From the IMG/VR virus record IMGVR_UViG_3300047300_001031, positions 1 to 37,891 of that record: a stretch of DNA of 37,891 bases, one strand, 5' to 3'. Below are positions 1 to 37,891 of the stretch, in pieces. The position numbers and the translations under genes are program-made. Numbering within the stretch: the stretch's first letter is position 1; every line of letters starts with the position of its first letter. This DNA is from a virus. A model generated the notes under the pieces. The model had not been told where the DNA came from. It saw only the letters and a list, made by a program, of their open reading frames with translations, and did no database searches.

Positions 1-1077
1 AAGCACGGTGCCTTGGTGGACAAGGTGGTGGCTGACTTCCGTGCCCGCGGCATTGAGCCCGACCAAGAAGACATTGTCAACGCGATCAACGCGATGATCA
101 ACCCCCTGCGCCACAATTACACTGGCATCAACCCCATCGCACAACGCCCGATGCAGGGTCGTGGCCCCGCAACGGCAGAGATGAACGCATGGCGCGACGA
201 GGCCCGCATGTCAGGTCTGCCAGAGACAGTGGTGACTAAGCACCCCGCGGACTGGAAGCCACAACACCAGCGTGACTACTTGCTCGACACCGAGCCAGCA
301 CAGCGCCAGCCGTTCGCACAGGACTGGCAACTGCAAGAGTTGGAAGACAAGCGTCGCCGTGCGGCGGCGGCAGTTGAGGGCAAGGCGGCTGGTGGTTACA
401 TGCAGTCACCCCGCGACATGCAGGCCGAGATGTTGGTACGTGGCTATGACGCAGGCGGCCAAGTGCGCCAACCCACAATGGACGAGTTGACAAGCTACAT
501 CCGCGGCGGCAACACTGCCATGGATAATTCAGCCGACGAGATGTTGATGCGTGCATACGAAAAAAAAGCGCTCAATGACCAAAAATTAAAATCTTGGAGT
601 CCTAGCCCTAGAGAACGTATCGCAGGGCTGGGTTCTGAGTTTTTGAGTAAGTACATGACAAAACCCACAGCACGTAAAGTTGCGGCAAACATAGCTGGCG
701 GCGCTGAAAGTGATTTACCTTTTGGTTTTGGTGTGATTGACGCGGCAGGTTTTGTGCCTGCACTAGCACCAGCCATGGCGCCATTTTATGGTGCAGAAGG
801 TGGTTTTAACGCGGGCCGAGACTTAGCAGAAGGCAACTACGGTGGTGCCGCATTAAACACAGCGATGGCTTTCCCTCCATCAACCCTTATTGGTAAAACA
901 ATTGAGGGCGGTAAAAAAGCATACGGCATGGGTAAAGAGGCGTTGAGAAATTCAACCACGGCCAAATACATTCCCGGTTTAGGTCTTGCAGGTTATTCTT
1001 CTGCCGCAGAACCAGACCAGCAACGCTACCAAAGTGTGTTGCAAAGACCTGAATACAGCAAAGGCTTTAATCAATAA
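1..1077 (+). CDS. Partial protein of unknown function, 5' end outside window
   Basis: The reading frame is open to the left edge, so the gene almost certainly starts upstream; TTG at 13 is the first possible start inside the window but has no Shine-Dalgarno site. I do not recognise the family. The N-terminal half is charged and hydrophilic with two short Gly-Gly segments (KAAGGYM and YDAGGQV). The C-terminal half has an Ala/Gly/Pro-rich hydrophobic stretch (about residues 235-300) of the sort seen near the ends of phage virion proteins. Base composition falls sharply near position 540, from about 63% GC in a hand-counted 60-base line to about 35%. The stop shares one base with the portal start (TAATG), so the two are translationally coupled. 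A virion or packaging-associated role is only a guess from position. Confidence 0.7.
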   Translation, partial: KHGALVDKVVADFRARGIEPDQEDIVNAINAMINPLRHNYTGINPIAQRPMQGRGPATAEMNAWRDEARMSGLPETVVTKHPADWKPQHQRDYLLDTEPAQRQPFAQDWQLQELEDKRRRAAAAVEGKAAGGYMQSPRDMQAEMLVRGYDAGGQVRQPTMDELTSYIRGGNTAMDNSADEMLMRAYEKKALNDQKLKSWSPSPRERIAGLGSEFLSKYMTKPTARKVAANIAGGAESDLPFGFGVIDAAGFVPALAPAMAPFYGAEGGFNAGRDLAEGNYGGAALNTAMAFPPSTLIGKTIEGGKKAYGMGKEALRNSTTAKYIPGLGLAGYSSAAEPDQQRYQSVLQRPEYSKGFNQ

Positions 1078-3821
1078 TGCAACCAACAATCCCACTCCAG
1101 CAGGGCGGTAACCTGTCCGCGTTGTCTTACGCAGAGGACGAGACGACCAAAGAGGTAGACACCGAGCAAGAGATTCAGGATCTGGCCAACGCGCTAGACT
1201 TGGACATTGACGAGGTAGAGTCTGAGGTCATTGAGTTGGAAGACGGCTCCGTCGTGGTCAACATGATGGAGACAGAGAAGCCATCTCAGAACCCAGAGTT
1301 CTACGCCAACTTGGCCGAAGAGATGGACGAATCAGTACTTGATGGTATTGCGTCTGAGTACCTCGACCTCATCGAGGTGGACCGTGAGTCGCGCAAACAG
1401 CGTGACAAGCAGTATGAAGAGGGCATCCGCCGCACAGGTCTGGGCAACGACGCCCCCGGTGGCGCAACGTTTGACGGCGCGTCCAAGGTGGTTCACCCCA
1501 TAATGGCAGAGGCCTGCGTTGACTTTGCGTCTAACGCTTGCAAAGAGTTGTTGCCTGCAGACGGTTTGGTGCGCACGTTCATCAAGGGTAAGGCAGACCA
1601 GCGCCGCTTGGAGACAGCACAGCGTAAAGCCAACTTCCTGAACTGGCAGTTAACTGAGCAGGTTGAAGAGTACCGCGACGAGATGGAGCAGTTGTTCACA
1701 CAGCTTCCCCTTGGCGGCTCACAGTACCTCAAATGGCGCTTTGATAAGGACCTCAACCGTCCCGTACCTGAGTGGATCCCGATTGACAACATTCTGTTGC
1801 CTTTTGCGTCGACTAACTTCTACTCAGCCGCACGTGTCACAGAACAGCAAGACATCACCGAAGATATGTTTAAGCAACGTATCGAGATGGGTGAGTACCG
1901 TGACATTGAGTTGTACACGTCTGACTTGTTGCCTGAAAACCAAACACAGTCTAAAAAGGCCAACGACAAGGTCGAGGGTATCACAGAGCCAACGAAGAAC
2001 GTAGACGGCCTGCGCCGTGTGTACGAGATCACCACATTCTTGCGTTTGGAAGACGACCCACTGACAGGCGGTGCACGTGCACCTTACATCCTGACAGTCG
2101 ACGAGATTTCAAGCAAGGTGGTTGGCCTGTACCGTAACTGGCAGTCGGGCGACACACGCATGCGCAAACTGGACTGGATCGTGGAATACAAATTCATTCC
2201 ATGGCGCGGTGCTTACGCTATCGGCATGCCACACCTGATCGGTGGTTTGTCCGCGGCCCTCACAGGCTCACTGCGCGCTTTGATGGACTCTGCGCACGTG
2301 AACAACAGCCAGACCATGTTGAAGCTCAAAGGCGGACGCATTGGTGGCCAGACAGACCGCATTGAGCCAACTCAGGTCGTAGAGATCGAGGGTTCACCCG
2401 GCGTGGATGACGTGCGTAAGTTGGCAATGCCACTGCCGTTCAACCCACCATCCTCCGTGCTGTACAACCTGTTAGGTTGGCTGACAGACGCGGCTAAAGG
2501 TGTTGTGAAGACCAGCGAAGGCCGTATTGCCGACGCAGGTAGCAACACACCAGTTGGCACAACACAGGCACTGATCGAGCAAGGCTCGAAGGTGTTCTCA
2601 AGCATTCACGCCCGCCTGCACCGTAGTCAGGCCAAGAGCCTGCAAGTTCTGTCTCGTATCAACCACTGGTACTTGGAAGACATGGACAACCAGTCCGGCG
2701 CCGAGATCGAGGTGGAAGACTTTGAAGACAACTCAGACGTCAGCCCGATCTCTGACCCTAACATCTTCAGCGAAACACAGCGTTTGACACAGGCGCAGTT
2801 GGTGATGCAGTTGGCAGACAAGGCGCCACAACTGTATAACGTGCGTGAGGCACACATGCGTGTCATGAAGCTGATGAAGGTGCCTGACATTGAGAAGGTC
2901 ATGCCTAACCCACAGGGCTCGGTTGAGAGCAACCCGGCGCTGGAGAACGTGCAGATGACCATGGGTCACCCTGCGGCCGCGTTCCCAGACCAGAGCCACA
3001 TCGACCACCTGAAGGTACACTTGGCGTACATGATGGACCCCGCGTACGGAGGCAACCCACTCATCGGCCCCTCAGTGACGCCATTGATGTTGGAACACAT
3101 TAAGCAACACTTGACATTGCACTATTTGCAGTCTATGCGCAACTACGTGTCGCACGCCGCGGGTGGCGAGGACGCGTTCAAGTTGAACGAAGAGCGCAAG
3201 CTGGACCAAGCCGCACAAGAGGCGCTGGCCATGGCCGCGCAGTTGGTCAACCAAGACGCAGGCAAGACGTTCCAAGGTATCAACCCAATCATCCAACAGT
3301 TGGTCCAGCAGATGCAACAAGCTAAGCAGTCTCAGATGCAGGCCGCGGCAATGGCAGACCCAACATCTCAGGCACTCATCCAAACTCAAATGGCCGAGAC
3401 AAAGCGCAAGGCCGAAGAGGCGCAAGCCAAGTTCCAACTGGAGCGCGAGAAGATGCAGGCCGAGATGGCAGACAAGGTGCGCGACATGCAGGCCAAGCTG
3501 GCAGAGATCCAAGCCAAGCTTGGACTGGAGCAACAGTTGGCAGACCAAGACAACGCGGCCAAGGTGGCAATTGCGGACATCAACAACGCCTCCAAAGAGC
3601 GCGTGGCAATGATCGCCGCAAACCAAGCACTGAGCGCACAACAGATTCAACAACAGCACTCGCAAGAGATGACTGCGTTGGAAGCAGAAAGCCAAGCGTA
3701 CGCAGACCTGCGTAAGCATGGGCTAGACCAAGCGCAAGCAGAACAGCAACGTGCACACGATGCGGCTATGCAAGCACAACAACAGTTAGCCCAAGCGGCA
3801 CAACAACCAACAGGAGTTTAA
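1077..3821 (+). CDS. Portal protein (large podovirus-type head-tail connector)
   Basis: Predicted portal: the dodecameric ring at one capsid vertex through which DNA is packaged and ejected and on which the short tail is built. At 914 residues it is larger than T7-type (about 530) and P22-type (about 725) portals. The acidic N-terminus (about 1-80) is followed by a portal-like core with segments such as GASKVVHPIMAEACVDFAS and WIPIDNILLPFASTNFYSA. The C-terminus from about 749 to 905 is a long Gln/Ala/Glu/Lys-rich helix, probably a coiled coil corresponding to a barrel extension. It starts at the ATG overlapping the previous stop and is followed after two bases by a 58-aa gene. The call rests on the core sequence, size and position ahead of scaffold and capsid genes. 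An unusually large tail connector of another type is the main alternative. Confidence 0.82.
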   Translation: MQPTIPLQQGGNLSALSYAEDETTKEVDTEQEIQDLANALDLDIDEVESEVIELEDGSVVVNMMETEKPSQNPEFYANLAEEMDESVLDGIASEYLDLIEVDRESRKQRDKQYEEGIRRTGLGNDAPGGATFDGASKVVHPIMAEACVDFASNACKELLPADGLVRTFIKGKADQRRLETAQRKANFLNWQLTEQVEEYRDEMEQLFTQLPLGGSQYLKWRFDKDLNRPVPEWIPIDNILLPFASTNFYSAARVTEQQDITEDMFKQRIEMGEYRDIELYTSDLLPENQTQSKKANDKVEGITEPTKNVDGLRRVYEITTFLRLEDDPLTGGARAPYILTVDEISSKVVGLYRNWQSGDTRMRKLDWIVEYKFIPWRGAYAIGMPHLIGGLSAALTGSLRALMDSAHVNNSQTMLKLKGGRIGGQTDRIEPTQVVEIEGSPGVDDVRKLAMPLPFNPPSSVLYNLLGWLTDAAKGVVKTSEGRIADAGSNTPVGTTQALIEQGSKVFSSIHARLHRSQAKSLQVLSRINHWYLEDMDNQSGAEIEVEDFEDNSDVSPISDPNIFSETQRLTQAQLVMQLADKAPQLYNVREAHMRVMKLMKVPDIEKVMPNPQGSVESNPALENVQMTMGHPAAAFPDQSHIDHLKVHLAYMMDPAYGGNPLIGPSVTPLMLEHIKQHLTLHYLQSMRNYVSHAAGGEDAFKLNEERKLDQAAQEALAMAAQLVNQDAGKTFQGINPIIQQLVQQMQQAKQSQMQAAAMADPTSQALIQTQMAETKRKAEEAQAKFQLEREKMQAEMADKVRDMQAKLAEIQAKLGLEQQLADQDNAAKVAIADINNASKERVAMIAANQALSAQQIQQQHSQEMTALEAESQAYADLRKHGLDQAQAEQQRAHDAAMQAQQQLAQAAQQPTGV

Positions 3822-3823
3822 AA

Positions 3824-4000
3824 ATGGCAACATCATACGAAGACGCGGGTTTCCGTAAGAACTACAAGATCACTGGCAAGCCCGGCTACGCAGGTGGCCC
3901 CGGTTCACCAGTAGAAAAAGGCCCATCTGGTTCTGCACAAGCACCTAAGGCACCCTTGTACCAAGTACCGCCCGTAAATAGTCGCGGTCTTAAAAAATAA
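3824..4000 (+). CDS. Small hypothetical protein, 58 aa
   Basis: A 58-residue reading frame starting two bases after the portal stop, with the Shine-Dalgarno sequence AGGAG lying in the portal's last codons (3812-3816). The product starts MATSYEDAGFRKNYKI, continues with a Gly/Pro-rich middle and ends in GLKK; it is basic and probably unstructured. No family recognised. Strong ribosome site, tight spacing and absence of a competing frame support a real gene. A minor head component or connector-associated peptide is possible from position only. Confidence 0.65.
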   Translation: MATSYEDAGFRKNYKITGKPGYAGGPGSPVEKGPSGSAQAPKAPLYQVPPVNSRGLKK

Positions 4001-4010
4001 TTTAGGGCAT

Positions 4011-4034
4011 AAGTACACACATTTGTGTGTACTT
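4011..4034 (+). repeat. Perfect 11-bp inverted repeat in intergenic gap
   Basis: AAGTACACACA (4011-4021) and TGTGTGTACTT (4024-4034) are exact reverse complements separated by two T residues. The hairpin lies 20 bases before the start at 4055, just upstream of its AAGGAGGG ribosome site. No T-run follows, so it is not a typical intrinsic terminator. It could be an RNA processing or stability hairpin, or an operator for a dimeric protein. Confidence 0.6.
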
Positions 4035-4054
4035 AGTTATAAGGAGGGTTTTTG

Positions 4055-4252
4055 ATGAAAGACCCGTTATATGAATCGATCTTCAAGATCAAAGAAGCCG
4101 TTGAGTTTTTACAAAGCGGCGTTTTGAATGGGGTCGAAAGCTGGGACAAGTACAACCAGCTTGTAGGGAGAGGCCAAGGTCTGCAAGAGGCTTTGGAAAT
4201 TATCAACAGTGTCCTGCGAGAGGACGAGGAATCTGACAATGACAGAGAGTAA
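4055..4252 (+). CDS. Small hypothetical protein, 65 aa
   Basis: Starts at ATG 4055 behind a very strong ribosome site (AAGGAGGG at 4041-4048); a TTG immediately before it is in frame but badly spaced. The 65-residue acidic product begins MKDPLYESIFKIKEAVEFL and is predicted helical. It ends in a run of Asp/Glu residues. It overlaps the start of the GroES-like gene, which begins at 4239, so the two are probably co-translated. No family recognised; by neighbourhood it could assist head assembly. Confidence 0.68.
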   Translation: MKDPLYESIFKIKEAVEFLQSGVLNGVESWDKYNQLVGRGQGLQEALEIINSVLREDEESDNDRE

Positions 4253-4667
4253 GTATCAGGTGGATGGTCGGAGTGAATCTGACTGTTTTCCGGTTGTTGA
4301 TCCGGGAGTAGCACCACAGGGCAACCGAATCGTGGTTCAACTGCGAAAGGCCAAAGACGTTTCGAAGGGCGGCATCATCTTAGTTGGTGATACGAAAGCC
4401 ACTGAGAAATGGAACGAGGTTATTGCGAAGGTAGTGAAAGTTGGTCCCTTGGCATACAAGGACATTAACACACTGCAACCGTGGCCAGAGGGCCCATGGG
4501 CGGATCCGGGTGATCTGGTTCGCGTAATCAAGTACGGCGGCGATCGTTGGGCAGTGCCACACGGCGACGGCGAGGTTGTGTTTATCATTTTGCAAGACCG
4601 TGAGGTTATTTGCAAGATCGATAGTTTTGAAACCGCGAGGACAATGTTCCCCGCATTTGTTGAATAA
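4239..4667 (+). CDS. GroES-like co-chaperonin
   Basis: Predicted phage Cpn10: a heptameric lid that would cooperate with host GroEL to fold capsid protein, as T4 gp31 does. Residues about 29-75 match the GroES N-terminal barrel and mobile loop (NRIVVQLRKAKDVSKGGIIL, then a charged loop and VIAKVVKVGP). A later segment, PGDLVRVIKYGG, matches the GroES 'VGDIVIF..GYG' strand, and the end returns to the barrel (REVICKI). At 142 aa it is longer than bacterial GroES (about 97), with an N-terminal extension of about 28 residues and insertions in the second half. The chosen ATG follows GAGAGGACGAGG and overlaps the previous gene; a start 30 bases upstream is possible but weaker. No GroEL gene is present. 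It lies between portal and scaffold, consistent with a role in capsid assembly. Confidence 0.85.
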   Translation: MTESKYQVDGRSESDCFPVVDPGVAPQGNRIVVQLRKAKDVSKGGIILVGDTKATEKWNEVIAKVVKVGPLAYKDINTLQPWPEGPWADPGDLVRVIKYGGDRWAVPHGDGEVVFIILQDREVICKIDSFETARTMFPAFVE

Positions 4668-4678
4668 GGGATTTCGTC

Positions 4679-5683
4679 ATGAAATCAGTACAGAAAGCTG
4701 AATTGCAGGCCGGCGACGACGTCGCCATCAAAGAGCGAGACGATGGTAGTGCGTTGGCGGCCATTGAGGATCATGTAGACCCTTTTGAGGGAACAGATGA
4801 CCAAGACTCATCGCAAGACAACGACGATGAGAACGGTGACACTGAAAGCTTTGCCGAGGGTGGCGAGGTCAGTGATGAAACCGAAGAGGATAGAGAGGCA
4901 CTTCGAGCCGCGCGTCGTGAAGAGCGCCGCCTGAAGAAGGACCTGACAAAGCAACGCGAGGCAAGCGCAAAGCATAAGATCAGCGCACTGGAGCGCCGCA
5001 ACGAGACCCTTGAGCGCCGACTGGCCCAAGTGGAAAACGCCGCAGTAGGATTCCAGTTTGCTCAGATCGACCGTTTGGTTGAAGACGAGTCAACCCGCGT
5101 GGAGTACGCGAAGATGAAGGCAACGCAGGCCGCGCAAGCAGGCGATGTTGCCGCGCAGATGGAATACATGGAGCAGTTCTATGAGGCCAAGAATAAACTG
5201 GCCCAAGCACAACTCCTGAAACAGCGTCAGTTGGAAGAGGTCAAGAAACCTCGTAACAACGTGCCGAATGTTGCGACTGAGACAGTGCAACAAAACGCAA
5301 CGCAGTGGTTGAATTCAAACCGCTGGTATGACCCCAGCGGTAAAGACACAGATAGCCGAATTGCCAAGGTGATTGATAACGCACTGGCAAGTGAGGGCTG
5401 GGATCCAGCAGACCCAGAGTACTGGGACGAGTTGGACAATCGATTGAAAGAACGTTTACCACACCGGTATACGGGCAAAGTGGGCGGGGATCGTAACCGC
5501 CGTAGCGGAACCTCAAGCGGCCGCACAGATGTGAGTGGTAGTGCTGTAAAGAACACCTTCACACTGAGCAGGGAACGCGTGCAGGCGCTGAAAGACGCGG
5601 GTATGTGGGACGACCCATCCAAGCGTGCTAAAGCAATCCGTAGCTACGCAGATTTTGACCGTAAGAACCGAGTAACGAAATAA
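4679..5683 (+). CDS. Scaffolding protein
   Basis: Predicted internal scaffold that guides procapsid assembly and then leaves. It has 334 residues: a strongly acidic, low-complexity N-terminus (about 36-75), a long Arg/Glu/Gln-rich helical segment likely to form a coiled coil (about 75-200), and a basic C-terminus ending in DRKNRVTK, suited to binding the inner capsid wall. A FAEGGEV motif at residues 58-64 recurs in other proteins of this phage. Position just ahead of the major capsid protein and lack of cysteines fit the family. Sequence divergence among scaffolds is high, so the assignment is by composition and order. Confidence 0.78.
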   Translation: MKSVQKAELQAGDDVAIKERDDGSALAAIEDHVDPFEGTDDQDSSQDNDDENGDTESFAEGGEVSDETEEDREALRAARREERRLKKDLTKQREASAKHKISALERRNETLERRLAQVENAAVGFQFAQIDRLVEDESTRVEYAKMKATQAAQAGDVAAQMEYMEQFYEAKNKLAQAQLLKQRQLEEVKKPRNNVPNVATETVQQNATQWLNSNRWYDPSGKDTDSRIAKVIDNALASEGWDPADPEYWDELDNRLKERLPHRYTGKVGGDRNRRSGTSSGRTDVSGSAVKNTFTLSRERVQALKDAGMWDDPSKRAKAIRSYADFDRKNRVTK

Positions 5684-5693
5684 GGGGTAAATG

Positions 5694-6245
5694 ATGGCTA
5701 ACAATCGAATTACACGAGATTTAGACGAGCGTCTGCAAGGACGCGTAGAAGAACTGAAGGCGCGGAACGAGGCTTCCTCGCCTGATGAAGCGGTGCGACG
5801 TGAAAGGCTGGAGGCTTTTCGGGACAAATGGTCCAACAACGCATTGCCGGACGTACCGGGTGGGTTATTGCCCGGTATGCACCTCTGCTGGTTGTCCACA
5901 ACCAACCAGTATGATTCAATCGACAAACGCATCGCGTTGGGCTATGAGCCAGTGAAAGCCGCTGAATTAGGAAAAGGCTTTGAACACTTAGGCAAGATGA
6001 GTTCGGGCAAGTTTGAAGGTTGTATATCTTGTAATGAGATGATCTTATTCAAGATCCCGGAAGACATTTATCAGGAAGTAGCACGTATGCTTCACCACGA
6101 TGATCCTTTGGAGCACCAGCGCAACATTACTGCGCAGGTTCGCTCTCAGGCTGAAGGTGGCAAAGGCGGACGATCTATTCTTGAAGGTGGCCTCTTGGAG
6201 ATGGAAAAAGATGCACATAGAGCCGCGAATCATTTGCGGTTTTAA
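5694..6245 (+). CDS. Conserved-looking phage protein of unknown function
   Basis: A 183-residue protein between scaffold and capsid genes. Two ATGs occur in a row (5691 and 5694); the second has better spacing to the GGGG of the ribosome site at 5684-5687. The N-terminal 50 residues are charged and helical. The centre contains LPDVPGGLLPGMHLCWLSTT followed by a segment ending in LGYEPVKAAELG, which resembles a core I associate with small proteins beside capsid genes in other podovirus-like phages. Two cysteines (GCISC) sit near residue 110, and the C-terminus is helical. No enzyme signature seen. It may be a minor head protein or assembly factor. Confidence 0.7.
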   Translation: MANNRITRDLDERLQGRVEELKARNEASSPDEAVRRERLEAFRDKWSNNALPDVPGGLLPGMHLCWLSTTNQYDSIDKRIALGYEPVKAAELGKGFEHLGKMSSGKFEGCISCNEMILFKIPEDIYQEVARMLHHDDPLEHQRNITAQVRSQAEGGKGGRSILEGGLLEMEKDAHRAANHLRF

Positions 6246-6269
6246 TTAACAACTTTAAGGAACCAATAA

Positions 6270-6869
6270 ATGAGTGCAACTTACACTCCCTTTGGCCTGA
6301 AGCCCGTTTATCATCCTAGCGGCATTATCCGTTCTTTGAACTACACCGGCGCATACAGCTTGACCGATGTGTTCTATAGCGGTACTCCCGTCGCTTTTGA
6401 TGAAGCAACGACTGCAGGTACATCAACTCTCGTCGTGGCCAGTGCCGCCCCAACCGCTAACAAGCGTTTGTCTGGCGTGTTCGGTGGCGTCGAGTACACC
6501 GACGCCTCTGGCCGTCGTACAGTCAGCAAATGGTTTGGCCCCGCTTTGGGTACAGCCACTGACGTCGTCATGTGGATTTTCCAAGATCCCGAAATTGTGT
6601 ATGAGATCCAAGCCAATGGCGCGATCGCTAACACGAAAGTTGGCCAAGAATTCAACTTCTTGACACCAACAAGTGGTCAGATCATCGGTAACGGTGGTTT
6701 GGGTACTTCAACAGCAGGTTTGGACCCTACAGACGTTGCAACAGGTACACAAGGTCAGATGCAAGTCGTCGGTCTTGGTCGTGAAATTGATAACGCTTGG
6801 GGCGACGCCGCCACTATCGTTAACGTTAAGCTTGCTAACGACGCGTTCGTAGCACCTAACGTCGAATAA
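6270..6869 (+). CDS. Putative head decoration or accessory structural protein
   Basis: A 199-residue protein immediately upstream of the major capsid gene with ribosome site AAGGAA (6256-6261). It starts MSATYTPFGLKPVYHPSG, is rich in Gly, Thr, Ala and Val, and has the beta-rich pattern of capsid surface or stabilising proteins. The last part (REIDNAWGDAATIVNVKLAN) looks like a strand-rich closing region. Codon use matches the capsid gene, suggesting high expression. No catalytic motif is visible. The role is inferred from composition and position. Confidence 0.62.
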   Translation: MSATYTPFGLKPVYHPSGIIRSLNYTGAYSLTDVFYSGTPVAFDEATTAGTSTLVVASAAPTANKRLSGVFGGVEYTDASGRRTVSKWFGPALGTATDVVMWIFQDPEIVYEIQANGAIANTKVGQEFNFLTPTSGQIIGNGGLGTSTAGLDPTDVATGTQGQMQVVGLGREIDNAWGDAATIVNVKLANDAFVAPNVE

Positions 6870-6890
6870 ACTAAAGAAAGGAAGTAGCAC

Positions 6891-7808
6891 ATGGCAACCC
6901 CAATGCGCAGTACGGACTTTAGAGCGGTAGTCGAACCTATCCTCAATGAAGTCTTTGATGGTGTATACCAGCAACGCGATGACGAGTGGAAGGGTTTCGT
7001 TACCCAGATCACCGGTATCCCCCGTAACTATCACGAAGAAGTGATGTTGTTCGGTATGAACACAGCCCCTGAGATGCCTGACGGTACACCCGTTTCGTAT
7101 GATCAAGGCGGTACTTTGTTCATTACCCGTTTCATCTATAAGATCTATGGTTTGGCATACGCCATGACCAAAGTCTTGATGGAAGATGGCGATCACATTC
7201 GTATCGGCTCGACTTTCTCGAAGCACTTGGCTCAGTCCATGATCGAGACAAAAGAGACATTGTGTGCAAACTTGTTGAACTTTGCTTTTACCCCCGGCTA
7301 TGTTGGCGGCGACGGTAAGACATTGGTCGCAAATGATCACCCCATCTCTCAAGGTCGTTCTTTCAGCAACCAATTGTCTACAGCGGCATCCTTGTCACAG
7401 ACATCTGTTGAGCAGATTCTGATTCAAGTTCGTTCAGCAGTGGACAACAACGGTAAGCGTATTCGCCTGAAGGCGGAGCAACTCGTGGTTCCCCCAGCTT
7501 TGGAATTCCAAGCCGAGGTAATCTTGAAGTCTGTCCTCCGTTCCGGCGGCGCTGACAACGATTTGAACCCTATCAAGTCTACTGGCATGTTGCCAAACGG
7601 CGCCCACGTGGTGACTCGTTTGTCTTCTAGCAAGGCTTGGTTCGTTCAAACCGACGCTGAAAATGGTTTGATGTTGGTTATGCGTCGTCCCTTGGAGCGT
7701 AGCTCTGAAGGTGACTTCGAGACCGACAGCATGCGTTACAAGGCCTCTGAGCGTTATGCTACAGGCTGGCACGATCCCCGTAACATCTACGGCACGATCG
7801 GTTTGTAA
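6891..7808 (+). CDS. Major capsid protein, Mu gpT-like (HK97 fold)
   Basis: Predicted shell protein of 305 residues. Its centre has the gpT-family pattern: a helix (ETLCANLLNFAF) followed by TPGYVGGDGKTLVANDHPIS, closely like the 'GGDG..L....HP' signature of Mu-type heads. A second conserved region follows (LVVPPALEFQAEVIL), then the C-terminal domain with LMLVMRRPLE and a closing aromatic loop (YATGWHDPRNIYG). The N-terminus (RAVVEPILNEVF) is the usual N-arm and shows no long delta domain, consistent with a separate scaffold gene. The ribosome site AAAGGAAG (6875-6882) is strong. Two hairpins follow the stop, the second an intrinsic terminator. Confidence 0.9.
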   Translation: MATPMRSTDFRAVVEPILNEVFDGVYQQRDDEWKGFVTQITGIPRNYHEEVMLFGMNTAPEMPDGTPVSYDQGGTLFITRFIYKIYGLAYAMTKVLMEDGDHIRIGSTFSKHLAQSMIETKETLCANLLNFAFTPGYVGGDGKTLVANDHPISQGRSFSNQLSTAASLSQTSVEQILIQVRSAVDNNGKRIRLKAEQLVVPPALEFQAEVILKSVLRSGGADNDLNPIKSTGMLPNGAHVVTRLSSSKAWFVQTDAENGLMLVMRRPLERSSEGDFETDSMRYKASERYATGWHDPRNIYGTIGL

Positions 7809-7819
7809 TCGCAGACCTA

Positions 7820-7841
7820 GCCGGGTGTAAAGAAACCCGGC
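7820..7841 (+). terminator. Hairpin downstream of major capsid gene
   Basis: GCCGGGT (7820-7826) pairs with ACCCGGC (7835-7841) across an 8-base loop. No T-run follows, so on its own it is a weak terminator; it may protect the 3' end of the capsid transcript or add to the terminator just downstream. Confidence 0.5.
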
Positions 7842-7846
7842 CCCTA

Positions 7847-7880
7847 AACGCCTCACCTGCAAAGGTGGGGCGTTTTTGTT
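7847..7880 (+). terminator. Rho-independent terminator after capsid gene
   Basis: AACGCCTCACC (7847-7857) pairs with GGTGGGGCGTT (7864-7874) in an 11-bp stem with one G-T wobble and a 6-base loop, followed by TTTGTTT. This closes the head transcription unit and lies just before a candidate phage promoter. Confidence 0.85.
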
Positions 7881-7889
7881 TGCGGATGT

Positions 7890-7908
7890 GGGTAATTCTA
7901 TGTAGGAG
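7890..7908 (+). promoter_or_regulatory. Candidate phage promoter 1
   Basis: GGGTAATTCTATGTAGGAG closely matches two other intergenic sites at 11022 and 22668. All share GGGTAATT and TAGGA, and the two cleaner copies carry CTATAGGA, like the CTATAGGG initiation end of T7-family promoters. The site directly follows a terminator and precedes a gene block. It lies 85 bases from the next ATG, so its AGGAG cannot be a ribosome site for that gene. Recognition by a phage RNA polymerase encoded elsewhere is inferred. Confidence 0.55.
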
Positions 7909-7992
7909 CCTTTATCAGCACTGACCCGCAAGGCTCGCGGGCGGACGCCATAGAGACGGTGCTGTAATCTTTCTATGGAAAGTACTTAAAAA
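7905..7992 (+). promoter_or_regulatory. Structured 5' leader, possible pseudoknotted regulatory RNA
   Basis: If transcription starts at about 7905, the leader holds four complementary pairs: 7906-7912 with 7930-7936 (7 bp), 7916-7921 with 7959-7964 (6 bp), 7925-7929 with 7937-7941 (5 bp), and 7948-7956 with 7970-7978 (9 bp, one wobble). The third and fourth form hairpins whose loops contain the partners of the first and second. They could therefore form a tandem pseudoknot or two exclusive folds. A small hairpin (7969-7973 with 7978-7982) would mask GGAAAG, the only ribosome site for the gene at 7993. Function is not known. Confidence 0.45.
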
Positions 7993-8439
7993 ATGTCATC
8001 TACTTTTAACACACCTATCCGCATTTTCAAGCGGAACAACCCTTCCAACGACGGCACGATCGCCCCTGATAACACAGGCGCGTCCGTTTGCACACAGCAA
8101 AAGGCTTTCGTTGGTGGCACTGCCGCCACCTTGACTTTGCCCGCTGGCGCAATTGTTCACTCTTTTACAGCCTATGTGATCACAGCCGCTGGCACCCCCG
8201 GCACACCTAATGTGACCTTGGGCGGCACAACAGTAGCTACTTTGTCTGACGCCGCTGGTGTAAATACAGCCGCTTTGACCGCTGGTCAAGCCGCGTTGTT
8301 GTCCAACATTGGCCCCAACGATCTGACAGTGTCCTACACCGCTGGTGCAAGCGCTGTTGGTGTGTTGAACGTGGTTTATACACCACGCAACCCTGATGGT
8401 ACCATTACCCCCGTTGGTAACGGCTACACAAACAACTAA
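7993..8439 (+). CDS. Putative virion protein, beta-rich, 148 aa
   Basis: First gene after candidate promoter 1. The 148-residue product is rich in Ala, Gly, Thr and Val, with alternating strands (FVGGTAATLTLPAGAIVHSF, later LNVVYTPRNPDG), a pattern common in small capsid decoration or fibre-like proteins. The only ribosome site is a weak GGAAAG at 7977-7982, 10 bases before the ATG and potentially buried in a hairpin. No enzyme motif. A structural role is inferred from composition and position. Confidence 0.6.
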   Translation: MSSTFNTPIRIFKRNNPSNDGTIAPDNTGASVCTQQKAFVGGTAATLTLPAGAIVHSFTAYVITAAGTPGTPNVTLGGTTVATLSDAAGVNTAALTAGQAALLSNIGPNDLTVSYTAGASAVGVLNVVYTPRNPDGTITPVGNGYTNN

Positions 8440-8447
8440 GGACTGAG

Positions 8448-8726
8448 ATGCGTCAAGTAACAGTTGGAGCGGACGTTCTCGTCCCAATCGACCAGTACCT
8501 GACGCCGATCAACGTTTCTTACGTTGCCACCGGCGGCGGTACTGTGCAGATCTCTTACACAGACCCTTTCCCACTGAATGCACAGGGCTATCCAGTCCCC
8601 ACGCCCCCAGTGATGACTTGGGTAGCGGCGCCAGCCAGCCCGATCGTGAACCAGCCTTTCCGGGCGATTCAGGTCACTGGCGGCACTAACTCCACGCTTA
8701 CCGTAATTCAAGCCGGAGTTCGATAA
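8448..8726 (+). CDS. Small putative virion protein, 92 aa
   Basis: Ribosome site AAGGA (8438-8442) precedes ATG 8448. The product (92 aa) is all-beta in appearance, with VGADVLVPIDQYLTPINVSY at the start and LTVIQAGVR at the end, and a Pro-rich centre. It follows the 148-aa protein by 8 bases and shares one base with the next gene (TAATG), so the set is one operon. It may be a second decoration-type protein; no family is identified with certainty. Confidence 0.6.
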   Translation: MRQVTVGADVLVPIDQYLTPINVSYVATGGGTVQISYTDPFPLNAQGYPVPTPPVMTWVAAPASPIVNQPFRAIQVTGGTNSTLTVIQAGVR

Positions 8727-9022
8727 TGGGTAACGCCTACTTTGGCGGCCTTTATTGTGATACGCACGGACAGCCAGTGCTGTCCGTTGCGGTCTGCGAT
8801 CGTTGTAATCGCAAAATGCCGTACTCGCTTCTGAAATCGGATCCTAACTTTCCCGGTCTCATGGTTTGCCCTGACGACTTGGACCAGTTCGACCCGTGGC
8901 GCCTTGCCGCCATTCAAACCGAGAATATCACTCTCAGGCATCCAAGGCCTGACGTCTCTGTTGCGTTACCGGGGCACAGCATCCCAATTCCCAACGCACC
9001 AAATAATCCCAATCTGGAATGA
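8726..9022 (+). CDS. Small zinc-ribbon-like phage protein, 98 aa
   Basis: The product has a cysteine pair CDRC at residues 24-27 and a further Cys in LMVCPDDLDQFDPW (near residue 48), after YCDTHG at 11-14. This is the layout of a degenerate zinc ribbon. The C-terminal part contains RHPRPDVSVALPG. Similar CDRC...VCP(E/D) small proteins occur in many tailed phages between head and tail genes with no known function. The set of ligands is not classical (one expected Cys is replaced by Asp), so metal binding is uncertain. It overlaps both neighbours. Confidence 0.68.
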   Translation: MGNAYFGGLYCDTHGQPVLSVAVCDRCNRKMPYSLLKSDPNFPGLMVCPDDLDQFDPWRLAAIQTENITLRHPRPDVSVALPGHSIPIPNAPNNPNLE

Positions 9023-9258
9023 TCATGGAATCGCAAGATATTTTCAACGCGGCAATCACGTTGTCGGGTGCTTTTGGGGGATGGATCTTGAAGACAATTT
9101 GGGACGCCATCAAAGATCTCAAAACTGAGATACGTGAACTAAACCGCGAAGTTAACCAAGACTTTGTGCGCCGCGAAGATTTCAAAGATTCTATTGTTGA
9201 AATCAAAGATATGTTGAATAAGATATTCGACAAGCTGGATAACAAGGCGGACAAGTGA
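9019..9258 (+). CDS. Small membrane-anchored coiled-coil protein, 79 aa
   Basis: A short N-terminal hydrophobic segment (residues about 10-27, ITLSGAFGGWILKTIWDAI) is followed by a charged heptad-like helix to the end, including VRREDFKDSIVEIKDMLNKI. This one-membrane-helix plus coiled-coil design resembles XhlA-type haemolysin-like proteins that help holins. It opens the run of overlapping lysis-region genes. A second ATG two codons in is an alternative start. The lysis role is inferred from design and neighbours. Confidence 0.62.
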   Translation: MIMESQDIFNAAITLSGAFGGWILKTIWDAIKDLKTEIRELNREVNQDFVRREDFKDSIVEIKDMLNKIFDKLDNKADK

Positions 9259-9545
9259 AATGGGTAGCGGTTCTACTACTCCTCGTCTGTCTATTAGTCC
9301 CCGCGCAGGAAAAACGACCCTGCATCGTTACTGATTTTTATGCGCTGAGTACTCTTCACGAGCCGTCTCTCAGGCATCAACAGTTGTCAATGTGGTTGAC
9401 AACAAACGCTAAAAACTGCAGTTCCGAACAACTGGTATACATTTGGAACAATTTAGCAATGTGGGCCGGAACGGCTGACAGTTCAGAGTTAAGGGCTAAG
9501 ATTTTATATGCGTATTCATGGGTGGCCGAGCGGGAGAAGAAATGA
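9255..9545 (+). CDS. Exported small protein of unknown function, 96 aa
   Basis: Starts at GTG 9255, overlapping the previous stop by four bases (GTGA). The first 18 residues (MKWVAVLLLLVCLLVPAQ) look like a Sec signal peptide with cleavage after PAQ or nearby; there is no lipobox Cys at the right place. The mature part has two Cys (KRPC, KNCS), possibly a disulfide in the periplasm, and helical Trp-rich segments (YIWNNLAMWAGTADSSELR). It sits inside the lysis cassette, so a periplasmic accessory or spanin-like role is possible, but it lacks a spanin's coiled coil. Confidence 0.6.
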   Translation: MKWVAVLLLLVCLLVPAQEKRPCIVTDFYALSTLHEPSLRHQQLSMWLTTNAKNCSSEQLVYIWNNLAMWAGTADSSELRAKILYAYSWVAEREKK

Positions 9546-9781
9546 TCCAGCTACACAAATGGTATCCGTTTGTGTTTCCCAAAGAGTACGACGTTAGGGC
9601 GATCGCATCCGAGACACGTGCAGAGCGCTTGGAATACGAGTACAGGCAGGCGGTTAAAGCAGAAAAATTAAGACAGGCGGTCGAAGAATACGACCTAGAG
9701 TTGTATAACAAACGAGCGTACCAAACAACTGTTGAATTAGAAATCTTTTCTAACAAGAGGCATTTTGACAAATACGTATGA
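9542..9781 (+). CDS. Hypothetical helical protein, 79 aa
   Basis: ATG 9542 overlaps the previous stop (ATGA), the pattern of the whole cassette; an in-frame start 24 bases upstream is less likely. The 79-residue product begins MIQLHKWYPFVFPKEYDVRA and has a charged central helix (RAERLEYEYRQAVKAEKLRQ) likely to form a coiled coil. No membrane segment or known motif. Function unknown. Confidence 0.6.
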   Translation: MIQLHKWYPFVFPKEYDVRAIASETRAERLEYEYRQAVKAEKLRQAVEEYDLELYNKRAYQTTVELEIFSNKRHFDKYV

Positions 9782-10050
9782 CAAAGAAACCAGCACGCAA
9801 ACCCCAAATAGAAGTGAAGGACAAGCTGACACTGTACGTCACGCTCATGGTGAGCACGACCCTGTGTATCTCCGTCTTGGCCATGGTAATCAGCTTTATG
9901 CTCGGTTTATGGGCCAAGGAAGTGGACAACGCAGAAATTTTCAAGATGATTTCACCCGCGTTTTCTACTCTGATCGGCGGCATGATTGGGTTCCTGTCTG
10001 GTATCAAGCTGATGCAGAACGAAGACAAAAAACCCCCTTGTAAGGAATAA
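9778..10050 (+). CDS. Putative holin, two transmembrane segments, 90 aa
   Basis: A basic N-terminus (TKKPARKPQIEVKDK) leads into two hydrophobic stretches, about residues 18-45 and 58-77, then a short charged tail (QNEDKKPPCKE). This is the size and topology of a class II holin, the membrane pore timer that releases endolysin. It lies two genes before a cytoplasmic-type lysozyme without signal peptide, which needs a holin. The next gene also encodes a holin-like protein, so which one makes the pore is unclear. It starts in an ATGA overlap. Confidence 0.58.
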   Translation: MTKKPARKPQIEVKDKLTLYVTLMVSTTLCISVLAMVISFMLGLWAKEVDNAEIFKMISPAFSTLIGGMIGFLSGIKLMQNEDKKPPCKE

Positions 10051-10052
10051 GC

Positions 10053-10547
10053 ATGTTAGAGATTTTAAGTGGAGGCCTGTTAGGCTCTATCTTTGGAGGT
10101 ATCTTCCGTTTGGCGCCCGAGGTGCTCAAGTGGATGGATAAGAAAAACGAGCGTGAGCATGAACTCAACATGTTCAAGTTCCAGTGCGACTTGGAGGCAC
10201 AGCGCGGCCAACAGAAGTTAGCAGAGATCGGCGCAGTCCGAGAAGCCGCTGTGGACGTTGGTGTGATGGACGCGTTCAACGCGGCGATCAACCAACAAGC
10301 TGAAATGGTCAAGGCCGCAGGCGGCTGGGTGGCCAGCCTCTCAGCCTCTGTGCGTCCTGTGGTAACCTACTGGGTGTTGTTCGTGTGGTCATTCATCCAC
10401 GTATGGTTCGCATACAACGCGTGGCTCGGTGGTGCACTTGCAGTCGACGTGTTCAAGACCATGATGACACCAGACTTCTCTGCACTGCTGTCGGGCACCA
10501 TTAACTATTGGTTCCTTGACCGCACACTGTCTAAGCGCGGATTATGA
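10053..10547 (+). CDS. 3TM-type holin-like protein
   Basis: 164 residues. An amphipathic N-terminus (LEILSGGLLGSIFGGIFRL) is followed by a charged coiled-coil helix (about 28-70), then SASVRPVVTYWVLFVWSFIH and a second membrane segment around 115-135. It ends with FSALLSGTINYWFLDRTLSK. The 'S.RP..TY' and final 'I.YWF..R' features match the 3TM holin family known from gene transfer agents and many proteobacterial phages. It has a good ribosome site (AAGGAA) and overlaps the lysozyme start by four bases, which supports a holin-endolysin pair. Confidence 0.7.
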   Translation: MLEILSGGLLGSIFGGIFRLAPEVLKWMDKKNEREHELNMFKFQCDLEAQRGQQKLAEIGAVREAAVDVGVMDAFNAAINQQAEMVKAAGGWVASLSASVRPVVTYWVLFVWSFIHVWFAYNAWLGGALAVDVFKTMMTPDFSALLSGTINYWFLDRTLSKRGL

Positions 10548-10999
10548 ACCTAGAACTGGCCGCAGAACTATGCCGCCGGTTTGAGGGGTTCAGGTCCAAA
10601 CCATACCTGTGCCCTGCCGGCGTAGCCACAATAGGGTACGGGTCAACGTACTACTCTGACGGGCGCAAGGTGACCTTACAGGACGCTTCCATGGACGAGC
10701 CCACAGCCCGTGCGCTCCTCATGACAGAACTCCTACACACCTACGCGCCGGGGGTTATAAGGCAGTGTCCCGGACTGTTGGTGTTAGCCTCTCAGGGTGA
10801 TATTGGCAAGCTCAACGCCATCGTGGACTTCTGCTACAACCTTGGAATTGGACGTCTACAGACCTCCACACTAAAGCGCAAAATCAACGCCCAAGACTGG
10901 GAGGGTGCCAAAGAGCAACTCATGCTCTGGACCAAGGGTGGGGGCAAGGTTTTGCCCGGTTTACTCAAAAGACGAACGGCCGAATGCGCTTTACTTTAA
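10544..10999 (+). CDS. Endolysin, GH24 phage lysozyme
   Basis: Muramidase that cleaves the MurNAc-GlcNAc bond of peptidoglycan at lysis. The catalytic region fits the T4/R21-type pattern: Glu14 in FEG, eight residues, Cys23 (Asp in T4), five residues, Thr29 followed by IGYGS. Downstream are LNAIVDFCYNLGIGRLQTST and a Trp-containing helix typical of the family, and the protein ends soon after LPGLLKRRTAEC. At 151 aa it is full length for a single-domain lysozyme. There is no signal or signal-anchor, so release depends on a holin. The stop codon lies inside a terminator hairpin. Confidence 0.92.
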   Translation: MNLELAAELCRRFEGFRSKPYLCPAGVATIGYGSTYYSDGRKVTLQDASMDEPTARALLMTELLHTYAPGVIRQCPGLLVLASQGDIGKLNAIVDFCYNLGIGRLQTSTLKRKINAQDWEGAKEQLMLWTKGGGKVLPGLLKRRTAECALL

Positions 11000-11019
11000 G
11001 GGCATGTCGGCCCTTTTTT
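10998..11019 (+). terminator. Rho-independent terminator after lysozyme
   Basis: AAGGGC (10998-11003) pairs with GCCCTT (11010-11015) over a 6-base loop and continues into TTTT. It starts within the lysozyme stop codon and ends three bases before candidate promoter 2. Confidence 0.78.
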
Positions 11020-11021
11020 AT

Positions 11022-11040
11022 GGGTAATTATCTATAGGAG
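11022..11040 (+). promoter_or_regulatory. Candidate phage promoter 2
   Basis: GGGTAATTATCTATAGGAG differs from the 22668 copy at two positions. It sits between the lysozyme terminator and the gene at 11050. Here the terminal AGGAG is also well placed (9 bases) to serve as the ribosome site of that gene, so a promoter start would have to fall close to it. The repetition at 7890 and 22668, where no ribosome site function is possible, supports the promoter reading. Confidence 0.58.
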
Positions 11041-11049
11041 CGTAACACT

Positions 11050-11325
11050 ATGGCACGAGCACACGACAAACCCATTCCCCGTAAAACCACGGGAAAAGAC
11101 AAGACGTACAACCCCACCGAAAAGGGCGCGGGAATGACGGCAAAAGGTCGCGCCGAGTACAACGCCAAGAATAATTCAAACTTGAAGCCTCCTGCGCCAA
11201 ACCCTAAGACCAAGGCAGACGCGGGCCGTAAAGCAAGTTTTTGTGCGCGGATGGAAGGTGTGGTAGCTAAGGCTAAAGGCCCAGCAGAACGCGCCAAAGC
11301 GTCACTCAAGAGTTGGAACTGCTGA
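11050..11325 (+). CDS. Small basic phage protein, DUF6321-like, 91 aa
   Basis: A very basic 91-residue protein. It contains GAGMTAKGRAEYNAKNNSNL, later DAGRKASFCARMEGV, and ends in SLKSWNC. This resembles a small family common in tailed phages ('GMT.KG...Y....NL......KRRKSFCARM'), which I believe corresponds to DUF6321. No function is known to me; the charge suggests nucleic-acid contact. It is first of four tiny genes joined by TGATG/TAATG overlaps or a 1-base gap behind candidate promoter 2. Confidence 0.72.
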   Translation: MARAHDKPIPRKTTGKDKTYNPTEKGAGMTAKGRAEYNAKNNSNLKPPAPNPKTKADAGRKASFCARMEGVVAKAKGPAERAKASLKSWNC

Positions 11326-11483
11326 TGAAGCCCGGACTCTACGCAAACATTCACGCAAAGCAGGAACGCATCAAAAAGCAAAAAGCCGAAGGGCGTCCTG
11401 TAGAGACAATAAGAAAACCCGGCACCAAGGGTGCACCAACGGCGCAGGCGTTTAAAGACTCTGCAAAAACAAAGAGGAAATAA
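11325..11483 (+). CDS. Small basic phage protein, 52 aa
   Basis: Starts in a TGATG overlap with the previous gene. The 52-residue Lys/Arg-rich product begins MKPGLYANIHAKQERIKKQK and has RKPGTKGAPTAQAFKDSAKT near its end. Short proteins with 'M..GLYANI..K..RI' and 'KPG.KGAPTA.AFK.SAKT' are widespread in podoviruses and other tailed phages, function unknown. Too short for many gene finders, but family resemblance and coupling make it convincing. Confidence 0.75.
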   Translation: MKPGLYANIHAKQERIKKQKAEGRPVETIRKPGTKGAPTAQAFKDSAKTKRK

Positions 11484-11484
11484 A

Positions 11485-11790
11485 ATGGCAACAAACTACA
11501 AACCACGTATCGACCACTCTAAGAAAGACTACGAGTCTGAGGCGGCCGACATTGCTCAAGACAAAAAGATCGTTAAAAAAGCGATCAAGATGCACGACGA
11601 GCAAGAGCACGGTGGCGAGAAGACAGACCTGTCTAAGCTTAAAAAAGGTGGCCGTGCCAAAATGAAGGGCACTGTGCGCACGTACAAGGCCGGCGGTTTG
11701 ATTGGCACCAAGAGTGACGACAAACAGCCTAACGCCAAAGGCCCTAAAAAAGCCGTTGAGAAGTACAACAAGGGTGGGGCCTGCTACTAA
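11485..11790 (+). CDS. Small basic protein with Gly-Gly motifs, 101 aa
   Basis: Preferred start is ATG 11485, preceded by AGAGGAAA; an in-frame ATG at 11431 lies inside the previous gene and lacks a better site. The product is Lys-rich, helical at first (residues 1-45), then carries three GG motifs in basic context: LKKGGRAKMKG, TYKAGGLIGTK and YNKGGACY at the C-terminus. Similar motifs recur in the ejection proteins and scaffold. Function unknown; an internal or DNA-associated virion protein is a guess. Confidence 0.68.
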   Translation: MATNYKPRIDHSKKDYESEAADIAQDKKIVKKAIKMHDEQEHGGEKTDLSKLKKGGRAKMKGTVRTYKAGGLIGTKSDDKQPNAKGPKKAVEKYNKGGACY

Positions 11791-11948
11791 TGCCAATCAA
11801 GTCTAAGTCACAACAGCGCTTGATGCAGGGGGTTGCACACTCCCCCGAGTTTGCTAAGAAGGTAGGCATCAAGCAGTCTGTCGGCAAAGAGTTTGTGAAA
11901 GCCGGCCCTGCTCAGAAGAAACTTCCAGAGCGCGTTAAGAAAAAATAA
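11790..11948 (+). CDS. Small basic phage protein, 52 aa
   Basis: Begins in a TAATG overlap and ends in another TAATG overlap with the next gene. The 52-residue product starts MPIKSKSQQRLMQGVAHSPE and ends LPERVKKK. The 'KSK.QQR.M......P..A.K' opening and 'LPE' ending are typical of a small protein common in caudoviruses (DUF3008-like). No function is established. Its close linkage with the adaptor-like gene that follows suggests a virion or assembly role. Confidence 0.72.
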   Translation: MPIKSKSQQRLMQGVAHSPEFAKKVGIKQSVGKEFVKAGPAQKKLPERVKKK

Positions 11949-12988
11949 TGGCAAGCAACTACGACAATACCTCTAACACAACTGGTCAAACCACCATCTC
12001 GGTTGACCAGATGATTTCGTTTGCCTACAAAGAAGCAGGCAAGCTGTCAGAGGAGTTGACTCCAGAGTACATCAACGCGGCCCGTCAGGCGCTGTGGTAC
12101 ATCTTGATCAACCTGTCTAACCGCGGTGTGAACCTGTGGTTGCTCGATTACATTGTGATGGGTAGCGAGGCACAACAGCGCGCATACACACTGCCTGTAG
12201 GCACTGTGGACATTCGTGAGGCCAACTACCGCACACTGACCACGCCGTCACCCACGATCGATAACACACTGGTGTTCAACACCACCACACTGGCAGTGCC
12301 CTACACGATTGCGGCTGGCGCGTCTGCCAAGGCGTACTTTCAAGGCAACCCACGTTTCTTAAGCGCAGGTTTTTATTGCGAAACAGCCAACACAACACTG
12401 ACTGTTGAGTACAGCTACGACGACATCACATGGGGCAACATTGGCACGGTGAGTAACAGCGCGGTTAACAACTGGGGCTACCTGCAAATTGACGGCGCCC
12501 CTGCGGCGGGTTTCTGGCGCTTCCGTAACACAGGCGCAACACCCATCGTGGTGAAGGCGTTGTCATTGGCTTCTGTCCAACAAGACATCCCCATGGCACG
12601 CATGAACCGCAACGACTACTTCAGCCTGCCTAACAAAGATTTCCCCAGTGTGCGCGCGTTGCAGTACTGGATGGACCGTCAAGTCACACCGCAGATCAAC
12701 GTGTGGCCTGTGCCACAGAATGCGTTCCAAGTGTTCCAGTTCATTGTGGAAATGCAACCACAAGACGTAGGTAAACTAACAAACGAAGTTGCTATTCCAG
12801 ACCGTTGGGTTCCTGCTATCCAAGGCCAGTTGTCACACCGTTTGGCCAAGTTGTTGCCCGGTATTGACCCCGCACGAATTCAAATGTTGAAACAAGACGC
12901 CGCAGAGGCAACATTGTCTGCTGAAGACGAGGACCGCGATAAGTCTCCGATTTACTTCCGTCCTAATGTTTCGTATTACACCCGATAA
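11948..12988 (+). CDS. Tail adaptor-like protein with inserted beta domain
   Basis: 346 residues. The N-terminus is helical and of head-tail adaptor type (MISFAYKEAGKLSEELTPEY and a following helix ending NRGVNLW), like P22 gp4 or T7 gp11 adaptors that join portal to tail. The C-terminal part (from about 215) resumes this fold with RWVPAIQGQLSHRLAKLLPG and a helix rich in Ala/Glu. In between (about 115-205) lies a strand-rich domain with ETANTTLTVEYSYDDITWG and GFWRFRNTGATPIVVKALSL, which looks discoidin/carbohydrate-binding-like. A second, plain adaptor candidate is at 18395, so one of the two may do another job in the tail. Confidence 0.68.
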   Translation: MASNYDNTSNTTGQTTISVDQMISFAYKEAGKLSEELTPEYINAARQALWYILINLSNRGVNLWLLDYIVMGSEAQQRAYTLPVGTVDIREANYRTLTTPSPTIDNTLVFNTTTLAVPYTIAAGASAKAYFQGNPRFLSAGFYCETANTTLTVEYSYDDITWGNIGTVSNSAVNNWGYLQIDGAPAAGFWRFRNTGATPIVVKALSLASVQQDIPMARMNRNDYFSLPNKDFPSVRALQYWMDRQVTPQINVWPVPQNAFQVFQFIVEMQPQDVGKLTNEVAIPDRWVPAIQGQLSHRLAKLLPGIDPARIQMLKQDAAEATLSAEDEDRDKSPIYFRPNVSYYTR

Positions 12989-13000
12989 GAAGAAATAAAT

Positions 13001-14224
13001 ATGGCACAAACGGGATACACACCAATCCAACTGTACTTCAGTTCCACCGCGTCTGCGGCGCCTTTGCCTGCGAACCTGATTCCCGGCGAATTGGCACTGA
13101 ATACCACTGACGGCAAACTGTTCTTTAAAAACAGTTCTGGCGCTGTTACACTGCTTGCGAACGCGACTTCTGCGGGTGGTAACTTACCCGGCGGAACCAC
13201 TGGTGCAATTGCGTACCAAAGCGCGCCAAGCACCACAACTTTTTTACCAATTGGAACAACAGACTACATTCTGACTTCCAACGGTACTTTGCCTGTTTAT
13301 ACAAACCCTGCAAGTATTACGGTCGGTACTGCGGCTAGTGCGGGTTTTGCTACAACAGCAGGCGCCGCAAGTACGGCAACAACAGCAACAACAGCAACAA
13401 ACTTGGCTGGTGGAACAGCCTTTCAACTGGCTTTTCAATCATCTCCAAACAACACAACGTTTGCAACTGCACCAACAGGCGCAGATGTTGGTAAAGTGCT
13501 TAGTTGGTCAGGCACTACGTTTACGTGGGCGGCGGCCCCTGCGGCTACATCAGCATCAAACATCGCTGGTGGCGCCCAGTATCAGATTCCATTCCAAAGC
13601 GGTATTGGTGCGACAACCTTCAGTTCCAACCTGACATTTAATTCAAGCACCAACACATTAAATGCTACAAATGTGACTGGGGATACAGTCACCGGCAATA
13701 CAGTTACTGCCAATAAAACAATCGCTACTTCAGCGACGGTAGGCGCATTTAATTATGGAACACTGAGTTATAGCGATACCAATATTTTTGAATCGCAACA
13801 AACTTCGGTTGACAGTTACGCTCAAACTATTTTGCAGAACACCAATGCAGGCACGTCTGCGTCGGTTGACTATATAGTTTCAAATGATCTAGCTAGTTCA
13901 ACTGGATATTATGGCGACTTTGGTATGAACAGTTCCAATTATGCGGGAACTGGGCCATTCCAAGCACCTAATGTTGTGTACTTGTACTCCATCAGTACGG
14001 ATTTGGTAGTTGGCACAAAATCAAACCATTATTTGCGATTGGTAACTAATGATAATGCCGCAGATTCAATCACAATCAGTCCAACAAGCGCCGTGGCATT
14101 TAACGGAAACTACGGCGTGGCCGGCCAAGTACTGCAGTCAAGTGGTATAACAGGTGCTCCGGTATGGGCTGATCAAGTACCTGCAGTAAGTAAAGACTTT
14201 GTTTACTTCTGCGCTCAATTTTAA
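13001..14224 (+). CDS. Tail fibre-like protein
   Basis: 407 residues. The N-terminus has GYTPIQLYFSSTASAAPLPA and LIPGELALNTTDGKLFFK, an opening seen in many phage fibre-like proteins. It is followed by three related modules of the form AGG...Q..FQS....TTF (around residues 65-80, 135-150 and 187-205), joined by Ala/Thr linkers encoded by ACA/GCA microsatellite DNA near 13378-13400. The C-terminal half is unlike the first and its DNA is AT-rich from about 13.62 kb. Probably a trimeric fibre or fibre base; receptor contact is inferred. Confidence 0.65.
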   Translation: MAQTGYTPIQLYFSSTASAAPLPANLIPGELALNTTDGKLFFKNSSGAVTLLANATSAGGNLPGGTTGAIAYQSAPSTTTFLPIGTTDYILTSNGTLPVYTNPASITVGTAASAGFATTAGAASTATTATTATNLAGGTAFQLAFQSSPNNTTFATAPTGADVGKVLSWSGTTFTWAAAPAATSASNIAGGAQYQIPFQSGIGATTFSSNLTFNSSTNTLNATNVTGDTVTGNTVTANKTIATSATVGAFNYGTLSYSDTNIFESQQTSVDSYAQTILQNTNAGTSASVDYIVSNDLASSTGYYGDFGMNSSNYAGTGPFQAPNVVYLYSISTDLVVGTKSNHYLRLVTNDNAADSITISPTSAVAFNGNYGVAGQVLQSSGITGAPVWADQVPAVSKDFVYFCAQF

Positions 14225-14233
14225 GGAAACAGC

Positions 14234-14545
14234 ATGGCAACTGGAATTTTAGGGCAATCAAACCCAGCAATCGCTACCAACACTACGGTGTATACCGTAC
14301 CAACTGGTAAAACCGCAACCTTCAACATCAATGTTGTCAACACCGGCTCAAGCGCGGCGGCAGTCAATGTTGCTTTGTGCGCATCGGCTACACCAGCCGC
14401 AAGCGAATACATTGAATATCAAACTGTTTTACCCCCCGGGGGCGTTTTAGAGCGCGGAGGCATGGTGGCGCAAGCTGGCAAGCTACTTGTCGTCTATTGC
14501 TCTACCGCCTCTTGCTCTGTAACTGCCTACGGATACGAAAGCTGA
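14234..14545 (+). CDS. Small beta-rich structural protein, 103 aa
   Basis: A strong ribosome site (AAGGAAAC) precedes ATG 14234. The protein opens MATGILGQSNPAIATNTTVY and has the pattern TVPTGKTATFNINVVNTGSS, then EYIEYQTVLPPGGVLERGGM, ending in SVTAYGYES. Single beta-sandwich proteins with 'TNTTVYTVP.....F..NVVN' and 'G.LER.G' occur beside tail fibres in many phages; I know no assigned function. It lies between two fibre-like genes and may decorate the fibre or baseplate. Confidence 0.62.
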   Translation: MATGILGQSNPAIATNTTVYTVPTGKTATFNINVVNTGSSAAAVNVALCASATPAASEYIEYQTVLPPGGVLERGGMVAQAGKLLVVYCSTASCSVTAYGYES

Positions 14546-14547
14546 TC

Positions 14548-17376
14548 ATGTCACGAATTGTTCCAACAACACCTGATAACAACCTCACACCAAGCTACTC
14601 TTCAGTTCCGAGTTCGAATGGATTTAGTTCCGGAGACTTGGTGTACTATAAAGACAGCAACTTTGGCGTTATTCCCGCCAATGCTGTGTCCACAGGCACG
14701 TTCCCAATTGTAGCGACTGTTGTCCCCAATAAAGGATTTACGAATCCTACGATTCAAAATGTGTGGACAGAGAATACATCTCCAAACGGTGGAAACAACT
14801 GTCGGGCTGATTTTTCAGCACAACTGTCCAACGGCAACATTGTTGTTGTTATGTCTCCTTCATACATCACTACGTCGTACCCGTATTTCAAAATTATTGA
14901 TCAAAACGGCAATCAAGTTGTAGCTAAAACACAAGTAACTAGCACATATTATCCATACCAAAACGGTACTATTTCTGTATGTGCGTTAACTGGCGGTGGT
15001 TTTGTAGTTGCGTTTTGTGAACAAGGAGGTTCTTATTCTCTTCGTTATCGCGTGTATGATAACTCTGGAACCCCAGTAACTTCTTTGTTACAAGATTCAT
15101 CTATTGTTTACGCATTCCCATTCACCATGACCGGATTAGCTAATGGCGGGTTTGTAGTTGCCGCTAATACAACCGCTAATGGTACCGGAATAAGCACGCG
15201 TGTGTATTCTGCAACTGGTGTACCGGGAACTCTAACAAGTTCCGTTGCTATGTACAACACTTCGAATTATCCTACTATTGTTAGGGCGCTTCCAGATAAT
15301 TCGTTTTACGTACTTGCCCCAAATAGTACATCGCAGTTGTATATGTACAGATATTCAACTACTGGAAGTTATGTAGGAAACTATAATATATCCCCCGCCA
15401 GTGATTATTGGATATCCGCACAATATTCAATGGATGTGCTGGCAAATGGAACTTTCGCCATTGTTTACGTGGAAAACACTACAGGCACGTATTATAGTTT
15501 CGGAAAAATTTTCGACCCTGCTACAAATACAATAACTACTTCAACGTATGTAAACAGCACGTATTCGTTAACTAATGAAGTTAAAGCCATACCAAGTGGC
15601 GGATTTATATTCACTGCTAACAACGATGGCGTTTACGGCGGCTTATATATTTACAAGTGCAATAACACCTTTGGAACTGTAGCATCCGCAATTGCTTACG
15701 GCATGCCGGGCATGACAAATAACTATGCTTACACAAAATATGATGTAATCATTGGCGCGACGTATTACACAATATTGTGGAATGGTGGTGTTTCTGCTTC
15801 GTACACGTTTGGTGGCGGTGCTTATATCCAAGTGTTGCCCTCAGACTTAACATTCAGAAAAACGGGTAGCGCTTCCACAACAGTGGGGACTGCGACAGCC
15901 AGTGTAAATGGTTACGCAAGAGCGGGATCAACACCAAATTCTGCGTCATTTTTGGCGTCTACAACCCAAACACTAACGGCAAATCAACCTTCAATTTCTG
16001 GAACAAGCTTTACGTTAACCCCATACGTGCCGTTTACAGATACAATTACATGGCAGAGCATGTGCACAATGCAAGATGGTCGTTTTGTAATTGCGTACAC
16101 ATCCAGCTCCGGCGCTAGTGGCGTGGTAAAATTTTCCGTTTTTAACTCCGATGGTTCCTTGTATAGCACAACAACCGTTGGTAGCAACATTAACATTGGG
16201 CAGGGTTTAATTCGTTGTGTATGCCTAAAAAACGGAAAGTTAGTAATAACTTATGGCACTAGTTCCAGTGACATCGTTATAAAAATCTATTCTTCGACCT
16301 ATAGTTTATTGGCGACGCAATCAGTAAACACAGCAACAGGTATTCCAATTACAAATCCTGATTATTACTATGGTGCCGCCGGACATGGTTTAGCCCCGTG
16401 GAATGACAATTGTTTTGTGATTGGTTTTCACTCAAGCAGTTATGGTTCTATGTATGTAACGTCTTTTAACGACTCGGGTACATACATAAACCAATCAAAT
16501 ACGGGTGTTTCAGGTAGTTGGACTGATGTGCAACTTTACTCTTCCCCCGGAGGCACTATTACCATGAGGGGCTTCTACGGTGGTGGTGGATATGCGTATT
16601 CGTGGCAATATGGAAGAGGCACTAGTGCCAACAGTGTTGCCTATTATATGGCCTACTCAAACTCAAACTCAAACGCTCAGTACTATAATTCTGGTGGTGC
16701 GGTAAGTCCTACAGGGGTATTCTACGGAATGTATAACTACAGCGGTAGTGTCTACCTTGAACGCTCTTATTTCGGTACTGGGTGGAACACTCTATACGTA
16801 GACACATGGTACAGCACTTGTATGGGTGATGTTGCAATAAACTCTAACGGCTTTGGTGTTGCTCTTACCATGCCAAGCAACAATAGTGCACCTAATTACA
16901 TTAACGTTTTTTCATCAAACCTTACTGCATCACCATTTGGCAGAGGCAATGCGGCAATATCAACCGCTAGTTTCACTGCAAATGATAAAAGTACAAGTGG
17001 TAACGGCGCGATGGCAAGAATTACAAGCTTGTATGACAACACGTTTGCATTTTCTTATGTTACAAGCAGTAACACTTTGAAAGTTGGTTTATTGAATGTA
17101 GGTGCTTCATCATATTCAACAACAATTACCGCTGGAACAACAGTATGCCAACCTGCTTTGTATCCATCTCCTTCTAACGGGTATTACCTTGCAGGTGTGG
17201 CGGCGTCAGATTGCTCCGCCGGAGGTACGGGCGTTATTCAAACCAATGGCGCAACAACGTTGAATTCACAGTATCCATCAACCACAAGTTCGCAAGCATT
17301 TGACTTCACTACCAACACCGTAAGCGGTGTTAGAGGAACAATTGCAGGTCGTAACGTAGTTTTGAAAGGCGCTTAA
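14548..17376 (+). CDS. Large adhesin-like tail protein with propeller-type repeats
   Basis: 942 residues from ATG 14548 (an upstream in-frame ATG at 14497 lies inside the previous gene). Blade-like repeats of about 45-50 residues run through the protein, each with a core such as TGGGFVVAFCEQ, ANGGFVVAANTT, ANGTFAIVYVEN, PSGGFIFTANND, QDGRFVIAYTSS or KNGKLVITYGTS followed by paired strands. They fall in two clusters separated by a Thr/Ser/Ala-rich linker around residues 440-500, suggesting two beta-propellers. Serine, tyrosine, threonine and asparagine are very common. The DNA is AT-rich (38-40% GC in two hand-counted lines against about 48-55% in portal and nozzle lines). A receptor-binding role is the best inference. 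Confidence 0.6.
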   Translation: MSRIVPTTPDNNLTPSYSSVPSSNGFSSGDLVYYKDSNFGVIPANAVSTGTFPIVATVVPNKGFTNPTIQNVWTENTSPNGGNNCRADFSAQLSNGNIVVVMSPSYITTSYPYFKIIDQNGNQVVAKTQVTSTYYPYQNGTISVCALTGGGFVVAFCEQGGSYSLRYRVYDNSGTPVTSLLQDSSIVYAFPFTMTGLANGGFVVAANTTANGTGISTRVYSATGVPGTLTSSVAMYNTSNYPTIVRALPDNSFYVLAPNSTSQLYMYRYSTTGSYVGNYNISPASDYWISAQYSMDVLANGTFAIVYVENTTGTYYSFGKIFDPATNTITTSTYVNSTYSLTNEVKAIPSGGFIFTANNDGVYGGLYIYKCNNTFGTVASAIAYGMPGMTNNYAYTKYDVIIGATYYTILWNGGVSASYTFGGGAYIQVLPSDLTFRKTGSASTTVGTATASVNGYARAGSTPNSASFLASTTQTLTANQPSISGTSFTLTPYVPFTDTITWQSMCTMQDGRFVIAYTSSSGASGVVKFSVFNSDGSLYSTTTVGSNINIGQGLIRCVCLKNGKLVITYGTSSSDIVIKIYSSTYSLLATQSVNTATGIPITNPDYYYGAAGHGLAPWNDNCFVIGFHSSSYGSMYVTSFNDSGTYINQSNTGVSGSWTDVQLYSSPGGTITMRGFYGGGGYAYSWQYGRGTSANSVAYYMAYSNSNSNAQYYNSGGAVSPTGVFYGMYNYSGSVYLERSYFGTGWNTLYVDTWYSTCMGDVAINSNGFGVALTMPSNNSAPNYINVFSSNLTASPFGRGNAAISTASFTANDKSTSGNGAMARITSLYDNTFAFSYVTSSNTLKVGLLNVGASSYSTTITAGTTVCQPALYPSPSNGYYLAGVAASDCSAGGTGVIQTNGATTLNSQYPSTTSSQAFDFTTNTVSGVRGTIAGRNVVLKGA

Positions 17377-17377
17377 T

Positions 17378-18103
17378 ATGCCATTGACTATTAACAGTAA
17401 TTTGAATTACCCCGGTTCGGGGCCATTCGGAACGGGTAACGTTCAAGTGTTTGGTGTTTCAGGCACGTTTACTGTGCCGCCCGGGATCAACAACGTTCGT
17501 GTGCGCGTTTTTGGAGGTGGTGGAGGAAACACTGGCGGGGGTGGTGGTGGCTTTGCCATGAAAACCATTTACAACTTAGCTGGCTCTGGAGTCACTTCAG
17601 TTGCTGTAACTGTCGCTGGAATCGCATCAAGTGATGGTGGCACATCATCATTCGGCTCATATTGTTCCGCTACTGGAGGTCTTCAAAGTGGCGGCGTAGG
17701 TGGCACAGGTGTTGGTGGCGACATCAACACAACAGGTGGCACAGGATCAAACTCTTATAGCGGCGGGGGTGTCGGAAATCTATGGGGTAATGGAGGCAAC
17801 GGAGGAGGTTCTAGTATATCTGGCATTAGCGGCGCAAGTGGCGGTGGTGCTGGTACAAACCTTTTCTCCGGTGGTTCTGGTTTGACAGGTGCTGGAGGCT
17901 GGGTAAATACAGGATATTCAGGAAATACACCTACAGCTGGAAATCCAACAGGGTCTCTTGATTTCATCGGAACTGGTGGTGGTGGTTCATACAACCAAGC
18001 TGGTTCTAACGGAGGCGGTGGCGGATATAACGCCGCTGGTGGATTCCCCGGGGGTGGTGGTTACACCCGAGGCGCGGCTGGTTTGGTAATTGTGGAGTAT
18101 TGA
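17378..18103 (+). CDS. Glycine-rich tail tip / receptor-binding protein
   Basis: 241 residues, dominated by glycine runs. After a short strand region (FTVPPGINNVRVRVFGGGGG) the protein is a series of Gly-rich loops with Ser/Asn/Thr, closing with AAGLVIVEY, a typical last strand. This is the layout of the glycine-rich domain found at phage fibre tips and of polyglycine-sandwich adhesins such as gp38-like proteins of T-even phages. It begins one base after the propeller protein's stop, so the two probably act together in host recognition. The fold is inferred from composition. Confidence 0.68.
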   Translation: MPLTINSNLNYPGSGPFGTGNVQVFGVSGTFTVPPGINNVRVRVFGGGGGNTGGGGGGFAMKTIYNLAGSGVTSVAVTVAGIASSDGGTSSFGSYCSATGGLQSGGVGGTGVGGDINTTGGTGSNSYSGGGVGNLWGNGGNGGGSSISGISGASGGGAGTNLFSGGSGLTGAGGWVNTGYSGNTPTAGNPTGSLDFIGTGGGGSYNQAGSNGGGGGYNAAGGFPGGGGYTRGAAGLVIVEY

Positions 18104-18104
18104 T

Positions 18105-18386
18105 ATGAAATCGAGACTTGTAAATAACGTCATCGTCGAAATTCTTGTACCCTTTGGAGGTTTTAAGATTGAAGATTGTTTCCATGCTGACCTTCTAAAC
18201 CGGTGTGTTGACACACCAGAAGGTGCTGAAGTCGGATGGGTTCTTCAGGAAGACGGCTCATACCAAGATGCTGAAGGAAACGTGGTCTATACACCCCCTG
18301 CTGAACCTGAAGTGATTGAGACCGTTATCGAGTCAACGATCGCGGTTGAAGAGACAACAACAGAAACTCCTCCTGTAACCAAATAA
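18105..18386 (+). CDS. Small acidic protein, possible fibre-associated factor, 93 aa
   Basis: Starts at ATG 18105, one base after the previous stop; a start 15 bases upstream would overlap the Gly-rich gene. The N-terminal 60 residues form a compact domain (KSRLVNNVIVEILVPFGGF, then HADLLNRCVDTPEGAEVGW). The C-terminus is an acidic Thr/Glu/Pro/Val-rich tail. Its position after the fibre genes resembles that of fibre assembly proteins, but the sequence shows no known chaperone motif. Confidence 0.6.
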   Translation: MKSRLVNNVIVEILVPFGGFKIEDCFHADLLNRCVDTPEGAEVGWVLQEDGSYQDAEGNVVYTPPAEPEVIETVIESTIAVEETTTETPPVTK

Positions 18387-18394
18387 GGTAAGAA

Positions 18395-19012
18395 ATGGCC
18401 GCAGAAGCAATGACCTATGACAGCCTCGTTGAGGATATCATTAAATACTCTGAGCGTGACGATATATCATTTGTTTCGCAAATCCCTCGGTTGATCATGT
18501 TGACCGAGCAGAGCATTGCCGCCCAGATCAAAACGCTGATGCAGTTGAACGTGGTTAATACCACTTTGACTGTTAACGATCCTGTGATTCAAAAGCCGGC
18601 ACGTTGGCGTAAAACAGTCAGCATGAAGATCAATGGCCAGCCTGTACTTAACAGGTCCATGGATTACGTGTCTCAATTTCAAACAGAGTCTAATAACGGA
18701 CAACCTTTGTACTACGGAGACTACGACTATGATCACTGGGCTCTTGCTCCAATTCCAAACAGCGCTTACCCGTTGCAAATTATTTATTACAGCCGCATTC
18801 AACCGCTTGACATCACTAATCAAGAAAACCTCTTGACACGAGAGGCCCCTCAGGCTTTGCTTTACGGTGCTTTGCTTCAAGCACAGGGCTATATTAAGAA
18901 CACAGACAAACTCGCAATGTGGAAGGGCTACTACGATGAGGCCATCGCGGCACTCAAAGGCGAAGACCAAAAACGTATAGTTGACCGCAATGCAGTAAGA
19001 CAGGAACCTTAA
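18395..19012 (+). CDS. Phage adaptor (head-tail connector) protein
   Basis: 205 residues with the opening MTYDSLVEDIIKYSERDD, then a helix SQIPRLIMLTEQSIAAQIKT, typical of small phage adaptor proteins that dock on the portal and receive the tail nozzle. The middle has strands (PARWRKTVSMKINGQPVLNR and LQIIYYSRIQPLD). The C-terminal helices LLYGALLQAQGYIKN and MWKGYYDEAIAAL match the usual end of the family. Ribosome site AAGGTAAG. It precedes a structural gene and the nozzle gene, as expected for a short tail. Confidence 0.78.
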   Translation: MAAEAMTYDSLVEDIIKYSERDDISFVSQIPRLIMLTEQSIAAQIKTLMQLNVVNTTLTVNDPVIQKPARWRKTVSMKINGQPVLNRSMDYVSQFQTESNNGQPLYYGDYDYDHWALAPIPNSAYPLQIIYYSRIQPLDITNQENLLTREAPQALLYGALLQAQGYIKNTDKLAMWKGYYDEAIAALKGEDQKRIVDRNAVRQEP

Positions 19013-20287
19013 ATGACGACATACACCTCCCCGTTTACCGGGAATGCAATCCAGCCTACAGACGTAAGTTACGAGGCTATTGCACTATCAGGCACGGTCC
19101 AGTTGTACTGGCCCCAGTACGTTAACGACGCAGGTCAACAGGTCAGCGCGCGTATCATTGACGTGGTGTCTACCGCCGGTGGCATCTTAAAACTGCCAAA
19201 CGCACAACAGGCATCCGTTGGTGAAGACATTCTGATCCGCAACCAAGGGTCTAACGCGTTCACAGTGTCGCGCACAGACGGCACCGGCTCGTTTACTGTG
19301 CCCGTGGGTCAGTCGTACTATACGTACCTCACAGACAACACAACCACAGCGGGCGTATGGCAAACTGTGGCGTTCGGTGTTGGCACATCCTACGCAGACG
19401 CCGCCACACTGGCAGGCAACAGCACAGCGGCCATTTTAGGCAAGCTAGAGAGCACGATCGTCACCAACGAGTACTCTTCGTCCATCACGTTCTCTGACGC
19501 CTCCCGCGGCCACTGTTTTGTGTGGACCGGTGGTGCGGCTTCAACGACACTACCAGCGGTATCTAGTTTATCTCAAGGTTGGTATGTTTTGGTGCGTAAT
19601 AACGGCACTGGCACACTAACAATCAATACCGCCTCTTCTGGGTCAACAATTGACGGTTTGGTCAACTTGGCCCTGCCCCTTGGTGACTCATGTTTTATCT
19701 GCGTAAACCAAGACCCAGCCAAGCAGGACTTCTTTACCGTTGGTCGTTCACGCCCTAACAGCCTGACGTTCTCTTCTGCCACGTACGACGTGGACGTGGT
19801 GTCCGGCTCAACACTGAGCCTGATCACCAACACGCCAATTATTCAACGCTATACAGCGTTAAGTGGTACTCGCACAACAAGTTTGTTGGTCCAGTTGCCT
19901 GCCGTGACACAGGTGTATTACCTGCTGAACGACACCAACCAGAGTGGCTACAACGTGACGTTCCAAGTGCAAGGTAGCTCACAGCCTCCTTTTGCTTTGC
20001 CAACGTCCACTCAGGTTATTGTGTTGAGTGATGGCACCAACCTGTACCCACTGATCCAAACCAACATTGGTCAGTACTTGGCCAACCGCGGTAGTGCCGC
20101 GTCACCCGCGTTTACGTTCACACTGGACCCCGTGACTGGCATGTACTCACCTAACAACGGCCAACTAGGATTCTCTGTTGCGGGCACCAACATCGCCACA
20201 ATGGACGCAACGGCCGGCGTGGGCAACTACGTGACACGTTTTGTGGGCCGAGTGCAGGCTGACCTGATCTCTGGGGGCTCGTTCTAA
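19013..20287 (+). CDS. Putative tail structural protein, 424 aa
   Basis: A Thr/Ser/Val-rich, strand-rich protein between adaptor and nozzle genes. Two internal segments look alike and suggest repeated domains: LPNAQQASVGEDILIRNQG (about 62-80) and LPAVSSLSQGWYVLVRNNGT (about 181-200), and a third, LPAVTQVYYLLNDTNQSGY, near 298-316. Each is followed by strands ending in a turn. The C-terminus (FTFTLDPVTGMYSPNNGQLG) resembles the fibre signature 'D..TG.Y....L..S..G', so this may be a short tail spike or fibre component. The stop overlaps the next start by one base (TAATG). Confidence 0.62.
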   Translation: MTTYTSPFTGNAIQPTDVSYEAIALSGTVQLYWPQYVNDAGQQVSARIIDVVSTAGGILKLPNAQQASVGEDILIRNQGSNAFTVSRTDGTGSFTVPVGQSYYTYLTDNTTTAGVWQTVAFGVGTSYADAATLAGNSTAAILGKLESTIVTNEYSSSITFSDASRGHCFVWTGGAASTTLPAVSSLSQGWYVLVRNNGTGTLTINTASSGSTIDGLVNLALPLGDSCFICVNQDPAKQDFFTVGRSRPNSLTFSSATYDVDVVSGSTLSLITNTPIIQRYTALSGTRTTSLLVQLPAVTQVYYLLNDTNQSGYNVTFQVQGSSQPPFALPTSTQVIVLSDGTNLYPLIQTNIGQYLANRGSAASPAFTFTLDPVTGMYSPNNGQLGFSVAGTNIATMDATAGVGNYVTRFVGRVQADLISGGSF

Positions 20288-22413
20288 TGGCCACTGAACC
20301 GTCCAAAATCTTCACCCTCTTTGTCAAACCCGGTATTAAACGGGACGGTACAAGGTTTGAGGCTGACGAGTACAGCGACGGCAAGTGGGTTAGGTTTCAG
20401 CGTGGTAGGGCAAAGAAGATTGGTGGTTACCGTCAGATGTTTGCTTCCCCTACAGGCATCCCCCGTGGCATGATCACCAACTCGTTAAACGGTGTGAACT
20501 ACATTTACGCGGGCAACTACAAGGGCGTTGAGGTGTTCAACACCGGCACAGACCAAGGTGTTGGTGTGGGCCCCTTCCCAATTGAATTCAGCAAGACCTA
20601 CGTGGTTGTTCAGGTCAACACAGCACCTAGGACAATTCACGTCAAAGGAAACCACGTTGCCGCGTTCCCAAACGGCACAACGTTTTGGGCTTATAGCACA
20701 ACAGGTGTTCGCACCAACTTCACAACAGACACAACACCAACATACAACACCCCCGGCAACTACACCGAGTTGCACTTGGTGTCGATCACGGGCATGAACA
20801 CCACAGTGCCGTTTGAGATCTATGTGCCTAACGGTTTTGCCTCAAGCAACCAACACCTGTGGCAGTTTGACATTGCGTACGACTCCACTGGTACAGGCAA
20901 CTCTAAGCTGTTGGCCCACCCCGGCCACAACCTAGACAACATTGACTCGGGTGTTAACACGTCGCTTTTTGCCGGTAACTTCTTGCCCGACCCAACAACA
21001 GGCAAGTACATCCTGACCGAGGTGGTTGACTCCACTGGCACGGCACCAACGTACCTGCCAATCGACGTGAGCGGCGGTGTTGTGGTATTGCACCCGTTTG
21101 TGTTTGTGTACGGCAACTACGGCCTCCTGCGCAACAACAACGTCATCTTCAACTCACCCACTGCCAACGTACAAACGTTCAGTGACTGGAATGGCACTCT
21201 TGCCAACGAGGTGAACGTGACAGCGGGCAAGATTGTGCGTGGCTTCCCTATTCGCGGCGGCACGTCCTCACCTTCTGGTCTCTTCTGGGCCACGGACTCT
21301 TTGGTGCGTGTGTCGTTCACAGGCCAAGCCCCATACTACTGGCGCTACGACACGGTGTCTAACCAAACATCTATCATGTCGTCTAGCGCGGTGGTTGAGA
21401 TGGACGGCGTGTTTTTCTGGATGGGTGTTGACCGTTTTTACTTGTACAACGGCTCTGTCAAGGTTTTACCAAACGACAAGAACGTTAACTACTTGTTTGA
21501 CAACATTAACTTCAGCGCGCGTCAAAAGGTTTGGGCCACCAAGGTTCCTCGCTACAACGAGATCTGGTTCTTCTACCCGCGTGGCACTGCAACAGAGTGC
21601 ACAGACGCAATTATCTACAACACCAAAGACCAGCTTTGGTATGATGCCGGTCAAGCTGAAGGCGCACGCCGCTCGTGTGGTTACGTGACCGAGGTGTTCC
21701 CCCGCCCCGTTTGGGCAGGCTGGGACTTTACCGGTGAGCTGGGTCAGACATACGTGCTGTCCTATGGCCCAAATCATGGCACATCGCCTGTCACAACAGC
21801 CTATCAGGTGGTGGCCCCGGGTGACCTGACCACCAACCCCGCCGGTAGCTTCATGGTGTTTAACACACAGATCGGCGAGAACTTTACCACTGCCAACCAG
21901 ATCACCGCGGCGGTGTTCACAAACAACTCCTCTGGTGGATACACCACGCTGACCTTTGCCGACATTGTGCCAGTCACAGTGGTTGCAGGCAGTACCATGA
22001 CACAGGCCACTGGCGGCTACGTGATTTGGGAGCAGGAGTTCGGTAAGAACAAAATCACCGCGAACGAAGAGTACGCAATCGACTCTTTTGTTGAAACCTG
22101 TGACATTAGCTGGGTGGGCGGCACGCCCGCATCAGACGAACCCATGGGCATCAACCGACGCCTTCACCTAACCCGTATTGAGCCAGACTTTAGGCAGGTG
22201 GGGGACATGGAGTTGACCATCGTTGGCCGCCCGTTTGCTAACGACGGGGTGGAAGAAAAAGGGCCTTTTGTTTATTCTGCAACCGCAGGCAAGATTGACC
22301 TTCGCGCAGAGTATCGACTGGTTAATCTGCGTTGGCGTAGTAACGTGATTGACGGAGATTACGAGGCGGGCAGAACTCTAATTACCGCCGAGTTCGGTGA
22401 CGAGCGTCCCTAA
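20287..22413 (+). CDS. Tail nozzle-like protein (P22 gp10 / T7 gp12 type)
   Basis: 708 residues. It contains segments characteristic of phage nozzle or packaged-DNA stabilisation proteins: GKWVRFQRGRAKKIGGYRQM at the start, LFWATDSLVRVSF, VVEMDGVFFWMGVDRFYLYN, VPRYNEIWFFYPRG and DAIIYNTKDQLWYDAG. These are blades of a propeller that closes the tail channel below the adaptor. The C-terminus (from about 570) is a strand-rich domain with RRLHLTRIEPDF. Length, order after the adaptor, and the blade motifs support the call; the exact family name was not checked by search. Confidence 0.75.
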   Translation: MATEPSKIFTLFVKPGIKRDGTRFEADEYSDGKWVRFQRGRAKKIGGYRQMFASPTGIPRGMITNSLNGVNYIYAGNYKGVEVFNTGTDQGVGVGPFPIEFSKTYVVVQVNTAPRTIHVKGNHVAAFPNGTTFWAYSTTGVRTNFTTDTTPTYNTPGNYTELHLVSITGMNTTVPFEIYVPNGFASSNQHLWQFDIAYDSTGTGNSKLLAHPGHNLDNIDSGVNTSLFAGNFLPDPTTGKYILTEVVDSTGTAPTYLPIDVSGGVVVLHPFVFVYGNYGLLRNNNVIFNSPTANVQTFSDWNGTLANEVNVTAGKIVRGFPIRGGTSSPSGLFWATDSLVRVSFTGQAPYYWRYDTVSNQTSIMSSSAVVEMDGVFFWMGVDRFYLYNGSVKVLPNDKNVNYLFDNINFSARQKVWATKVPRYNEIWFFYPRGTATECTDAIIYNTKDQLWYDAGQAEGARRSCGYVTEVFPRPVWAGWDFTGELGQTYVLSYGPNHGTSPVTTAYQVVAPGDLTTNPAGSFMVFNTQIGENFTTANQITAAVFTNNSSGGYTTLTFADIVPVTVVAGSTMTQATGGYVIWEQEFGKNKITANEEYAIDSFVETCDISWVGGTPASDEPMGINRRLHLTRIEPDFRQVGDMELTIVGRPFANDGVEEKGPFVYSATAGKIDLRAEYRLVNLRWRSNVIDGDYEAGRTLITAEFGDERP

Positions 22414-22653
22414 ATGGTAATCGAATTCTTGCCCGACTACAGCAGTTGGGAAGACTGGAACGGGAACCTGCTCCACTACTTTGGTGAACAGCAGTTCCCT
22501 TTTTTGCCTGAAGTCCAATGGCGTGACGTAGCCAACGCCGTCACAGTCAACCCCGTGTTTGATAAGTATGCCATACCTAACCCCGAAACGTTTGAAACGT
22601 GGCAAGACTGGGCCAGCGGATTGATTGCGGCAGTCAACGGCAACGGGGCTTAA
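22414..22653 (+). CDS. Small Trp-rich hypothetical protein, 79 aa
   Basis: Starts directly after the nozzle stop (TAA ATG). The 79-residue product carries a repeated W..W pattern: YSSWEDWNGNLLHYFGEQ near the start and FETWQDWASGLIAAV near the end, with EVQWRDVANAV between. The ends may pack on each other. Similar small Trp-rich proteins lie near nozzle genes in other phages, function unknown. It is the last gene of this block; no clear terminator hairpin separates it from candidate promoter 3. Confidence 0.65.
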   Translation: MVIEFLPDYSSWEDWNGNLLHYFGEQQFPFLPEVQWRDVANAVTVNPVFDKYAIPNPETFETWQDWASGLIAAVNGNGA

Positions 22654-22667
22654 ACGCCTTAAATTAT

Positions 22668-22686
22668 GGGTAATTCTCTATAGGAA
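22668..22686 (+). promoter_or_regulatory. Candidate phage promoter 3
   Basis: GGGTAATTCTCTATAGGAA, third copy of the motif. It lies in the 56-base gap before the ejection-protein block. The next ATG (22710) is 24 bases beyond and has no Shine-Dalgarno sequence of its own; its short leader is C/A-rich and looks unstructured. Confidence 0.58.
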
Positions 22687-22709
22687 TACCCAACCAACAA
22701 CGCACACAA

Positions 22710-25700
22710 ATGGCCATCTCCGACCAACAAATTTTTGACTGGTTTAAAGCAAATCCCGCCGCGGATGATGCCACTATTGCGTCTACGATGGACCAGTTCA
22801 AACTGGCTCCGCAGGATATTGCTCGCGCCACAGGCGCTGACCTCGGCAACATCCAATCCCGATACGATGCCGTCAACGCTGGCGGCCTGAATTCGCTCGC
22901 CACGCCTCCCGCAGACACAACCACAGCAACATTTGCCGGTAAAGACTACACACTGAACAACACCGACATCAACAACGTGTACAACCAAATTGTTGGTCAA
23001 GGCACGATGGGTCAATGGACCGGCGAAGGCTTTGGTTCAGCGGACGCAAACGCCCGTGCCATGGCCCAGAATTTAGTGGCCTCTGGTGTTACAAACATTA
23101 ACCAAATTGGTCAAAAAGAAGTCACCACACCCGGCTACTCATACGAGACCGAGCAGGGCACTGTAGACGTTCCAGCGTCCACACAAACTGTTTTAATTAA
23201 CAAAGACACCGGTCAACAACTGATCAGTGACTATGACCGTGCTACTGGTAACGCATGGTCCGGCACATTTACTGGCGAAGGCAACACAGCCTACCGCGTT
23301 GGTTTTGACGCACAAGGTCAACCCATTCTGTACACCACCGGCGCGTCTAGTAGCGACGTTGGTGACATTCAAACATTGTTGGCCGCCGCCTCGTTTATCC
23401 CCGGCGTGGCTCCGTTTGCACAAGGCTTGAATGCCGCAATCTCTGCCGGTCAAGGCAACTACACTGGAGCCATTCTTGGCGCCTTGGGTGCTGGACAGTC
23501 TGCAGGTTTTACAGACATTGGCGGTATTCCGATTACTGACGCTAAGAGTGTTGTTGGTGGTTTGAACGCGATTCAAACAGGCAACGTGGCGGGTCTAGTA
23601 AATTCCGCGACAGGTTACGCAGGCGCAAACTTGCCCTCAGAGGTTCAGACAGGTTTGCAAATTGCCAACGCGGCCACCGCACTGGCTAATAGCGACATGG
23701 CCGGACTGGTAGATGCCGCTGGCACATTGACAGGTAGCTCAGACGCCAAGCTTGCGGCGTCGGCTTTACGCCTGACAAACGCGTTTGATCAGTTTAACAA
23801 TACGGGTGACCCCACCGCGTTGATGAATGCAACACAATCGTTCAGTAACGCTTTGAACGCAACCAAAACTGGTACAACAGGGTCTGCGGCCAAGGTTGAC
23901 GATTTTGTTGACAACACAACATCTAACTTGGCTACGAAAGACGTTGCATCTACTGTTGGAGATGGTGCAACATCGGTTGACACATTAAACCTTAACGGCG
24001 CGTTAGAAAACCAAATTGCAACTACGGAACTTGACCGTGTTGCCAGAGAAACAAAATTAAGCGACATTGCAAACGCAAAGACTTTTGGTCAAGCGTTTGC
24101 TGACGCACGTTCATTGCTCGGACCCAACCAGACATTTACTTGGAACGGTAAGCAGTACAGCACAGCAACATCAACTGAGCGCCCAGATTTATCTACCCCC
24201 TCTATTGACGCGTTGAACGCCAGAAATTTGGCGACGACGACAAACGCTTCTCAAACAGTTGCCGCACAAAGCGATACTGCCGCGCGAGCTACTGCCGCAG
24301 ATGAGCTTGCCAAGCAACAAGCCGCCGCACTAAAAACAACTGAATCAACAGGGTTCTTTAGCAACCTTGCAAACTCAATTCAAAACCAAATGAAGTTGAG
24401 CAGTGAGGCGGCAAATAAATATCTCAAAGAAAACCCAGACAGCCCAATCACAAACAGTGTCAGCACGGCGCTAGAGGCCGCCGGCAACTTGCAAAAGAAC
24501 GTGGCTGGTGGTACGGCATTGTTGTTGAACAACAAACCACTTGCTGACTCTTTTGTGAAGAGTGGTGATGACCTAACAAAGTTTGGCCAGAGTATTGGCA
24601 ACGGCGTGGTAGATACAAAGAACTGGAATGAAACCATGTCTTTGCTTCAAAACGCAAATGGTTTGGAAAAGCTTGGCGTGATGGCCGGTCGCATCTTGGA
24701 CGGCACAAGTGGTTTGGGTCGTCAGGTTGAGGTCGAGTTGCGTCAAGAGTTACCCGGCCTGTTCTTAGGTGGTGGTAGCGTTAAAGGCATTTTGCTTGCT
24801 ACTGGAGCCATGGACGTGGGCGAGACCACAGGTAACGCCGCATTAGAAACTTATGACGCCGCTGTCAAAAAAGGCGCATCACACGAGCAGGCTTTATCAG
24901 ACGCTAGAAAAGCTGGCGCCACTGCCGGTCTTACAGAAGCCGCCATCCAATTGACGCTAGGTAAAGTGGCTGACGTTGTTGTCGGCAAAATCGGTAACGT
25001 GGCTGGTAAGGCTGGCGCTAAAGTAACTGGTGAAACCCTTGTTGAAGGTGGTCAAGAAGCCGGTGCGGCCGCGGCTGTAGACGCTGTACTTGGAAATGCT
25101 TTCGACGCAAACAAATACTTGACGCAAGGTATTGCCGGTGCGGCCGTTGGTAAAGGCACAGCGGTTGCAACCACACCTGCGGACATTGCACAGTCTGAAA
25201 CAATTAACAACGCAATATCAACGGCGGTTACCACTGGAGACAAAGCAGGTGTGAGCACAGCGATCACCAACTCTGTGCAAGAGTCGTTGTCTAGCGGAGC
25301 GTCTGTCGACGTGGCTGTTGGATCCTCTGTCAGTTCAGCCATCACAGCAGGTGCCGATGCTGAGTCATCTATCACCACGGCTGTAAGCTCTGCCGTGGAA
25401 AGCGGCGCTGATGTGTCCCAGACCGTTTCAAGCGCTATTACATCTGCTACAACCGCGGGTGTGGAAGCCAACACAGCGATCACCAACTCTGTCAACTCAG
25501 CCATTACAGCCAGTGTCACAAACAACGCAGACGTCAACACAGCAGTTAACTCCGCGGTGAGTTCGGCCGTAACAACAGCGGTGACAAACAACGCAAATGT
25601 TAACACCGCAGTCACTGCCTCTGTAAACTCTGCGGTCACCGCGGCAATTACAAACAACGCAGACGTCAACACAGCAATCACATCGTCTGTTACAGCGGCA

Positions 25701-26588
25701 GTCAACGCGGCTGTAACAACAAACACAAACGCAGACGTCAATGTTGTGGCTACCGATGCGGTAACCGCCGCAGTAACCTCGGCTGTAAATTCTGGCGTGG
25801 ATGCCAACGTTGCAGTTCAAACAGCGATTAACGCGATAACAGATATTGATACCAACATTGACATTCCCACAATTACTAAGTTGGCCAACGACGCGGCAAC
25901 TAAAGTAACTGAAAAGGGCGACAGTACAGAGGTTGAAAAAGTAAGCGACACTTCTTCTGATAAAACAACCACCTCAACCACGACAGCAAAAACTCCTGCA
26001 AAAACTGGGAAGACTTCAAAGGGTGGTGCGGAACTTTCAACGACGCCTAGTTTTGGCGTAGATACAAAACTGTCGTATAAAAAAGTGTCAGAAGACGCAC
26101 CAATTTTGAACCCTGTGTTGTTTAGCTTGGCCGGCGTCCCAGTACCATCACAAACCACAGAGCCTACCGAAAAACCCTTGACAGACGAAGAGGAAAAGGG
26201 TACAAAGGAAGAGGACACAAAAGAGGCACCCGCTTTGGATTTACTTAGTTTCTTCTCATTTGCTGAAGGTGGCATGGTCCCCGAGCACCCCATGGGCCAA
26301 CCGGAGTTTTACTCTGAGGGTGGCGCAGGTTCAACCTACATTCAAGGACGAGGCGACGGCACGTCAGACCAGATCCCTGCCATGGTAGCTAACAGCGAGT
26401 ACGTCCTACCCGCAGACATTGTGTCCGCTTTAGGTAACGGCTCCAGTGACTCTGGCGCGGACATCTTGGACCAGTTTATTCAAGCGATCCGAGCACACAA
26501 ACATTCCAACCCACCAGATGAGTTGCCACCAGAAAGCAAAGGCCCACTAGAGTATCTCGCTAGTGTGCAAATGAAAGGAAGAAAATGA
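22710..26588 (+). CDS. Large putative ejection / internal virion protein with 22-residue repeats
   Basis: 1292 residues, Ala/Thr/Asn/Val-rich. A small N-terminal helical domain (ISDQQIFDWFKANPAADD) is followed by long low-complexity and helical regions with hydrophobic stretches (for example SFIPGVAPFAQGLNAAIS). Residues about 855-1045 are 22-residue degenerate repeats around NNADVNTAV. The acidic/Thr-rich linker (about 1050-1180) ends in FAEGGMVPEHP. The conserved C-terminal domain (about 1195-1292) contains GRGDGTSDQIPAMVANSEYV and ILDQFIQAIRAHK, a terminus found on large virion proteins of many phages. In a short-tailed phage such proteins are usually ejected with DNA. There is no Shine-Dalgarno site; the start follows candidate promoter 3. 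Confidence 0.7.
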   Translation: MAISDQQIFDWFKANPAADDATIASTMDQFKLAPQDIARATGADLGNIQSRYDAVNAGGLNSLATPPADTTTATFAGKDYTLNNTDINNVYNQIVGQGTMGQWTGEGFGSADANARAMAQNLVASGVTNINQIGQKEVTTPGYSYETEQGTVDVPASTQTVLINKDTGQQLISDYDRATGNAWSGTFTGEGNTAYRVGFDAQGQPILYTTGASSSDVGDIQTLLAAASFIPGVAPFAQGLNAAISAGQGNYTGAILGALGAGQSAGFTDIGGIPITDAKSVVGGLNAIQTGNVAGLVNSATGYAGANLPSEVQTGLQIANAATALANSDMAGLVDAAGTLTGSSDAKLAASALRLTNAFDQFNNTGDPTALMNATQSFSNALNATKTGTTGSAAKVDDFVDNTTSNLATKDVASTVGDGATSVDTLNLNGALENQIATTELDRVARETKLSDIANAKTFGQAFADARSLLGPNQTFTWNGKQYSTATSTERPDLSTPSIDALNARNLATTTNASQTVAAQSDTAARATAADELAKQQAAALKTTESTGFFSNLANSIQNQMKLSSEAANKYLKENPDSPITNSVSTALEAAGNLQKNVAGGTALLLNNKPLADSFVKSGDDLTKFGQSIGNGVVDTKNWNETMSLLQNANGLEKLGVMAGRILDGTSGLGRQVEVELRQELPGLFLGGGSVKGILLATGAMDVGETTGNAALETYDAAVKKGASHEQALSDARKAGATAGLTEAAIQLTLGKVADVVVGKIGNVAGKAGAKVTGETLVEGGQEAGAAAAVDAVLGNAFDANKYLTQGIAGAAVGKGTAVATTPADIAQSETINNAISTAVTTGDKAGVSTAITNSVQESLSSGASVDVAVGSSVSSAITAGADAESSITTAVSSAVESGADVSQTVSSAITSATTAGVEANTAITNSVNSAITASVTNNADVNTAVNSAVSSAVTTAVTNNANVNTAVTASVNSAVTAAITNNADVNTAITSSVTAAVNAAVTTNTNADVNVVATDAVTAAVTSAVNSGVDANVAVQTAINAITDIDTNIDIPTITKLANDAATKVTEKGDSTEVEKVSDTSSDKTTTSTTTAKTPAKTGKTSKGGAELSTTPSFGVDTKLSYKKVSEDAPILNPVLFSLAGVPVPSQTTEPTEKPLTDEEEKGTKEEDTKEAPALDLLSFFSFAEGGMVPEHPMGQPEFYSEGGAGSTYIQGRGDGTSDQIPAMVANSEYVLPADIVSALGNGSSDSGADILDQFIQAIRAHKHSNPPDELPPESKGPLEYLASVQMKGRK
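25518..25715 (+). repeat. 66-bp in-frame tandem repeat (22 codons)
   Basis: A segment beginning ACAAACAACGCA recurs at 25518, 25584 and 25650, exactly 66 bases apart. The first and third copies are identical over at least 27 bases. More degenerate units flank these three on both sides, between about 25270 and 25840. The period is 22 codons, twice 11, which fits a hendecad-type helix. Confidence 0.8.
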
Positions 26589-27409
26589 GCGTTTTTGACA
26601 CCTCCAGCACAACCACGACGACACTACCAACGTGGTTTACTACAGCACAACAGAACATTGCCACACAGGCGCCGCTGACCTATGGTGCTGTTACAGACCC
26701 TAGTAAGACGGTTGCGTCTGGTTTGATCAAGGACTTTGGTAGCACTACAGCCAACCCTTTCACAACGGCCATTTCAGGCCTGCAGGCCTCTCAGACGGCC
26801 AACGCAAACCCTTTCATGCCCACCGGCGCACCCAACACAGCAAGCCCTCTGGGCGCCTTGTTTGCGGCCCAGAACGCTAAGTTGGACCAGATCCTGCCTG
26901 AGTTGTCTTCGCAGGTTGGCGCGGGTGGTATTGCCTCGGGCAACATGGGTTCATTGCGCGGCCAGACCGCGATCAACCAAGCGCGCGCAGGCGCGTTGAC
27001 CACACTGGCTGAACAACAGAACAAGGCCGCACTGGAGGCTGGTCAGCAGTCTATCCAAGCCGGTCAGGCTTTGGGCAACGTCGGCTCTCAGTACGGCACC
27101 ACAGGCATCAACTTGGCCAACCTAGAGATGATGGGAGGCTTGCCTGCACTGGCTAAGTACAGCGACATCATCAACGCGATGGGTCCCACAACCAACAAGA
27201 CTGTTGGCACCGTACAAGAAGGTAGTTCGTATGAGAACCTGCTCAAGGGCTTGAACGCCGCGGGTGCCGCGGGATTAGGCATTGATAAGCTTACTAGTGG
27301 TAACACAGGTCTTTCTTGGCTTGATAAAATCTTAGGCACATCAGGCACCCAGTTTGTCGATGAATACGGCAACCTGACTAATGACCGTACTGATTACGAA
27401 GCAGATTAA
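26585..27409 (+). CDS. Putative internal virion protein, 274 aa
   Basis: Begins in an ATGA overlap with the preceding gene, whose last codons supply the ribosome site AAAGGAAGAAA. The Ala/Gln/Thr/Gly-rich product has an N-terminal Ser/Thr tract, then LGALFAAQNAKLDQILPELS and a long helix with RGQTAINQARAGALTTLAEQ. It ends in a short hydrophilic tail (YGNLTNDRTDYEAD). The composition resembles internal ejection proteins that line up beneath the portal. No catalytic motif. Assigned by neighbours and composition. Confidence 0.6.
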   Translation: MSVFDTSSTTTTTLPTWFTTAQQNIATQAPLTYGAVTDPSKTVASGLIKDFGSTTANPFTTAISGLQASQTANANPFMPTGAPNTASPLGALFAAQNAKLDQILPELSSQVGAGGIASGNMGSLRGQTAINQARAGALTTLAEQQNKAALEAGQQSIQAGQALGNVGSQYGTTGINLANLEMMGGLPALAKYSDIINAMGPTTNKTVGTVQEGSSYENLLKGLNAAGAAGLGIDKLTSGNTGLSWLDKILGTSGTQFVDEYGNLTNDRTDYEAD

Positions 27410-27420
27410 GGAACACACAC

Positions 27421-29079
27421 ATGGCTATTGAAGATACAACCGGCGGCCTGCCCGCTGACCCGCAAATTAAAGCCACCATGCCTAAGGTCGGTGGCTTGAC
27501 GCTTGCCGGCCAAAAAGGCGTGTCCTTAAACCCAACAGATAGCTCTGACATTCGTGATCGTTTGATGCAGATGATTGCGCAACGTGAGCAGGCCGCTTCT
27601 AGTTGGGGCCCAATCATGGAACGCGCCGCGGTGTCCGCAGGTGGTCCCGGCACGTTTGCGCAGAACCTCCAGTCGTTCAACACCAACCAACGCAACAAAG
27701 AGAAAGAACTCTTTGACATGCGTGTTGGTTTGGCACAACTTAACACTGAAGAGGCGCGCATCAAACAGGCTCAAGAGCAGGCGGCCGCACAAAAGCAAAT
27801 GTTTATGAGAACACTAGGATTGGAAGATCCAACCCAAGCTGGCGGTGTGCCCCAAGCTGGCGGTGTGCCCCAAGCAGGTGGTGTGCCCCAAGCTGGCGGT
27901 GTGCCCCAAGCAGGTGGTGTGCCCCAAGCTGGCGGTGTGCCTCAAGCAAACGATACGCTCACCGCGCAACAAAAAGTCGCGTTGCTTCAACTATATCAAA
28001 CAAACCCACAAGAGGCACAAAAGCAACTCATTGCGTTGACCAAGCAAGATGAGATTGCACGCCGTTTAAAAATGGCGGGTGTTCAAGAGGGTTCGCCCAC
28101 ATGGAATGCGGCAATGCTTACCAATGTTATTGGCGCGGGTGCTTTGAATCCTCAAGATGTTCGCACTCCCGGCGGAACTGTTCAACAAACACCGTTCAGC
28201 GCCGCCAGTGGTGTTTTGGCAGGTGGTGCTCCCACAACGGCTCCCTCGGCGGCTCCTGCGGCCCCTATGCCCGCCCCAGTGGTTGGCGCGGCACCTGCCC
28301 CCGCAGTCACCCCCGCAGTCACCCCCGCAGTCGCTCCGGTGGCCGCGGCACCCACACAACGTTCGCCTTTTGCACCCGGATCTAAAGAAGATCTGGATTG
28401 GAAACAAAAGAAAGCTGGCGTTGATATTTCCGCTGAAACAAAAGAAAAAGAAGGATTGGCTACTACTGCGGCCAAACAACAAGAACAACATTCTGCTGAT
28501 GTGAAAGAAGCACAGACTAATTCCCTAATGGCGCAGAATATGCAGAAAGATATTCGCACAGCAGGAAGCCTATTAGGCAAGCTTGCTGGTGGTGGCGCAC
28601 AGTCTGCGTTCTTTGGTTTGATTGACGGCGGTATTCAAGTTGGTAACATGGGTTCAGTTAACTTACCTAAGTTTACTGAGGCTGTGGTCAAGATGGATCC
28701 AAGGGCCAAAGACCCCGCGGTCATGGACGCATACACTCGCGTTGCCAAAGAAGTAGAGCGTATGAAACTTGCATACACTCGCGTGGCGTATGAAGGCCAA
28801 GGCGCTGTTTCAAACACCGAGCGTGATTTAATTAAAACTGCTGTGGGTGACGTTGACCGCATGTCTCCAGCCAACTTGATGCGCATGGCCAAGGCCACAG
28901 AACTTGAGGCGCGCAACAAAATGGACCAAGACCGCCTGTGGAGTCAGATGAAAGACGCTGGCATGACATGGTCTCAGTTCAAGAGCAGTCCGGAACTTAA
29001 AGACATGCAACGCAAACAGTACTACCGAACTGCTAAAGCGTTTGGTGTTGAAAACGCTAAATATCCCGGAGACCAATAA
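27421..29079 (+). CDS. Putative internal virion protein with QAGGVP repeats, 552 aa
   Basis: Ribosome site AAGGA (27409-27413). The N-terminal 135 residues are helical and charged (DIRDRLMQMIAQREQAASSW). Six tandem QAGGVP units follow (residues 139-174), then another helical segment, a Pro/Ala-rich linker (about 255-315) with a 12-base DNA repeat, and a helical C-terminal domain of about 230 residues (FALIDGG-like core reading FFGLIDGGIQVGNMGSVNLP; later AYTRVAYEGQGAVSNTERDL). That last region resembles C-terminal helical domains of other phage virion proteins. A third member of the putative ejection set; function not recognised. Confidence 0.62.
   Translation: MAIEDTTGGLPADPQIKATMPKVGGLTLAGQKGVSLNPTDSSDIRDRLMQMIAQREQAASSWGPIMERAAVSAGGPGTFAQNLQSFNTNQRNKEKELFDMRVGLAQLNTEEARIKQAQEQAAAQKQMFMRTLGLEDPTQAGGVPQAGGVPQAGGVPQAGGVPQAGGVPQAGGVPQANDTLTAQQKVALLQLYQTNPQEAQKQLIALTKQDEIARRLKMAGVQEGSPTWNAAMLTNVIGAGALNPQDVRTPGGTVQQTPFSAASGVLAGGAPTTAPSAAPAAPMPAPVVGAAPAPAVTPAVTPAVAPVAAAPTQRSPFAPGSKEDLDWKQKKAGVDISAETKEKEGLATTAAKQQEQHSADVKEAQTNSLMAQNMQKDIRTAGSLLGKLAGGGAQSAFFGLIDGGIQVGNMGSVNLPKFTEAVVKMDPRAKDPAVMDAYTRVAKEVERMKLAYTRVAYEGQGAVSNTERDLIKTAVGDVDRMSPANLMRMAKATELEARNKMDQDRLWSQMKDAGMTWSQFKSSPELKDMQRKQYYRTAKAFGVENAKYPGDQ
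27835..27942 (+). repeat. Six 18-bp tandem repeats encoding QAGGVP
   Basis: Units start at 27835, 27853, 27871, 27889, 27907 and 27925. Two variants occur, CAAGCTGGCGGTGTGCCC (A) and CAAGCAGGTGGTGTGCCC (B), in order A A B A B A, with one further C-to-T change in the last unit. The alternation points to duplication of a 36-base A-B pair. Confidence 0.95.
28300..28332 (+). repeat. 12-bp repeat in Pro/Ala linker
   Basis: CCCGCAGTCACC-type units start at 28300, 28312 and 28324 and encode repeats of Pro-Ala-Val-Thr inside a flexible linker. Confidence 0.8.
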
Positions 29080-29081
29080 TA

Positions 29082-32000
29082 ATGACCGGTCTTGAATCAC
29101 TCAGCCCAAAGCAACGCGCCACAGCACAGCGCGTTATTGCGGAAGCGAAAAGGCAAGGCGTGCCCCCTGAGCTGGCTTATGGTATGGCCATGCAGGAGAG
29201 CGGTTTTGACCAGAGTAAGAAATCCAAGACAGGACCCACTGGCGTGATGATGCTTGGAAAAGCCGCCGCCAAGGACATGGGTGTAAACCGCCACAACGAA
29301 ATGGAAAACATTCGTGGCGGTGTTGCTTACATGAAGCAAATGCTTGACAAGTACCAAGGTGACGTGGACAAGGCTTTGATTGCCTATCACGACGGCCCTA
29401 ATAGTCCTTATTTTAAATCGGGGCAAGCTAGTCCTGCCGCTGTAAACCACATTCAGAAAGTTAAAGGATACGCAGGCATGCCAACATCCAACGCACTCGT
29501 TTCAACCGCACAGGCCGCACCAGCTTCTAAATTCAACATTGAACTAGAAGAGGTTGCGCCGTTAGACCTTACAGGCCTTGCAGGCACCACAGCACCCGCA
29601 CCGGGCTTTGGCCGCCAACGCGATGAGTCAGACGTCATGCTTGGTGGCGCAGGTGCCGCCGCAGGTTTTGCATTTGGTCCAGATAAACCAACTAGCAAAA
29701 AGCGCATGGAGCAGATGCGTATTCAAATTGCGGCAGATAAATTAAGAGTGGCGCAAGAGCAAGCCGCCGCAACCGCTAATGCGTCAAATAAAGCACCGCT
29801 GTTTGGTACGGGCAAAGACAACTGGATTGCAAACCAACATGAAAAAATGTTGGCTCAAAGTTTGTTTGGCCAACCTAGTCAAGCCGCCGCGGGTGAGGCA
29901 GAGCCTTTGATGCGTGCACGTCTGGCCAAAGCGCAGGCTATGTACCCTAACATGGCGCCTGCAACACCGGACTCGTTGATTGCACTTCCTAACACAGTAG
30001 GCCAAGGCAGTAAAGTATTACCCCCTCCAGTGCCCGTGCAAACCCCTACCGGTGGCTTGCCTGTGACACAACCCAAACCAATTAACTTTGGCTCTGGTCC
30101 GGGCCGCGCGGCTAACACACTCGCCGGTGGCATGACCGCCGCGCAAGCTAATGACATGGCACAGCGCGCCGCGCAGGGTGACTATGCTGGCGCAGGTCTG
30201 GCGGGTGTTAGCGGGGCAGGTGCGGCCGCTACGTTTGCTCCAAACCCCAAGGTCAAATTAGCAGGCGCGCTGACAAGCGTGCTGGGTGCAGGGGCACAAA
30301 AGCTGTACGATATTTTCAAAACAGAAGACGAAACAAAGTCAGTGTTGCAACCATCGGGTGAGGCGCCCAAGTATAAAAAAGGTGGTGCAGTAAAAAAGCC
30401 GGTCGGCGGCCTGTCCGCCGTTGAGCACTTTGACGGCGGTGGCAAGGTAGGCGCGGCAAAAGCCGCATGGAAGTTGGGTGGCAAGCAAGTAGACAAGCTG
30501 TCTGACTGGGCACAAAACTATTTGAACAGCTACTTCGTGCCTACCCAAGCAGACCGTATGGGCGGCGTTGGCGGTCCTAGCTACAGTGCTAACTCTTTGG
30601 TGCGCCCTGAGTATGGTCGACGCCCATGGGGCTCTGGCCAACAAGCCACAGCGACAAGCATTGCCAACTTGGCAACCGACCCTCGCTACGGCGGCGCAGA
30701 TCGCCAGATCTTTGCACCGCTCCTTGGCTCAGAGAACATGCACCAGTCTAACCAGTTGGTGTATGAGAACTTGCTCAAAGAGTTCTACAAAAACACGCAC
30801 AAATTGACTCCTGAGAAAATTGCAGAGATCAATCAGTACATGCAAACCGGCGGCTTGAGCGCGGGTCTTAAAAACCCAAAATTTGAACCTATTGCAGGTT
30901 TTGATATTTTGGATAAGAACGCCGTTAAAAAATATGGCGACACGTTTGACATTCGCAAAGCGATCGCAAACCACGCTTTTGGTAAAGAGGGTTTGGGTAA
31001 AACAAAAGCCCAGATCTTTGACTATCAAGGTGTGTTGGACAAGATGCGCGATCCGTTGACCAACGAAGCGCCAACGTTCGCCATGGGTCCTCGTGCGTTC
31101 AAGCTGTCTGGTGAGGTAGAACCTATTCCACGTCCCGACCTGAACAAGGCATACCCTTGGCAGTTATATGGCGAAGACTTGGGTGTGACGTACAAACCGG
31201 TGCCCTCTGAGTTGTCCTTGATGGACTTCCAGCGCAAATGGCGTGAAGACACAGGCAACACCATGCCTAAGAAGTCTGGCGCATTGAAACAACCCGGCTA
31301 CTACGAGCACACACTGGGCTACACGCCTGAGGGCGCCTCAGAGCGGGTATATCCTCGCCAGTTAATCACCGAGCAGTGGATTAAGGATCTGCAAGCCAGC
31401 GGATTCGCTGAAGGCGGCAAGGTGGGTGGGTTGACGCGAATTGCACAGTCCGCGTATGACATGCTCAAACTGACGCCTGAAAAGGTTGACGCATGGCGCA
31501 AGCTGAACGCAAAACCTTTTAAGCAACAGCAGGACCCCCAACTGGCCCAAGCGCTTGAAGCGTACATGACCGGCAAGATCTCACAGGCGGACTACCTGCG
31601 CATCATGAACGAGCGCAGGCCAATTCGCCCGTTGACTGAGTTGCCAACCGCGCACTCCAATATTGACATTGTGTCTGCACTAGACAAGAACAAAGCTGAC
31701 AGGGGTATTCTTGGCCTGAACCTGCAGGTGCCAGAGGGCATGCGCGTGGGCAACCGCCTTGACATCCCCGCGTACGAGCGCTACGGTATTTATGTGGACA
31801 CCATGCACGACCCAGCGGGCAAGCCTATTGGCTACGGCCACACAGGCCATTTAAAAGACGTGGAGTTTAAGTCTGACCCGAATAAAGCCATTCGCGTGGG
31901 GCTTGGGACCAGACCGCAAGGGTTGACACCCTTGGCCGCGGAAGAGGGCGCTGATAAAGGCCCGTTCGCTATGATGGTGGGCAACCAACAAACAACCAAG

Positions 32001-32252
32001 GACGAGGAAGTCCGCAGGATGCTTGCAGAGGCCCTACAGGACCCCACATGGCGCCAGATCGGCATGAACCCTTACCGCGGTTCACAATTCTACGACAAGG
32101 CCGACATGCAACCCGTGTTCAGCGCGGCTGAGAAGATTCAGGCCGGCCCGCTGGTTTTGGCCCGTGACGTGGAGAAAACATCGTGGCAGGATCCACGGCT
32201 AAAAACCAGATACGGCGTGAACTACGCCAAAGGTGGTTTGACACACTTGTAA
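29082..32252 (+). CDS. Lytic transglycosylase / large polyvalent virion protein
   Basis: 1056 residues. Residues about 10-115 are an SLT-type transglycosylase: catalytic Glu39 in MQESGFD, then GPTGVMMLGKAAAKDMG and YMKQMLDKYQGDVDKALIAY, which fit the family's 'ES.F', 'GLMQ..P.TA..LG' and 'A..AYN.G' motifs, with variants. It would cut peptidoglycan during DNA entry. The middle is Ala/Gly/Pro-rich, then GG linkers (KKGGAVKK, FDGGGKVG) introduce an unrecognised domain (about 465-775). GFAEGGKVGG near 776 introduces a last module with VGNRLDIPAYERYGIYVDT and GSQFYDKADMQPVFSAAEKI, resembling a C-terminal domain of phage polyvalent proteins. Last gene of the rightward set. Confidence 0.75.
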   Translation: MTGLESLSPKQRATAQRVIAEAKRQGVPPELAYGMAMQESGFDQSKKSKTGPTGVMMLGKAAAKDMGVNRHNEMENIRGGVAYMKQMLDKYQGDVDKALIAYHDGPNSPYFKSGQASPAAVNHIQKVKGYAGMPTSNALVSTAQAAPASKFNIELEEVAPLDLTGLAGTTAPAPGFGRQRDESDVMLGGAGAAAGFAFGPDKPTSKKRMEQMRIQIAADKLRVAQEQAAATANASNKAPLFGTGKDNWIANQHEKMLAQSLFGQPSQAAAGEAEPLMRARLAKAQAMYPNMAPATPDSLIALPNTVGQGSKVLPPPVPVQTPTGGLPVTQPKPINFGSGPGRAANTLAGGMTAAQANDMAQRAAQGDYAGAGLAGVSGAGAAATFAPNPKVKLAGALTSVLGAGAQKLYDIFKTEDETKSVLQPSGEAPKYKKGGAVKKPVGGLSAVEHFDGGGKVGAAKAAWKLGGKQVDKLSDWAQNYLNSYFVPTQADRMGGVGGPSYSANSLVRPEYGRRPWGSGQQATATSIANLATDPRYGGADRQIFAPLLGSENMHQSNQLVYENLLKEFYKNTHKLTPEKIAEINQYMQTGGLSAGLKNPKFEPIAGFDILDKNAVKKYGDTFDIRKAIANHAFGKEGLGKTKAQIFDYQGVLDKMRDPLTNEAPTFAMGPRAFKLSGEVEPIPRPDLNKAYPWQLYGEDLGVTYKPVPSELSLMDFQRKWREDTGNTMPKKSGALKQPGYYEHTLGYTPEGASERVYPRQLITEQWIKDLQASGFAEGGKVGGLTRIAQSAYDMLKLTPEKVDAWRKLNAKPFKQQQDPQLAQALEAYMTGKISQADYLRIMNERRPIRPLTELPTAHSNIDIVSALDKNKADRGILGLNLQVPEGMRVGNRLDIPAYERYGIYVDTMHDPAGKPIGYGHTGHLKDVEFKSDPNKAIRVGLGTRPQGLTPLAAEEGADKGPFAMMVGNQQTTKDEEVRRMLAEALQDPTWRQIGMNPYRGSQFYDKADMQPVFSAAEKIQAGPLVLARDVEKTSWQDPRLKTRYGVNYAKGGLTHL

Positions 32253-32257
32253 GCGTG

Positions 32258-32292
32258 GAGGAGAAGAGCGGCTACCAAACCGCCCCCTCCTC
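32258..32292. terminator. Hairpin between convergent genes, possible bidirectional terminator
   Basis: GAGGAG (32258-32263) pairs with CTCCTC (32287-32292), and inside it GCGG (32268-32271) pairs with CCGC (32280-32283). It fills the 44-base gap between the last rightward gene and the DNA polymerase stop. Neither side has a clear T-run, so termination strength is uncertain. Confidence 0.45.
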
Positions 32293-32296
32293 GCCC

Positions 32297-34240
32297 TTAT
32301 TTGCGGTAGCGTGTGTCGATCCAAGACTCTGCCGCAAGCGGGAAATCTCCCGCCCAACTTGGTGGTGTAGTCAAAGCCTGCATCACCAATTCTTCAGTTT
32401 GTTTCGCGTCCTCAACACGGCATAACGAAAGAATTTCATCATGGATCAGGTTAATCACCGACACGCCTTCACCCTCCAGTTTAAGCGTAGCCTCGGCAAG
32501 AAAATCGCGTGCGGTTCCCTGAACGGAGGACTGGAAGATGCTAGGGCCGATCAGTTTGTTGCGCCCCCACTTGCGGGTAAAGGTGTTCTGACTAGTGACG
32601 TACACCACGTCAGCCAACTTACCCCATGGCGTGTGCTCCTGAACGACCTCGGGTGCCTGCCAACAAATTAAACGGCCACTGGGCAGTTGCATCCACAGCG
32701 CCCCTTTAGACACCTTAAACGTCACCTTACCGGCCTTAAACGCGCGTCCTTGCTCGTTAATGGCGTCGATGGCCGCTTGGCCCATTAGGTACCAACAGTT
32801 CTTCACCTTGGCATAAGACAGCCGATACGCGTTCACAGCGTTCTCGGCCTGTCCGAGGTCCAACATCACCCCCATGCCTTCTGCGTAGGACACAAGGCCC
32901 TTTGCGCCCTGCCCAAACATGCAACCAAGCACAGCGGACTTGCTGACCTGACGCATGTCCTTGGTCACCTCTTCGTATGGCACTTTGTACAGGCTTGTTG
33001 ACGCGAACGTTTTGTATTCGTCCAAACCTTGGCGGAATAGTTCCACCTTGTCGTTCTGACCCGCGATCCACGACGCCACCCTGTTCTCGATCGATGACAG
33101 GTCAGCGTCCACAAAGGTATAGCCCTCTGGTGCCTTGATGGCGTTGCGCACAATTGACGAGCACGCGTCCATCACGCGGTCACCAAAGCGCTCCTTCATG
33201 GCCAAGTAGCCGCCGTACTCCAGACCGATCTGCACCGCGTCCACAATGTCTTGGTCCTTCATCCACAGCGCGGGTCGCGCGATGTTCTGCAGGTTGATCC
33301 CTCGACTGGCCCAACGGCCCGTGGAGGCGCCGTGGTACACCAGACCGTTACGAATGCGCCCGTCCACCTGAACGTCGGCCATCTTCCTGAACTTGGTGAC
33401 AGACGTCTTGGAGCCCTCAGAGCGCAACTTGAGCACCTTGTCAACGTCTGGGTTGGCATGCGTCTTCTTGGCCTCGGTCTCAATTGTTTCGGCCTGCATG
33501 TCAGTCAGTGGCACGCCGTTGGTGCGGAACCAGTTGAGTAGTTGCTCACGCTTGGACACCTCAATGCCACCTGTCAGGCGCGTGATCTCTTCGTTGATGT
33601 GGTCCATCTCACGATCCACCAAGTTGATCACGTTGGCCAATTCAACGGGGTCCACTGGAACACCGCGTTGGTTGATCTTCTGTGTGGCAACCCACACAGC
33701 CTGTTCGGATGGTGATAGTTTGCGTAATTTGCTGACAATTGTTAATTCTGTCTGCACGTCACGCTTGCAGTACTCAAGCATCTCGGCCAGTAACTCTGGA
33801 TCCTCATTGAATGTGCCATTCTTTTTGGGCTTGCTCAAAAGCTGAATAAGCTTTTTGCCGCGCTTGTCCTTTTGGACGTCAGCCCGCATGACCGCGCCGG
33901 CTGTGTCCAAGTCTTGGGGAATGTTGTTTGCGGCCGCGATGGCCATGGAGTCAATCAGTTGCTCCCATTGAATTTCAGGCCACCCAAAACGTGTGCCTAC
34001 GCGGTTCCAAATGTGATGCTCAAACGACGCATTCCATGCGGCGATTAAGCCTCCATTCGCCGCATGGTCTAATACCCACTGGGGTACTTGGTCCGGCGTC
34101 CAAACCTGCACGTCGTCTGTGGTAAACCCTGCGGCAAGGCAAATGATTTCTGTTGTGGGGGATGAAGCGTACACATCAAGGCCGTAGACCTTGAGATCGA
34201 TTGTGCTACGCGTTTCGAAGTCGATTGAAAGAACTGACAT
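32297..34240 (-). CDS. polA: Family A DNA polymerase with 3'-5' exonuclease domain
   Basis: 647 residues, T7-like in domain content. The exonuclease domain has Asp7/Glu9 (SIDFET), a second motif around WNASFEHHIW (Glu74 where Asp is usual) and YCKRD with Asp161, a DEDDy layout. Polymerase motifs: TGRWASRGINLQNIARP (307-323); motif A VDADLSSIENRVASW with Asp380 and Glu385; motif B Arg430...Lys434...Leu438...Phe442-Gly443; motif C LIHDE with Asp601. Leu438 stands where E. coli PolI has Phe762 and T7 has Tyr526. It replicates phage DNA. Ribosome site TAGGAG sits just upstream, behind a terminator, so the gene may have its own promoter or be reached by read-through. Confidence 0.94.
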   Translation of the reverse strand: MSVLSIDFETRSTIDLKVYGLDVYASSPTTEIICLAAGFTTDDVQVWTPDQVPQWVLDHAANGGLIAAWNASFEHHIWNRVGTRFGWPEIQWEQLIDSMAIAAANNIPQDLDTAGAVMRADVQKDKRGKKLIQLLSKPKKNGTFNEDPELLAEMLEYCKRDVQTELTIVSKLRKLSPSEQAVWVATQKINQRGVPVDPVELANVINLVDREMDHINEEITRLTGGIEVSKREQLLNWFRTNGVPLTDMQAETIETEAKKTHANPDVDKVLKLRSEGSKTSVTKFRKMADVQVDGRIRNGLVYHGASTGRWASRGINLQNIARPALWMKDQDIVDAVQIGLEYGGYLAMKERFGDRVMDACSSIVRNAIKAPEGYTFVDADLSSIENRVASWIAGQNDKVELFRQGLDEYKTFASTSLYKVPYEEVTKDMRQVSKSAVLGCMFGQGAKGLVSYAEGMGVMLDLGQAENAVNAYRLSYAKVKNCWYLMGQAAIDAINEQGRAFKAGKVTFKVSKGALWMQLPSGRLICWQAPEVVQEHTPWGKLADVVYVTSQNTFTRKWGRNKLIGPSIFQSSVQGTARDFLAEATLKLEGEGVSVINLIHDEILSLCRVEDAKQTEELVMQALTTPPSWAGDFPLAAESWIDTRYRK

Positions 34241-34257
34241 AATTGCTCCTAAGGCAT

Positions 34258-34271
34258 GCAGACGAATCTGC
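34258..34271 (-). promoter_or_regulatory. Short UUCG-loop hairpin upstream of polA
   Basis: On the - strand GCAGA-TTCG-TCTGC forms a 5-bp stem with a TTCG loop, just upstream of the polymerase's ribosome site. Such small stable hairpins can protect 5' ends of processed transcripts; here that is only a possibility. Confidence 0.4.
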
Positions 34272-34274
34272 GTT

Positions 34275-34306
34275 TAAAAAAGAGCAGGGAAGTTGCCTCC
34301 CCTGCT
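34275..34306 (-). terminator. Rho-independent terminator upstream of polA
   Basis: Read on the - strand, AGCAGGGGA pairs with TTCCCTGCT (9 bp, one wobble) across a 6-base loop and runs into CTTTTTTAAA. It ends the reductase-to-37-aa-gene transcript before the polymerase gene. Confidence 0.8.
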
Positions 34307-34346
34307 TAAAAGTCCAACCAAGGACTCACCATGAAACACACCGAGA

Positions 34347-34460
34347 CTATACCACAGGTTTTGGTTCTGGTTTCTTTTTACCAAAAATCTTGTCGTAATT
34401 TTCCGAATACTTTTTTTGGTCTGTTGGGCGTTGCTTGTCGCCCTTGCCGCCGTCACTCAT
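34347..34460 (-). CDS. Small basic phage protein, 37 aa
   Basis: A 37-residue frame starting at 34460 behind a strong AGGAGG site, overlapping the end of the diphosphohydrolase gene by 8 bases. The product begins MSDGGKGDKQRPTDQKKYSE and ends with NYDKIFGKKKPEPKPVV. The 'DGGKG...RP....Y..N.D.IFGKK' pattern is one I recognise as recurring in small phage proteins next to replication genes. No known function. Followed by the terminator at 34275-34306. Confidence 0.78.
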   Translation of the reverse strand: MSDGGKGDKQRPTDQKKYSENYDKIFGKKKPEPKPVV

Positions 34461-34746
34461 GGCGCGCCTCCTGTTCAAAGGCCAGTAGGTACAAAAGGCA
34501 ACACGCCGCGTGGGCTAGGTGTGACCGATTTGTTTCCTCGTCTAGGCTGTTGCCAATTTTCCACTCGACAATGTGTCGCATGGCCGCGTCCCAGTAACGT
34601 GCTTCCTTGTCTGGGACTTTGCGCCAGTTGTCTGGCGCGTATTTGTGGGCGCCGTACTCAAGCACCTCAACGACCTCCCTAACCGCCCCGAGGGGCAGTA
34701 GGGACCATCGTATCTTATCGCCGTCGTATTTGACGCCCTCTTTCAT
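34453..34746 (-). CDS. dATP/dGTP diphosphohydrolase-like protein (MazG-related, DUF5664-like)
   Basis: 97 residues from ATG 34746, which overlaps the previous stop (ATGA); a GTG 39 bases upstream is less likely. The segments KYDGDKIRWSLLPLGAVREV, EVLEYGAHKYAPDNWRKVPD, RYWDAAMRHIVEWKIG and SHLAHAACCLLYLLAFE match the all-alpha phage family annotated as dATP/dGTP diphosphohydrolase or DUF5664. The two Glu in REVVEVLEYG and the DEETNRSHL helix are candidate metal ligands. It would hydrolyse purine dNTPs to monophosphates, shaping the pool for replication. It lies with ribonucleotide reductase and polymerase. Confidence 0.78.
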   Translation of the reverse strand: MKEGVKYDGDKIRWSLLPLGAVREVVEVLEYGAHKYAPDNWRKVPDKEARYWDAAMRHIVEWKIGNSLDEETNRSHLAHAACCLLYLLAFEQEARHE

Positions 34747-34889
34747 TTGTATGCGCTCAGTGCGTACATGTGCAGGTGACCCCACAGGCCCACGCCTATG
34801 AACACCAAGTAACAGGCAAACAAGAATCCTACCAACAAGGTAAAAGCACCCAAAATGCTTTCACAAATTTCTAACAATTTGTCTTTCAT
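34743..34889 (-). CDS. Small membrane protein, 48 aa
   Basis: A 48-residue frame starting at 34889 with ribosome site AGGAG inside the last codons of the glutaredoxin gene. The product begins MKDKLLEICESILGAFTLLV and has one hydrophobic stretch (about residues 12-36), followed by a short His/Tyr-containing tail. It ends in an ATGA overlap with the diphosphohydrolase gene. No family recognised. The tight coupling and good ribosome site support it; the role is unknown. Confidence 0.68.
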   Translation of the reverse strand: MKDKLLEICESILGAFTLLVGFLFACYLVFIGVGLWGHLHMYALSAYK

Positions 34890-34890
34890 T

Positions 34891-35088
34891 TCATTCTCCT
34901 AATTCAACAACATGGGGCACCATGCGCACGTTGGGAAATTGTTCCTTGAACGCCTCGGCAGTGATGTCCCGACCAATTTTTACTTCTTTAAACTCGACAC
35001 CCTGATTATGCAATCGGTTCTTGACTAAGACACACGCAGGACAGTTGTCCTTTGTGTATACAGTCATCGTTTTTAAGTATTCAGTCAT
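34891..35088 (-). CDS. Glutaredoxin
   Basis: 65 residues, short for a glutaredoxin (about 75-85). Strand MTVYTKDNCPACVLVKNRL carries the redox motif CPAC, then VEFKEVKIGRD and the cis-Pro strand VRMVPHVVELGE; the C-terminal helix is missing. It would use two cysteines to pass electrons, probably to the ribonucleotide reductase encoded just upstream. Two in-frame ATGs (35088, 35067) are copies within a 21-base tandem duplication, so the first seven residues (MTEYLKT) may be a recent addition; the shorter start gives a protein beginning with the first strand. No clear ribosome site for either. Confidence 0.85.
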   Translation of the reverse strand: MTEYLKTMTVYTKDNCPACVLVKNRLHNQGVEFKEVKIGRDITAEAFKEQFPNVRMVPHVVELGE

Positions 35089-35102
35089 AGCTTTTAAGTA
35101 TA
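35061..35102. repeat. 21-bp tandem duplication spanning the glutaredoxin start codon
   Basis: CAGTCATCGTTTTTAAGTAT (35061-35080) and CAGTCATAGCTTTTAAGTAT (35082-35101) differ at two positions and lie 21 bases apart. Each carries an ATG on the - strand, in the same frame, giving two possible starts seven codons apart. Confidence 0.85.
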
Positions 35103-35106
35103 AGGT

Positions 35107-35150
35107 GGGGCGGTATGCGCTCCCCCGAGAACTCCCAGAGGTACCGCCCC
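35107..35150 (-). promoter_or_regulatory. Long-stem intergenic structure between reductase and glutaredoxin
   Basis: GGGGCGGTA (35107-35115) and TACCGCCCC (35142-35150) form a perfect 9-bp GC-rich stem enclosing 26 bases. The enclosed part has shorter complementary bits. No T-run follows on the - strand, so it is more likely an mRNA stability or processing element than a terminator. Confidence 0.5.
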
Positions 35151-35157
35151 GATTTAA

Positions 35158-37026
35158 TTATATCTCGCAACCACCGGCGGTGCAAGCCAAGGTCTGAGCA
35201 CCTTCAACGTTGTCCTTGTTCTCTGTGAACGCGGCCCAGTTGATTGTTGGCATTTGGGCCAACAGTCGGTCGTAGTCTTCCTTGGTGCACTCCTCGTAGG
35301 GGGCCTGTCTGTACGTGCCGCCGTCGTGGGGCAAGAACGACACACCAGACATTTCGTCAAAGTGTTCCCATACAAACGCGCCCACCTTTGGCCACTCTTC
35401 CTCTTTAACCGAGATGGTCACAGAGGGCTTGTGCTCACACCAGTGGCGCTGATACGCCAGCCACAGGCCCAAGTGCTTGATCGCGTCAATGTCGTCGCGT
35501 GTGGTCAAACCCTCTGGCGCCTTCTGTGGGAAACTGAACACCACGGTGTTGTTGGGCTTCATCACGCAGGGCTCGTTGGGGATGCCTTGGGAGATCAAGA
35601 ACTGGGACAGTGGGTCCTTCATGTCACCGCGCACGCGGCGAATGTAGTAGGGTGAGTGGCGTGGGTGGATGCCGCTTGCTGTGTCTGTCAACTGGCTCAC
35701 AGTACCGCTGGGCTTAACTGCCGTGATGGCTGTTGAGCGTGGGATACCGAGCAGGTCGGCGAACTCAGCGTTGGCCTCTTCAGCAACCAAGCGCAACTGG
35801 GGCAACCACAACGCGGCACCGTTCACGTCGCTTGTGACCTTGTGGTCGTAGATGCCGGTCAATGACACACCCAACAAACGCTCCTCCTCGGTGTTGCGTT
35901 GCCAGACCTTGCGCAGGTAAGGGAAGTGCGTGAACGTGGCTTGGATGGTGCCCAAAATGGCCGCCATGCGCACCTTCTGCTTCAGGCTCTCCAGTGTGTC
36001 CTCTGGGCGCACCATCACCTCTGTCAGGTTACAGAACTGGTAGGGGCGCAGGATGATCTCACTGCAGGGGTTTGTGCCAAACTCGTAGTTGGGGTCACGC
36101 TTGCCGTACTTGGCCACAGCGGCCTTGGCGGCCTCGCGGTTGAAAATACCGCGCTCACCAGAGTGGCTGTTGTACAGCGACGTCCACTCTTCCAAGAACG
36201 TGCCCACAGTGGGCTTGACGTCGTACACGGCGCTGTTGTTGGCCAGTGCTCGGTGGCCGGCGGTTTCCCACCAGTTACCGGACTTGGCGTGGCGAATGCG
36301 CTCGTCGTTTAGGTCGGACAAAGAGATCATGGCAGAGCGGCGTACGCCACCCACCACAACAACCTCGCCGATCTTGCACATCAGGTCATGGCACTCAAGC
36401 GTGTTCAGCTTGCGGCCCTGTGCGTTCTTGAAGATTTTGATTGTGAACTGGAACAAATCAACCAACGGCTCTGGGCCGGATGCGCGGCCACCAAAGGTCT
36501 TCAGGGGCGTGCCTGCGGCGCGCACCTTGCTCACGTCCCATTTTGGGATCTCGCCGGCGTACAGGTTGGCTAACAGCAGGCGGTAAGACTTGGCCCAACC
36601 TTCTTTGCTGTCGTGCACGTTGATGACGTGGTCGGAGTCGAACAAACGCTCTGGCACTTCAGGCAGTTTGTTGGTGTACTTAGATTCCACAGAGAAGCCG
36701 ACACCCGTACCACAGAGCAGGATGAACATAGCTTCGTCAAACGATTTGACGTCGTCAACGGGGAGGTAAGAGCAGTTGTATACGCAGGTGTTGTCACGGT
36801 CGGCGGCTTTTCCAGAGGTCATTAGTGCCCTCATGGAGGGCATTATGTGGTGGCCAGAGATGGCGTTAAAAATGTCTTGCTTCATTGAAGAATCAAGCTT
36901 GGGGGTTTTGCTAAAAATGTAATCCACATAGCGGGCCACGGTTTCGTTCCAGTCCTCACGTCGATTTTGCTCAGGAAGAAATTTTGCGTAGCGGCTCTTG
37001 TGGATATATTCTCTGTATTGATTCAT
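35158..37026 (-). CDS. nrdJ: Ribonucleotide reductase, class II (adenosylcobalamin-dependent, monomeric type)
   Basis: 622 residues. Converts ribonucleotides, probably triphosphates, to deoxy forms using a B12 radical. Key residues line up with the Lactobacillus leichmannii enzyme: Cys85 (YNCS) for Cys119; Cys321 and Glu323 in NPCSEI for Cys408/Glu410; Cys332 eleven residues later for Cys419; and the C-terminal shuttle pair Cys615/Cys620 in CTAGGC for Cys731/Cys736. The loop CGTGVGFSVE and the phosphate-type segment KPSGTVSQLTDTASG are also present. It is shorter than the cellular enzyme (about 740). No ribosome site is obvious; a terminator hairpin lies just upstream. Placed with glutaredoxin and a dNTP hydrolase. 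Confidence 0.92.
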   Translation of the reverse strand: MNQYREYIHKSRYAKFLPEQNRREDWNETVARYVDYIFSKTPKLDSSMKQDIFNAISGHHIMPSMRALMTSGKAADRDNTCVYNCSYLPVDDVKSFDEAMFILLCGTGVGFSVESKYTNKLPEVPERLFDSDHVINVHDSKEGWAKSYRLLLANLYAGEIPKWDVSKVRAAGTPLKTFGGRASGPEPLVDLFQFTIKIFKNAQGRKLNTLECHDLMCKIGEVVVVGGVRRSAMISLSDLNDERIRHAKSGNWWETAGHRALANNSAVYDVKPTVGTFLEEWTSLYNSHSGERGIFNREAAKAAVAKYGKRDPNYEFGTNPCSEIILRPYQFCNLTEVMVRPEDTLESLKQKVRMAAILGTIQATFTHFPYLRKVWQRNTEEERLLGVSLTGIYDHKVTSDVNGAALWLPQLRLVAEEANAEFADLLGIPRSTAITAVKPSGTVSQLTDTASGIHPRHSPYYIRRVRGDMKDPLSQFLISQGIPNEPCVMKPNNTVVFSFPQKAPEGLTTRDDIDAIKHLGLWLAYQRHWCEHKPSVTISVKEEEWPKVGAFVWEHFDEMSGVSFLPHDGGTYRQAPYEECTKEDYDRLLAQMPTINWAAFTENKDNVEGAQTLACTAGGCEI

Positions 37027-37049
37027 GATTGTTAATAGATTTTAGAGAC

Positions 37050-37075
37050 AAAAAAGCCCACACGTGAGCATGGGC
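37050..37075 (-). terminator. Rho-independent terminator upstream of reductase gene
   Basis: On the - strand GCCCA (37071-37075) pairs with TGGGC (37056-37060) and is followed by TTTTTT. It lies between the 59-aa gene and the reductase, so the reductase needs read-through or a start between 37027 and 37049, where I see no promoter. Confidence 0.6.
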
Positions 37076-37098
37076 GCGGGTACAGCAGAGTGTGGTTA

Positions 37099-37278
37099 TT
37101 ACTCTGCTGATTCTTCTTTGGCTTCTTCGGCGGCTTTCGCGGCTTCCAAAGCTTCAGCTTGGGGTCGGCCTTGGTCAACAATGGCCATGATGGTCATGTT
37201 CACGTCAGCAAATGGGAGTTTGCCCAACAACATCAAAATGTGGTTGACTTCGTCAACAGAGAATTCAAGTTTGATCAT
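37099..37278 (-). CDS. Small acidic phage protein, 59 aa
   Basis: 59 residues starting at 37278. The N-terminal part, MIKLEFSVDEVNHILMLLGK followed by LPFADVNMTIMAIV, resembles a small protein common in podoviruses ('F.V.EVN.IL..LGK.P......I..I'). The C-terminus is an Ala/Glu helix. No function is known to me. The ribosome site is poor (leader ...GAACATTTATC). It sits between two - strand terminators, so it may be made from its own short message. Confidence 0.7.
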   Translation of the reverse strand: MIKLEFSVDEVNHILMLLGKLPFADVNMTIMAIVDQGRPQAEALEAAKAAEEAKEESAE

Positions 37279-37302
37279 GATAAATGTTCAGTATATTAAA
37301 CA

Positions 37303-37333
37303 AAATTGGGTTGTAGCTTATAAGCTACAACCC
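37303..37333 (-). terminator. Perfect 26-bp palindrome acting as terminator after the ssDNA-binding gene
   Basis: The 13 bases at 37308-37320 (GGGTTGTAGCTTA) are the exact reverse complement of 37321-37333. On the - strand the hairpin runs into AATTTTG. It begins 11 bases after the stop of the ssDNA-binding gene. A palindrome without spacer could also be a protein-binding site. Confidence 0.7.
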
Positions 37334-37343
37334 CCTAGCCTAC

Positions 37344-37856
37344 TTAGACCGCGAAGTCAGAGGCGGCAGAAGAACCACCACCCAAACGCTCGCCGTCTTC
37401 CAGCTTTTGCAAGTTGCCCAAACCGCAGGCAATACCCTTAGAACCCTGTTGGTTGTATGGGTAGAATGTCAAAGACACTCGGCCGTAACAACCAGAGTAG
37501 AACTCCTCTGGGTCAATGATTGCGTTCAACTCAGCGTCCACAACTCCGGGCTTTTGCACGGTGTTGGCGTTGATAAAAAACGCGCCTTGGTACGCGGGGT
37601 CATCCTTCTCCGCGTCGCCGTCACGCAGGCCGCCTTTAAGGCCTTTTGGAACTGTGCCACCAAAGTATGCCGCGCTTGCCTCTTTAGCCTTTGCAAATGC
37701 CGCGTTAATCTTGTCAATAGTCTCCTTGTCCTTCTTGTCGATAATTACAGACACGGAGTACTTAGGGGTTTTGCCCTCTTCACTTGCAACGGGTTTGAAC
37801 ACGTTGGCGTAAGAGAAACGAACTTTACCTGTCACTACTTTTTCATTCTTGGCCAT
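37344..37856 (-). CDS. Single-stranded DNA-binding protein, DUF2815-like
   Basis: 170 residues with ribosome site AGGAGG. It has the pattern of the phage DUF2815 family, considered an OB-fold ssDNA-binding protein of the T7 gp2.5 type: VRFSYANVFKPV, PKYSVSVIIDKKD, then EFYSGCYGRVSLTFYPYNQQ and KGIACGLGNLQKLEDGERLG. The C-terminal tail (SSAASDFAV) is shorter and less acidic than usual but ends in an aromatic and aliphatic pair. It protects ssDNA and would interact with the polymerase. It heads the visible part of the leftward block; the promoter lies beyond the right edge. Confidence 0.85.
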   Translation of the reverse strand: MAKNEKVVTGKVRFSYANVFKPVASEEGKTPKYSVSVIIDKKDKETIDKINAAFAKAKEASAAYFGGTVPKGLKGGLRDGDAEKDDPAYQGAFFINANTVQKPGVVDAELNAIIDPEEFYSGCYGRVSLTFYPYNQQGSKGIACGLGNLQKLEDGERLGGGSSAASDFAV

Positions 37857-37891
37857 CTTGGCCTCCTTGTTTACTTAATCGATAGCACTTT

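Follow-up and report, generated by a model that had tools for sequence, protein, structure and literature searches.

The window, that is, the whole stretch of 37,891 nucleotides analysed here (positions 1 to 37,891 of IMG/VR virus record IMGVR_UViG_3300047300_001031), contains an 88-nt leader (7905–7992) in front of the gene that starts at 7993. Two hairpins of this leader have loops complementary to segments further upstream in it, which raises the questions of whether the complementarities form together as one RNA fold or as competing folds, and of what such a fold would do for the gene behind it.

Two hairpins with upstream partners for their loops

Both loop-to-upstream complementarities can be read directly from the window sequence (Table 1). 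An earlier note on this DNA had described a CCCGC/GCGGG hairpin with a 7-base loop exactly complementary to 7906–7912, and a second hairpin, CCATAGAGA (7948–7956) with TTTCTATGG (7970–7978), whose loop contains GTGCTG, complementary to CAGCAC at 7916–7921; both descriptions are correct in their coordinates. The two hairpins, P3 and P4, follow each other, and each loop pairs with the RNA's own 5′ strand, giving P1 and P2, respectively. In the window, P2 comprises 8 bp (7916–7923/7957–7964), including one G-U pair and the invariant pair G7923–C7957. The conserved P4 comprises 6 bp (7948–7953/7973–7978) and is shorter than the 9-bp stem of the window; it is counted as 6 bp because AGA at 7954–7956 is near-invariant whether or not UUU lies opposite.

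Shuffled sequence, a comparison proposed in the earlier note, did not reach equal complementarity, and the structure withstands this check: among 3000 dinucleotide shuffles of 7905–7992, a hairpin of the first kind occurred in 3, one of the second kind in 15, and both in order in 0. The folding energy of the leader is unremarkable (z −1.19, for the single sequence with pseudoknots left out); the case for structure is a comparative one.

Table 1. Coordinates of the leader, its helices and the surrounding features (window positions unless a contig or locus is named).
Feature	Position	Strand	Remarks
Major head gene	6891–7808		Upstream of the leader; matched by PHROG in the window and by Pfam in relative G003
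Terminator-like hairpin with T run	7846–7878	+	From sequence; between the major head gene and the promoter
Promoter-like repeat	7886–7904	+	TGNGTAATTCTATGTA then GGA, up to about −1; repeat family D9
Inferred transcription start (+1)	7905	+	1 nt before P1a; promoter copies stop resembling each other there
P1a	7906–7912	+	GAGCCTT, read directly; partner 7930–7936
P2a	7916–7923	+	CAGCAC at 7916–7921; partner 7957–7964
P3a	7925–7929	+	CCCGC; partner 7937–7941
P1b	7930–7936	+	AAGGCTC, read directly; entire 7-nt loop of hairpin P3
P3b	7937–7941	+	GCGGG; 0–1 nt after P1b across the family
Joining sequence P3–P4	7944–7947	+	GACG in 54/59 genotypes; C7946 in 59/59
P4a	7948–7953	+	Partner 7973–7978
AGA before P2b	7954–7956	+	A 58/59, G 59/59, A 59/59 genotypes
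P2b	7957–7964	+	Within the loop of hairpin P4; GTGCTG at 7959–7964
Joining strand P2b–P4b	7965–7972	+	6–9 nt after the ninth P2b position (family)
P4b	7973–7978	+	Pairs with P4a; end 7–16 nt before ATG across the family
Ribosome-binding site GGAAAG	7977–7982	+	Read directly; overlaps the last 2 nt of P4b
Gene behind the leader	7993–8439	+	148-aa predicted beta-sandwich protein
Inserted basic gene (~150 aa)	L005 2415–2873; L013 2420–2872; L018 2421–2873		
Sigma-70-like gene of G003	contig 28022–28588 (L215:8022–8588)	+	Relatives in G001, G004, G005
Replication-side promoter copies	G004 13523; G003 37482; G001 38480	−; +; +	

Covariation and topology across the family

The protein encoded at 7993 has 21 close relatives in IMG/VR, and the same leader architecture precedes each of their start codons. 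A profile scan found 185 relatives, 80 loci of which were kept, while a DNA pattern search blind to genes gave 106 stretches; removal of duplicates left 86 distinct leaders. The pattern matches L116, L153, L197 and L322 were dropped on inspection as chance-like, unrelated DNA. All related viral contigs examined that have enough upstream sequence share the architecture. Two bacterial bins also contain a relative with the leader, and both may be viral contigs binned with bacteria. The viruses that carry the leader are freshwater bacterial viruses. In a comparison with 50,697 phage records, the leader had nothing but short matches of chance level by BLASTN (E at least 3), and the downstream protein had none by TBLASTN. 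The nearest named phages have only the head gene in common with the window; in the circular record MW202545, a different gene follows the head gene and there is no such leader. As a separate observation, the G001 and G003 contigs both have exact 127-nt end repeats, which probably reflect k-mer overlap left by the assembler on genomes that are circular or permuted, and not biological terminal repeats.

Covariation was assessed in 59 distinct genotypes over 24 base pairs. Helices were parsed for each sequence individually, because a MAFFT alignment alone puts P1b and P4b one base out of register from clade to clade; the parser picks the best placement of P1, P3 and P4b, which inflates pairing somewhat. 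Double compensatory changes are present in 20 of the 24 pairs, so that compensation among homologues, the other check proposed at the outset, also leaves the structure standing. Paired cells amount to 86%, compared with 70% (maximum 71.5%) in shuffles, and the four helices together show 201 double-change cells, compared with 44 (maximum 62). On a FastTree phylogeny of the downstream protein, about 102 compensatory double events were counted, compared with 10.2 ± 5.8 (maximum 32) in a mispaired control, in which left columns were matched to wrong right columns with the same helix placements. Furthermore, well-paired columns hold 28 G-U cells and only 4 A-C cells, an excess that indicates selection on the plus-strand RNA.

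The individual helices differ in how often they vary. P3 has double changes in all four counted pairs and is 97.5% paired; for P2 the figure is 8 of 9 counted positions and for P4 5 of 6 pairs, and the tree places 37 double events in P2 and 26 in P4. Double events are fewest in P1 (8), where the first two counted pairs are constant, as the overlap of P1 with the transcription start would explain. Compensatory variants of P1 among relatives include GAGCC/GGCTC, GAGCT/AGCTC, GGAAG/CTTCC and GGAGTC/GGCTCC. Four positions pair poorly, namely the last counted P1 pair, two in the middle of P2 and the outermost of P4, and they probably lie outside the conserved helices.

Comparison across the family shows that the four predicted helices coexist as two interlocked pseudoknots. 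In the per-sequence parse, the helix strands follow the order P1a-P2a-P3a-P1b-P3b-P4a-P2b-P4b; P1 crosses P3 and P2, while P2 crosses P4. P1b fills the P3 loop, which measures 7–8 nt in 50 of 58 genotypes. A loop-filling helix with an adjoining stem, as formed by P1b and P3b, is a geometry known from kissing loops. A7924, GACG at 7944–7947 and AGA at 7954–7956 are near-invariant, as are the mutually paired G7923 and C7957, and these positions place three GAC units at the joints of the fold. The earlier note had left the choice between a tandem pseudoknot and two exclusive folds. It is the tandem pseudoknot that the family bears out: both pairings are conserved with compensation, each copy has the two of them, and the loops are of suitable length.

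Promoter-like repeat, downstream gene and ribosome-binding site

The leader begins at the end of a 20-nt promoter-like repeat, of which the window has three copies (7886–7907, 11018–11039 and 22664–22685). The copies end in TATAGGA, the first one in TGTAGGA, and relatives carry 3–6 copies per genome; a TG step is kept about 15 nt before GGA, with no obvious −35 element. Resemblance among copies stops at GGA, where P1 begins; P1 starts 0–2 nt from the repeat end across the family, and in the main clade the +1 G is itself paired. P1a must be transcribed, because it covaries with P1b. From these sequence features, we infer that the repeat would serve as an extended −10 promoter used by host polymerase with a phage sigma factor, with the start at GGA. 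A 189-aa sigma-70 protein that comprises regions 1.2, 2 and 3 but lacks region 4 is encoded by the relative G003 (63,708 b), and a protein of this type may read the repeated promoters; the contig of the window is itself a fragment. A search of 18 records for a T7-like polymerase (PF00940) gave no match and is weak, as the control matched nowhere either. The other two window copies (at 11018 and 22664) have short leaders that run straight into genes and lack this RNA; the earlier note, too, had denied them a leader of this kind. In relatives, different small hairpins (for example CGTCGGGAGACG then CCC) come after the promoter copy that lies towards the replication genes, and they may be a further structured leader of smaller size.

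Among the matches listed, intact leaders precede only the 7993-type gene, and the next gene after it differs between relatives. Its protein has no Pfam, PHROG or NCBIfam family match. The AlphaFold model is a beta-sandwich (pLDDT 75.9), whose VIA-align neighbours are phage capsid chains with Z scores of 7.0, 7.0, 6.4 and 5.9, within the common-fold range; the best include the cement proteins of KHP30 and KHP40, along with capsid chains from phages GP4 and Pam1. On the basis of this modelled fold match and the place after the head gene, a capsid cement or decoration protein is probably the likeliest identity. In some relatives (L005, L013 and L018), a short gene lies between the head gene and the promoter; this inserted basic gene possibly encodes an HNH-type homing endonuclease. 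Elsewhere in the window, a tandem 18-nt repeat (27833–27940) lies inside a coding frame, as PQAGGV repeats.

At its 3′ side, the fold ends at the ribosome-binding site, which starts −2 to +3 nt from the P4b end across the family. The conserved fold leaves this site free or nearly so, with its first two bases inside P4 in the clade of the window. The joining strand at 7965–7972 contains most of a pyrimidine tract able to pair with the site, and the earlier note had pointed to a small hairpin that could hide it. Such a hairpin does exist in the window (CUUUC 7969–7973/GAAAG 7978–7982), with similar ones of about −2 to −4 kcal/mol, the window's included, in several minor clades; its conservation and selection as a competing fold, however, did not hold up. 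It is no better than with permuted tracts (fractions 0.09–1.0) and has zero energy in most main-clade leaders tested, so the proposal of two competing folds is not supported, there being no conserved alternative among them.

Known RNAs and possible roles

The leader had been said to match no known class, and in agreement with this, Rfam 15 covariance models give no match at the gathering threshold in the window or six relatives; permissive Rfam searches of two leaders gave chance-level matches only. The open-access papers that we found, in a literature search mostly without subscription papers, do not describe the RNA. HDV-like ribozymes are interlocked pseudoknots with P1 at the 5′ end and with P3 and P4 as closed hairpins. 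The leader resembles them in its interlocked fold with P1 at the 5′ end, but assignment to this class is rejected, since it needs the order P1-P2-P3-P3′-P1′-P4-P4′-P2′, whereas the order here is P1-P2-P3-P1′-P3′-P4-P2′-P4′, with P1b within the P3 loop and P2b within the P4 loop. SAM-II and preQ1 riboswitches are H-type pseudoknotted leaders next to the ribosome-binding site. They share with this leader a pseudoknot adjoining that site; here, however, the site lies outside the knot except for 2 nt in the window's clade, there is no Rfam match and no conserved alternative fold, and a structural gene follows. Pseudoknotted leaders are known as a kind; a leader of the present topology, placed at the 5′ end of an mRNA in this virus family, appears to be new. 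We judge the RNA family to be new and its general kind to be known.

The role that we favour, tentatively and at somewhat less than even chances, is that of a cis-acting mRNA 5′ end that would act as a constitutive stabiliser and as a presenter of the ribosome-binding site for the probable cement gene. The family comparison places the first 5–7 nucleotides in the loop of P3 and pairs the segment after them with the loop of P4. Transcription would start at, or 1–2 nt before, P1. P1 would stack on P3 and bury the 5′ triphosphate end, shielding the message from 5′-end-dependent decay by RppH and then RNase E, while P4, ending at the ribosome-binding site, would keep the site out of other pairings. 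The message would then last long and be translated steadily, for a protein of which many copies are required. Both enzymes need a 5′ end that is single-stranded, and structure at that end stabilises mRNA (PMC3997798). It also speaks for this role that, among the matches listed, the gene behind intact leaders stays the same while the genes after it, or between head gene and promoter, vary. The E. coli ompA and papA leaders, in which the message's first nucleotides are likewise paired (PMC3997798), work as this candidate would; those are local stem-loops, whereas here the 5′ strand is captured by two downstream hairpin loops and there is a conserved core. A stabilising 5′ structure was among the suggestions of the earlier note, and it is still a good candidate; P1 pairing is conserved and begins at the promoter-repeat end. 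Against it, a plain 5′ hairpin would protect equally, whereas interlocked knots and near-invariant unpaired bases suggest specific recognition; moreover, the leader stands before one gene only, though the promoter is shared, which gene-specific regulation fits at least as well, and in the window's clade P4 takes in the first two bases of the ribosome-binding site.

The main rival to a stabiliser is autogenous control by the cement protein, which we regard as possible but less probable. Surplus 7993 product (or another virion protein) would bind the leader and block or trap the 30S subunit, matching cement to head protein. The strict pairing of RNA and gene among the matches listed, the near-invariant unpaired core, and the extension of the structure into the expected 30S footprint are all in keeping with this, but the 7993 protein has no recognised RNA-binding domain and models as a cement-like beta-sandwich. 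There is a precedent in T4 gp32, whose own mRNA leader carries the 5′ pseudoknot that it recognises (PMC535899). The gene 32 operator of T4 and RB69 resembles the present leader in that a pseudoknot lies in the 5′ portion of the leader, ahead of just one phage gene; it consists of a pseudoknot of about 28 nt followed by a less structured tract of more than 40 nt with UUAAA repeats (PMC535899). That operator additionally needs the UUAAA-rich tract. In the present leader, four helices make up two interlocked pseudoknots that reach as far as the ribosome-binding site, and neither family searches nor the model mark the 7993 product as a single-strand binding protein. A specific partner, and not a constitutive role, is suggested by how elaborate the fold is, by its invariant joints and by its being tied strictly to one gene. 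With similar reserve, we can envisage a new regulatory RNA class, a 5′-terminal double pseudoknot with a GAC/GACG/AGAC core that would be bound by the cement protein or another partner and match synthesis to capsid assembly.

A riboswitch that responds to a ligand or to temperature, with the pseudoknots competing against the ribosome-site-hiding hairpin, is improbable. The window and several minor clades can pair the pyrimidine tract 5′ of P4b with the ribosome-binding site 3′ of P4b, but this pairing behaves no better than permuted tracts and is absent from most main-clade leaders tested; no Rfam riboswitch matches, and the gene downstream is the same structural gene, not a metabolic one. Because the site is largely free and the hiding hairpin carries no sign of selection, a constitutive role is favoured over a switch. 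Equally hard to credit is an action on transcription, such as put-like antitermination on host polymerase that would let late genes be read through. The RNA does form the extreme 5′ end of a transcript read from a promoter of phage type, and the phage sigma factor encoded by relatives makes the use of host polymerase probable; yet the RNA is present at only one of 3–6 promoter copies, and it closely abuts the ribosome-binding site, which an RNA acting on polymerase would not need to do. That the complementarities are chance or DNA-level repeats without RNA function has almost no probability left, for although the single-sequence folding energy is ordinary, the shuffles, the covariation and the asymmetry of G-U over A-C are all contrary, and at the level of a conserved plus-strand RNA structure this reading is refuted.

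The leader represents a structured RNA family that is not catalogued and whose covariation is unusually strong; more than 100 viral contigs represent the phage lineage in which it occurs. Being small (about 75 nt) and interlocked, the RNA is suited to three-dimensional structure determination, and because it spans from the inferred first nucleotide to the ribosome-binding site, a direct test is possible. The question that it poses is whether a phage mRNA protects itself by a knotted 5′ end, or whether a capsid protein regulates itself through this RNA.
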